Source: Anaerolineales bacterium
Lineage (GTDB): Bacteria > Chloroflexota > Anaerolineae > Anaerolineales > Villigracilaceae
Length of the DNA stretch: 44,235 nt
NCBI GenBank assembly: GCA_014860805.1
Contig: JACZJB010000249.1
Span: forward strand, 1 to 44,235
Reading direction: 5' to 3'
Shown: positions 1 to 44,235 of the stretch, one piece after another
Numbering within the stretch: position 1 is the stretch's first letter
How the letters are laid out: the number at the start of each line of letters is the position of its first letter
Notes under the pieces: generated by a model
What the model saw: only the letters and a program-made list of their open reading frames with translations
Database searches by the model: none
Told to the model about the DNA's origin: nothing
Position numbers and translations under genes: made by a program

Positions 1-448
1 GTATATGGGTTAGCAATTTGACGATACCGTCAATAATCGCTTCGGGGCGCGGCGGACAGCCGGGGATGAAGGCATCCACGGGCAGCACTTCGTTGATGTG
101 CCCAACGATGTTGTAACAACCTTGAAAGACCCCACCTGAAATGCCGCAGGAGCCGACCGCCACAACAAACTTCGGTTCAGGCATCTGCTCGTAGGTGCGT
201 AACAGGCGTTCGCGAGCCTGACGCGTTACCGGTCCAGTGCAGATCAACACATCCGCATGGCGTGGACTTCCGCGCAGCTTGATGCCAAATCGCTCAATGT
301 CATAACGAGGGGTGAGCGTTGCAAGAATTTCAATATCACAGCCATTACAGGAACCGCTGTTGAAATGGATGGCCCACGGCGAATTGACACGCGCCCAGGT
401 GGTGATCTTTCCCATTAATTGATTCACATAGTTTCGAGAAACATTCAT
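1..448 (-). CDS. NuoB/EchC-like [4Fe-4S] small subunit of an energy-converting hydrogenase or complex I-like enzyme (partial)
   Basis: The first 149 codons are present and the gene runs off the left edge. The protein carries CNGCD (Cys34, Cys37), GSCG (Cys101) and PGCPPRP (Cys131), the four-cysteine pattern that holds the N2-type or proximal [4Fe-4S] cluster in this family. Complex I NuoB normally has an adjacent Cys-Cys pair; the CxxC spacing here is what Ech, Mbh and Hyc small subunits show. It would pass electrons from ferredoxin-side clusters to the hydrogenase large subunit or quinone site, on the cytoplasmic face. The ATG at 448 has GGAG six bases upstream and lies 12 bases after the preceding gene. 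The large subunit, which would decide hydrogenase versus quinone reductase, lies outside the window. Confidence 0.87.
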   Translation of the reverse strand, partial: MNVSRNYVNQLMGKITTWARVNSPWAIHFNSGSCNGCDIEILATLTPRYDIERFGIKLRGSPRHADVLICTGPVTRQARERLLRTYEQMPEPKFVVAVGSCGISGGVFQGCYNIVGHINEVLPVDAFIPGCPPRPEAIIDGIVKLLTHI

Positions 449-460
449 AAAATACTCCAG

Positions 461-775
461 CTAGCCAAGAATGAGCGCCAGCAATGCCAACATCAAACCG
501 CCGATATAAACAATAGTGACAGGCTCCAGTCCGCCTGTGCCAAGCATCAGCACGCCGAGGTGCAAAATTGCAAAGAACAATGCCACAACAAAAAATGGAC
601 GATAGCCGGGAGCTGCAGGCTCAAGGTCGTGTTTCTCACCGCTGGCGTATCCGCTTGTTTTTGATTCACTCGCCTTGCCGCGCATGGCAACAGATTTACC
701 AGCCAGATAAAGAATGCCAACCAGAACGGCGTACATGCCAAATGCGAAAGGTGGAGTTAAAAGTAGTTCTGCCAT
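461..775 (-). CDS. NuoA-like small membrane subunit
   Basis: A 104-residue protein with three hydrophobic segments (about residues 8-28, 59-80 and 84-104) and a polar loop between the first two. The second segment begins RPFFVVALFFAI, resembling the NuoA (complex I subunit 3) segment that follows its long loop. The acidic FDxE pair usual in NuoA is replaced by LHLG, so the assignment to NuoA is tentative. It sits between the NuoN/M-like and NuoB-like genes, where a small membrane subunit linking peripheral and membrane arms is expected. I chose the ATG at 775 with AGAGAG upstream; an in-frame ATG at 799 would overlap the preceding gene by 11 bases. Confidence 0.7.
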   Translation of the reverse strand: MAELLLTPPFAFGMYAVLVGILYLAGKSVAMRGKASESKTSGYASGEKHDLEPAAPGYRPFFVVALFFAILHLGVLMLGTGGLEPVTIVYIGGLMLALLALILG

Positions 776-788
776 TTTAGAATTCTCT

Positions 789-2312
789 CTACTTGCCAAA
801 GATAAATAAGATCGCCTGACCCGCAGGCTCAGTGAGCCAACTCATTATTGAAGGCCACAAACCGATCGCTACAATTGCAAGAGCAAGCACCGCCAATGGG
901 ATATTCATTGTCATCGGGATCGCTTCACCCTGCTGAACAACATCGCCCATTTTTTGGCGATACAGCATGTTGACGACTGGCGCGTAATATCCCAACGACA
1001 ACACGCTGTTCAACGCCGCGAAGATTACCAGTCCCATCACCCAGCCGTCGCCGCTTTGAAAACCAGCCACAAAGATCTGCCACTTGGACATAAATCCAGC
1101 CAACGGAGGTAGTCCACCCAATGCCAGCAATGCAATACTGAGCGCCAACGCCGCCAGCGGATATTTGTGAGCCGCGCCTGCGAGGTCTTCAATAACCAGC
1201 GAACGATGACTTCCCTTTTGATACAACAGTGCAAACATGAATGCGCCAACGGTCAAAAAGGCCAGTCCCTTCATAATCATGTGAGTGAACACATGGAAAG
1301 CTGCGCCCTGCGCCCCAGCCAATTGACCACTGGTCAATGCTACGCCAATGCCAAGCAGGATGTACCCGATATGACTCAAACTGGAATAAGCCAACATGCG
1401 TTTGAGATGCACCTGCTTAAGAGCCATTAAATTACCGAAGAGCATATTCAACGCGCCAAAACCAAGCAGAAGAGTGCCCCACGAAACCGACAACATGCCG
1501 AGGGTAGAAAGCGCGCGCAGCATGGCGATCAAACCCGCTTCAATCACCACACCCGAAAGCATGGCGCTGATTCCGCTCGGCGCTTGCGAATGCGCATCGG
1601 GCAGCCAAGTATGCAAAGGCACGAGTGCCACCTTCACACCAAAGCCGATCACGAAGAATGCGCCCGCCAAGGCGAGTCCGCTGTGCGTGGATGTAAATCC
1701 ATTGGTTGCCAAACGAATCTTGTCCATAGCGAGAGTACCTGTTGCGCCAAGCACCAAGGCAACCCCCAACAACACGAACACCGATCCCACCGCGCTCTGC
1801 ACCAGATATTTAATGCCTGCTTCCAACGAAGCCGATTGTTCGCGATAAAAAGCCACCAACAAATACGATGAAACCGCCATCGCTTCGAACCACATCCAGA
1901 AGTTGAAGAGGTCGTTTGCGCAGCCCAAACCAATGATCAAGCCGATCATCGCCAGCAGCATCGCGTAATATTTTTCTTCGCCAACTTCCCCCGCCATGTA
2001 TGGACCAGAAAATAAAACAACCACTGTCCCCAAACCCAATGTCACCGCGGCAAGCAGCAAACTCAATCCATCGGCTTGCAAACCGATTGTTTCAAAGTTG
2101 AAAAATAATCGTTCACCCTGCGCTGCGAACTGTCCCCAACTCAACGCGAATGGAATCCATGTCAACGCCAGTGCCAGCAAGGCCAATCCGCGCACCAGCC
2201 ATGAGCGGCCATTCAATTCCACTCTGTGCCAGCCGAGCCGCCCCGCCAAATACACCAGCGGCGAAGCGCCCAATGGCAGTGCGATCATCCACGGAAAAAT
2301 TGTCAAAGTCAT
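789..2312 (-). CDS. NuoN/NuoM/MrpD-like antiporter subunit
   Basis: A 507-residue polytopic membrane protein of the proton-conducting antiporter family (complex I ND2/ND4, MrpD, Hyf). Family marks visible are the Lys-containing segment FGVKVALVPLHTWLPDAHSQ, the Ser-Ala stretch after it, KRMLAYSSLSHIGYI, the FHVFTHMIMKGLAFL helix and GGLPPLAGFMSKW. These carry the buried Lys, His and Glu residues that relay ions. The start at 2312 follows the upstream stop with a single base between, so the two antiporter subunits are translationally coupled. A start at 2375 would lie inside the upstream gene in another frame and was not used. The substrate ion (H+ or Na+) cannot be read from the sequence. Confidence 0.88.
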   Translation of the reverse strand: MTLTIFPWMIALPLGASPLVYLAGRLGWHRVELNGRSWLVRGLALLALALTWIPFALSWGQFAAQGERLFFNFETIGLQADGLSLLLAAVTLGLGTVVVLFSGPYMAGEVGEEKYYAMLLAMIGLIIGLGCANDLFNFWMWFEAMAVSSYLLVAFYREQSASLEAGIKYLVQSAVGSVFVLLGVALVLGATGTLAMDKIRLATNGFTSTHSGLALAGAFFVIGFGVKVALVPLHTWLPDAHSQAPSGISAMLSGVVIEAGLIAMLRALSTLGMLSVSWGTLLLGFGALNMLFGNLMALKQVHLKRMLAYSSLSHIGYILLGIGVALTSGQLAGAQGAAFHVFTHMIMKGLAFLTVGAFMFALLYQKGSHRSLVIEDLAGAAHKYPLAALALSIALLALGGLPPLAGFMSKWQIFVAGFQSGDGWVMGLVIFAALNSVLSLGYYAPVVNMLYRQKMGDVVQQGEAIPMTMNIPLAVLALAIVAIGLWPSIMSWLTEPAGQAILFIFGK

Positions 2313-2313
2313 G

Positions 2314-4059
2314 TTATGCGCTCCATAGTAAAAAGACCAGCACCACCAGCAACGCGCCCAAAATACCAACCACATTCCAATTCAACTTGCCCGTCTGCGT
2401 TTCCTGCAACACGCTCGCAAATTTAAATGTGATGGAAGTGACTTGCCGATTCAGCCAATCGAAACCAAAGCTTTCGCGGCTGAGGATGTCGAACTGCGCT
2501 TCTTTCCGCGCCGCGGCCTGTTTCCTGACCATCCAAAATATTCCCAACCCCAAGCAGACCACCGTCAATGCGATGTAGGTTGCGGGTGCAAAGAAAATTT
2601 CCTCAGTCAACTCCAGCGTGCTCAACTCATGGATCGAATGGAAAGGCAGTGTTGCATGGAAAAGTCCGCTGAAAGAGCCTGCCAACAGCCATGTGGATAA
2701 TGTCCCCGCAGCCAACAACCCAAGCGATACTTTCATTGCAAAGCCCGCATCATGCACATGCAATGACTCACGAGCTTCACCGAAGAAGACCAGCCATGTT
2801 ATGCGCAAGGTGTAGAAAGCCGTCATACCCGCGCCGAGCAACATCCCGACGTACGCCCAGATTGGGCCATCCGCAAGACCTACTTCGAGAATTAATTCCT
2901 TGCTCCAGAAACCGCTCAAAATTGGCAAGCCAGCCAATGCCAACGCACCGAGAACAAAGACATTCCGTACGAAGGGCATTTGTTTGCCAAGCGCACCCAT
3001 GCGGCGCATATCGCGAGTCCCTGCTGCGTGGATGACCGCGCCCGCCGCGAGGAATAACAGCGCCTTGAAGACTGCATGGCTCAACAAGTGAAATTGACTG
3101 GCAAAGAACCCGCCCACGCCAATGGCATAGACCATATATCCAAGCTGACTGACGGTTGAATATGCCAACGCACGTTTTAGGTCAGTGGCAGTCAACGCCA
3201 TGAAGGCCGTGATCAATGCAGAGACTAAACCAACTATCGTGACGGATAATGCCCAACCCGGAACCTGCACAAAGGCGGGATAAAAACGCGCCAGCAAATA
3301 CACGCCCGCATTCACCATCGTCGCGGCATGGATGAGGGCGCTGATCGGGGTCGGCGCTTCCATTGCATCGGGCAGCCATGTGTGAAACGGGAATTGCGCC
3401 GATTTTGCAGCCGCTGCGATCAAAAAGCCGAAGGCAATGAAAGCCAGTACGTTAGCAGGGATCGTCCCTGCACTTTCAAGCAAGTCAGAAACTTGATACG
3501 TCCCGAGAGTGGAATAGGTTATCAATGCCCCAGCCAGCAGCCCCACCCCACCGACCTGGGTAATGATCAACGCTTTGATACCGCCAGCCACTGCTTTCGG
3601 GTCATCGTTATAAAAGGAGATGAGCGCATACGAGCAGAGCGCGGTGATCTCCCAGAAGAAGAACATGAAGAGCAAACTTCCGCTGAGGACGAGTCCCGCC
3701 ATGGCTCCGATAAAGAGCAATACGAAGGTGTAGTAGCGGCTCAATTGAGCCTCGCCCTTCATATAATCTACCGAGAAGACGACAGCCAGCGAACCGATCA
3801 CACAGGCGATGGCAGTCAATGAGACGGCGAGTCCATCGGGGGTGAAGGTGAGGCTGCCGAAGAAGGCGCCCATCGGGATGTCCACTGCTGTTTGGGCGGA
3901 GGAGAAGAAGATCAAGGCTAAGGATGAAAATCCTGCTGCGATGGAAAAAGCAACTGCCAGCGTGTGTTGGAGGCGCGGATTTTCATCATTTGTACGCCAA
4001 AGAATAAGCGCTCCCAGCCAGGGGATGCCGATCACAAATCCTATTAATATCGCTGCCAT
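2314..4059 (-). CDS. NuoL/MrpA/HyfB-like antiporter subunit
   Basis: A 581-residue membrane protein with about 14 or more hydrophobic helices. FPFHTWLPDAMEAPTPISAL, then HAATMVNAGVYLLARF, LKRALAYSTVSQLGYM and LPILSGFWSKELI are the hallmark motifs of NuoL-type ion-pumping subunits. The chosen ATG at 4059 has GAGG just upstream and follows the NuoK-like stop by one base; an open frame continues back to 4200 but would overlap the NuoK-like gene. The C-terminal tail after about residue 470 is long and ends in a further hydrophobic helix, as in NuoL, although the full lateral amphipathic helix of complex I is not obvious. It forms one of two antiporter modules in this operon. Confidence 0.88.
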   Translation of the reverse strand: MAAILIGFVIGIPWLGALILWRTNDENPRLQHTLAVAFSIAAGFSSLALIFFSSAQTAVDIPMGAFFGSLTFTPDGLAVSLTAIACVIGSLAVVFSVDYMKGEAQLSRYYTFVLLFIGAMAGLVLSGSLLFMFFFWEITALCSYALISFYNDDPKAVAGGIKALIITQVGGVGLLAGALITYSTLGTYQVSDLLESAGTIPANVLAFIAFGFLIAAAAKSAQFPFHTWLPDAMEAPTPISALIHAATMVNAGVYLLARFYPAFVQVPGWALSVTIVGLVSALITAFMALTATDLKRALAYSTVSQLGYMVYAIGVGGFFASQFHLLSHAVFKALLFLAAGAVIHAAGTRDMRRMGALGKQMPFVRNVFVLGALALAGLPILSGFWSKELILEVGLADGPIWAYVGMLLGAGMTAFYTLRITWLVFFGEARESLHVHDAGFAMKVSLGLLAAGTLSTWLLAGSFSGLFHATLPFHSIHELSTLELTEEIFFAPATYIALTVVCLGLGIFWMVRKQAAARKEAQFDILSRESFGFDWLNRQVTSITFKFASVLQETQTGKLNWNVVGILGALLVVLVFLLWSA

Positions 4060-4060
4060 C

Positions 4061-4372
4061 TCAACCTCGCAATGAAGAAATTTTGGAAAGATCGAGCGTG
4101 CCGATGCGAATGCGAACTTGCACAGCGAGCGCGAGAGCGACGACGGCGACGACGGTATCGGCGACGATGACGGTAGCGGCAATGCTTTGACCAAGGCCAA
4201 GATTGCCAGAGTCTTTGCCCGCCAGAACCAGCGCGATCACAACCGCTTTGACCAGGACTTGCAGGACGAGCACGATCTTGATCAAGTTGCGGGTGATAAG
4301 CAAACCATAAAAACCGACAGCCAACAGGAGGACGACTCCGATCAACACGGCATTCAACGGATCGAAATTCAT
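4061..4372 (-). CDS. NuoK/MrpC/HyfE-like subunit
   Basis: A 103-residue protein with three hydrophobic helices (about residues 6-26, 30-50 and 63-88). The short length, the helix LIKIVLVLQVLVKAVVIALV and the conserved polar positions before DTVVAVVALALAVQVR fit the NuoK/MrpC fold, a small subunit that joins the proton path near the NuoJ and NuoN/L modules. The start overlaps the stop of the upstream NuoJ-like gene by four bases. It is closer to the Mrp/Mbh/hydrogenase-4 branch than to classical NuoK because the usual ME/VE glutamates of NuoK helices are replaced by Lys and Asp. Confidence 0.82.
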   Translation of the reverse strand: MNFDPLNAVLIGVVLLLAVGFYGLLITRNLIKIVLVLQVLVKAVVIALVLAGKDSGNLGLGQSIAATVIVADTVVAVVALALAVQVRIRIGTLDLSKISSLRG

Positions 4373-4905
4373 ACGTGTGATTCCTTTTTCAACTCGGCAG
4401 CCACTGGAATGGATTCATTCTGTGTTTCAATTTTGTGTTCTTTTTCTGAAAGAAGGCCCAGCACCCCCAAAACGCCTGAGAAAATCAACGCCACCTGCAC
4501 CCATACATCGAGGGCGCGGTGTTTCCAAAGCACTTGCGCAAGCATGACTTCATTCGAGGTGGATGGTGTGGTAATTAATGGGAAAGCCATCCATCCAACA
4601 AGGATGGAGATGGTCGCCACCAAAACAAAAGCCAACGGCTTTGGGATGATGGATGTCGGGTCGAGATTGTCATCGCCAACCACGCTCAACACATACACCA
4701 GCAACACAGTGACCAATCCCGCCCCGACGCTTAACTCGATCACGGCGACTTCCTGTGCTCCAAGCAAATACAATGTTACAGATGCAAGAGCGCTGACGCA
4801 CGCCAGATAAAGGGTTGAAGGTAACAGGTGTTTTGAGATCATCGCACGATATGCACAAAATGCGGCCCCCAGACCAAGTAGCAAATAGTAAAGATATTCT
4901 GTCAT
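4369..4905 (-). CDS. MbhD-MbhE-like / NuoJ-like membrane subunit, first gene of the operon
   Basis: A 178-residue membrane protein with about five hydrophobic segments. The middle part, AVIELSVGAGLVTVLLVYVL, is the DUF4040/MbhD signature that is also seen in NuoJ and in the C-terminal part of MrpA. The later part, WKHRALDVWVQVALIFSGVLGV, matches the MbhE/MrpB-like pattern in which an Arg-x-x-Asp precedes a helix. The protein therefore seems to join the MbhD and MbhE roles in one chain, as NuoJ does. The last 25 residues are polar and charged. This is the promoter-proximal gene; a CRP/FNR-type palindrome lies upstream at 4960-4975. Confidence 0.78.
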   Translation of the reverse strand: MTEYLYYLLLGLGAAFCAYRAMISKHLLPSTLYLACVSALASVTLYLLGAQEVAVIELSVGAGLVTVLLVYVLSVVGDDNLDPTSIIPKPLAFVLVATISILVGWMAFPLITTPSTSNEVMLAQVLWKHRALDVWVQVALIFSGVLGVLGLLSEKEHKIETQNESIPVAAELKKESHV

Positions 4906-4931
4906 TTTATTAACCTACTCCACTCATCCTA

Positions 4932-4975
4932 AGTATAGGATGCAATACGCATAATAGTATGTGAAATTTATCACA
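4932..4975 (-). promoter_or_regulatory. CRP/FNR-type operator and -10 box of the complex I-like operon
   Basis: On the minus strand the sequence TGTGATAAATTTCACA (4975 to 4960) is a perfect TGTGA-N6-TCACA palindrome. A -10-like TATACT lies at 4937-4932. If transcription starts near 4925, the palindrome is centred at about -42.5, close to the class II activator position. No good -35 hexamer is present, as expected for an activator-dependent promoter. A small inverted repeat ATCCTA-N4-TAGGAT (4926-4941) overlaps the -10. Regulator identity is inferred only. Confidence 0.55.
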
Positions 4976-5088
4976 AAAATTATAAGCCCTTTGTCCTATT
5001 AATTTGCTTGCTAAAAACAGGTATAAGAAGAATATCCCCCCTTTTGGGCCTGTATAGTGGCTGGAAAATACCAGATGAGGGTATAAAG

Positions 5089-5131
5089 AATCAAATCGTC
5101 CTGTCGAAGTTTTCGACAGGACGATTTGATT
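5089..5131. terminator. Perfect 20-bp inverted repeat, probable bidirectional terminator or palindromic repeat
   Basis: Arms 5089-5108 and 5112-5131 are exact reverse complements with a 3-base loop (GTT). TTTT follows on the plus strand and CTTTAT on the minus strand. It lies 48 bases after the stop of the CarD-like gene, so it probably ends that transcript before the operon at 4905. The stem is longer than a usual intrinsic terminator and could also be a mobile palindromic element. Confidence 0.6.
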
Positions 5132-5179
5132 TTGATGTTTCAACAAACCTTTATGACTTATTTCTATTTGTAGTTCATG

Positions 5180-5677
5180 CTATGCTTTGAGAGCAATCGG
5201 TTCAAGCATCAGCAGGCGGTGCAACTCCAATTCAGCTTGTGCGGCGGGAATAGACAGAGCAAACTCCCATTCGCCAAGCAGGGTATTACGCACCTGCTTG
5301 AGGAGCATTTGATCGCTATCATTCAATGACTTAACCTTTTGAGAGGCGGAAAGGTCGCGGATGATCTGGCACAGGGCTTCAGCGCGTCCGCCTTGTAGCA
5401 ATCCAAACAGATAAGCCTTGCGTTCCTGCCTGTCTTCTGGCAGCGGCACTCCAGGGCTGGACAAGATATCAAGCAGCTTCTTAAACCCAGACTGTGAAGT
5501 AGGAGAACGCAAGCGATTTTCCAGCTTTGAGTCTGCCGGGACCCAAACGGTCATCTCGCGGATTTGAACAGCATAATAGAGAAGATCAGCATTAAACAGA
5601 TCACGCTGTTCGAGCTGCACCACTTTTCCAAATCCATACGTCCAATGTATGACTGGGTCGCCCACATGGAAATCCAT
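5180..5677 (-). CDS. CarD/CdnL-like transcription regulator
   Basis: A 165-residue protein. Residues 1-55 match the CarD_CdnL_TRCF domain: FHVGDPVIHWTYGFGKV, then a Tyr-Tyr strand (LLYYAVQI) and MTVWVPAD, the Tudor-like fold that binds the RNA polymerase beta subunit. Residues 60-165 form the helical part that in CarD contacts promoter DNA. Known family members stabilise open complexes at rRNA and other promoters. The start at 5677 has a strong AGGAGGT; an open frame continues upstream to 5782 without support. It stands alone, with hairpins on both sides. The C-terminal half is poorly conserved by eye, so a specialised paralogue is possible. Confidence 0.8.
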   Translation of the reverse strand: MDFHVGDPVIHWTYGFGKVVQLEQRDLFNADLLYYAVQIREMTVWVPADSKLENRLRSPTSQSGFKKLLDILSSPGVPLPEDRQERKAYLFGLLQGGRAEALCQIIRDLSASQKVKSLNDSDQMLLKQVRNTLLGEWEFALSIPAAQAELELHRLLMLEPIALKA

Positions 5678-5701
5678 ACGTACCTCCTGTCTCTCGCTTG
5701 T

Positions 5702-5790
5702 AAAAAAAGAAAAAGGCCAGCCTGACAAAAGGACTGGCGCAATAAACCCGTCGTTCTTGGGGATGTAGATAGAGTATATCACTGATTATA
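5702..5790 (-). promoter_or_regulatory. Leader of the CarD-like gene with -10 box and terminator-like hairpin
   Basis: A minus-strand TATAAT occupies 5790-5785. About 45 bases downstream a hairpin forms between 5738-5731 and 5722-5716 (GCCAGTCC with GGCTGGC, one bulged T) and is followed by a T-rich run at 5714-5702. This is the layout of an intrinsic terminator, and it ends about 25 bases before the start codon at 5677. As the neighbouring gene is divergent, the hairpin has no upstream gene to terminate, so attenuation of the CarD-like gene is a reasonable inference. Confidence 0.45.
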
Positions 5791-5822
5791 CGAATAACAT
5801 CGACTCCCTGCTTCTCCATCAA

Positions 5823-5854
5823 ACCTGTCCACTCGGACAGTGAAGACTCCCCCA
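5823..5854 (+). repeat. 32-bp direct repeat, copy 1
   Basis: This 32-base segment matches 8268-8299 with one difference (C versus T). It contains a small hairpin CTGTCC-N4-GGACAG and runs into the C-rich arm of a terminator-like stem. The two copies bracket three plus-strand genes. Confidence 0.75.
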
Positions 5855-5873
5855 TCAGCAGGGGGCTTTTTTT
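5845..5873 (+). terminator. Terminator-like hairpin upstream of the first GNAT gene
   Basis: The arms CCCCC (5849-5853) and GGGGG (5861-5865) enclose a 7-base loop and are followed by C and seven T. It lies in a divergent intergenic region with no plus-strand gene upstream, which is unusual. Confidence 0.55.
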
Positions 5874-5883
5874 CGCCCTCACC

Positions 5884-5889
5884 TATAAT
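5884..5889 (+). promoter_or_regulatory. -10 box TATAAT of the GNAT operon
   Basis: TATAAT sits five bases before the ATG at 5895. Transcription would begin at about 5895-5897, giving either a leaderless message from 5895 or an 11-base leader that consists mostly of the GGAG before the ATG at 5907. No -35 hexamer was found. Confidence 0.5.
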
Positions 5890-5906
5890 ACAAAATGGAG
5901 ACAACC

Positions 5907-6833
5907 ATGAAGCCAATCCTGCGTACCTACCAAACCGAAGAAGACTATTGGTGCATCCGCGAGTTCCTGCGCGATGTATCCCTTCACAACAACCGCCATG
6001 ATTTTTCATGGTCGCTTTTGCGTTGGGATTACTGGCGCTGGCACGTCAACGAAAACATCTTCCACATGAAACTTGAAGATGCCGTCACGCTTTGGGAGTT
6101 GAACGGGCAGATCGTCGCAATGGTCAACCCCGATGGTAATAACGAAGCGTTCTTCCAAATCCATCCCGCGTTTCAAGATCAAGTGTCAATATCCGAGATG
6201 CTGGACGTTGCCGAGGCGAAACTTCCCAAAACGAACGAGAACGGCAAAAAAGAGTTGATCGTTTGGGTGAATGCGGCGGACGACTCGACGAAAGGACTCT
6301 TCACCGAACGCGGATATGTCCGCTCAAAGTTTTCAGCCGAACATATGCGCCGCCGCTTCTTTTCTGACCCGATACCTGATTCTGCCCCGAAAAGCGGATA
6401 CACCGTCCGCGCCCTGGGTGACGAGAGCGAGTTACCCGCGCGCAGTTGGCTCTCGTGGAAGGCGTTCCACCCCGATGAGCCCGACGAAAAATATGAAGGC
6501 TGGGAATGGTACAGGAATGTGCAACGCGTTCCGCTCTATCGCCGCGATCTCGATATCGTCGCTGTTGCAGAGGATGGCGAACTCACCGCGTTCTGCACCG
6601 TCTGGTTCGATGATGTGACGCGCACCGCGGTCTTCGAACCCGTGGGCACGCATCCGAATCACCAAAAGCGTGGACTCGGCAAAGCCGTCATGAGCGAAGG
6701 CTTGCGCCGCGCAGAAAGACTCGGCGCCACGCTGGCAACTGTCAGCTCGTATGGCAAAGCCGCGCATGCGTTGTATGAATCCATGGGATTCACAGAGTTC
6801 GATTTATTAGAACCATGGATCAAGGAGTGGTAA
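5907..6833 (+). CDS. GNAT family N-acetyltransferase, probable tandem GNAT
   Basis: A 308-residue protein. The C-terminal domain (about 165-308) has the acetyl-CoA binding motif A, VGTHPNHQKRGLGKAVMSEG, with the Q-x-x-G-x-G/A loop, and a final ALYESMGF strand-helix typical of GNAT enzymes. The N-terminal half (1-160) looks like a second, degenerate GNAT fold ending in LFTERGYV, so the layout resembles tandem GNATs such as mycothiol synthase. The acceptor is unknown. I chose the ATG at 5907 because GGAG is six bases upstream; the ATG at 5895 adds four residues and could serve a leaderless mRNA. The stop lies two bases before the next gene. Confidence 0.82.
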   Translation: MKPILRTYQTEEDYWCIREFLRDVSLHNNRHDFSWSLLRWDYWRWHVNENIFHMKLEDAVTLWELNGQIVAMVNPDGNNEAFFQIHPAFQDQVSISEMLDVAEAKLPKTNENGKKELIVWVNAADDSTKGLFTERGYVRSKFSAEHMRRRFFSDPIPDSAPKSGYTVRALGDESELPARSWLSWKAFHPDEPDEKYEGWEWYRNVQRVPLYRRDLDIVAVAEDGELTAFCTVWFDDVTRTAVFEPVGTHPNHQKRGLGKAVMSEGLRRAERLGATLATVSSYGKAAHALYESMGFTEFDLLEPWIKEW

Positions 6834-6835
6834 AC

Positions 6836-7387
6836 ATGCTGGAAACATATATATTTCGCCCTTTTGAAGCAACACTTGAAACGAAGCGACTGGTACTCCG
6901 TCCGATGTTGGAATCGGACTTTGACTCGTTGCATCGTATCTTCATCGATACAAAAGTGATGGAGTCATTCGATCATCCTCCATTAACGCACGAACAAATG
7001 AAGCGCTGGCTGAAGCGCAATCTCGATCACCAGAATGAATTTGGCTATGGCTTATTCTCGGTCATTCTCAAACAGACAGGCGAACTCATCGGCGATTGCG
7101 GCTTGGAAATGATGGAAGACTTGGGCGCGGCGGAACTGGGCTATGACTTTCGCAGTGACTTTTGGAATCAGGGCTACGCCACTGAAGCCGCGACCGCTGT
7201 CCGTGATTACGCCTTCGATGTGTTGAGTCTGCCTCAGCTGATCAGCCTGATTCGAGTTGGGAACATCGCCTCGAAGCGCGTGGCTGAAAAAGTCGGAATG
7301 GAACTTCACAATAAATTATCACGTTACGGTACTCAATACTGGCAATATGTGAGAAAACGACCCCAAATCAAAACGGAGGCAAAATGA
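6836..7387 (+). CDS. RimJ/RimL-type GNAT acetyltransferase
   Basis: A 183-residue protein of the Acetyltransf_3 type. LETKRLVLRPMLESDFDSL near the N terminus, GELIGDCGLE in the middle, LGYDFRSDFWNQGYATEAA as motif A (with the Q-x-x-x-A variant of the acetyl-CoA loop) and NIASKRVAEKVGM near the end define the RimJ/RimL group. Members acetylate ribosomal protein N termini, antibiotics or small amines; the substrate here is unknown. The start at 6836 has AAGGAG at good distance and overlaps nothing; an in-frame ATG at 6815 lies inside the upstream gene. The stop overlaps the next start by four bases (ATGA), so the genes are co-translated. Confidence 0.87.
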   Translation: MLETYIFRPFEATLETKRLVLRPMLESDFDSLHRIFIDTKVMESFDHPPLTHEQMKRWLKRNLDHQNEFGYGLFSVILKQTGELIGDCGLEMMEDLGAAELGYDFRSDFWNQGYATEAATAVRDYAFDVLSLPQLISLIRVGNIASKRVAEKVGMELHNKLSRYGTQYWQYVRKRPQIKTEAK

Positions 7388-8262
7388 ACCCAACACTTAC
7401 ATACTTCACCCAACAAGGTTTGTTATCTGACCCTGGGGCACATGTCTCTATCTTCGATAACCTGCCCACATCCATCCCTGACCTGGTCAAACTCGTGCAG
7501 GGAATCACCATCCATGTGTTTTGGATGGAACGCTACGGCTTCAAAGCGCCGCCCGAACGCATGGCTGAACTGCAACTGCGCACGATGGAAAAACGCCTCG
7601 CACGCACACTGGAACTTGACCCTCGCCCATTGACTGAACCACGCCCCATTGAAAAGAAACTGCTCGGCAACTGTCGTGATCATTCGTTGTTGCTTGTTTC
7701 CATGCTTCGCCATCAGGGAATCCCTGCCCGCGCCCGTTGTGGTTTTGGCGCCTACTTCATGCCTGATCACTTCGAAGATCATTGGGTGGTCGAATATTGG
7801 AACGCAGAACATAACCGTTGGATGTTCGTGGATGCACAACTCGATAAGCTACAACAGGATGTCTTGAAGGTGGGCTTCGATGTGTTCGACGTCCCGCGTG
7901 ACCAGTTCATCGTCGGCGGGAAGGCATGGCAGATGTGCCGAACTGGGGAACAAGACCCCAATAAGTTTGGCATTTTCGATATGAAGGGATTGGGTTTTGT
8001 GCGCGGCAACCTTGTCCGCGATGTGGCGTCGCTCAACAAGATGGAACTGCTTCCGTGGGATTGCTGGGGTGTGATCCTCAACGAATCGCTTGAGGACCCT
8101 GCTGATCTCACCGTTCTCGATGAAATCGCCGCGTTGGCCGCAAACGACCTACCGGACTTTGAAACCGTCCGCACACGCTACGAATCCGACCCGCGCCTGT
8201 TCATGAACGGCAAACTGCTCAGTTACGTCAATGGCGGCATGGTGGAAGTAAACATCCCATAA
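7384..8262 (+). CDS. Transglutaminase-like superfamily protein
   Basis: A 292-residue soluble protein. NCRDHSLLLVSMLRHQGIPA contains the likely nucleophile Cys97, DHWVVEYW holds His133 and RWMFVDAQLD holds Asp150, giving the Cys-His-Asp triad of the transglutaminase/protease-like fold. In bacteria such proteins act as peptidases, amidases or cross-linking enzymes; nothing here identifies the substrate. No signal peptide is present. The start has GGAGG four bases upstream and overlaps the GNAT stop by four bases. A strong terminator (8290-8317) follows, so the three-gene unit 5907-8262 probably forms one transcript. Confidence 0.8.
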   Translation: MNPTLTYFTQQGLLSDPGAHVSIFDNLPTSIPDLVKLVQGITIHVFWMERYGFKAPPERMAELQLRTMEKRLARTLELDPRPLTEPRPIEKKLLGNCRDHSLLLVSMLRHQGIPARARCGFGAYFMPDHFEDHWVVEYWNAEHNRWMFVDAQLDKLQQDVLKVGFDVFDVPRDQFIVGGKAWQMCRTGEQDPNKFGIFDMKGLGFVRGNLVRDVASLNKMELLPWDCWGVILNESLEDPADLTVLDEIAALAANDLPDFETVRTRYESDPRLFMNGKLLSYVNGGMVEVNIP

Positions 8263-8267
8263 TCCCG

Positions 8268-8299
8268 ACCTGTCCACTTGGACAGTGAAGACTCCCCCA
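8268..8299 (+). repeat. 32-bp direct repeat, copy 2
   Basis: This segment matches 5823-5854 at 31 of 32 positions and likewise leads into a terminator-type stem. Confidence 0.75.
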
Positions 8300-8317
8300 G
8301 CGACGGGGGAGTCTTTT
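8290..8317 (+). terminator. Intrinsic terminator after the GNAT/transglutaminase unit
   Basis: A perfect 9-bp stem, GACTCCCCC (8290-8298) with GGGGGAGTC (8305-8313), encloses a 6-base loop and is followed by TTTTGTTTT. Confidence 0.85.
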
Positions 8318-8368
8318 GTTTTCAACGACTATGATGCAGGTAACAAAGTTTTAATTCAGGAGATAACA

Positions 8369-8992
8369 GTGAAGAAATTCCTCAAAACAATTGGCATTCT
8401 GGCAGGGCTTGGAGTCCTCGCCGTACTTTTGATGATCGCCATCCTCCCGTGGATGGATCGTTACGGCGCGACCAATGAAGAGATCGCCGCTTCTTATTCT
8501 GGTGATGAGTTGGTTCCAAACCCGCGCATTTCCTACACCCGAGCCGTTTCCATCAACGCTTTGCCCGAAGAAATCTATCCGTGGATCGCCCAACTCGGCG
8601 CGGACAAGGGCGGCATGTACAGTTACACGTGGCTGGAGACTCTCATCCAATGTCCGCAGACCAACGCAGACCGCATCCATGACGAGTGGCAGGAATTGGA
8701 AGTGGGCGACAAGGTGCTCATGTGTCCCGATGTCAATGCACCTCCCGCCTATGAAGTGGCAAAGATCGAACCGAACCGCGCCATTGTCATGGGGCATCAA
8801 GAGAATGGCATGTGGACGGATATCTGGCAGTTCAATCTAATTCCGCAGGACGATGGAACGACACGTCTTGTAATTCGTTCGCGCAGTGTCATGGAAGGCT
8901 TGCTCTGGGACATGATCCGCCCTGGCGAGTTCATCATGATGCGCCGCATGATGTTGACCATCAAAGAACGCGTAGAAATATCTGCGAAGTAG
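8369..8992 (+). CDS. Membrane-anchored SRPBCC-like protein
   Basis: A 207-residue protein with one N-terminal membrane helix (about residues 6-27). The remainder reads like a START/SRPBCC ligand-binding fold: ISYTRAVSINALPEEIYPWI opens the domain, followed by the long loop with the GGMYSYTWLE segment, and GTTRLVIRSRS near the end. The family binds hydrophobic ligands; no specific role can be assigned. The GTG at 8369 is chosen as start because AGGAG lies six bases before it. An open frame back to 8285 would run through the terminator and is rejected. The next gene begins 13 bases after the stop. Confidence 0.7.
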   Translation: MKKFLKTIGILAGLGVLAVLLMIAILPWMDRYGATNEEIAASYSGDELVPNPRISYTRAVSINALPEEIYPWIAQLGADKGGMYSYTWLETLIQCPQTNADRIHDEWQELEVGDKVLMCPDVNAPPAYEVAKIEPNRAIVMGHQENGMWTDIWQFNLIPQDDGTTRLVIRSRSVMEGLLWDMIRPGEFIMMRRMMLTIKERVEISAK

Positions 8993-9005
8993 ACAAGGAG
9001 TCGAG

Positions 9006-9866
9006 ATGAGTATCATACAAAAAGTTTGGAAAAACACCTGGCGCAGTCTGCTGGTAGCAGCAGGATATATCATCGGATTGATTCTCGCTGGAATGATCAG
9101 CGCGATGATGGGAGCGCAATTGGCGTCCAGCACGCGCGACAATTCGGCATTCACCTGGCTGTTCATTTCGAGCATCTTGTTAGGTGTAATCCTGGGACCA
9201 CTCGCTGCGCGTCTCACGCTCTCCCGCCTTCAACATTTCGTATTGTGGGGAAGCCTGATCTTCTTCAATCTGGGTTCGGTGGCCATTGAAGGCGCGTACT
9301 TCGTACCCGAACTGGTGACAATTCCCCTGCCCGTTTTGTTCGCTCAACAATTGTTGGCTTCTGCAGGCGCGGCATTGGCTATCGTGCTGCTGTTCGCGGC
9401 AGTAGGCAAACCAGCCTCCTCGTGGATGGATGCTCTCCGCACTCGTCCATGGCATTCGTGGCTATGGAGGTTCGTCGTCAGTGCATTCAGCTACCTGCTG
9501 TTCTACTTTATCTTTGGCGCGTTAAATTTCTCGCTGGTGACAGGACCCTATTACGAATCGCACGCGGGCGGGCTGACAGTGCCCTCTCCAGAAATCGTGC
9601 TTATGGCAGAACTCGTCCGCGCGCCGCTGATCGTGCTTTCGGTTTTGCTCTTCCTGCTCTCGGTGCGCGGCACAAAAAGACAATTGATGACCAAGACAGG
9701 CTGGCTGTTGTTCGCCATCGGGGGCATTGTCCCGCTCGTTCTGCAAGTCGGTTCCCTGCCTTTGCTCCTTCTCGCCGCCAGTGCTATAGAGATCTTCCTG
9801 CAAAACTTCCTCACAGGTGTCGTCGCAGCATGGTTGATGGGAATTGAAGAGAAGCAGACGGCATGA
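9006..9866 (+). CDS. Polytopic membrane protein of unknown function
   Basis: A 286-residue protein with about seven hydrophobic segments (near residues 15-37, 48-70, 76-95, 108-132, 153-175, 198-218 and 228-272). No catalytic motif was recognised. AAGGAG precedes the ATG at 9006. It lies between the SRPBCC-like gene and a lipoprotein esterase on the same strand with short gaps, so co-transcription is likely. The charged stretch RGTKRQLMTKTG is a probable cytoplasmic loop. I do not recognise the family. Confidence 0.7.
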   Translation: MSIIQKVWKNTWRSLLVAAGYIIGLILAGMISAMMGAQLASSTRDNSAFTWLFISSILLGVILGPLAARLTLSRLQHFVLWGSLIFFNLGSVAIEGAYFVPELVTIPLPVLFAQQLLASAGAALAIVLLFAAVGKPASSWMDALRTRPWHSWLWRFVVSAFSYLLFYFIFGALNFSLVTGPYYESHAGGLTVPSPEIVLMAELVRAPLIVLSVLLFLLSVRGTKRQLMTKTGWLLFAIGGIVPLVLQVGSLPLLLLAASAIEIFLQNFLTGVVAAWLMGIEEKQTA

Positions 9867-9911
9867 ATCGAATGATCCTAATCACTGGAGCAAAGTAAAA
9901 AGGAAAAAAAC

Positions 9912-11039
9912 ATGAAACGTTTTTCTCTCTATTTATTAATTCTTTTCGTTTTGTTGGGCTGTTCGCCCGCCACCTCCGCAAGCCACCCTACTCTGACAGC
10001 GAGCACTCCAACTGCTGCCATCCAAATGGAAGCTTTCAAATCCTATAACCTGGATACGATCCCAGCGCCTTCCCTGGAAGGAAATCTTGTAGATGAACTG
10101 ACAAAACGGGATATATTCGTTTACTTACCACCATCATACGGCGATCCAAACAAACGTTTTCCAGTAGTCTATTATTTACCAGGCTATGGTGACAGCGGAA
10201 TGATAGGTTTCAATCTTCCCGACAGTATGGACAGATTGATTGAAAACGGGAATGTAAATGCGATGATCCTAGTAACTGCCAGTGGAACAAGCAGACTGGG
10301 CGGCAGCTTCTACGCCAACTCGCCTGTGACTGGCAACTGGGAAGATTACATCGTTATGGATGTAGTCGGCTATATAGACAGTCACTATCGCACTCTCGCA
10401 CAAGCTGAATCTCGCGGAATAACGGGGCACTCAATGGGCGGATTTGGAGCATTGAATATTGCCATGCATCACCCCGAAGTTTTCAGCGCGGTGTACAGCA
10501 TGAGCCCGGGCTTGTTTGATGAAAACGGACTTGCGGAATCACAGATGTTCAGCGGGGAGAATCTGATTCGGAGTTTCGTTAAATATGAAAGCGGGCTGGC
10601 CGCTGTCCCGTTGGAAGAGGCGCAAAAGAAAATGCTTTCATCGCCGCAGCAGTTCGCGCTGTCCTACGGATTCGCTTTCGCTCCAAATCCTGACAGGCAT
10701 CCGCCATACTTTGATTATCCGTTCACAGAAGTTGACGGCCAATTGGTGCGCAACGATGCGGTTTGGGGAAAATGGGAGAGCGGCTTTGGCGGCATTGCGG
10801 ATGAAACGTTGAAGTATAAAGATAATCTTCTCCAACTCAAAGGCATCGTTGTGGATTATGGAAACTATGACGAGTATGCCTGGATTCCGAAAGGGTGTGT
10901 TTATTTCGGTGAACAACTTTCGGCAGCAGGCATCCCAGTTAAAGTAGAAGAATATCACGGGTCACACCAAAGTGAACTTGGCGTGCGTATTCGGGATCAT
11001 ATGCTTCCATTCTTTTCAACAATGCTAACATTCCAATAA
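9912..11039 (+). CDS. Lipoprotein esterase, esterase D / Fes-like alpha/beta hydrolase
   Basis: A 375-residue protein with a lipoprotein signal peptide (LLGC, Cys17 as lipidation site) and a Thr/Ser/Pro-rich linker. The mature part is a putative-esterase fold: VVYYLPGYGDSG forms the oxyanion region, GHSMGGFGALNIA holds nucleophile Ser174 and EYHGSHQSEL near the C terminus supplies the likely His. Family members hydrolyse acyl esters (feruloyl esters, S-formylglutathione, mycolyl esters) and this one would act on the outer face of the membrane. GGAAAAAAAC precedes the ATG. A bidirectional terminator follows after 30 bases. Confidence 0.83.
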   Translation: MKRFSLYLLILFVLLGCSPATSASHPTLTASTPTAAIQMEAFKSYNLDTIPAPSLEGNLVDELTKRDIFVYLPPSYGDPNKRFPVVYYLPGYGDSGMIGFNLPDSMDRLIENGNVNAMILVTASGTSRLGGSFYANSPVTGNWEDYIVMDVVGYIDSHYRTLAQAESRGITGHSMGGFGALNIAMHHPEVFSAVYSMSPGLFDENGLAESQMFSGENLIRSFVKYESGLAAVPLEEAQKKMLSSPQQFALSYGFAFAPNPDRHPPYFDYPFTEVDGQLVRNDAVWGKWESGFGGIADETLKYKDNLLQLKGIVVDYGNYDEYAWIPKGCVYFGEQLSAAGIPVKVEEYHGSHQSELGVRIRDHMLPFFSTMLTFQ

Positions 11040-11069
11040 AGCATTGTTTTCCAACATAATTTTGCAAAA

Positions 11070-11098
11070 AAAAACTCCCCGGTGAAAGGGGAGTTTTT
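11070..11098. terminator. Bidirectional intrinsic terminator between convergent genes
   Basis: AAAAACTCCCC (11070-11080) and GGGGAGTTTTT (11088-11098) form a perfect 11-bp stem with a 7-base loop. The A and T tracts make it work in both directions, ending the plus-strand esterase transcript and the minus-strand unit that finishes at 11145. Confidence 0.88.
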
Positions 11099-11144
11099 AC
11101 AATGAACAAATGGACAGTGTCACATCACTTTCGGACAGGAGCAG

Positions 11145-11981
11145 CTAAAAGCCTGTCAAGAAGCGGGCGGCGTCTTGTATCCAGTGAAAAGCGACAGCTG
11201 ATTCAAGGTCGCGGCGCAGGGCAAGGATCGTTGGCGGTACGCCCCACACCAGAGCCATCACCAGCCCCATTCCCAGCGCGACGAACGGCGCTTCAAACCA
11301 CAGGTCATCAAAATGCATGAAGTTGTGGACAAACAGAACCAATAGACCTGCCTGCCAATTTGCAGATTGCGGCATGGAACGTTGCAACGCCAGCCACACG
11401 AGACCCAAAAAGGCAAAACGGTAGACGATCTCCTCGACGAGTGCTGGCTGAAGGGCGTCTGACAAGGCGGCGAGAGGGTTTTGCCAGGTGATGGATTGAC
11501 CTTGTGTGAATTGCAAAGCAAAGACATTTAGGATTGCCAATGGCAAACCAATTGCCAATCCAATGAAGAGGCTGGCGAATGTCTTCCAAACATCGCCCTG
11601 AGCCAGACTGACCCGCACCGCTCCGCCCTGACGCATGATCGTCAAACCTCCCAGCATGGCAATGCACGTGCAGACTCCGCGCGTCAACGCCTGTGCTATA
11701 TTTCCCTGCACGATACCAAGGAAATCATAAGGGGTAAACAGCGTGGCGTAATACATCGTTACGCCAACCAGCAAGCCTGCACCCATTGCGATGAGCCAGT
11801 CAGAGATTTTGATCTGACCCAGACCTTTCAACAGAACAACAAGCGAACCCGCCACTGTGAGCGCTATAAATAAGTCATTCAGCCGCGGCATGGGAAGACG
11901 AACAGCCAGCAGAGTGCGTGCTACGAACAGGAATAGAATCCCTGCGGATATATAAATAAATGTGTTGTAACGAGTCGACAT
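11145..11981 (-). CDS. CPBP family intramembrane glutamic endopeptidase
   Basis: A 278-residue protein with about eight membrane helices. LVEEIVYRFAFLGL carries the EExxxR motif (Glu183, Glu184, Arg188) and VHNFMHF the following histidine motif; a last HWIQD segment supplies the third conserved site. These are the marks of the CAAX-processing/bacteriocin-processing (CPBP, Abi) family, which in bacteria cuts membrane substrates or gives self-immunity. I prefer the ATG at 11981 (AAGGA six bases upstream) over the ATG pair at 12002/11999. It is the last gene of a long minus-strand unit and follows the hydrolase gene by 21 bases. Confidence 0.85.
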   Translation of the reverse strand: MSTRYNTFIYISAGILFLFVARTLLAVRLPMPRLNDLFIALTVAGSLVVLLKGLGQIKISDWLIAMGAGLLVGVTMYYATLFTPYDFLGIVQGNIAQALTRGVCTCIAMLGGLTIMRQGGAVRVSLAQGDVWKTFASLFIGLAIGLPLAILNVFALQFTQGQSITWQNPLAALSDALQPALVEEIVYRFAFLGLVWLALQRSMPQSANWQAGLLVLFVHNFMHFDDLWFEAPFVALGMGLVMALVWGVPPTILALRRDLESAVAFHWIQDAARFLTGF

Positions 11982-12002
11982 GGAATTTCCTTCTTTCATC
12001 AT

Positions 12003-13121
12003 CTATTTCAAATCGGCAATACTATTGTTTCCTGCCAGCACATCTTCCTGCAAAATCTTTATCATCTTTTCAGGTTCTTCGAACATCGGGCTGTGAGCGG
12101 AATTCTCAAACGTATAAAATCCTTTTACTGGTGAATCGAGCTTCTCAAAATAGTCCTTTGCCAGCGCGTAATTGACGGTGTAATCGTACTTGCCTTCAAA
12201 AAAATAGACGGGCAGGTCAAGTTTGGTCACTGACTGATTCAAATCCACGACTATCATATCGCTCCACAAGGTACTGATGCCCGATTGGGATTTGGCGCGC
12301 CACAAATTAAGTTTTTCTCCAAGGGTATATTCTCGAAACTGGAAAGATGGCAACAGGATTCCCGTGACGACCGAGCGCATGTCATGCATCGTGCCAATGC
12401 CAAGCTTGTGCATTGCAACGTCACGTATGAGGTTGTAAGAGTCTGGCACGCCGCCTGTCATAGTAACGGGCGCTGCTTCCAGTTTTTGCACCATGTTTGC
12501 GTCGCCGTTCTCTTTAAATTGCCGAAGCATATATTCATATGCCAGTTGCTCCGACTTAAGTTGATACGACATCTGTGCTTCACCGATATAGGCATAATAC
12601 AACTCGGGCGCGCGTGCCGCCGCCTGAATACCAATGAAGGTTCCGCCTGAGTGTCCCATCAGGTAGATCTTCTCCACGCCAAAACGCTGGCGCAGGTAAT
12701 TCGTCAATTCGATGGTGTCGGATACCATCTGCTCCACGTTCAATGACTCTTGCGGGATATCAGGACTATAGGAAAGTCCCGAGCCGCGCTGTTCCCACCA
12801 TACGACGGTGAAAATCTCTTCGGGACCTGTAGGATATTTTTGTGTCAGGAAATAATCGGGCATCCCGCCATGCAGGTACAACAAGACAGGATTCTTTAAA
12901 TCCTTCCCCTTGATAAACATCCCCTGTTCCACGCCATTGATATTGATAAATATTTTTTCCGAGATACTGCCCGCCAGCAGGTTTCCATTTTCATCGAGAA
13001 AAGGCACAGGCTTACCAGGACTCCATGCGAGCAGTACGCCCGCAAGAATCAAAATGCCAGCTACTAAAACGGAGAATACGATCAACATCATTCGTTTTAC
13101 CTTTTGCGCAGACGATCTCAT
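12003..13121 (-). CDS. Membrane-anchored alpha/beta hydrolase, proline iminopeptidase-like
   Basis: A 372-residue protein with one N-terminal membrane helix (about residues 10-32) and an extracytoplasmic hydrolase domain. LYLHGGMPD gives the HGG oxyanion loop, VVWWEQRGSG is the typical proline-iminopeptidase (S33) motif, MGHSGGTF holds nucleophile Ser158, EGKYDYTV the likely Asp and NSAHSPMFE the likely His. S33 enzymes release N-terminal proline or hydrolyse esters; the substrate is unknown. The start overlaps the stop of the small barrel protein by four bases (ATGA), indicating coupling. Confidence 0.86.
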   Translation of the reverse strand: MRSSAQKVKRMMLIVFSVLVAGILILAGVLLAWSPGKPVPFLDENGNLLAGSISEKIFININGVEQGMFIKGKDLKNPVLLYLHGGMPDYFLTQKYPTGPEEIFTVVWWEQRGSGLSYSPDIPQESLNVEQMVSDTIELTNYLRQRFGVEKIYLMGHSGGTFIGIQAAARAPELYYAYIGEAQMSYQLKSEQLAYEYMLRQFKENGDANMVQKLEAAPVTMTGGVPDSYNLIRDVAMHKLGIGTMHDMRSVVTGILLPSFQFREYTLGEKLNLWRAKSQSGISTLWSDMIVVDLNQSVTKLDLPVYFFEGKYDYTVNYALAKDYFEKLDSPVKGFYTFENSAHSPMFEEPEKMIKILQEDVLAGNNSIADLK

Positions 13122-13405
13122 ACAAACAACCTCTCAAAACCTGGATAGGCTTTCAAGGGAATCAGCTCGAACGTGATCAGTTGATTCTGAATGAACGGCA
13201 ATGTGGACAACACCTCCCGCGCCTCATCCACCGTTTGACATTCCAGCACCAAAACAGCTTCGCTTCGATCCACGCGGAAGTTTGCCTCTCGAACTACCCC
13301 AGCCTTGTACAGCTCCCAGAGTTTTCTCGCCTCGTACTTGGCGTGTTGCTGAAATCGCTCTGTTGTTGCGTTGGGAAGTTCATGTTCAAGGGCAAGGATT
13401 TTCAT
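13118..13405 (-). CDS. Small dimeric alpha-beta barrel protein, muconolactone isomerase-like
   Basis: A 95-residue protein with a ferredoxin-like alpha-beta pattern. The tail, STLPFIQNQLITFELIPL then KAYPGF, resembles the muconolactone delta-isomerase (MIase) and YCII-like families, whose members form small dimeric or decameric barrels. Whether it has isomerase activity cannot be judged; many such proteins are uncharacterised. It begins one base after the upstream stop and overlaps the hydrolase start by four bases. Confidence 0.7.
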   Translation of the reverse strand: MKILALEHELPNATTERFQQHAKYEARKLWELYKAGVVREANFRVDRSEAVLVLECQTVDEAREVLSTLPFIQNQLITFELIPLKAYPGFERLFV

Positions 13406-13406
13406 A

Positions 13407-14267
13407 TCAGTCTCGAATGGTTTTCAAAGTGATAATTCCAAGAATGATTCCTGACAGGCTGATGATGACGAAAATGGTTGATACGACCACGTCAACGGGA
13501 ACGCCAGCGAGGATTTGCCCGATGATCATGGCGATCAATGCTGCGCCCATCGTCAGGATTTTGAGGAGCATCACGGAGGATAAGGCATAACCCCAGGCTT
13601 GTTTCTTTAGCAGCAATGTCGCTGTGATAAGACTCGTTGGGACGATGACACCCAAATCCAACGCCTGAATGACCATCGTGATCGCGGATTCGAGTCCGTT
13701 TGGTGGAGCCCACGTCAGCGAGGGAGAGGCAACTAATCCGAGCCAGGCTAGGGTGAGAAAGACCGCAACGATGATGAAGTAGGCGGCGATGGCGCGGCGC
13801 GGGAATCCATCCGAGATGTGACGTGTCACTTCATCCACATCCAAGTTTTTCATGGAGAGAATGAAACCAAAGAGACTCAATGAGAACAGCGCAACGTAAA
13901 CAAGGAAGAACGGATTGAACGCGGTGAGGAAGCACATCGCGCCGTAGGTGTAGAGGAAATAGCCGAGCGCGCCCGTGAGCAGGAGTTGACCGCGCAGTGT
14001 GCCTTTGCGAGAGAGGACGATGCCTGTGACAAGGAGCGGGATGCCGATGAGCAGGGTGACGATGTCAGTACCGATCTCTTGTGAGGAGGAATTGACTGTG
14101 TCGTAGCGATAGAGTCCGTGCCCGCGAATCATGACGGTCTCGCCGCGTAAAGTTTCAAAGGGATATGGCTCACCCGTCCCCTGCCAGAAGACACCCGCAC
14201 CTGCGGCGAGAAACGCCAGCGGAATGATAATGAGCGCTAAACGAATAACGATGGTATTGGGTTTCAT
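13407..14267 (-). CDS. Polytopic membrane protein of unknown function
   Basis: A 286-residue protein with about eight hydrophobic helices. After the first helix there is a periplasmic segment of about 45 residues with the motif LRGETVMIRGHGLYRYD; the rest is mostly helices with short loops, one containing the charged stretch NLDVDEVTRHISDGFPRR. No known catalytic motif is seen. The start overlaps the stop of the upstream gene by one base (TAATG), so the two membrane proteins are coupled and may work together. Confidence 0.72.
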   Translation of the reverse strand: MKPNTIVIRLALIIIPLAFLAAGAGVFWQGTGEPYPFETLRGETVMIRGHGLYRYDTVNSSSQEIGTDIVTLLIGIPLLVTGIVLSRKGTLRGQLLLTGALGYFLYTYGAMCFLTAFNPFFLVYVALFSLSLFGFILSMKNLDVDEVTRHISDGFPRRAIAAYFIIVAVFLTLAWLGLVASPSLTWAPPNGLESAITMVIQALDLGVIVPTSLITATLLLKKQAWGYALSSVMLLKILTMGAALIAMIIGQILAGVPVDVVVSTIFVIISLSGIILGIITLKTIRD

Positions 14268-14722
14268 TATTCCACCTGTGCAAGAGCCGTGAGAAGCAAA
14301 ACCAATACACCACAGACTGCCATTGCGTTGACATACTTGCGAAAGCGGGCAATTGCCTGTTCTGGGTTATTGGTAAGCATCATCGGACCGACGCGCAGGA
14401 TGGCGTTGTACCAAAATCCCAGCGCGATCATTGCAAAGACCAGGATGTGTTTCACCAGCATCACGATGCCCCAGAAGTTGCCGAAGTCCATGAAACCCAG
14501 ATAACCAGAATCGATCAGCATGAGATGGGTTCCCGTAATAGCGAAGACAAGCAGTGATGTGTACATCCACGGGCGGCTTCGTTTCGAAATTTCGCTAAGG
14601 GCTGAACCATTCTTCGAGAGAACGGGGAGATAGATTCCTGCCAGCAAGACAAAATGTCCAATGAAAACGATAGTTGCGAGAGCATGAAGCCAGACAGAGA
14701 TGGAAACAAGAAGTTGCAACAT
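14267..14722 (-). CDS. Four-helix membrane protein, CopD/DUF2269-like
   Basis: A 151-residue protein with four hydrophobic helices and conserved-looking histidines: SVWLHALATIVFIGHFVLLA in helix 1, GTHLMLIDSG after helix 2 and VKHILVFAMIALGFWYNAIL in helix 3. The His placement is like CopD and related b-type heme or copper membrane proteins, but no copper-locus partner is present. ATG 14722 has AAGGAA upstream; an ATG at 14752 would overlap the receiver gene. Confidence 0.6.
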   Translation of the reverse strand: MLQLLVSISVWLHALATIVFIGHFVLLAGIYLPVLSKNGSALSEISKRSRPWMYTSLLVFAITGTHLMLIDSGYLGFMDFGNFWGIVMLVKHILVFAMIALGFWYNAILRVGPMMLTNNPEQAIARFRKYVNAMAVCGVLVLLLTALAQVE

Positions 14723-14748
14723 TATTAATTCCTTTCGTCTTGGGCCAA

Positions 14749-15123
14749 TCAATTGTCAGTTTTATCTGTTCTTTGAATAAGCGGCGTTAATATCTTGATC
14801 AACTCATCGGGCGCTGCACCTTTGTGAATGAATGCCGCACCCGCTTCTTTTGCAGCAGGAGCATCATTGGCATCCACGCTGAGCAGGACGATCTCCAGGT
14901 GAGGATATGCCTTTTGAAGCAGCCGGCAGGTTTCAGGGGCAGGAGAGCCGTAAAGCCTCCAATCAAGAAGAAGCAGATCAGGTGAAGCATCTGCCAGTGC
15001 GCGGATGAGAGTTTCCACATCACCAGCTTCGACAATGCCGTTTGTATCCAGCTTGCGTCGAAGCAAAAGTGCAAGTGCTTTGCGTGTTGATGAATCAGGG
15101 TCTGCGATAATAATACGAATCAT
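14749..15123 (-). CDS. Stand-alone response-regulator receiver domain
   Basis: A 124-residue receiver domain without an output domain. The acidic pocket is ADPD near the N terminus, the phospho-acceptor is Asp54 in LLLLDWRLYG, the switch Ser is at 82 (LLSVD) and the conserved Lys is Lys101 (IHKG). It resembles CheY-like or Spo0F-like single-domain regulators. The start at 15123 has GAGG five bases upstream. It follows the NarL-type regulator by 108 bases and the sensor kinase beyond it, so it may compete for phosphate from the same kinase or act in a relay. Confidence 0.84.
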   Translation of the reverse strand: MIRIIIADPDSSTRKALALLLRRKLDTNGIVEAGDVETLIRALADASPDLLLLDWRLYGSPAPETCRLLQKAYPHLEIVLLSVDANDAPAAKEAGAAFIHKGAAPDELIKILTPLIQRTDKTDN

Positions 15124-15231
15124 TTGAGCCTCGCATGTAGTGTATGACAAGCGAGGCTCTCTGGGATTAGACTCTGGTTGGGTATTTACCTAGCCAGGTG
15201 GACAGTACGCTTCATTCGTAGCTGAAGGTTG

Positions 15232-15858
15232 TTACGCCAATTTTTGTTCAATTGCCAGTTTGACAGCTTCCACACGGCTGTCCACGCCGAGTTTGTGGAA
15301 GATATTTGAGATATGAAATTTAACGGTGCCGAGGCTGACGACAAGCCGTTCTGCGATCTCGTTATTATTAAGTCCATCCATCATGCATTTGAGAACATCG
15401 CGCTCGCGTTCGGTTAATTGTTCGCCGCGAATTTGCGGCTGCGCGACAGAGTTTGCCAGCACTTGTGCAGCCTCCGCCGAAAGAGTCATTTTTCCTTCAC
15501 ACGCCGAACGGATGGCATTCCCTAACTCCCTGGCAGTGATGTTCTTTTGCAAATAGCCAACCGCGCCAGCCTGCAGCGCACCTTGCACCATATTCTGCTC
15601 GGCAAAACTTGTCAGCGCAATGACCTTGACTTTCGGATACTTCAGATGGATTTCGCGTGTGGCGGTTATCCCGTCCACGCCTGGCATCATCAAATCCATC
15701 AGGACGATATCCGGCTTGTGAAGCGCCACCATCTGTATCGCCTCGGATCCATCAGATGCTTCGCCGATAAGCTTAAGGTCTTTGTTTACCATGAGGAATT
15801 TGGATAATCCGCTTCGAACAACGGCATGGTCATCAACGAGAAGTACTTTAATGGTCAT
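15232..15858 (-). CDS. NarL/FixJ family response regulator with LuxR-type HTH
   Basis: A 208-residue regulator. Receiver domain residues 1-120 with VDDH, phospho-acceptor Asp55 (IVLMDLMMPG), Thr83 and Lys105; then the LuxR helix-turn-helix, LTERERDVLKCMMDGLNNNE through GTVKFHISNIFHKLGV (about 146-200). It begins nine bases after the stop of the large sensor kinase, which is its obvious cognate partner: HisKA_3 kinases phosphorylate NarL-type regulators. Target promoters are unknown; the downstream membrane-protein genes are plausible. Confidence 0.93.
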   Translation of the reverse strand: MTIKVLLVDDHAVVRSGLSKFLMVNKDLKLIGEASDGSEAIQMVALHKPDIVLMDLMMPGVDGITATREIHLKYPKVKVIALTSFAEQNMVQGALQAGAVGYLQKNITARELGNAIRSACEGKMTLSAEAAQVLANSVAQPQIRGEQLTERERDVLKCMMDGLNNNEIAERLVVSLGTVKFHISNIFHKLGVDSRVEAVKLAIEQKLA

Positions 15859-15867
15859 TTGTGCTCC

Positions 15868-18800
15868 TTATAAAACTCTCAATGTTAAATTCGGATTTCG
15901 ATTCCATGTCACTTCAACGCAAGTCCCTGAACCCAGCGTGCTGCTAATGTGAAAGTCCGCGCCAATCGCCTCGGCGCGTTCGCGCATGATTCGCATTCCC
16001 AAACTCGTTGGCTTGCTGGTGGACATGTCAAAGCCGACGCCGTTGTCGCAGGTCTCAAAATGAACCGAGGAAGGCGAAATGAAAATATTTACATCCACTT
16101 GCGTGGCGCGGGCATATTTAAAGACGTTGTTCAGACTTTCCTGCGCGATTCGATAAAACGCGACCTGTACTTCCGGCGGAAGCTCACAATCGCCTTCGAT
16201 ATTTAATTTGATCGGCAAACGGGAACGGCCGATAAAGGCTTCGCAAAGCTGCCTGATGAGATCGCTCAGATGCGTTTGGGTCAGTGTGGCAGGGCGCAAT
16301 TCCAGCAATAAGGTCCGCATCTCAGCCAATGCGCCGCGTGTCAGTTGACGCAGTTCTTCGGTGGAATTCCTGGCTTCCTCCACGTCCATTTCCCATAAAT
16401 CCGGGAGCACTTCAGCGATCAGGCTGGCGGAAAATAAGGTTTGTGTCACCGCATCATGCAGGTCACGGGCGAGGCGAGTGCGGTCTGCAGTCACGGCTTC
16501 ATTTGCGGCTTTTTCCGCAAGTTCCTTCTCGATTTTCGCACGCTGTTCGATTTCCTTTTGAAGAAGCTGGTTGGCCTCCTGCAATTCCTGTGTGCGCTCC
16601 TGCACACGTTTCTGCAGATTGAGGAGATAATCGGCTTCCTGCTCAGCCATACGTTCGGCGGCACGTTTCTGTTCGTCAATATCTTCAATGATGCCAACCA
16701 AGTAATCAGGCTGACCAGTCATATCGCGCACGAGCGAATAGTTAATGCGTGCCCAGAAAACACGACCATCCTTGTGGCGGTAACGGCGCTCCATCACGTA
16801 CGAATTTCGCTTGCCTTCGATCAATTCCTTGAATAGTTCCGTATCTATATTTCGGTCTTCAGCCACAGCCAGCAAACGCGGGTCAACATTTTTAATTTCG
16901 TCGAACGTGTACCCGATAATGCTTTCAGTTGTCGAATTGAACGCAAGCGGCCTGCGGTCAAGACCCATCACAGCAACGCCAACAGCCACGTTATCGAAAA
17001 TCGCTTGAAAACGCGCCTGCGATTTATGGAGTTCCTCAGCGGCATGCTTCTGTTCGTTTATGTCCTCGACCATGGTGACAAAATATTCAGGCTTGCCATC
17101 CGGTGCGCGAACGACTGAATTGGTAAGTCGCACCCAATAAATCTGTCCATCCTTTCGGACATAACGTTTCTCGATCTGGTATGTGTTGAGTTTCCCTTCC
17201 AGAACATCTTTCAACTCTGGAATTCCAATATCCGCATCTTTTGAGTAACTTAAATCCGCGCCGGTCTTCTGAAAGAATTCTTCAGGGCTGTATCCCGTCA
17301 TTTCGATCATGGCAGCGTTCGCCTCCAGCGGACGGCGGTCCATGCCGACCAGGGCAATGCCGATACCCGCGCTCTCGAACATCACGCGGAAACGTTCCTC
17401 AGATTGATGGAGTTGCTCGGCGGCGCGTTTCGCCAGCTCGGCTTCGGCGCGTTTTCGTTGTTCCACTTCCACTTCGAGGAGCTTGTTGGTCTCGCGCAAT
17501 TCGGAAGTCCGCTCAGTGACCTGTGTTTCGAGATAGACATTCTGCTCGCGGATCGAATTTAACCGCCACCTGAACCCGCCTGCGAGAAGCGCACCCAGCA
17601 CGAAGATCAGTGACCCGTTGAACCACCATGTCTGCCAAAAAGGCGGCGTGATGCTGATGGGGAGCGAAGCCCCGCTCTCATTCCAAATTCCATCACTATT
17701 GGATGCTTTTACACGGAAGACATAGTCTCCGCCCGGGAGGTTGGTGTAGGTAACATAGCGACGATTCCCCGCCAGCACCCAGTCTTCATCAAAACCTTCC
17801 AGTTTATAAGCATAGCAGCTCTTCTGTGGAGCTCGAAAATCAAACGCTGAAAATTCAAATGAAATAATATCTTGTTGATAGCTAAGCTCGATCGGTGTGC
17901 GCCCCGTCAAATCTACATGCAGGGGCTCGTTGAAGATATCGAAGCGTGTCACAACAACCTGTGGCGGAATGGGGTTGGGCTTGATATCTTCGGGGTGAAA
18001 AAGGTTAAATCCGCTGATCCCGCCGACATACATGGTGCCATCGCTACCGCGATAATAAGCATTTGAATTAAACTCGTTACTTTGCAATCCATCGGATATG
18101 TCATACGAGGTAAATATTTCAGCGTGTGGATCAAACCTGGCAAGGCCATTGTTTGTTGTCAGCCAAAGATTGTTGTCATCATCCTCGAGAATACCAAGCA
18201 CAACGTTGTTCGGGAGCCCATTCTTTTCAGTGTAATGCTTGAATTCCCCTCTGCGCGGATCAAGACGATTTAAACCCAGTTGTGTGCCAAGCCAGATGAA
18301 GCCATCCGCAGTTTCGTGGATCGACCAGATCGAGTCTTCGCTTAGGCTGGAAGGATCGTCAGCGTTGTGAGCGTAATTCGTGAACACAGCAGTTTTCGGG
18401 TCAGAGTGACGCGGGTCATTCAAATCCAATTGGTTCAATCCGCCGCCCCACGTCCCGACCCACAGAATATTATTTGAATCGAGATATAAACTAACCACCA
18501 TATTGTGTTTCAAACTGGATGGAGCAGCAGGATCGTTGCTGTAATTTGTAAAAGTTTTAGTCGTTGAATCATAATGCGATAAACCGCCAAATGTTCCAAC
18601 CCACAGCCCGCCTTTTTTATCGGGCAGGAGTGCGGCGATGTTATCGTCGGCAAGACTGGCAGGGTCTTCGGGATCATGAAGATAGTACGTAACAATGCCG
18701 GTGACGGGGTCAAGATAATTCAAGCCTTTGCCCAACGTGCCGGCCCAAACCATATCAGACGAGTCAACATACACATCCATAAAGAGGTCATCGGAAAGTG

Positions 18801-20136
18801 AGTTGGGGTTTTCAGGGTCGTGACGATAGTGTTCAAATGTTCCAGCCTTGGGATTGAAACGATCCAATCCGCCGCCCCACGTAGCAACCCAAATGTTTCC
18901 ATGCTTATCTTCCGCAAACGCCCCGGTCGCGTCAATGCCAAGGCTGGCGGGGTTACTGGGGTTGTTCCGATATAAACTGAACTGGCCGGCATTCGCAGGT
19001 AATTTATTTAAACCGCTGTGCGATGTACCCACCCACAATACGCCGGAGCGGTCTCTAAACAAAGACCAAACTTCATCTCCGCTTAAGCTATCGGGGAAAA
19101 ATGGATCCGTCTGATAACGCGTGAAATTCCCGGGTGCCGAAAGACTCATGCGGTTTAGGCCCGTAGCCCAGGTACCGATCCACAGAACGCCGTCTGGGTC
19201 GAGCCATAGACGCATCAAGTCATTCCCGCTCAAACTATATTCAGTTTGGGGATCAGACTTAAAGTGTCTCGCTTTTCCTGTTCGCGGGTCAAACTGGTCA
19301 AGCCCGTTACCGTGCAGGCTGAATCCGCCTGTTGCGATCCACAGTGTCCCATCGGGCGCTTCCACAATGGACGCGATGTTATTGCTTGCGATGCTTTCCG
19401 GGATCGATTCATCGTGCTGATAACGGGTGAACTTTCCTGTGGATGGATCAAAGCGGTTCAAACCGGACCCTTCCACGCCAACTCCCCCCGTACCAATCCA
19501 AAGCTGATGGTTTGAGTCTTCAAAGATCACAGAGACCGCGTCATTGCTCAGGCTGTCTGAATTGACAGGATCATTCCTGAAATGCTCAAAGGTGTCATCC
19601 TCAGGGTTGTAACGATCCAAGCCTCCCAGTGTGCCAATCCAAAGTGTTCCACTCGAATCCTGTTTAATGGAAGTGACCGTTCCATTACCAAGGCTGGAGG
19701 GATCTTCAGTGTTGCTTTGATAGCGGGTGAAAGTTTCCGTGGCAGGGTCATAGCGATTTAGTCCGCCGCCCCATGTCCCGATCCAGAGTGAACCGTCTTT
19801 GTCCTCTTCCAAAGAAAGGATGCTATTATGGCTTAAGGAATTTGGGTCATCAGGGTCGTGCTTAAAAACCCTGAACTCATAACCATCGTAGCGGTTGAGC
19901 CCGTCTTGTGTGCCCACCCACAGATAGCCGCGACTATCCTGGAAAATGACCAGCCCGGCGTTTTGCGAGAGACCATCGTCGATCGTAAGATGCTCAAAAC
20001 GGACAACGCTGCCGGGCGCAAAATTCAAGTTAACATCAAAAGCCGCACCTCTAGAAGATGCGGCTGACCCTGTTTGAAAAGGCAGGAGAAAGGAAATCAA
20101 CAGGAGAATTAAAAAAAGCCAGACAAAGCGCTTCAT
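15868..20136 (-). CDS. Large hybrid-layout sensor kinase with two beta-propellers, PAS domains and HisKA_3 core
   Basis: A 1422-residue membrane sensor. Residues 1-25 form a signal peptide. Residues about 45-730 contain about 14 blades of the two-component regulator propeller type, each with a LWxGTxxG motif, enough for two seven-bladed propellers. A Y_Y_Y domain (about 740-820) and one membrane helix (about 838-857) follow. The cytoplasmic part has a coiled coil, two PAS/PAC domains (about 912-1030 and 1035-1150), another coiled coil, a HisKA_3 domain with RLARDLHDAVTQ (His1227) and a GHKL ATPase with CDNGVGF. This is the layout of polysaccharide-sensing kinases in Bacteroidetes, though those are often fused to AraC domains. 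It lacks its own receiver; the partner regulator lies nine bases downstream. Confidence 0.92.
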   Translation of the reverse strand: MKRFVWLFLILLLISFLLPFQTGSAASSRGAAFDVNLNFAPGSVVRFEHLTIDDGLSQNAGLVIFQDSRGYLWVGTQDGLNRYDGYEFRVFKHDPDDPNSLSHNSILSLEEDKDGSLWIGTWGGGLNRYDPATETFTRYQSNTEDPSSLGNGTVTSIKQDSSGTLWIGTLGGLDRYNPEDDTFEHFRNDPVNSDSLSNDAVSVIFEDSNHQLWIGTGGVGVEGSGLNRFDPSTGKFTRYQHDESIPESIASNNIASIVEAPDGTLWIATGGFSLHGNGLDQFDPRTGKARHFKSDPQTEYSLSGNDLMRLWLDPDGVLWIGTWATGLNRMSLSAPGNFTRYQTDPFFPDSLSGDEVWSLFRDRSGVLWVGTSHSGLNKLPANAGQFSLYRNNPSNPASLGIDATGAFAEDKHGNIWVATWGGGLDRFNPKAGTFEHYRHDPENPNSLSDDLFMDVYVDSSDMVWAGTLGKGLNYLDPVTGIVTYYLHDPEDPASLADDNIAALLPDKKGGLWVGTFGGLSHYDSTTKTFTNYSNDPAAPSSLKHNMVVSLYLDSNNILWVGTWGGGLNQLDLNDPRHSDPKTAVFTNYAHNADDPSSLSEDSIWSIHETADGFIWLGTQLGLNRLDPRRGEFKHYTEKNGLPNNVVLGILEDDDNNLWLTTNNGLARFDPHAEIFTSYDISDGLQSNEFNSNAYYRGSDGTMYVGGISGFNLFHPEDIKPNPIPPQVVVTRFDIFNEPLHVDLTGRTPIELSYQQDIISFEFSAFDFRAPQKSCYAYKLEGFDEDWVLAGNRRYVTYTNLPGGDYVFRVKASNSDGIWNESGASLPISITPPFWQTWWFNGSLIFVLGALLAGGFRWRLNSIREQNVYLETQVTERTSELRETNKLLEVEVEQRKRAEAELAKRAAEQLHQSEERFRVMFESAGIGIALVGMDRRPLEANAAMIEMTGYSPEEFFQKTGADLSYSKDADIGIPELKDVLEGKLNTYQIEKRYVRKDGQIYWVRLTNSVVRAPDGKPEYFVTMVEDINEQKHAAEELHKSQARFQAIFDNVAVGVAVMGLDRRPLAFNSTTESIIGYTFDEIKNVDPRLLAVAEDRNIDTELFKELIEGKRNSYVMERRYRHKDGRVFWARINYSLVRDMTGQPDYLVGIIEDIDEQKRAAERMAEQEADYLLNLQKRVQERTQELQEANQLLQKEIEQRAKIEKELAEKAANEAVTADRTRLARDLHDAVTQTLFSASLIAEVLPDLWEMDVEEARNSTEELRQLTRGALAEMRTLLLELRPATLTQTHLSDLIRQLCEAFIGRSRLPIKLNIEGDCELPPEVQVAFYRIAQESLNNVFKYARATQVDVNIFISPSSVHFETCDNGVGFDMSTSKPTSLGMRIMRERAEAIGADFHISSTLGSGTCVEVTWNRNPNLTLRVL

Positions 20137-20163
20137 GGCAAACAGAAAAGCCTCGTGTCATTC

Positions 20164-20189
20164 TAGCATTCAAGTCTTTTCGAATGCTA
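20164..20189. repeat. Inverted repeat upstream of the sensor kinase gene
   Basis: TAGCATTC (20164-20171) and GAATGCTA (20182-20189) form an 8-bp inverted repeat with a 10-base spacer, 28 bases before the kinase start. It could be an operator or a leader hairpin. A GAGG lies 14 bases before the ATG, further than usual. Confidence 0.4.
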
Positions 20190-20241
20190 CTAACAAGTAT
20201 CTTAAATTCATAGACGGATGTAATTCAGCCAAAGCACTAAT

Positions 20242-20285
20242 TTGACTTTTGGATTATTTTGACTATACTTATGTAAGCGCTTTCA
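20242..20285 (+). promoter_or_regulatory. Sigma-70 promoter with LacI/cre-type operator for the ROK kinase
   Basis: TTGACT (20242-20247) and TATACT (20264-20269) are spaced by 16 bases. TGTAAGCGCTTTCA (20272-20285) overlaps the expected start site and fits the LacI/GalR-family and cre consensus TGWAANCGNTNWCA at every position. Repression by a LacI-family protein is inferred. The surrounding 20137-20422 gap also has three AAAGCAC direct repeats (20231, 20287, 20309). Confidence 0.7.
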
Positions 20286-20422
20286 GAAAGCACTTGCATG
20301 CATGCCATAAAGCACCTCCCCCACAATTTCAGATGTGCCCAAAAAGTTAGGTGTCCATTGCCGACTCTGTCTCGTCAAATTTTTGCGTTAAATCCCTTCG
20401 CAAATTGGATATGAAATAATTC

Positions 20423-21322
20423 ATGGTCACTCAAAGATTATATGGCGGGATCGAAGGCGGCGGCACAAAATTCAATTGTGCAATAGGCAACGGGCCGGAA
20501 AACATTGTCGCTGAAATGCGCATCCCAACCACCTCACCCACTGAAACTATACACAAGGTGTCTGATTTTTTCGCGCCGTACTTGGGACAACTGCATGGCA
20601 TTGGTCTCGGCTCTTTCGGTCCCTTTGACCTTGATTCCACCTCTCCAACATATGGATACATCACCACCACGCCCAAGCCGCATTGGGGCAATATCAACAT
20701 TGTTGGCATGCTGCATGAAAAAATCAACCTACCAATTGTTGCTGATATGGATGTCGCAGCAGCAGGAGTAGGAGAAGCAAAGTGGGGCGCCAGCAAAAAT
20801 GACAGTCACTCGCTTTACCTGACCATTGGAACAGGCATTGGCGGCGGTTATATTGTGAACGGCAAACCCTTGCATGGACTCACCAGCCCGGAAATGGGAC
20901 ATATCCGCATCCCGCATGACTTGAAACTGGATCCGTTTCGAGGAGCATGTCCCTACCACGGAGACTGCTTTGAAGGTCTTGCCTCCGGACCGTCAATACA
21001 GGAAAGATTCGGTCAACGCGCTGAAACACTCCGGGACGATGATCCATTTTGGGAGGTGGAAGCAGGTTATATTGCTCATGCACTTGCAAACTATATTTTT
21101 ACGCTCTCACCAAAAAGGATCATTATCGGAGGCGGCATCATGCAAAAAGATTTCATGTTTCCTGCTATAAGAAAAAAAATGCAGGAAGTGCTCAACAGCT
21201 ACATCCCTCACAATACCATCCTCAGAGATATTGATCGATACATTGTCCCGCCCGCATTGGGAAATCGGGCGGGTGTATTGGGCTGCATTGCACTTGCAAT
21301 GGACGCCGATATGATGCGATGA
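20423..21322 (+). CDS. ROK family sugar kinase, fructokinase-like
   Basis: A 299-residue cytoplasmic kinase. GGIEGGGTKFNCAIG is the N-terminal phosphate-binding loop, GSFGPFDLD and IGTGIGGGYIVNG are ROK sugar and ATP motifs, and CPYHGDCFEGLASGP is the zinc-binding segment with the ROK Glu. This Cys-His-Cys spacing is seen in ROK fructokinases of the ScrK/YdhR/GmuE type, which phosphorylate fructose or mannose with ATP. No Shine-Dalgarno sequence is close to the ATG. It is monocistronic, faces the GalT gene tail to tail, and has its own LacI-type operator. Confidence 0.88.
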   Translation: MVTQRLYGGIEGGGTKFNCAIGNGPENIVAEMRIPTTSPTETIHKVSDFFAPYLGQLHGIGLGSFGPFDLDSTSPTYGYITTTPKPHWGNINIVGMLHEKINLPIVADMDVAAAGVGEAKWGASKNDSHSLYLTIGTGIGGGYIVNGKPLHGLTSPEMGHIRIPHDLKLDPFRGACPYHGDCFEGLASGPSIQERFGQRAETLRDDDPFWEVEAGYIAHALANYIFTLSPKRIIIGGGIMQKDFMFPAIRKKMQEVLNSYIPHNTILRDIDRYIVPPALGNRAGVLGCIALAMDADMMR

Positions 21323-21394
21323 TAAAAGACAGCAAGGTTCAGCGTCATAAAGATCAGGAAAGAATACAAAATTGTTTTGACAAAGGGATGATAT

Positions 21395-22429
21395 TTAACC
21401 CTGCTTGTAGTGCAAATCTGAAAGAGAACGCAATCTTTCTGCAGCCACCTCAGGAGTGATGTCACGCTGCGGCATGGCCAGCATTTCGTATCCCACCATG
21501 AATTTACGGACAGTAGCCGAGCGCAGCAGCGGCGGATAAAAGTGTGCATGCAAGACCCATTCGGGATGCGGCTGTCCGTCTGCGGGAGCTTGATGAAATC
21601 CCATGGAATAAGGGAAGGAGATTTCAAACATATTGTCATAACGGGTGGTGACTTGTTTGAAGACCTCAGCCAAGGCGGAAACTTCCACGGAGGACAGATC
21701 CCTTAAAGCTTCACAAGGGCGATGCGCAGTCACCAATACTTCAAAGGGCCAAACTGCCCAGAACGGAACAAGAGCCGTGAAGTGGTCGTTGGCAAAGAGA
21801 ATGCGATCCTTGTGTTTGTGTTCTTCCTGAACATAATCCACCAAAAGCGGACGATTGTTCGCTTTGAAATATTCAGTTTGCCGGGCAAGTTCCTTGATGA
21901 TTTCATTGGGCAATGCAGATTGCGCCCACAATTGGCTGTGCGGATGCGGATTGGAACAACCCATCATGGCGCCTTTGTTTTCAAAGACTTGCACATAATT
22001 AATATAATCTTCATTTGCCATATCGGCTGAATTCTTTGCCCAGGTGTAAAGCACATTTTCAATGGAGGGAAGGTCAAGTTCTGGCAGCGTTAGATCGTGA
22101 CGGGGGGAGAAACAAACCACCAGACAATGTCCCTGCTCGGGAACAGAAACAAGCAAGGGGTGAGTGGAGGCGGGGACTTCATCCACAGGACCAGAAAGCA
22201 GGGCGGCAAAGTCATTGTCGAAAACATAAGTGCCTGTGTAATCGGGATTGAAGACGCCGCCCGCACGTTCGTTGCGCGGACAAAGATAACAAGTTGGGTC
22301 GTAAGCGGGGAGAGTTTCGGGGGAAAGTTTTTCAACCTGTCCAAGCCAGGGACGTTTGGCGCGATGCGGAGAAACGAGCACCCACTCCCCTGTCAATGCA
22401 TTGTAGCGGCGATGCGGATTGTTTAGCAT
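21395..22429 (-). CDS. galT: Galactose-1-phosphate uridylyltransferase
   Basis: A 344-residue cytoplasmic Leloir-pathway enzyme that exchanges UMP between UDP-glucose and galactose-1-phosphate. Visible marks are the N-terminal [27 protein letters not shown] (zinc cysteines), [19 protein letters not shown] with the active HPH (His164 as nucleophile) and the C-terminal [20 protein letters not shown] zinc histidines. I chose the ATG at 22429, which has AGGA eight bases upstream; the ATG at 22435 is too near that site. It is last in a three-gene unit behind a permease and a DUF2270 protein; no galK or galE is in the window. Confidence 0.95.
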
Positions 22430-22446
22430 GTTCATTTTCCTTGATA

Positions 22447-23505
22447 CTATTTTTCTTCCAACGGGGCAAAACCACGCCCAAGTATTTCCTGCGCGGGGGA
22501 AACAATTACAAAGGCTTGCGCATCTTCCTTTGCAACAGCACTCTTAAGATTATGCGCTTCAGTGACGGTGAGTGCGCACATCAAAACCGTTCGGTCTGCT
22601 CCTGTGTACATGCCTCTCCCATCGATGGCTGTGACGCCGCGTTTGAGGTCGGATAAGATTCGATCTGAAACGAGTTTCGCCTTGTCGGTAATTATGAGCG
22701 CCAGCAGTTGTTTCCGCCGATGCGATGGAACCAGCATGGAGCGAATCCCTTTGAACTGGTCATGTTCCTCATGAAATTCGTGGCTGCTGTCGCCGCCAAA
22801 GCGCGGAAGAATCTCACCGGTTGCCTTGGTCATTCCAATGGTGCCGATTGCGATCAATGCCAGGAAGGAAAAATAGACCGCCCCCAGCGCGATCATGATC
22901 TGGCCCGGTATTGGTCCAACTGCGCCTCTTAATATAAATTCCGATAAAGTCTCTGCGGGGGTGGGAAACAGGTAGCTTTTTGCAAGCCACGAAGCGCCGA
23001 GCATACAAAAGATCCACAAATAATTTCGGCGCAGCCGTCGGCCAAATGCCTCCCACATTGAAATTGGGAAACTTGGCGAAAGCAGGTTTTCAGCCAGACT
23101 CTCCGCCCATTCGGGTGAAGGGTGAAATGGCGGCACCAGCATGGCTGCGTAAAAATCCGTTTCCATCAGGCGGATGCGGTAACTCCATAGCTCATAATAA
23201 CGATATCTTCGCGCTTCTATGAACAGGAACCACGTTGTCAATAATGTATTAAGGATGATGACGCCGTGGTGAACATTAGGCTGACTGAACGCAATGGAAA
23301 GCGTGGCACCGGCAGAGACAACGGCCCAGTTCGTGGTGGTATCCAGCCGCTGGCGCCAGACATTGGCGCGCTGAATTTCCGCGCGGAACAGGTGAACCAT
23401 TGCAGTGACGAACTCGCTGGTTTTGAGTTTATATCCACGGTATGTCCAAACAGATTCTTCCTCTTGTGGAGGTTGCGAGGAGTTTGTTGTTTTTTTTCTT
23501 GGCAT
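22447..23505 (-). CDS. DUF2270 membrane protein with C-terminal DUF2179-like domain
   Basis: A 352-residue protein. Residues 20-240 form the DUF2270 region: [40 protein letters not shown] and four hydrophobic helices. Residues about 260-350 look like the DUF2179/YitT C-terminal ferredoxin-like domain, with [20 protein letters not shown], a domain often thought to bind small ligands. The family role is not known. The ATG at 23505 is five bases after the upstream SLC13 stop; a TTG at 23517 would overlap it. Co-transcription with the permease and galT is likely. Confidence 0.8.
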
Positions 23506-23509
23506 ATTT

Positions 23510-25309
23510 TTATCCAATCGGCATGATTAACGGCAGAGCGATCATTAAAAGAATGACAAGCAAAACCGTGAGCGGAATTCCAACACGGGCGTAATCCTTG
23601 AAAGTATAACCGCCGGCACCCATGACCATGACATTGACGGCATGCCCAAGCGGAGACATGAATGCCATTGAAGAAGCCAGCGCCACTGCCATGGCGATAC
23701 TGCGCGGTTCCATCCCGATCTGTTGAGCGGTGGCAATTGCAATCGGTGCAATGACCGTGACTGCCGCCGCCCCGTTGATGATTTGAGTCAATGCAACCGT
23801 AAGGAGGACAAACCCAGCCAGCACAACCAAATGCTGAGTACCGCTGGGATTTGACAATATCATATTTGCGAACATGGCAGACGCGCCGGTCTTGTTCAAC
23901 GCAACACCCAAAGGAAGCATTCCTGCCACAAGAAAGAGGCTGCGCCAGTCAACGGAACGATATGCCTGGTCCATGTTCATGGTGCCAATCAAGACCATTG
24001 CAACTGCGCCGCTCAACATGATCTCTGCAATGTTATCCGAAAATAATACAGCGAGTATCAAAGTGGCCGCCATGATAAACACCGTGAGCCAGCTGCGCAG
24101 AGTCATACGGGTGGAAGGAACAGACTCTGCCAGCAAAATCAAACCAGGCTCGGTTCGCAGCAAGCTCAGGCTTTTCTCAGACCCCTGAATCAGTAAGCCG
24201 TCGCCAAATTCAAGCGGCAAGTCTGCAAGACGCGTGCGGATGGAACGTCCACGCCGCCAGACGGCGAGAACGTTCGAAGCGAATTTCTGCTCAAAGCCAA
24301 TCTCCTGCAGGGTTTGGCTGGCAAGCTGAGAGCGGGGAGCGATCGCAGCTTCGATCAATTTCAAATTTGGCGCAGAAAGATATTCCTGCTGCCAGGCGCC
24401 CGAAGGAAGGACCTCCAGCATATCCATTAGCGATGTTGGCACAGTATCTTCAGGGCGCGCCATGATCAACAGAATATCATTGCCCTTTAAGACAGTTTTA
24501 GCCTCAAGGGGCAAAGTAGATCTTCCGCGCTGAATGGCGATCACATTGAGTTGATGCTTCTCACGCAGCCCACTTTTTTCAAGCGTAATGCCGTCCAAAC
24601 TGCCGCCGTCAAATACCCTGGCGCGCACCAATCGCTCGGAGAGTTGATAGGTATTGATGAGGTCGTCAGATTCGGCATTGTTTTCATGGCGTTGGGCGGG
24701 CGATTGAGCAGGCAGTAACTTTCGTCCCCACAAGACCATATATAAAATTCCCGCAAATGTCAGCAAAAGACCAATGGGCGCAAAATCTGTTAATGTAAAA
24801 CCCGCTAGCCCTTCATCGCGCAGCAATCCACTAACAATGATGTTGTTTGTCGTCAACAGGGTTGCCATCCCGCCCAGGATCGTGCCAAACGCCAGCGGCA
24901 TCAGCAGTTTTGACGGCGAAATTTTCATACGCCGCGCAACTCCCGATAATGACGGAAACAGTAACGACGCAGCCGCAATGTTATTCATAAAAAGCGAAAG
25001 CACCGCAGAAGCTGTCATCACGCCGAAAACCAATCGCCGTTCACCTGCGCCGAATATTCGGATGATGAATAAGCCCAATCGTTCCGTCACACCTGAACGG
25101 CGCAGCCCCTCTGCAAGTATGAATGCCGCGAGCATGATAATGACCGCCTGTCGGCTAAATCCCGAAAACGCCTCCTGCGGAGTGAGGATGCCGCTCAACC
25201 CCAATGCAAGCATCAACATCAGCGCGACGATATCAGCCCGCAGAACATTCCCGAACAACAAAAGAGCGGCAATGCTGAGGAATAATAATGTTATACCAAT
25301 TTGAGACAT
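23510..25309 (-). CDS. SLC13/DASS family permease with two RCK_C (TrkA-C) domains
   Basis: A 599-residue transporter. Two membrane halves (about 1-200 and 400-599) flank a cytoplasmic insert with two TrkA-C-like domains (about 222-285 and 305-385). The repeat MNNIAAASLLFPSLSGVARR and the related second-half segments correspond to the SNT-type motifs of the DASS fold that bind sodium and substrate. Such RCK_C-containing members are found as sulfate, dicarboxylate or uncharacterised sodium symporters, and RCK_C domains bind nucleotides. Its place in front of galT does not prove a sugar substrate. It is the first gene of the unit. Confidence 0.87.
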   Translation of the reverse strand: MSQIGITLLFLSIAALLLFGNVLRADIVALMLMLALGLSGILTPQEAFSGFSRQAVIIMLAAFILAEGLRRSGVTERLGLFIIRIFGAGERRLVFGVMTASAVLSLFMNNIAAASLLFPSLSGVARRMKISPSKLLMPLAFGTILGGMATLLTTNNIIVSGLLRDEGLAGFTLTDFAPIGLLLTFAGILYMVLWGRKLLPAQSPAQRHENNAESDDLINTYQLSERLVRARVFDGGSLDGITLEKSGLREKHQLNVIAIQRGRSTLPLEAKTVLKGNDILLIMARPEDTVPTSLMDMLEVLPSGAWQQEYLSAPNLKLIEAAIAPRSQLASQTLQEIGFEQKFASNVLAVWRRGRSIRTRLADLPLEFGDGLLIQGSEKSLSLLRTEPGLILLAESVPSTRMTLRSWLTVFIMAATLILAVLFSDNIAEIMLSGAVAMVLIGTMNMDQAYRSVDWRSLFLVAGMLPLGVALNKTGASAMFANMILSNPSGTQHLVVLAGFVLLTVALTQIINGAAAVTVIAPIAIATAQQIGMEPRSIAMAVALASSMAFMSPLGHAVNVMVMGAGGYTFKDYARVGIPLTVLLVILLMIALPLIMPIG

Positions 25310-25455
25310 TGAATACTCAGACTATTTTCTCTGGATAAAAATCACGCTTCAGACTTAACCGAAGTTGGCCCTGCTTCGATGGATAATTCAAATCCGAGGG
25401 ACTCTTTCGAAAATCGTCATCCTTTGAAACTAACTTTATCAGAAAGTCGTGTCGT

Positions 25456-25501
25456 TGTGGGAAATTTAAGATAGTGCGTAACAAGCCTGCAATTTCCCAC
25501 A
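25456..25501. repeat. Inverted repeat in the gap between kdpE and the permease gene
   Basis: TGTGGGAAATT (25456-25466) and AATTTCCCACA (25491-25501) are perfect 11-bp arms with a 24-base spacer. The gap 25310-25576 has no other gene. No T tract follows on either strand, so it is more likely an operator or mRNA-end structure than an intrinsic terminator. Confidence 0.5.
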
Positions 25502-25576
25502 GTGCAAGTGATAAATGTGTATGGCGGTTTGCGAACTATCTAGTGGAAGAAAATATCAAAAACAAACCCAGATAAC

Positions 25577-26260
25577 TCAGACCTTTAGACGATAGCCGAC
25601 GCCTGGCTCAGTGTGAATATAAGTTGGTCGGGATGGGTCAGGCTCGATCTTACCCCGCAAATTGCTGATATTCACCCGCAAAATATGCATGTCATCATAG
25701 CCATCGCCCCATACCTGTCGAAGCAATTGATGATGGGTAATGACCTTCCCCGCATGAGTCACCAGAACTTTGAGCAGGTCATATTCGGTGGGTGTGAGTT
25801 GAATTTCTTTATCCTCAACCTTGACCAGGCGGCGGGAAAAATCCACAGTCAAGCCGCTGGATTGAAAAACAGGCTCATTCGCAACTGACAGTTGTTTGCG
25901 CAACGCGACTCGCATGCGCGCCAATAATTCCCCTGTCCCGAACGGCTTCGTGAGGTAATCATCCGCGCCAACATCGAGCGCGGCAATCTTATCCTGCTCG
26001 GCTTCGCGGACAGAGAGAATAATGATGGGCGTCTGACTCCACTCCCGTAGGCGGCGGGTGACTTCGATGCCATCGATGTCAGGCAATCCTAAATCCAGGA
26101 TGATGATATCTGGGCGGTGACTGAGAACGGCTTGAAGCGCTTCCTCCCCCGAAGCGGATTCATAGACCGCGAATCCCTGCGCGCCCAAGGCGGCCCGCAG
26201 ATATCGCCGAATGGGGGCTTCGTCATCCACTACCAAAACACGCTGATTTGGTGCTGTCAT
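25577..26260 (-). CDS. kdpE: KdpE response regulator
   Basis: A 227-residue OmpR/PhoB-type regulator. Receiver domain with VDDE near the N terminus, phospho-acceptor Asp56 (IIILDLGLPD), Ser/Thr switch (IILSVR) and Lys (YLTKPF); then the winged-helix domain ending in YIHTEPGVGYRLKV. In the known Kdp system it activates kdpFABC under potassium limitation. The start overlaps the kdpD stop by four bases (ATGA). It is the last gene of the operon. Confidence 0.95.
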   Translation of the reverse strand: MTAPNQRVLVVDDEAPIRRYLRAALGAQGFAVYESASGEEALQAVLSHRPDIIILDLGLPDIDGIEVTRRLREWSQTPIIILSVREAEQDKIAALDVGADDYLTKPFGTGELLARMRVALRKQLSVANEPVFQSSGLTVDFSRRLVKVEDKEIQLTPTEYDLLKVLVTHAGKVITHHQLLRQVWGDGYDDMHILRVNISNLRGKIEPDPSRPTYIHTEPGVGYRLKV

Positions 26261-28914
26261 TTGTCCAATGGTAATTCAACTTCAAGGATCGTACCGCCGC
26301 CTTCGCGGTTCAATGCGCGGATTTGCCCACCATGAGCTTCTACAATTCCCTTGCTAATCGAGAGTCCCAGACCCGTGCCGCTGACACTTTCCGGGCGTTG
26401 GACTCGGTAGAATTTGTCAAAGACGCGGGAAAGGTCTTCGAAGGGAATCCCAGCTCCACGGTCCGCAATTTGGAGGCGGGCTTTTGAATCAACCAACGAA
26501 GCGGCGACTTCGATCAACGAATCCTCTGGCGAATACTTGATGGCGTTCTCCAGTAAATTGACAATCACCTGTGCCATGAGCGTGAAATCCATTGAAATCA
26601 GCGGGAAGTTTGCGGGCACATTTACTTTGATTTGATGATGCTCGGCGCGTTTGCCGAGTTGCTCGAGGGCTGTGCCGATCAGATCCTGCACGTCACCAGG
26701 CTCGCGGTGGAGTTTGATCGCACCGCTTTCGATGCGTGTCATGTTCAATAAATTTCCGACGAGACGGTTGAGCCGCTCCGCTTCGCCGCGCGCGTTTTCG
26801 ATGAGCGCGTTGCGGGCGGGTTCATCCATTTTATGATTCTCATCGAGCGCAGAAAGCGCGCCCGTGATGGCGACCAGCGGCGTGCGAAGATCATGCGAGA
26901 TGGAATTGAGCAAGGCGTTCTGCAATTTTTCGGCGGATTGCAACAACACCATCTGTCGGTTCTGTTCTTCGAGCAATGCGCGTTCGATGGCTTGCGCTCC
27001 TTGATTTGCAAATGACTCCATCAGGCGGCGTTGGGCGGACGTGAGGTCAGTGTTGGCGGTGTTCGGCTTGCCAACGCCAAGCACGCCCATTACGCCTTTC
27101 GATGTTTTCAGTGGAAGGTAACGCAACTGCGCGGCGGGCAATGTGTTGGTGTGCCGACCCGCAGGTTCAGCGTGACGATAAACCCAATCGGCAACCGCCA
27201 TCTCTTCGTCGTTCAATTTCAAATTATCACTGATGGCATACGCGACCATTCGATTTTCTTCGGGCAGCAACACCGCAATGGTGCGGCTGAACGTTTGCTC
27301 CAAGTGTTTTTTGAAGACATGCAAAATGGATTCGAGATTCGCCGACGACGCCAGGTCGCGGCTGAGGTCGTACAACTCCGCCGTCTCCGCCTCACGCTGA
27401 CGCGCCGCCTCTGCCTGTTCGCTCGCCCGAGCCGTCAACTGGCTGATGACCATGCCCACCAAAAACAAGGCGACGAACACAATGATGTATTGCGTATCTG
27501 AAACCGCGAAGGTGTAATACGGCGTGACAAAGAGGAAATCGAACACCAACACGCCCGCCAATGATGCAAGGATGGCGGGACCGCGCCCGAGGTAAATGGC
27601 AGAGACCACTACGGTCAGCAGATAAAGCATGACGAGATTGGTCTGCTCGATTCGCCCGCCGATGAAAAAACCCGTCACGGTGGCAAGCGCGACCAAAAAC
27701 AAACTTAATACATAGCGATAAATGGGGCTATGCAGTTTGAGCGGGTTTTCTTCCGCGGGGAAGGAAGGTTTATCTGAACTGGTAACGACATAAACATCGA
27801 TGTCACCGCTTTTGTGAATCAACATATCCACCAGCGAGCCGCGCAACAATTCCTGCCAACGTGGGCGCAGCGGCTTGCCTGTCACAATTTTGGTGATGTT
27901 GTTCTTGTGGGCAAACTCGATGATGGTTTGTGTCACCGCGTCCATCGAACTGCCCGCAGAAAGGATGTACGAACGCGCGCCCAAATCTTCCGCCAGTTGC
28001 AGAATGCCCGCCACGCGGTCACGCTTCTCTGACGACATCGAAGCAAACTGCGGCGTTTCCACATACAGCGCGATCCATTCGGCGTTAAGTTCATCTGCCA
28101 ATCGCCGTGTGGTGCGGACAAGCCTTTCGCTCAACGGGCTGGGACTGATGCAAACCAACAGCCGCTCGCCCGCCGCCCAAATCCCTTGAATGGCGCGGGT
28201 CTGCATGTATGCCCGCATCTGGTCGTCCACACGCTCGGCTGCGCGCCGCAGGGACATCTCTCGTAAGGCAGTCAGATTCCCCTTGCGGAAAAATTTTTGA
28301 ATCGCCCGCGCCGCCTGATCGGGGACATATACCTTCCCCTCCTGCAAACGCACGAGCAATTCATCGGGCGGAAGGTCGATCACTTCGATCTCCGCGGCTT
28401 CGTCTATCACGCGGTCGGGAATCGTCTCACGGACGATCACGCCCGTCACCTGCGCCACAATGTCGTTCAAACTTTCAAGGTGTTGGATGTTGAGCGTGGT
28501 GTACACGTCAATGCCCGCCGACAAAATCTCCTGCACATCCTGATAGCGTTTCGGGTGACGCGAGCCAGGCGCGTTGGTGTGCGCGAACTCATCCACTAAA
28601 ACCAGTTGCGGCTTGCGCTGGATGACACCATCCACATCGAGTTCGGTCAGCGTGACATTGTGATATTCCACCTGCTTGCGCGGCAGAATTTCCAACCCTT
28701 CCACCAGTTCTTCCGTCTCAGCGCGTTTGTGCGTTTCGATATAGCCAACCACCACATCCACACCCTGAGCCTTGCGTTGATGCGCGGCTTCAAGCATGGC
28801 ATAGGTTTTGCCCACGCCCGCCACGTAGCCGAGGAAAATTTTCAACCGCCCGCGTTTGTTTTCTTCGGATTGGATATTTTTCAACAATTCATCAGGGTCG
28901 GGACGATGTTCCAT
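26257..28914 (-). CDS. kdpD: KdpD osmosensitive potassium channel histidine kinase
   Basis: An 885-residue sensor kinase of full KdpD length. The N-terminal KdpD domain has Walker A GYVAGVGKTYAM and the conserved VDEFAHTNAPGSRHPKRYQD; a USP-like domain follows (about 230-370), then four close membrane helices (DUF4118, about 400-500), a GAF domain, and the HisKA/HATPase core with NSISHDLRTPLVAITG (His674), NLLENAIKYSP and GTGLGLSI. It senses low K+ and turgor or ionic change and phosphorylates KdpE. I use the ATG at 28914, six bases after the kdpC stop; a TTG directly before it is the alternative. Confidence 0.96.
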   Translation of the reverse strand: MEHRPDPDELLKNIQSEENKRGRLKIFLGYVAGVGKTYAMLEAAHQRKAQGVDVVVGYIETHKRAETEELVEGLEILPRKQVEYHNVTLTELDVDGVIQRKPQLVLVDEFAHTNAPGSRHPKRYQDVQEILSAGIDVYTTLNIQHLESLNDIVAQVTGVIVRETIPDRVIDEAAEIEVIDLPPDELLVRLQEGKVYVPDQAARAIQKFFRKGNLTALREMSLRRAAERVDDQMRAYMQTRAIQGIWAAGERLLVCISPSPLSERLVRTTRRLADELNAEWIALYVETPQFASMSSEKRDRVAGILQLAEDLGARSYILSAGSSMDAVTQTIIEFAHKNNITKIVTGKPLRPRWQELLRGSLVDMLIHKSGDIDVYVVTSSDKPSFPAEENPLKLHSPIYRYVLSLFLVALATVTGFFIGGRIEQTNLVMLYLLTVVVSAIYLGRGPAILASLAGVLVFDFLFVTPYYTFAVSDTQYIIVFVALFLVGMVISQLTARASEQAEAARQREAETAELYDLSRDLASSANLESILHVFKKHLEQTFSRTIAVLLPEENRMVAYAISDNLKLNDEEMAVADWVYRHAEPAGRHTNTLPAAQLRYLPLKTSKGVMGVLGVGKPNTANTDLTSAQRRLMESFANQGAQAIERALLEEQNRQMVLLQSAEKLQNALLNSISHDLRTPLVAITGALSALDENHKMDEPARNALIENARGEAERLNRLVGNLLNMTRIESGAIKLHREPGDVQDLIGTALEQLGKRAEHHQIKVNVPANFPLISMDFTLMAQVIVNLLENAIKYSPEDSLIEVAASLVDSKARLQIADRGAGIPFEDLSRVFDKFYRVQRPESVSGTGLGLSISKGIVEAHGGQIRALNREGGGTILEVELPLDK

Positions 28915-28919
28915 CAAAT

Positions 28920-29483
28920 TTATTGTATCCCATCAAGCGCGAGATTCAACAACAGGACATTGACTCGCGGCTCGCCAAAGATTCCGAATTGACGTCCCTC
29001 CGTATGTTGCTCCACCAATGATGTGACTTCCGCCTCACCCCACCCGCGGGCTGTTGCCACACGCCGAACCTGATACAACGCTGACGCCATGCTGATGTGT
29101 GGGTCGAGTCCGCTTGCAGAGGCGGTGACCAGGTCCACGGGAATCGGAAGCGTATTGTCAGGGTCAGCGGCATGGAGCGTGTCCATGCGCGCTTGCACAA
29201 CTTCTTTGAGAGACGGATTCATCGGTCCGTAGTTGGAACCAGACGAAGCGGCAGCGTTGTACCCAGCTGCAGAGGGACGTCCCCAGAAATATTTCGGGTC
29301 ATCGAACTGCTGACCGATAAGTTCTGAGCCGTAGGCTTTGCCGTCAATGACGATGAGACTGCCATTTGCCTGATGCGGGAAAAGGATTTGGGCGAGTCCC
29401 GTCACGGTGAGGGGATAGATCACGCCCGTAATAACAGTAAGCAATGCCAGCAACGTGATGGCTGGGCGAAGTTGTGATTTCAT
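28920..29483 (-). CDS. kdpC: KdpC, potassium-transporting ATPase C chain
   Basis: A 187-residue subunit with one N-terminal membrane helix (about 8-31, [20 protein letters not shown]) and a large extracytoplasmic domain. [26 protein letters not shown] and [14 protein letters not shown] are KdpC signature segments. It assembles with KdpA and KdpB and is thought to raise K+ or ATP affinity. The ATG at 29483 overlaps the stop of a newly noticed small gene (ATGA); an open frame continues to 29669 but the extension is not KdpC-like. Confidence 0.95.
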
Positions 29484-29653
29484 GACGAGAAGACTCCAGA
29501 AGTGATGAGCAATGTCCATGCAATAGCGGCGATGAACACCCACGGACGCATAGGAACGGGAACGTGTAAGGTATTCGGTGCAACACTGGCAGTGACGAGT
29601 GCTGCTGTAGAAATTATGCCAGCGACTTTTGAAAGAGAGAGTTTTGTTTTCAT
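29480..29653 (-). CDS. Small membrane protein between kdpB and kdpC (57 aa), unrecognised
   Basis: An open frame of 57 codons starting with ATG at 29653, with GGAG six bases upstream, and ending in a TGA that overlaps the kdpC ATG by four bases. The product has a basic N terminus (MKTKLSLSK), a first hydrophobic stretch (about 9-24), a short Pro-rich turn (HVPVPMRP) and a second membrane helix ([18 protein letters not shown]). The ribosome site and tight coupling argue that it is translated. I do not know a Kdp subunit at this position in the model systems; KdpF is a different, shorter protein located upstream of kdpA. A role in assembling or tuning the pump is inference. Confidence 0.72.
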
Positions 29654-29668
29654 TTTTTACTCCATTCA

Positions 29669-29714
29669 TGTCATTGCGAGGAGCGCTCTTGCTCTTTGCG
29701 ACGAAGCAATGACA
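29669..29714. repeat. Palindromic repeat between kdpB and the 57-aa gene
   Basis: TGTCATTGC (29669-29677) and GCAATGACA (29706-29714) are perfect arms around an internal GAGGAGCG...CGACGAA segment. This type of TCATTGCGAGG...GAAGCAAT palindrome is a widespread intergenic repeat in bacterial genomes. It abuts the kdpB stop and may act as an mRNA processing or stabilising hairpin. Confidence 0.75.
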
Positions 29715-31790
29715 TCAAACTAAATGCAACGCCACCAACAACATATCAATGACCTTGATACCAATAAAAGGCACAAGCAAACCGCCGAGACCGTAAATGA
29801 GTAAGTTGTCGCGTAAGAGTTGTGCCGCTCCAACGGCACGATACGGCACACCGCGCAAGGCAAGCGGAATCAACGCGATGATGATGAGCGCGTTGAAAAT
29901 CACTGCAGACATGATGGCGCTTTCAGGCGTGGCAAGATGCATGATGTTGAGCGCGTTCAATTGCGGATACGTGCTGGCAAAGGCAGCAGGGATGATGGCA
30001 AAATACTTGCTGACATCATTGGCAAGGCTGAACGTAGTCAATGCGCCGCGAGTCATCAGCAGTTGTTTACCGATTTCCACGATCTCGATTAATTTCGTGG
30101 GATTGCTGTCCAAGTCCACCATGTTGGCGGCTTCGCGGGCTGGTTGCGTGCCTGTGTTCATCGCCACAGCAACGTCGGCTTGAGCAAGGGCAGGCGCGTC
30201 GTTCGTCCCGTCACCTGTCATCGCAACCAGTCGTCCGCCCGTTTGATATTCACGGATGAGTTTGAGTTTGGCTTCGGGCGTGGCTTGCGCGAGAAAATCA
30301 TCCACGCCTGCTTCGGCGGCGATGGCGGCAGCTGTCAGCGGATTGTCGCCTGTGATCATCACGGTCTTGATGCCCATCTTACGCAGCTGCGCGAAGCGTT
30401 CCTTCATGCCACCTTTGACGATGTCTTTCAAATGTATGACTCCCAGCGCTTTGTTGTCGCGAGTCACAACTAGCGGCGTGCCGCCTGCTCGGGCAATGGA
30501 ATCAACTGTCGGCTTGAGGTCTGAGGCGACGCCGTTTCCATTCGATTGAATCAATCCCATCATCGTGTCAGGCGCTCCCTTGCGGATTTGAGTCCCGTTG
30601 AAGTTCACGCCGCTCATGCGCGTTTGCGCGGTGAACGGGATGAAGTGCATGCCGTCCACGGTGTGACCACGCAGACCGAATTTTTCTTTGGCAAGCACCA
30701 CAATGGAACGACCTTCGGGAGTCTCATCGGCAAGGGATGCGAGTTGCGCGGCTTCGGCAAGTTCGTTGGCATTCGCGCCGTTGACGGGGATGAACTCGAC
30801 GGCCTGACGATTGCCGAGCGTGATGGTTCCTGTTTTGTCGAGCAACAGCACATCCACATCACCTGCCGCTTCGACGGCGCGACCCGACATGGCGATGACG
30901 TTGCGCTGAATCATTCTGTCCATGCCTGCGATGCCGATGGCAGAAAGCAAGCCGCCGATGGTGGTGGGGATGAGACAGACGAGCAGCGCGATGAGCACGG
31001 TGATGGTGATGGGCGTGCCGCTGCCGCTGGCTTCGACGCTGTAAATCGAATACGGCAGCAGCGTGGCGCAGACGATGAGAAAGATGATGGTAAAGCCCGC
31101 CAGCAAAATGTTGAGAGCAATTTCATTCGGCGTCTTCTGACGCTTCGCGCCTTCGACCATGCTGATCATTCGATCGAGAAATCCCTGCCCAGGGTCGGCG
31201 CTGACGCGGATGATGAGCCAGTCGGACAGAAGCCGTGTGCCGCCCGTGACAGCGGAACGGTCACCGCCCGCCTCACGCACAACTGGGGCTGATTCGCCCG
31301 TGACGGCGGATTCATCCACCGAAGCGATTCCAACGACAATCTCGCCATCGGCAGGGAGAATGTCGCCTGCTTCAACGAGATACAAGTCATCTTTGCGCAA
31401 AGAGGTTGACGAAACGATTTCCACTTTCGTGAGCGCGGTTTGGACATCATGCGCTTCACCGTGAACTTTCTTCGCGGGCGTATCCTGTCGCGCTTTTCGC
31501 AAGGACTCGGCTTGCGCCTTACCTCGTCCTTCAGCAACGGCTTCGGAGAAGTTGGCGAATAACACGGTGAACCACAGCCAGAGCGCGATCCCGCCAATGA
31601 AACCCGCGGGCGCTTCGCCTTGCCCGATGAGGGATTGAATCCACAGGATGGTTGTTAGGACACTGCCCACTTCCACCACGAACATGACAGGGTTGCGCAC
31701 CATCCAGCGCGGGTTGAGTTTGATAAAGGAATCGAGCACAGCGCGTTGATACATTTCGCGGCGGGCTTGGGTTTTGTTTTTGGTTGTCAT
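29715..31790 (-). CDS. kdpB: KdpB, P-type ATPase subunit of the potassium pump
   Basis: A 691-residue P-type ATPase. The phosphorylation motif [16 protein letters not shown] (Asp318), the actuator loop [13 protein letters not shown], the nucleotide-domain KGAPD and the hinge [17 protein letters not shown] are complete. It hydrolyses ATP to drive K+ uptake through KdpA. All membrane segments expected for KdpB (about seven) are present and the length is normal. AGAGA lies before the ATG. It is separated from kdpA by 93 bases that hold an imperfect palindrome. Confidence 0.98.
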
Positions 31791-31804
31791 AGTTTCTCTT
31801 TTTC

Positions 31805-31877
31805 AACCACAAAGGGTCACGAAGGTACACAAAGGTTTTTTGGTTTTCCTTTGTGACACTTTGTCTCCTTCGTGGTT
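31805..31877. repeat. Imperfect palindrome between kdpA and kdpB
   Basis: AACCACAAAGGGTCACGAAG and following bases (31805-31835) are partly complementary to 31848-31877, which ends CCTTCGTGGTT. The AACCACRAAGG unit is a common dispersed palindromic repeat type. It may tune the relative amounts of kdpA and kdpB message. Confidence 0.6.
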
Positions 31878-31883
31878 TTGCTT

Positions 31884-33596
31884 TTATCCGAAGATCATCA
31901 AGTGTTCCACGATCGGTCCGAGCGCCAGGGCGGGCAGGAAGCTCAATGCGCCCACGATAATGATGACGCCGATGACCCATACAATGAAAAGCGGAGTATG
32001 CGTGGGCAAGGTCCCTGCACTGGCTGGGACTTTCTTCTTATTCGCCAGTGAACCTGCAATTGCCAATACAGGAATAGCCAGCCAATAACGCGCAATGAAC
32101 ATGGCAATACCGAGAGCGATGTTATAGAAAGGCGTGTTCGCACCCAGCCCAGCAAATGCCGAACCGTTGTTATTCCCAGCAGATGAGAACGCATACAGCA
32201 CTTCACTAAGCCCATGCGCAGACGGGTTGTAGATCGTCGCCCTGCCTGCTTCGCTCATCAATGCAATCGCGGTTCCAGACAGCACGAGGAAAACAGGGAT
32301 CAGAATAATGATGGACGCCATCTTCATCTCATAAGCTTCGATCTTCTTGCCGAGGTACTCAGGTGTGCGTCCCACCATCAAACCAGAGACGAAGACTGCA
32401 ATGATGACGAACGCCAACATGCCATACAAGCCTGAGCCGACACCGCCATAAACAATTTCACCCAATTGCATCAGCCACATCGGGACGAGTCCGCCTAGCG
32501 GCATGTACGAGTCGTGCATCGAATTTACCGAGCCATTCGACGCGGCAGTTGTCGCCGTTGCCCACAGCGTGGAGTTCACGATCCCAAAGCGGACTTCCTT
32601 GCCTTCCATGTTCCCGCCTGGATTCGTCGCGGACTGGGTCTGGTCAACGCCAAGTTTTGCGAACATGGGGTTGCCACTTTGCTCTGACCAAACTGCCACG
32701 CCCAACAGCGCAACGATCACAATCGTCATCACCGCCAGCAGCGCCCAGCCCTGACGGGTATCTCCGACCATCCTGCCGTAGGTGTAACAAAGCGCGGCGG
32801 GAATGATGAGGATGGATAGCATCTCCAGAAAGTTCGAAAACGGGGTTGCGTTTTCCAGCGGGTGCGCCGAGTTGACGTTGAAGAATCCGCCGCCGTTGGT
32901 GCCGAGTTGTTTGATGGCGACCTGCGATGCAGCAGGTCCCACCGCGATGAGTTGCGTCTCGCCTGATTGAAGCGAAGTCGCAGTTTTGTATTCGCTAAAA
33001 GTCTGCACAACGCCTTGAGAAACCAAAGCCAATGCAAGAACCAGCGAAAGCGGAATCAGGATGTAGAGGACTGAGCGAGTCATGTCAACCCAGAAATTAC
33101 CAATCTCTTTAGTGGTATGGCGGACGATGCCGCGAATCAATGCCACCACCACCGCCATGCCCGTCGCGGCAGAGACAAAATTCTGCACCGTCATGCCGAG
33201 CATTTGGGTGAGGTAACTCATGGTCGTCTCGCCGCCGTAGCCCTGCCAGTTGGTGTTGCTGGCAAAACTCACCGCCGTATTCCATGCAGAGTCAGGCAAG
33301 ACCGCGCCAAGTCCCTGCGGGTTGAGGGGCAGAATCCCTTGCAGGCGTTGAAGCAGATAAACCACGATCAAGCCGAGGATGTTGAAAAGCAACATCGCAA
33401 TGGCATAGGTTTTCCATGTCATCTCGGAGCGCGGGTCAATGCCTGAGAGGCGATAAAGGAATCGTTCAACGGGACCCAGCACAGGGTCAAGAAAGAGGCG
33501 CTCTCCTTGATAGACTTTCGCCATGTACGCGCCAATGGGTTTCGTCAAGAGAAGCAAAGTTCCGAAGTAAAAAATCAATTGCAGCCAGGTGTTCAT
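31884..33596 (-). CDS. kdpA: KdpA, potassium channel-like subunit
   Basis: A 570-residue membrane protein with about ten helices, homologous to four fused K+-channel subunits. The selectivity-filter type segments are visible, e.g. LGTNGGGFFNVNSAHPLENA and the later SAGNNNGSAFAGLGANTPF. It binds and conducts K+ into the complex powered by KdpB. The ATG at 33596 overlaps the kdpF stop by four bases. An open frame extends to 33710, but that part covers kdpF in another frame. Confidence 0.97.
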   Translation of the reverse strand: MNTWLQLIFYFGTLLLLTKPIGAYMAKVYQGERLFLDPVLGPVERFLYRLSGIDPRSEMTWKTYAIAMLLFNILGLIVVYLLQRLQGILPLNPQGLGAVLPDSAWNTAVSFASNTNWQGYGGETTMSYLTQMLGMTVQNFVSAATGMAVVVALIRGIVRHTTKEIGNFWVDMTRSVLYILIPLSLVLALALVSQGVVQTFSEYKTATSLQSGETQLIAVGPAASQVAIKQLGTNGGGFFNVNSAHPLENATPFSNFLEMLSILIIPAALCYTYGRMVGDTRQGWALLAVMTIVIVALLGVAVWSEQSGNPMFAKLGVDQTQSATNPGGNMEGKEVRFGIVNSTLWATATTAASNGSVNSMHDSYMPLGGLVPMWLMQLGEIVYGGVGSGLYGMLAFVIIAVFVSGLMVGRTPEYLGKKIEAYEMKMASIIILIPVFLVLSGTAIALMSEAGRATIYNPSAHGLSEVLYAFSSAGNNNGSAFAGLGANTPFYNIALGIAMFIARYWLAIPVLAIAGSLANKKKVPASAGTLPTHTPLFIVWVIGVIIIVGALSFLPALALGPIVEHLMIFG

Positions 33597-33685
33597 CCGA
33601 ACCACTCCGGTTTGACAAGTGCCAATACAAGATAGGCTAACAATCCCAGGGCAATAACACCTGTGATGAGGTACAAAGGATTCAC
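33593..33685 (-). CDS. kdpF: KdpF, small lipid-like subunit of the Kdp pump
   Basis: A 30-codon gene with a GTG start at 33685. GGGAGG lies seven bases upstream. The product, a single helix with the pattern YLITGVIALGLLAYLVLALV then KPEWFG, matches the KdpF pattern (one helix ending in Lys/Asn-x-Glu-x-Phe). KdpF stabilises KdpABC. The GTG overlaps the TGA of the upstream 32-aa gene (GTGA) and the stop overlaps the kdpA start (ATGA). Confidence 0.88.
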   Translation of the reverse strand: MNPLYLITGVIALGLLAYLVLALVKPEWFG

Positions 33686-33780
33686 GATTTATCCTCCCGA
33701 AGCTCATCAAGAATATTGATTATCCCAAGGGAAAGCGCAAAGAATAGGATAGTGAGCCCTACAAATAAAATGTCATTCAT
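33682..33780 (-). CDS. Small single-helix membrane protein upstream of kdpF (32 aa), unrecognised
   Basis: A 32-codon gene with ATG at 33780 and a strong GGAGG five bases upstream. The product begins MNDILFVGLTILFFALSLGI, a single hydrophobic helix, and ends with a charged tail DELREDKS. The stop overlaps the kdpF GTG. I recall similar short ORFs ahead of kdpF in other bacteria but cannot name a family or show this here. It is the promoter-proximal gene of the operon, so strong translation is likely. A KdpF-like or regulatory role is inference. Confidence 0.68.
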   Translation of the reverse strand: MNDILFVGLTILFFALSLGIINILDELREDKS

Positions 33781-33928
33781 GTGTGCCTCCGATGAATGCA
33801 GTGTATTCAGTTGCGGGTCAAATTGGGGTTAAGAGAATAGGAAAGCGTATCAAGAAAAGGTCAAGATAGTGATGATGCCAACTAGAGACAACTATCAGTA
33901 AAATTGTAAATTTTTTGGATGTTAGACT

Positions 33929-33934
33929 TATAAT
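33929..33934 (+). promoter_or_regulatory. -10 box for the MalT-like gene, leaderless layout
   Basis: TATAAT ends seven bases before the A of the ATG at 33941, so the predicted +1 is the start codon itself. No Shine-Dalgarno sequence is present. The nearest -35-like TTGTAA is 19 bases upstream. The 160-base gap to the kdp operon also holds a minus-strand TTGACC-N19-TATTCT that could be the kdp promoter. Confidence 0.5.
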
Positions 33935-33940
33935 TGTTTT

Positions 33941-36655
33941 ATGTCTACGACAGTTTTAGCCACGAAACTTTATATTCCTTCGCCTCGGTCTAAAATTGTC
34001 CTCCGCCCCCGCCTGATCGAACAATTGAATAAGGGTTTCTCTTCCAACCACACGCCTGGTGTGACGCTCATCTCCGCCCCTGCTGGCTTTGGCAAGACTA
34101 CACTGGTCAACGAATGGATTGCTGAGTGTGGAAAGCCGGCTGCATGGTTGTCCTTGGATGAAGGGGACGGCGACCCTGCCCGCTTCCTAGCCTACTTCGT
34201 CACTGCTCTGCAGACACTCAAGCCGGACCTCGGTCTGGGCGTTTTGACTGCGCTTCAATCCCCTCAACCACCGCCAATCGAATCGATACTGACAACCATA
34301 ATCAATGAAATCACCGCCATTTCCGATAACTCTTCGACAGACTCAGGGCTGCGCTTCATATTTGTCCTTGATGACTACCACATCATTGATTCCAAACCAG
34401 TGGACAACGCACTCGCCTTTCTAATCGAACACTTGCCCCCACAGATGCACATGGTCATTGCCACACGTGAAGATCCACAAATTCCCCTGGCCCGGTTACG
34501 AGCCCGTGGTCAATTAACTGAGCTGCGTGCTGCTGACTTGCAGTTCTCCCCTGCCGAAGCAATGGAGTTCCTCAACCGCGTGATGGGACTGAATCTCTCA
34601 GAAAAAGATGTCGCAGCGCTGGAATCCCGCACCGAAGGCTGGATCGCTGGTCTGCAATTGGCAGCCCTGTCCATGCAGGGACATCACGAAGCGGCCAGTT
34701 TTATCAAGTCCTTCACGGGAAGTCATCGTTTCGTGCTGGACTATCTGATCGAAGAGGTTTTGGGACAGCAGTCCGAGAAGATTCAGGTCTTTCTGTTGCG
34801 TACATCCATTCTTGATCGCATGTGCGGCGCGCTGTGTGACGCCATCCTGCTTGACTCATCCACATCTGGGCAGGAGATTCTTGAACAGCTCGAACGTGCC
34901 AACCTGTTCATCGTCCCGTTGGATAATGAGCGGCGTTGGTATCGCTATCATCACCTGTTCGGCGATTTGTTGCGCCAGCGTCTTGGTCAACCGAAGGAAC
35001 TTGCCGAATACCATCTGCGCGCCAGCGCATGGTATGAGGCGAACGGGGATCCGGCAGAAGCCTTCCAACACGCCCTCGCGGCCGGCGATTTTGAACGGTC
35101 AGCGAGCCTAGCCGAATCTGCTTGGCAGAACATGGAACGCAATTTTCAGACTCTGGCCTGGCTGGGTTGGGTGAAAAAATTACCCAACGCAACAGTCTGT
35201 TCCCGTCCGTGGTTATGCGTCCAAATTGGTTGGGCATATTCTGATGTCGGAGAGACGGAGGAGAGCGAAAGTTATTTGCAAAATGCCGAGCGAGCAGCAG
35301 CAGGCATGGAGACGCAGGATGCGTTCAAGTCCATACCAGGGAATATTGCCCTGATCCGCGCGGGCAACGCGCAGATCGAAGGCGATCTGGCTGAAACAGT
35401 GCGATATGCCGAACTATCCATTCAACTCGCTCCTGAGGAAGATCTCTTGATCCGCGCGCAAGCCGCCATCACGCTGGGGTTTACCCAGTGGGCTGTTGGC
35501 AAAGTGGAAGCCTCCCTGCAAGCCATGCATACCTGGATGGACGACATGCAAAAAATGGGCAATCAAATGTATGCGATTGCCAGCGTATTTGTGGTAGCGG
35601 ATATGCAAATAACATTGGGTCGCTTGGACGATGCCGAAAAGGCTCTCCGAAAAACCATTCAACAGGCGGAGGCGCTTGGTTCTGAGGCAGAAGTGGTCAC
35701 CGCTCATCACCATTTGGGATTGGCCATGCTCGCTTACGAACGGGGCGATGATGCCGCGTTCGCACAGTCTCTGCAGACTGCCGCGGACTTGGGTCAACGG
35801 ACGACTCTGGTAGATTGGCCTCATCGTTGGAATCTCGCGCAAGCCCGCCTCAAAAAATCGAACGGGGAATTTGATTCTGCGCTCCAATGTTTGGATAACG
35901 CCCAAAGAGGCTACGTCAAAAACCCGATCCCCATCATCCAACCGATCGAAGCTCACAAGGCACGCGTTCATCTCAAACAAGGTCGCTTGGACAAGGCCCA
36001 GGCCTGGGTACGTGAACGCAGCCTCTCGGTCAATGATGAGGCGAGCTATCTGAGCGAGTACGAGCATCTCACGTTGGCGCGGGTACGGTTGGCAGAAAAT
36101 TCCTTTGATGGCGTCCATGAAATGCTCGAACGCCTGCTGGCATTGGCCGAATCGCAACAGCGGACGGGGAGTGTGATCGAAATCCTGTTGACGCAAGCCC
36201 TCGTTCATCAAGCACAGGGCAGTCATTCCGAATCCCTCGCCGTGCTGGAACGTGCGCTGACACTGACTGAGCCTGAAAGCTACATCCGCATTTATGCGGA
36301 TGAGGGCGAAGCCATGCGATTGTTGATTTCTGATTTTCGATCATCTATTGCGTCTCACAATCATCCTTTGCTTGGATATGTAAATCGCATTTTAGATTTT
36401 TTCCCGCAACAGATGGAAGATGGGGTTCAATCCAAAATCACAAATCCGCAACCCAAAATGATCGAACCTCTCACCGAACGCGAACTCGAGATTCTGCGTC
36501 TCATTGCAGCGGGACATTCCAACGCAGTGATCGGACAACGGTTGTATCTGGCGCTCAGCACGGTCAAGGGGCATAACCTGCGCATCTTCAACAAACTGCA
36601 AGCCGAAAACCGCACCGAAGCCGTCGCCCGCGCCCGCGAGTTGGGCTTGATCTAG
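33941..36655 (+). CDS. MalT-like LuxR-family ATP-dependent transcription activator
   Basis: A 904-residue STAND/LAL regulator. Walker A is SAPAGFGKTTLVNEW (about 45-59), Walker B FIFVLDDYHIID (about 139-150), followed by the winged-helix region with GWIAGLQLAALSMQG and a long TPR-type superhelix (about 380-820). The C-terminal LuxR HTH is LTERELEILRLIAAGHSN to GHNLRIFNKLQ (about 843-900). MalT-type proteins bind ATP and an inducer and activate sugar or other operons. The inducer is unknown. It is followed on the same strand by small membrane-protein genes; the divergent kdp operon is another possible target. Confidence 0.92.
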   Translation: MSTTVLATKLYIPSPRSKIVLRPRLIEQLNKGFSSNHTPGVTLISAPAGFGKTTLVNEWIAECGKPAAWLSLDEGDGDPARFLAYFVTALQTLKPDLGLGVLTALQSPQPPPIESILTTIINEITAISDNSSTDSGLRFIFVLDDYHIIDSKPVDNALAFLIEHLPPQMHMVIATREDPQIPLARLRARGQLTELRAADLQFSPAEAMEFLNRVMGLNLSEKDVAALESRTEGWIAGLQLAALSMQGHHEAASFIKSFTGSHRFVLDYLIEEVLGQQSEKIQVFLLRTSILDRMCGALCDAILLDSSTSGQEILEQLERANLFIVPLDNERRWYRYHHLFGDLLRQRLGQPKELAEYHLRASAWYEANGDPAEAFQHALAAGDFERSASLAESAWQNMERNFQTLAWLGWVKKLPNATVCSRPWLCVQIGWAYSDVGETEESESYLQNAERAAAGMETQDAFKSIPGNIALIRAGNAQIEGDLAETVRYAELSIQLAPEEDLLIRAQAAITLGFTQWAVGKVEASLQAMHTWMDDMQKMGNQMYAIASVFVVADMQITLGRLDDAEKALRKTIQQAEALGSEAEVVTAHHHLGLAMLAYERGDDAAFAQSLQTAADLGQRTTLVDWPHRWNLAQARLKKSNGEFDSALQCLDNAQRGYVKNPIPIIQPIEAHKARVHLKQGRLDKAQAWVRERSLSVNDEASYLSEYEHLTLARVRLAENSFDGVHEMLERLLALAESQQRTGSVIEILLTQALVHQAQGSHSESLAVLERALTLTEPESYIRIYADEGEAMRLLISDFRSSIASHNHPLLGYVNRILDFFPQQMEDGVQSKITNPQPKMIEPLTERELEILRLIAAGHSNAVIGQRLYLALSTVKGHNLRIFNKLQAENRTEAVARARELGLI

Positions 36656-36694
36656 TTTCCCAAACAATACTCCAATCGATACTTAAGTTGCTAC

Positions 36695-36715
36695 CCGACA
36701 GTACTTCCCTGTCGG
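36695..36715. repeat. Small hairpin after the MalT-like gene
   Basis: CCGACAG (36695-36701) and CTGTCGG (36709-36715) pair with a 7-base loop. No T tract follows, so it is not a clear terminator; it may be the 5' structure of the next message. Confidence 0.45.
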
Positions 36716-36731
36716 TATATTGGCGTTGAAC

Positions 36732-37385
36732 ATGGACATGCTTCCTCCCCTCTACGAGATCCGAATTGCAGGCCACCTGTCCCCGCAATGGGTGGACTGG
36801 TTTGAAGGCCTGACCATCGCGCTGGAAGATGACGGCAGCACGCTTCTTTCTGGACGCGTGGCGGATCAGGCCGCCCTGCACGGCTTGCTCAAAAAAGTGC
36901 GTGACCTGGGAATGCCTTTGCTCTCGGTCAATCAAGTCCAGTTCGATGAAATCCATCAAAATCATTCAAAACAAGGAGAAACGAAAATGAATTCCATCAA
37001 AAAGATCGACACAAAAGTCCTGCTCTCGACATTATGGATCGTGGTCATGATCAAAATGCTGAAAGCGGACATCCTTTCGCTCAACATCCCTGGCGCGGCA
37101 GAAGAAGTTGCGAAAACTGCAACCATCACTGGCGCATCTGTCCCCCAATTAATGCTGGTCGGCGCCGTCATGGGGCAGCTTGGCATTGCCATGATCATCC
37201 TATCCCGTGTGTTGAAATATGGAATTAACCGCTGGGTTAATATCGTCGTAAGCATCGTCACCATTGCCTATATCTGGGGCGGCATGGCGTCGTATCCCCA
37301 CTACATTTTCATCGCCGCAGTCGAGACTCTCTGTCTATTGCTGATCATCTGGTTTGCCTGGGTGTGGCGCAACATCGAAGCATAA
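36732..37385 (+). CDS. Joined frame: N-terminal small domain plus DUF6326-like four-helix membrane protein
   Basis: One open frame holds two segments that look like separate proteins. Residues 1-85 (from ATG 36732) form a soluble domain, PLYEIRIAGHLSPQWVDWFE then ADQAALHGLLKKVRDLGMP, a small domain I have seen beside regulators but cannot name with certainty. From ATG 36987 the sequence MNSIKKIDTKVLLSTLWIVV begins a four-helix membrane protein resembling DUF6326 (132 residues). AAGGAG lies eight bases before that internal ATG, as for a normal gene start. Either the two were fused by loss of a stop, or both a long and a short product are made. No ribosome site is seen before 36732. Confidence 0.65.
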   Translation: MDMLPPLYEIRIAGHLSPQWVDWFEGLTIALEDDGSTLLSGRVADQAALHGLLKKVRDLGMPLLSVNQVQFDEIHQNHSKQGETKMNSIKKIDTKVLLSTLWIVVMIKMLKADILSLNIPGAAEEVAKTATITGASVPQLMLVGAVMGQLGIAMIILSRVLKYGINRWVNIVVSIVTIAYIWGGMASYPHYIFIAAVETLCLLLIIWFAWVWRNIEA

Positions 37386-37410
37386 CCAAGTTAAATAAAG
37401 GAGCAAAAAA

Positions 37411-38055
37411 ATGAAAACCCTACAGAGATCTGGTGGAATCGCCGCGCTATATATGGCACTCAGCCACCTGATCGGCCTTGTCATCTTCATCGTCGTATTG
37501 GACTATATCAACATCACCGACCCGATGCAAAAGCTCGCCATGAACGTCGAAAAGCAGACGGTCATCTTCGCGACCAACCTACTCATGTATGTGTTCTTTG
37601 GCTTCGCGCTGATCGTCCTGTCGCTGGCCTTGTACGACCGCATAAAGTCTGGCGCGCCCGCTCTCATGCAGGCGGCAACCGCGGTCGGGATCATTTGGGC
37701 TGGTTCACTCATCGCCAGCGGAATGGCTGCAAACGCGGGTCTCTCCACTGTAGTCGCGCTCTACGCCAAAGACCCCACCCAGGCTGCATTGACTTTTCAG
37801 GCAATCGAGTCCATCACCAACGGACTGGGCAATGCCAATGGCGAAATCCTCGGCGGATCGTTAACGCTGTTGGTTAGTCTGGCCGCGCTGCGGACAGGCG
37901 GTCTCCCTAAGGGACTGAACATCCTCGGCGTATCCGTTGGCGCGGTCGGTATCATCACCATCATCCCTGCGTTGAACGCCTTGGTGGCTGTATTCGGACT
38001 GGGTCAGATCATCTGGTTCGTCTGGTTGGGAATCGTGCTTCTGCGCAATAATTGA
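37411..38055 (+). CDS. DUF4386 family membrane protein
   Basis: A 214-residue protein with about six hydrophobic helices. The opening RSGGIAALYMALSHLIGLVI and the later ITNGLGNANGEILGGSLTLL fit the DUF4386 family, integral membrane proteins of unknown role common in Firmicutes and Chloroflexota. AAAGGAG precedes the ATG at a normal distance. It lies 25 bases after the DUF6326-like gene, so the two are likely co-transcribed and may be controlled by the MalT-like regulator upstream. Confidence 0.8.
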   Translation: MKTLQRSGGIAALYMALSHLIGLVIFIVVLDYINITDPMQKLAMNVEKQTVIFATNLLMYVFFGFALIVLSLALYDRIKSGAPALMQAATAVGIIWAGSLIASGMAANAGLSTVVALYAKDPTQAALTFQAIESITNGLGNANGEILGGSLTLLVSLAALRTGGLPKGLNILGVSVGAVGIITIIPALNALVAVFGLGQIIWFVWLGIVLLRNN

Positions 38056-38088
38056 GGCAGGCTGGCTTAGAAAAGAAGGAAACTTAAA

Positions 38089-38265
38089 ATGAATACTTAT
38101 GTACTTCGTCGCCAACCTTGTCAGTATGTTTGGTCAACAGCATATAGCTCCAAAAATCGGTTTGGAATAGGGCTTTTGTTGGCTCCAATTATCATTCAGG
38201 AAATGGTCTTTGCATTCTGGCTGATCGTGAAAGGATTCAACCAAGATGCAGTCAACATAAGGTGA
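38089..38265 (+). pseudogene. Remnant of a second DUF4386 gene (truncated and frameshifted)
   Basis: A 58-codon frame begins at ATG 38089 with AAGGA eight bases upstream and ends LLLAPIIIQEMVFAFWLIVK then GFNQDAVNIR, which matches the last helix and tail of DUF4386 proteins. The matching preceding part, MYFVANLVSMFGQQHIAPKI, lies in a different frame (ATG 38099, stop at 38170). Joining the two near 38160 restores a DUF4386-like C terminus. The N-terminal three quarters of the gene are missing. A short expressed peptide from the 38089 start cannot be excluded. Confidence 0.55.
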
Positions 38266-38280
38266 GGCTGCGAAGCACGG

Positions 38281-40458
38281 TCATTCCTTTTCAAAAATGA
38301 TTTCGACCCATTCGAGAGTTTGATTCTGTTGAAGATTAAGGAACATCCGATCAGTAAAAGTCAAATGCGACACACTTTCCGTACCGTTAAGATGATGTTC
38401 AATAATGGTGGCAGATTTGTGACTATTCTTAATAGTACAGTCTCCATCGGCAAACGGCACAATACCGATGTGGCTGGACTCACCGATCTCTTCATCATCG
38501 AGCGCCGCCACGATTAACATAATGTTGGACTGTATAACATCTTTATATCTGTTTGATACTGCTTTGCCGTCGAACCCATAGGTGCGCAGCGCCAGCATTA
38601 CGGTTTTACCGTTTTCGATTCGTTCCCAGGATGGAGCGAAGCCAGCACGCAAACCACCCTGCCACTTCGCATGGACTGGCTTGGTGGTGAAGAACGCCTC
38701 TTTCCTAACGAGGGAGTTGATCCCGTTGAATTTAGCAATGTGCATCGCTGACAGAGTTTCACCGTTTTCGTCACCATCGAAGCAATGCAGCGAGCCAAGG
38801 CTCCCCGAAGCAACCGCGTCAAACCATATATCCAGCGCGGAGTCCCAGTCGTAACCTGAGGAGCTATAAGTGGGCATACCAAGTTCTCCGCACAAACTGC
38901 TAAAGAAGATGCGGCGATTGGTTTCGAGGTCATAATCGCCAATGCAATAGACAAGGTCATCGGGGCTGTGTAGGTCGTAATAGTCAATCAGCAGCGGTGA
39001 GAGACCGTAGTACATGATGACGAGGTCAGGGTTTTCTTCTTTCATCGCGCCGACGATGACTTCGAGACCTTTTTGCAAGAGGCGTTCGCCTGCGAAGGTC
39101 ATGTCTTGCGGTGCGGCAACATCGAGGGATGGCAATTCATATCCGAAATCAAACTTGATCAAGTCAGGTTGGTAACGTCGGATGAATTCCCTGGCGCGTT
39201 GGCGCAGGACCGCTTGCACTTTGGGCTGAGTCATGTCGAAGATGCCATAGCGCGAAGATTGATGGTCAAGCCAGAGAGGTTTGCCTTCGTGTGTTTGCAA
39301 CAGGTGAGATTCATCCAAGCCGAGTGTTGCAGGGTCTTGACAGCGCAAGAATGCCGCCCATAAGCCGATGTTGTAACCTTGGGCGCGGATATACTTCAAA
39401 AGGTCTTCAAAATGGGGAAAGCGTTCGTGGTCATGTTTAAGTTCGCCGTATGTGCCTTCCCACTTATCGTCAATGACGAAGGTTTTGGCTTGCATACCAG
39501 AGTGTTGGAGTTTACCGAAAACATCGCGGACAAAGTCTTCGGTCAGATGCTCGGGCGGCAAGGCTTTGGCAGATTCAAATCCCCAGGTGTTGTATTGCGG
39601 CGCGAACAGAATATCTTTCTTTTTCGGCGAGAGTTGTTTTTTCTTTGGGGCGATAATATTTTCGCGTTGAAGAATCTGGTAATAACTGCGAATCGCTTCA
39701 TGATAATTCTCTCCAAAGGTAATGAGAAAATGAAAACCAAGTGTATCGGATGTGTGCTTCCATAGATCGCCGCGCAGGTTGAGGATGGGACTGATACCGA
39801 TCTCACGGATCTCCAAGCGAAAATCACCTTGGGGGAGTTCAGCGAGTCCCCAACAGGCGGCTTCAGATTGCAAACTTTTTGCACCGATGGAGTTCCAGTG
39901 GTCGGCGGTATTGAAGGTGCAGAAGTAATGCGCGGGCAAGCCCCATTGTTGGGTGAGACCAGGTCCGCGCATGGCGCCAGAGCCGAGGACTGCCGTGGTG
40001 TTTATGCGGGAATGCAAGTCAACGATAGGCGAGATATTGGTGCTCATGCACAAGCCCGGCACAACCGCATAATGGCTGTACATGGATGGCTTGTAGGAGT
40101 TGCCTTCCATGATCGGGAAGTAGATGATGCTGACAAGCTCTGTCTTTGCCGGGAGAGTGAGGAGGAGCGGTTCGAGGGAGATAAAGTCTGAGTGGAAAGA
40201 CCAAGCCACAGTCAAGGATGAGGCGGGATTTTGTCCACGATAGGTAATGCGGACCTGTGCATCCTGAATTTCGTAGCTGGGGTGTGAAAAATCCAACCGG
40301 GCAGGGGAGGTTACGGGCAGGGGTTTGTGCTGGGCATGGAAAATGAGATGCTGGTTTTTGTCATATAAGTGAATTTGGTCGGTGTCAGCATTCCATTCCC
40401 ATGTGTATTGTGGGGCAGAAACTTGAATTTTGGGCGGGAGGATATTAATTTTCACCAT
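38281..40458 (-). CDS. GH36-like alpha-galactosidase (clan GH-D)
   Basis: A 725-residue cytoplasmic enzyme without signal peptide. The N-terminal half is a beta-sandwich, followed by a (beta/alpha)8 barrel starting near WGFESAKALPPEHLTEDFVR. KTFVIDDKWEG and PDLIKFDFGYELPS are typical strands of the GH36/GH27/GH31 superfamily; Asp437 in KFDFG is the likely nucleophile and an Asp in CIGDYDLE (about 508-510) the likely acid/base. The expected reaction is release of terminal alpha-galactose from melibiose or raffinose-type sugars. ATG 40458 has GAGGTG five bases upstream. It is divergent from a LacI regulator, with operators between. Confidence 0.8.
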   Translation of the reverse strand: MVKINILPPKIQVSAPQYTWEWNADTDQIHLYDKNQHLIFHAQHKPLPVTSPARLDFSHPSYEIQDAQVRITYRGQNPASSLTVAWSFHSDFISLEPLLLTLPAKTELVSIIYFPIMEGNSYKPSMYSHYAVVPGLCMSTNISPIVDLHSRINTTAVLGSGAMRGPGLTQQWGLPAHYFCTFNTADHWNSIGAKSLQSEAACWGLAELPQGDFRLEIREIGISPILNLRGDLWKHTSDTLGFHFLITFGENYHEAIRSYYQILQRENIIAPKKKQLSPKKKDILFAPQYNTWGFESAKALPPEHLTEDFVRDVFGKLQHSGMQAKTFVIDDKWEGTYGELKHDHERFPHFEDLLKYIRAQGYNIGLWAAFLRCQDPATLGLDESHLLQTHEGKPLWLDHQSSRYGIFDMTQPKVQAVLRQRAREFIRRYQPDLIKFDFGYELPSLDVAAPQDMTFAGERLLQKGLEVIVGAMKEENPDLVIMYYGLSPLLIDYYDLHSPDDLVYCIGDYDLETNRRIFFSSLCGELGMPTYSSSGYDWDSALDIWFDAVASGSLGSLHCFDGDENGETLSAMHIAKFNGINSLVRKEAFFTTKPVHAKWQGGLRAGFAPSWERIENGKTVMLALRTYGFDGKAVSNRYKDVIQSNIMLIVAALDDEEIGESSHIGIVPFADGDCTIKNSHKSATIIEHHLNGTESVSHLTFTDRMFLNLQQNQTLEWVEIIFEKE

Positions 40459-40486
40459 CAAAACACCTCAATGTAGAATTTGCTAC

Positions 40487-40548
40487 TTGACAAAGGGGCA
40501 ATTTTTTTGTAGACTCATGTTACCGCTCACGTGACCGTTCACATTATA
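40487..40548. promoter_or_regulatory. Divergent promoter region with tandem LacI-type operators
   Basis: On the plus strand TTGACA (40487-40492), a 17-base spacer and TAGACT (40510-40515) form a promoter for the LacI gene. Two similar half-palindromic sites, TGTTACCGCTCACG (40518-40531) and GTGACCGTTCACA (40531-40543), follow; on the minus strand the second reads TGTGAACGGTCAC, a LacI-family operator type. A minus-strand TATAAT occupies 40548-40543. Both transcripts would be blocked by a protein bound here, so autorepression and repression of the GH36-like gene are inferred. Confidence 0.65.
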
Positions 40549-40552
40549 TCAA

Positions 40553-41575
40553 ATGGCTCCTAACCGTCCTACCATCCGCGATGTTGCCCGCCAGGCGGGC
40601 GTTTCTCACCAGACCGTTTCGCGCGTCATCAACGGTAGTGAGGATGTGCTCCCCGAAACCCGCGCCATGGTTGAGGCTGCTATTGAGGATTTGGGCTACC
40701 ATCCCAGTGCCATTGCCCGTTCGATGGCTCGCGGGTCCACCCATACGCTTGCCATCATTTCCCCGAATCTTACAGACTATACCTTTGCCAGCGTCATTGA
40801 AGGCGCTGAAGTAGAAGCCAGACAGCATGGCTATTTTGTCATGTCCTCTTCTGCCAGCGACCCACAAGCTTTCCGCGAACTGGTGGATGAGCTGGTGGGA
40901 CACGGACGGGTGGACGGTTTGATCGTTATTAACCCGTATGCTGACGAAAGATACAAACTGATCCCGCGTGATTTCCCGTTGGTGTTCGTGGGTGCGCGCT
41001 CTCACGATGAGAAGATCTGCTCGATCTCGCTTGATGACGAACGTGTTGCCTACGAAGCCACACGCCATTTGATCTCGCTCGGTCATACGCAAATCGCGCT
41101 GGTTACGGGACCCATGACAGAAGATTGTTCACAAGACCGCACGGGAGGATACCGCCGTGCCTTGAGCGAAGCGGGAATTCCCTTCAACAAGTCAATCGTG
41201 TTTGAAGGAGATTGGTCCGCCTCTTCCGGACAGGCAGCCTTGGTTGCCCTTCTCGAGCATGGACTCCCCCCCACGGCAGTGTTCGCCCAAAACGACCGCA
41301 TGGCAATGGGCGTGCTGCACGCTGCAAGGGATGCGAATCTGCAAGTGCCGCAACAACTCTCCGTCATTGGCGTGGACGATATGCCGTTGTCGTCCTATTT
41401 TGATCCGCCCCTGACCACCATGCGGCAGGATATGCCCCAGATCGGGCAGGAAGCGATCCGCATGTTGATGAGCATCATCCAGAAAAAAAATGTAGACCTA
41501 CAGGGTATAAAGTTCCCTGCGCAATTGGTGATTCGTCAATCCACTGGTAAAGGAGGTGGTTCATCTTCAGGATAG
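40553..41575 (+). CDS. LacI family transcription regulator
   Basis: A 340-residue repressor. The N-terminal HTH reads TIRDVARQAGVSHQTVSRVI (about 7-26) with the hinge helix at GYHPSAIARSMARG; the rest is a periplasmic-binding-protein-like sugar sensor with AVFAQNDRMAMG and LSVIGVDDMPLSSYFDPPLT. It most likely senses a galactoside or its product and controls the flanking GH36-like gene and the ABC importer downstream. No ribosome site precedes the ATG. The tail after about residue 330 (TGKGGGSSSG) is a flexible extension. Confidence 0.93.
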   Translation: MAPNRPTIRDVARQAGVSHQTVSRVINGSEDVLPETRAMVEAAIEDLGYHPSAIARSMARGSTHTLAIISPNLTDYTFASVIEGAEVEARQHGYFVMSSSASDPQAFRELVDELVGHGRVDGLIVINPYADERYKLIPRDFPLVFVGARSHDEKICSISLDDERVAYEATRHLISLGHTQIALVTGPMTEDCSQDRTGGYRRALSEAGIPFNKSIVFEGDWSASSGQAALVALLEHGLPPTAVFAQNDRMAMGVLHAARDANLQVPQQLSVIGVDDMPLSSYFDPPLTTMRQDMPQIGQEAIRMLMSIIQKKNVDLQGIKFPAQLVIRQSTGKGGGSSSG

Positions 41576-41639
41576 TATGAGCCCCAAAATACAAAAGCAA
41601 GTGGTACGTTTAATTGTCAAATTCCAAGGAGAGAAATAA

Positions 41640-43028
41640 ATGAAAAAGAACCTGCTCGTAACACTTATGAGCATCCTCGTAATTGCTTCGTTCGTCCTGG
41701 CTGCCTGTGGCGCACCCGCCGCTACCGAAGCTCCTGCTGCTACCGAAGCTCCCGCCGCTACTGAAGAAGCTGTCACCTCAGCTCCCGCGGAAAGCTCGGG
41801 GGAAGAAGTTTCAATCCGCTGGCGCACCCGCCCGGATAATCAGGAAGAGATCGATGTCTACAGCCAGATCAGCACCGAACTGGATGCTGAACTTGATGGC
41901 ATTACCTTAACCTATGAACCCGGTGGCTCGGAAGGCGCGAACTACCAGGATCAGCTCCGCGCTGAAGTTGCCGCGGGCACCGCTCCCGATGTCTTCTGGA
42001 TCCCCGGAACCGACGTTGCTGATTTCGCCACTCGTGGATTGATCCTCAATGTTGCCGACCTTGCTGAAGGAACCGAAGGCTACACCGCGGCCAACTTCTA
42101 TGAAGGTCCCATGTTCCACCTGACCTACAATCCCGAAACAGGCGCTTCCGGTGACGGCTCCGGTGCGGTTTGGGGTCTGCCCCGCGATGTGTCCACCTTC
42201 GCTCTCTACCTGAACATGGACTTGATCGCTGAAGCAGGAGCTGCTGATCCCCGCGAACTCGCCGCCAACGGTGAATGGAATTGGGATGCCTTCCTTGAAG
42301 TTGCCCAAGCTACCCGCGCTCTCGGCTCCGACATCTATGGTTATGGCGCAAGCGCCTGGTGGGGTCCTTACGGCGTATGGTTGAACGCTTCCGGCGGCGG
42401 CTTCTTCACCGAAGACCGCGCTGCCTGCGCGCTCGACACTGAGGAATCCCTCGCTGGCCTTGAATTCCAGCGCTCCCTTTATCAGGATTATGATGTCGCC
42501 ACTCCGTACGGTGAAGATCCTGAACCCGTCTTCCGCGCTGGCAAGGTTGCCATGTTCCAGAACGGTCGTTGGGCTACCCCTGGCGTCCGCACCGTGGATT
42601 TCAATTGGGATGTCGTTGAACTCCCTGCTGGCCCCAACGGTCCTGGTAACTGGCTGTTCTGGGGTGCGTATGTGATCAACGCAAACACCAAACACCCTGA
42701 AGAAGCTTGGGCTCTCGTTCAGGCTCTCACCACCGCTCAAACCCAAGGCAAGATTTCCGCCCTTGGTGCAAACATCCCCAGCCGTGTGAGTCAAGAAGCG
42801 CTCGATTCGTTCCTCACTTTCACTCCTCCCGCCAACAATCAAGCTTTCTTGAATGGCATCGCCCCCGCCGCCAACCCGACCGCTGAAGGTCCGCTGTGGG
42901 CTGGCTCCTGGCCTGAGTTCGATCAGATCATGGGACCTGCCATTCAGGGTGTGTTGACTGGTGCAACCACTGTGGATGACTTTGGCGCCACGATCTGTGA
43001 CCAAGCTAACAAAGCCTTCGATAAATAA
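41640..43028 (+). CDS. Sugar ABC transporter substrate-binding lipoprotein
   Basis: A 462-residue extracytoplasmic lipoprotein of the MalE/UgpB type (SBP_bac_1). The signal peptide ends in LAAC with lipidated Cys23, followed by an Ala-Pro-Thr-Glu linker with three exact six-residue repeats. ANYQDQLRAEVAAGTAPDVF and then FWIPG with DVADFATRG are the usual early binding-protein motifs, and GKVAMFQNGRW the central one. It would capture an oligosaccharide, probably a galactoside given the neighbours. AAGGAGAG precedes the ATG. A strong stem-loop (43047-43074) follows, then the permease gene. Confidence 0.93.
   Translation: MKKNLLVTLMSILVIASFVLAACGAPAATEAPAATEAPAATEEAVTSAPAESSGEEVSIRWRTRPDNQEEIDVYSQISTELDAELDGITLTYEPGGSEGANYQDQLRAEVAAGTAPDVFWIPGTDVADFATRGLILNVADLAEGTEGYTAANFYEGPMFHLTYNPETGASGDGSGAVWGLPRDVSTFALYLNMDLIAEAGAADPRELAANGEWNWDAFLEVAQATRALGSDIYGYGASAWWGPYGVWLNASGGGFFTEDRAACALDTEESLAGLEFQRSLYQDYDVATPYGEDPEPVFRAGKVAMFQNGRWATPGVRTVDFNWDVVELPAGPNGPGNWLFWGAYVINANTKHPEEAWALVQALTTAQTQGKISALGANIPSRVSQEALDSFLTFTPPANNQAFLNGIAPAANPTAEGPLWAGSWPEFDQIMGPAIQGVLTGATTVDDFGATICDQANKAFDK
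41712..41765 (+). repeat. Three tandem 18-bp repeats coding Ala-Pro-Ala-Ala-Thr-Glu
   Basis: Units 41712-41729, 41730-41747 and 41748-41765 each encode APAATE directly after the lipidated cysteine. They form a flexible surface linker and are prone to copy-number change. Confidence 0.8.
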
Positions 43029-43046
43029 GTAATATCCTATAATATT

Positions 43047-43074
43047 GTGGGGCAGGCAAGTTTGCCTGCCCCAC
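43047..43074. repeat. Perfect 13-bp stem-loop between binding-protein and permease genes
   Basis: GTGGGGCAGGCAA (43047-43059) and TTGCCTGCCCCAC (43062-43074) pair with a 2-base loop. No T tract follows, so it is more likely an mRNA 3' stabiliser or partial attenuator that keeps the binding-protein message more abundant than the permease message. Confidence 0.65.
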
Positions 43075-43174
43075 TCTCTGGGTACAAAGAAATCCCCAAG
43101 CCGCAAAGTTATTTTGCAGTTTCGAGATTTTTTTGTATCGTTGTCCTGATGCCCCGATTCACGGAGATGAGACT

Positions 43175-44235
43175 ATGACAACTCAGTCACAGATAGACGC
43201 TCAGACAAATTTGATATTGCGCGTTCATGTTCTATGGCGCTCCCTGTTCGCTCTCGTTGCTGCGGGAGCCTTGTTCCAATTGTGGACAGGAGCAAGCTTG
43301 CCGCTCTGGCAAAAAATTCTACTGTCTATTGCAGCCGTGATTGCATCTGTGTCCAGCGGATTCGGCGCGTACCAGATTTCAAAACGCAACCATGCCGGGC
43401 GCATGGTCTCTCTCGTGTTGGATTATCTCGCATTTGTTGCCTGTCTCGTTTTCGCCTTGAACATTGGCGAAGTCTTTATCGGTATTGATGCTCTCGCGCA
43501 GAATTTTGGTAGAGGCATTCCCTATCTCGGTATTACCATCCTTGGTTATTTCCTCGGCGCGTTGGAGGAATACTTTCCCCCAAAAAATAATACTGCTGAA
43601 AGCAGCCTCAAGATTGTAAGCCGCTGGGTGATGTTCGGTGGTTTGGCTTTGTTCTTGTGGCAGGTGGATGTGGTCAATGGCGTGATCTACTTCTTCGGGA
43701 AACTTGCCCAGCCCCTGGGAATTGCGTATGCCCTTGGAGTGTTGGTCTTCGGTTTCTCCATCTGGTCCATGTCACGCAGGGAAGTTGCGCACGCCTTGAA
43801 TGTCAAGACCGGCCACGAACAGATCATCAGCGGCTGGCTTTTTCTTTCTCCGAACCTGCTTGGATTTTTGATCTTCTTTGCAGGTCCCCTGCTGCTTTCT
43901 TTTTATTTCTCCTTCACAGACTCAGATGCGATCCGCACACCCAACTGGATCGGTCTCGAGAATTATGCGCGCCTTCTCAACATTAAGTTTGTGACGCTTG
44001 CCTCTCCGGACCAGCTTGCCCGTGACGTCGTTGACATCAAAATCTACGACGAAGTGGGACGCTTCATATTTGGAAATCGGGGAATCCTGTTCGCCGCCGC
44101 CGACAAATTCTTCTGGCTCGCGCTTCGCAACACCCTGACCTATGTGCTGTTCGCTGTTCCCCTGAGCGTGATCCCCGCCTTGATTCTTTCAAACGTTCTC
44201 AACAGTAAACTACCCGGCATGAAGTTCTATCGCGC
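43175..44235 (+). CDS. Carbohydrate ABC transporter permease, MalF-like, with long N-terminal membrane extension (partial)
   Basis: The gene runs off the right edge; 353 codons are present. From about residue 215 the protein reads as a MalF/UgpA-type permease: GWLFLSPNLLGFLIFFAGPL and WIGLENYARLLN, then FFWLALRNTLTYVLFAVPLS and LNSKLPGMKFYR. The EAA loop that contacts the ATPase would lie beyond the edge. The first 210 residues are an extra region with about six hydrophobic segments not found in ordinary MalF-type permeases (MalF of enteric bacteria has a smaller extension). ATG 43175 has GGAG eight bases upstream. It is the second gene of the importer operon. Confidence 0.87.
   Translation, partial: MTTQSQIDAQTNLILRVHVLWRSLFALVAAGALFQLWTGASLPLWQKILLSIAAVIASVSSGFGAYQISKRNHAGRMVSLVLDYLAFVACLVFALNIGEVFIGIDALAQNFGRGIPYLGITILGYFLGALEEYFPPKNNTAESSLKIVSRWVMFGGLALFLWQVDVVNGVIYFFGKLAQPLGIAYALGVLVFGFSIWSMSRREVAHALNVKTGHEQIISGWLFLSPNLLGFLIFFAGPLLLSFYFSFTDSDAIRTPNWIGLENYARLLNIKFVTLASPDQLARDVVDIKIYDEVGRFIFGNRGILFAAADKFFWLALRNTLTYVLFAVPLSVIPALILSNVLNSKLPGMKFYR

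Follow-up and report, generated by a model that had tools for sequence, protein, structure and literature searches.

The potassium pump KdpFABC is a much-studied P-type ATPase. In the Anaerolineales DNA analyzed here (a stretch of 44,235 nucleotides, hereafter the window), its operon contains an open reading frame of 57 residues between kdpB and kdpC, running on the minus strand from 29653 to 29480. Is this frame a protein gene, and does its product belong to the pump? An earlier note, made from the sequence, had suggested a membrane protein that might tune the pump or couple it to KdpD. We found a real, conserved and lineage-specific gene that has no name and most likely encodes an accessory Kdp subunit.

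The kdp operon of the window

The minus-strand operon consists of a 32-residue ORF, kdpF, kdpA, kdpB, the 57-codon ORF, kdpC, kdpD and kdpE, in this order (Table 1). The ATG of kdpA at 33596 was inferred from the ORF, the profile scan having covered 31884-33593. The kdpF gene matched PF09604 with an E-value of 7.1e-6 (26.2 bits, cut-off 21.2) and TIGR02115 with 27.0 bits (cut-off 26.85). The 32-residue ORF had no hit at E <= 1 in Pfam or NCBIfam; at 11 loci, counting that of the window, a similar ORF of 29-32 residues stands before a KdpF-like frame. Between 28850 and 30000, a terminator search found none, and a promoter search found one promoter-like site near the kdpC end, with shuffled sequences giving as many.

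Table 1. Features of the kdp operon, numbered along the window
Feature	Position	Strand	Basis
32-residue single-helix ORF overlapping the kdpF start	33682..33780	minus	ORF list, profile scans
kdpF, distinct from the 57-residue gene	33593..33685	minus	PF09604, TIGR02115
kdpA	31884..33596	minus	PF03814, 6.6e-252
kdpB	29715..31790	minus	TIGR01497, 1060 bits
GGAG ribosome-binding site of the 57-residue gene	29660..29663	minus	sequence; six bases 5' of the ATG
Gene for the 57-residue two-helix membrane protein	29480..29653	minus	ORF translation, relatives, pN/pS, AlphaFold
GGAG within codons 53-54 of the 57-residue gene, probable kdpC ribosome site	29494..29497	minus	
ATGA overlap, TGA of the 57-residue gene with ATG of kdpC	29480..29483	minus	sequence
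kdpC	28920..29483	minus	PF02669, 2.3e-79
kdpD	26257..28917	minus	PF02702, 3.1e-100
kdpE-type response regulator	25577..26260	minus	PF00072 and PF00486

The 57-codon gene encodes a predicted membrane hairpin

The ribosome site, the two hydrophobic segments and the four-base overlap with kdpC described in the earlier note were all confirmed. The hydrophobic segments begin at residues 10 and 39, and the predicted structure is a hairpin with helices at residues 2-24 and 33-51 (mean pLDDT 81, pTM 0.54), a lysine-rich N-terminus and a short, proline-rich loop. Annotation by Pfam and NCBIfam would leave the gene unnamed, because the copy in the window matched no model of either library above cut-off. 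Solved structures searched by sequence gave a best E-value of 5, and a Foldseek search of the PDB gave a best E-value of 6.4. No second copy was found in the same genome, where the sole other match had an E-value of 0.58.

The interval between kdpB and the 57-residue gene contains a palindrome (29669-29714). Its 14-base core occurs six times in the genome and never when read backwards, its RNA fold has a z-score of -1.4, and relatives have different palindromes or none at this place.

Purifying selection acts on the 57-residue frame

The ORF is a genuine protein-coding gene, and purifying selection acts on it. Over all pairs in an alignment of 13 copies, pN/pS was 0.43 in the 57-residue frame and 0.417 for its codons 1-48 alone, whereas the other two sense frames gave 0.96 and 1.37; these ratios are rough because silent sites are near saturation. 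Measured against the window copy, the ratio was 0.384, and none of 500 runs of a relocated-change null (mean 0.904, sd 0.061) came as low. One antisense frame had a pN/pS of 0.57, yet it contains stops in 4 of the 13 copies. Residues M1, L19, P26, P32, P37, W38, F40, W46, S52 and G53 are invariant in the alignment. We also tried and rejected an N-terminally extended KdpC, whose frame is open in the window up to an ATG at 29669, because this frame is the one with a pN/pS of 1.37 and has stops in 5 of the 13 copies.

The signals around the gene are similarly kept. All 13 copies have the ATGA overlap with kdpC, and 12 have GGAG 5' of the start (L008 has AAGAG). Codon 53, within the likely kdpC ribosome site, is GGA in every copy; the C-terminal end may therefore be under two constraints, and part of its conservation could serve the kdpC ribosome site. 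At L011 (= L022), L021, L027 and L048 the ORF begins about 8 bases past the kdpB stop and fills the entire 178-base gap.

The gene is confined to kdp operons of one lineage

Matches to the 57-residue gene with E <= 4e-11 were found in 12 of 101 genomes, its own included, and the next best match had an E-value of 0.014. These 12 carriers belong to one genus, with identities of 43-100%, and all have kdp genes or remnants: ten have a full-length KdpC match, G007 has kdpA, together with kdpB as far as a contig end, and G050 has remnants. Within the genomes searched the gene is confined to kdp operons, with the exception of G050, in which only a kdpC stub adjoins it. A pattern-based search of 84,980 species, each represented by one genome, gave 138 pattern matches and ten confirmed loci, all in Anaerolineales MAGs and one of them (L048) outside the 12 carriers. 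All ten adjoin kdpB. Nine have kdpC on the other side, and the tenth, L047, is on a short contig that ends just past the 57-residue ORF. Eight of the ten have a separate kdpF before kdpA, L047 and L050 falling outside that check. The earlier note had named lack of conservation in close relatives as evidence against its proposal, and we found the reading frame between kdpB and kdpC to be conserved in them.

KdpC was present in 31 of 151 relatives. We sorted their kdpB-kdpC gaps by hand, using family labels of our own (A for the 57-residue family; B, C and D for other proteins). Ten gaps held A, ten held B (counting L039, which has a masked stretch and was assigned to B by HMM), three held C and five held no such gene, whereas G065, G010 and G050 were left unsorted; the G065 locus has a B-type frame by HMM (E 5e-11). 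A phylum-wide draw contained KdpC in 117 of 400 genomes, and 108 kdpC loci were examined, some genomes giving two, in a sample that leaves out partial or split matches and G258, G282, G372 and G465. The kdpB-kdpC gap was at most 100 bases in 75 loci and longer in 33. Among the longer gaps, 15 contained an ORF of at least 40 residues that has two or more hydrophobic segments (A 2, B 3, C 4, D 6), and the remaining 18 contained no such ORF. Most sampled Chloroflexota kdp operons thus have nothing in this slot, and several lineages have small membrane proteins there.

The protein is not KdpF, and its position has precedents

The earlier note had argued that the protein is not KdpF, and this stood. 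The profiles PF09604 and TIGR02115 did not match it at E <= 1, it has two predicted helices and is encoded after kdpB, and another gene fills the kdpF place in the operon. Both are very small membrane proteins encoded in kdp operons, but KdpF has one helix and about 30 residues and is encoded before kdpA, whereas the 57-residue protein is a predicted hairpin encoded after kdpB. The available text of one paper calls KdpF a 'lipid-like' stabilizer of KdpFABC (PMC9651954), and this role is the model for the one that we propose below.

The further claim, that no small subunit had been described at this position, has to be corrected. In cyanobacteria this position is taken by a KdpF-type subunit that has an extra helix, and the Synechocystis system is written KdpABGCD in the accessible part of a 2026 paper (PMC13099474). 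Judged from gene order, the cyanobacterial slot gene is probably the KdpG of this formula. A kdpG paper on Anabaena L-31 was reportedly published by Ballal and Apte in 2005. The slot gene of Picosynechococcus 7002 and Trichormus variabilis is annotated as subunit F, with an additional stretch at the N-terminal end. Scanned for KdpF, the Picosynechococcus protein hit PF09604 at residues 59-82 (7.4e-8); the slot of this species also houses a response regulator and a 47-residue protein. In the PLSDB tables, which are incomplete, no kdpF is annotated before kdpA in the stretches from these two species.

The cyanobacterial subunit shares with the 57-residue protein its place between kdpB and kdpC and has a hydrophobic N-terminal stretch before its KdpF-type helix; in Trichormus variabilis its gene also has the stop-start overlap with kdpC. 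However, its C-terminal helix is a true KdpF, ending in PEKF, and the 57-residue protein has no such helix. Comparison of family A with the cyanobacterial protein by hhalign gave probabilities of 0.3% and 0.1%, a weak test with only one and two cyanobacterial sequences. The proposal of an additional subunit encoded at this place has its precedent in cyanobacteria.

Nor is the slot otherwise empty in Chloroflexota, where two-helix or DUF4118 proteins are also encoded between kdpB and kdpC. Families B (105-133 residues) and D (87-88 residues) resemble the 57-residue protein in their slot and their two hydrophobic segments, but have C-terminal tails that it lacks. No relation was found by hhalign between A and D, between B and D, or between B and the cyanobacterial protein. 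A start-anchored register of A and D gave p 0.33, and in an offset scan of B and D one register stood out, at offset -2. We found no account of family A, or of any small kdpB-kdpC protein in Chloroflexota, in the literature within reach, which largely excluded subscription papers.

The product is probably an accessory subunit of the pump

We propose, with a probability of roughly 0.55, that the product is a small accessory subunit of the Kdp potassium pump and that its gene arose in one Anaerolineales clade. This reading is supported by the kdp genes or remnants in all 12 carriers, the invariable ATGA overlap and purifying selection; by the ten scan loci that adjoin kdpB, the single genomic copy and the separate kdpF; and by the slot precedents, namely the cyanobacterial subunit F with its extra helix and families B and D.

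The ATGA overlap makes coupled translation of the 57-residue protein and kdpC likely. According to the positive-inside rule, a lysine-rich end lies on the cytoplasmic side. With its lysine-rich start, the hairpin is therefore predicted to have both ends in the cytoplasm and the proline-rich loop, with the invariant P26, P32, P37 and W38, in the periplasm, where the bulk of KdpC lies. Synthesized immediately ahead of KdpC, probably by coupled ribosomes, the protein might insert in the membrane alongside newly made KdpC and pack beside KdpC and the membrane part of KdpA and KdpB. The complex might thereby be stabilized or tuned, much as by KdpF elsewhere in the complex; such tuning is plausible. 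In the text available to us, KdpC is said to be periplasmically oriented, with a suggested role like that of Na,K-ATPase beta subunits (PMC6255902), and its function is described as still unknown (PMC9651954).

Several observations weaken the proposal of an accessory subunit. G012 and G048 lie inside the carrier clade and retain both kdpB and kdpC but lack the gene, which is hence dispensable. In addition, G050 keeps an open copy after losing the pump, which a pure subunit need not survive. In this genome the gene is followed by the ATGA and the kdpC stub, and some 235 bases further downstream comes a kdpE-type regulator, while kdpD and a kdpC tail lie on a separate contig. The assembly has no KdpA match, and a search with the KdpB of the window found only other P-type ATPases (25-38% identity), where G012 and G048 gave 88%. 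The pump of G050 is lost, judged from KdpA, KdpB and the kdpC stubs. The invariant residues of the 57-residue protein are kept, with Glu for the usual Gly at position 12. The copy would reflect either recent decay or a hint of an added job with KdpD/KdpE, and we give it little weight either way because the assembly is in about 370 contigs. Near this orphan gene, G050 also encodes a 602-residue membrane protein (L156, 2470-4278, minus strand) like a 606-residue one of G060. By eye the G050 protein is an APC-type transporter; neither of the two matched a Pfam family at 0.001.

We also looked for positions in the neighboring subunits that change with the gene, comparing 11 A with 9 B sequences and leaving out three more distant or masked B rows. 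None was found in the C-terminal part of KdpB, the part compared. The single position found in KdpC is shared by the two non-carriers of the clade and therefore tracks ancestry rather than the gene. This outcome, like the share that the kdpC ribosome site may have in the C-terminal conservation, counts against a subunit.

The gene may derive from a longer slot protein

A FastTree tree of 35 pairs of KdpB (partial) and KdpC placed 11 A carriers together with the non-carriers G012 and G048 in one clade within the B carriers (support 0.97, or 0.94 with KdpC alone; several inner nodes are weak). On this tree the simplest reading would be one gain that replaced B, followed by two losses. Such nesting would also be expected if the 57-residue gene were a shortened, fast-changed descendant of the B protein of about 130 residues that retained the hairpin only. 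This is a question of origin and compatible with any function. AlphaFold predicted helices at residues 10-28 and 33-57 of B, with a low-confidence tail, so that both families form predicted hairpins in the same slot, and Lys9-Trp10 is common to three A members and B. However, the hhalign profile comparison gave no match (P 0.057 over 11 columns), class-preserving shuffles did as well as the start-anchored register (p 0.39), and neither HMM picked up a gene of the other family at E <= 1. We consider descent from B less likely than not, albeit worth keeping in mind.

Other functions are less well supported

The 57-residue peptide could instead act on KdpD, as a small regulator in the membrane, either reporting assembly of the pump or damping signaling. 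The genes kdpD and kdpE come next on the same strand, G050 retains its open copy upstream of the kdpE-type regulator with kdpD surviving on another contig, and the accessible text of a paper on mycobacterial KdpF (PMC3618439) says that membrane peptides of bacteria can interact with sensor kinases. The slot and the ATGA overlap, however, link the gene to kdpC and not to kdpD. The G050 operon looks decaying and rearranged, so that survival of the gene, with its Glu at position 12, may be recent chance, and KdpD seems complete both in the gene-bearing window and in G060 with its different slot protein. A regulator of KdpD is thus improbable.

We rate slightly lower a role in cis. Through translational coupling the frame would then set both the ribosome supply and the stoichiometry of KdpC, and the peptide as such would matter little. 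Although the constant overlap and the constant GGA within a GGAG-like kdpC ribosome site fit such a role, constraint on the amino acids is clear far from the overlap (pN/pS 0.34 in codons 25-37 and 0.30 in codons 38-48), and coupling alone needs no invariant P26, P32, P37, W38 and W46. Moreover, the gaps of at most 100 bases in 75 of the 108 phylum loci are too short for such a gene. Equally doubtful is an independent small membrane protein hitch-hiking in the operon, such as a phage-derived holin, as the matches pointing to it are below threshold (Pfam 0.011, PHROG 0.017; Phage_holin_2_2 with 15.9 bits against a curated cut-off of 25.4), the PHROG holin match occurs in only 2 of 13 members, and every strong match to the gene lies beside kdp genes or remnants.

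The kdpB-kdpC slot in other lineages

The occupants of the slot in Chloroflexota comprise the hairpin families A, B and D, which have no detectable mutual relation, and a DUF4118 sensor-like protein; in cyanobacteria the occupant is a KdpF fused to an extra helix. It is conceivable, though we hold the idea tentatively, that additional two-helix subunits of the pump have entered the operon repeatedly at this slot, and all the occupants may pack against KdpC. If this is true, the pump, described with four subunits, possesses one or two further ones in several lineages of bacteria. A conserved small protein that is produced together with KdpC, in a lineage with KdpF as well, would offer a handle on two questions, the function of KdpC and the tuning of P-type pumps by small helices.

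Members of family B occur at L012, L014-L016, L020, L024, L030, L034, L038, L117 and L136, and have an N-terminal hairpin, a variable tail and invariant P7, W9, L29, H36, W54 and N58 (numbering of the first sequence). The two-helix proteins of group D occur in one other taxonomic family of Chloroflexota, at L059, L061, L063, L072, L080 and L089, and their tail is conserved (QY-RRDQQA--YRWI). Two B and two D members scanned with Pfam matched no family above cut-off. The C proteins (249-251 residues; L023, L026, L032, L053 and L119) all matched DUF4118 (5 of 5), a domain also found in KdpD. By eye, G060 has a full-length KdpD ORF besides its slot protein; its kdpC and kdpD are separated by the 606-residue membrane protein and another response regulator, the second one. 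Several large Chloroflexota genomes (for example G411, G469, G475, G487 and G493) have extra KdpC matches, which consist of two pieces in one open frame of about 240-300 residues, as if a KdpC variant had an insertion.
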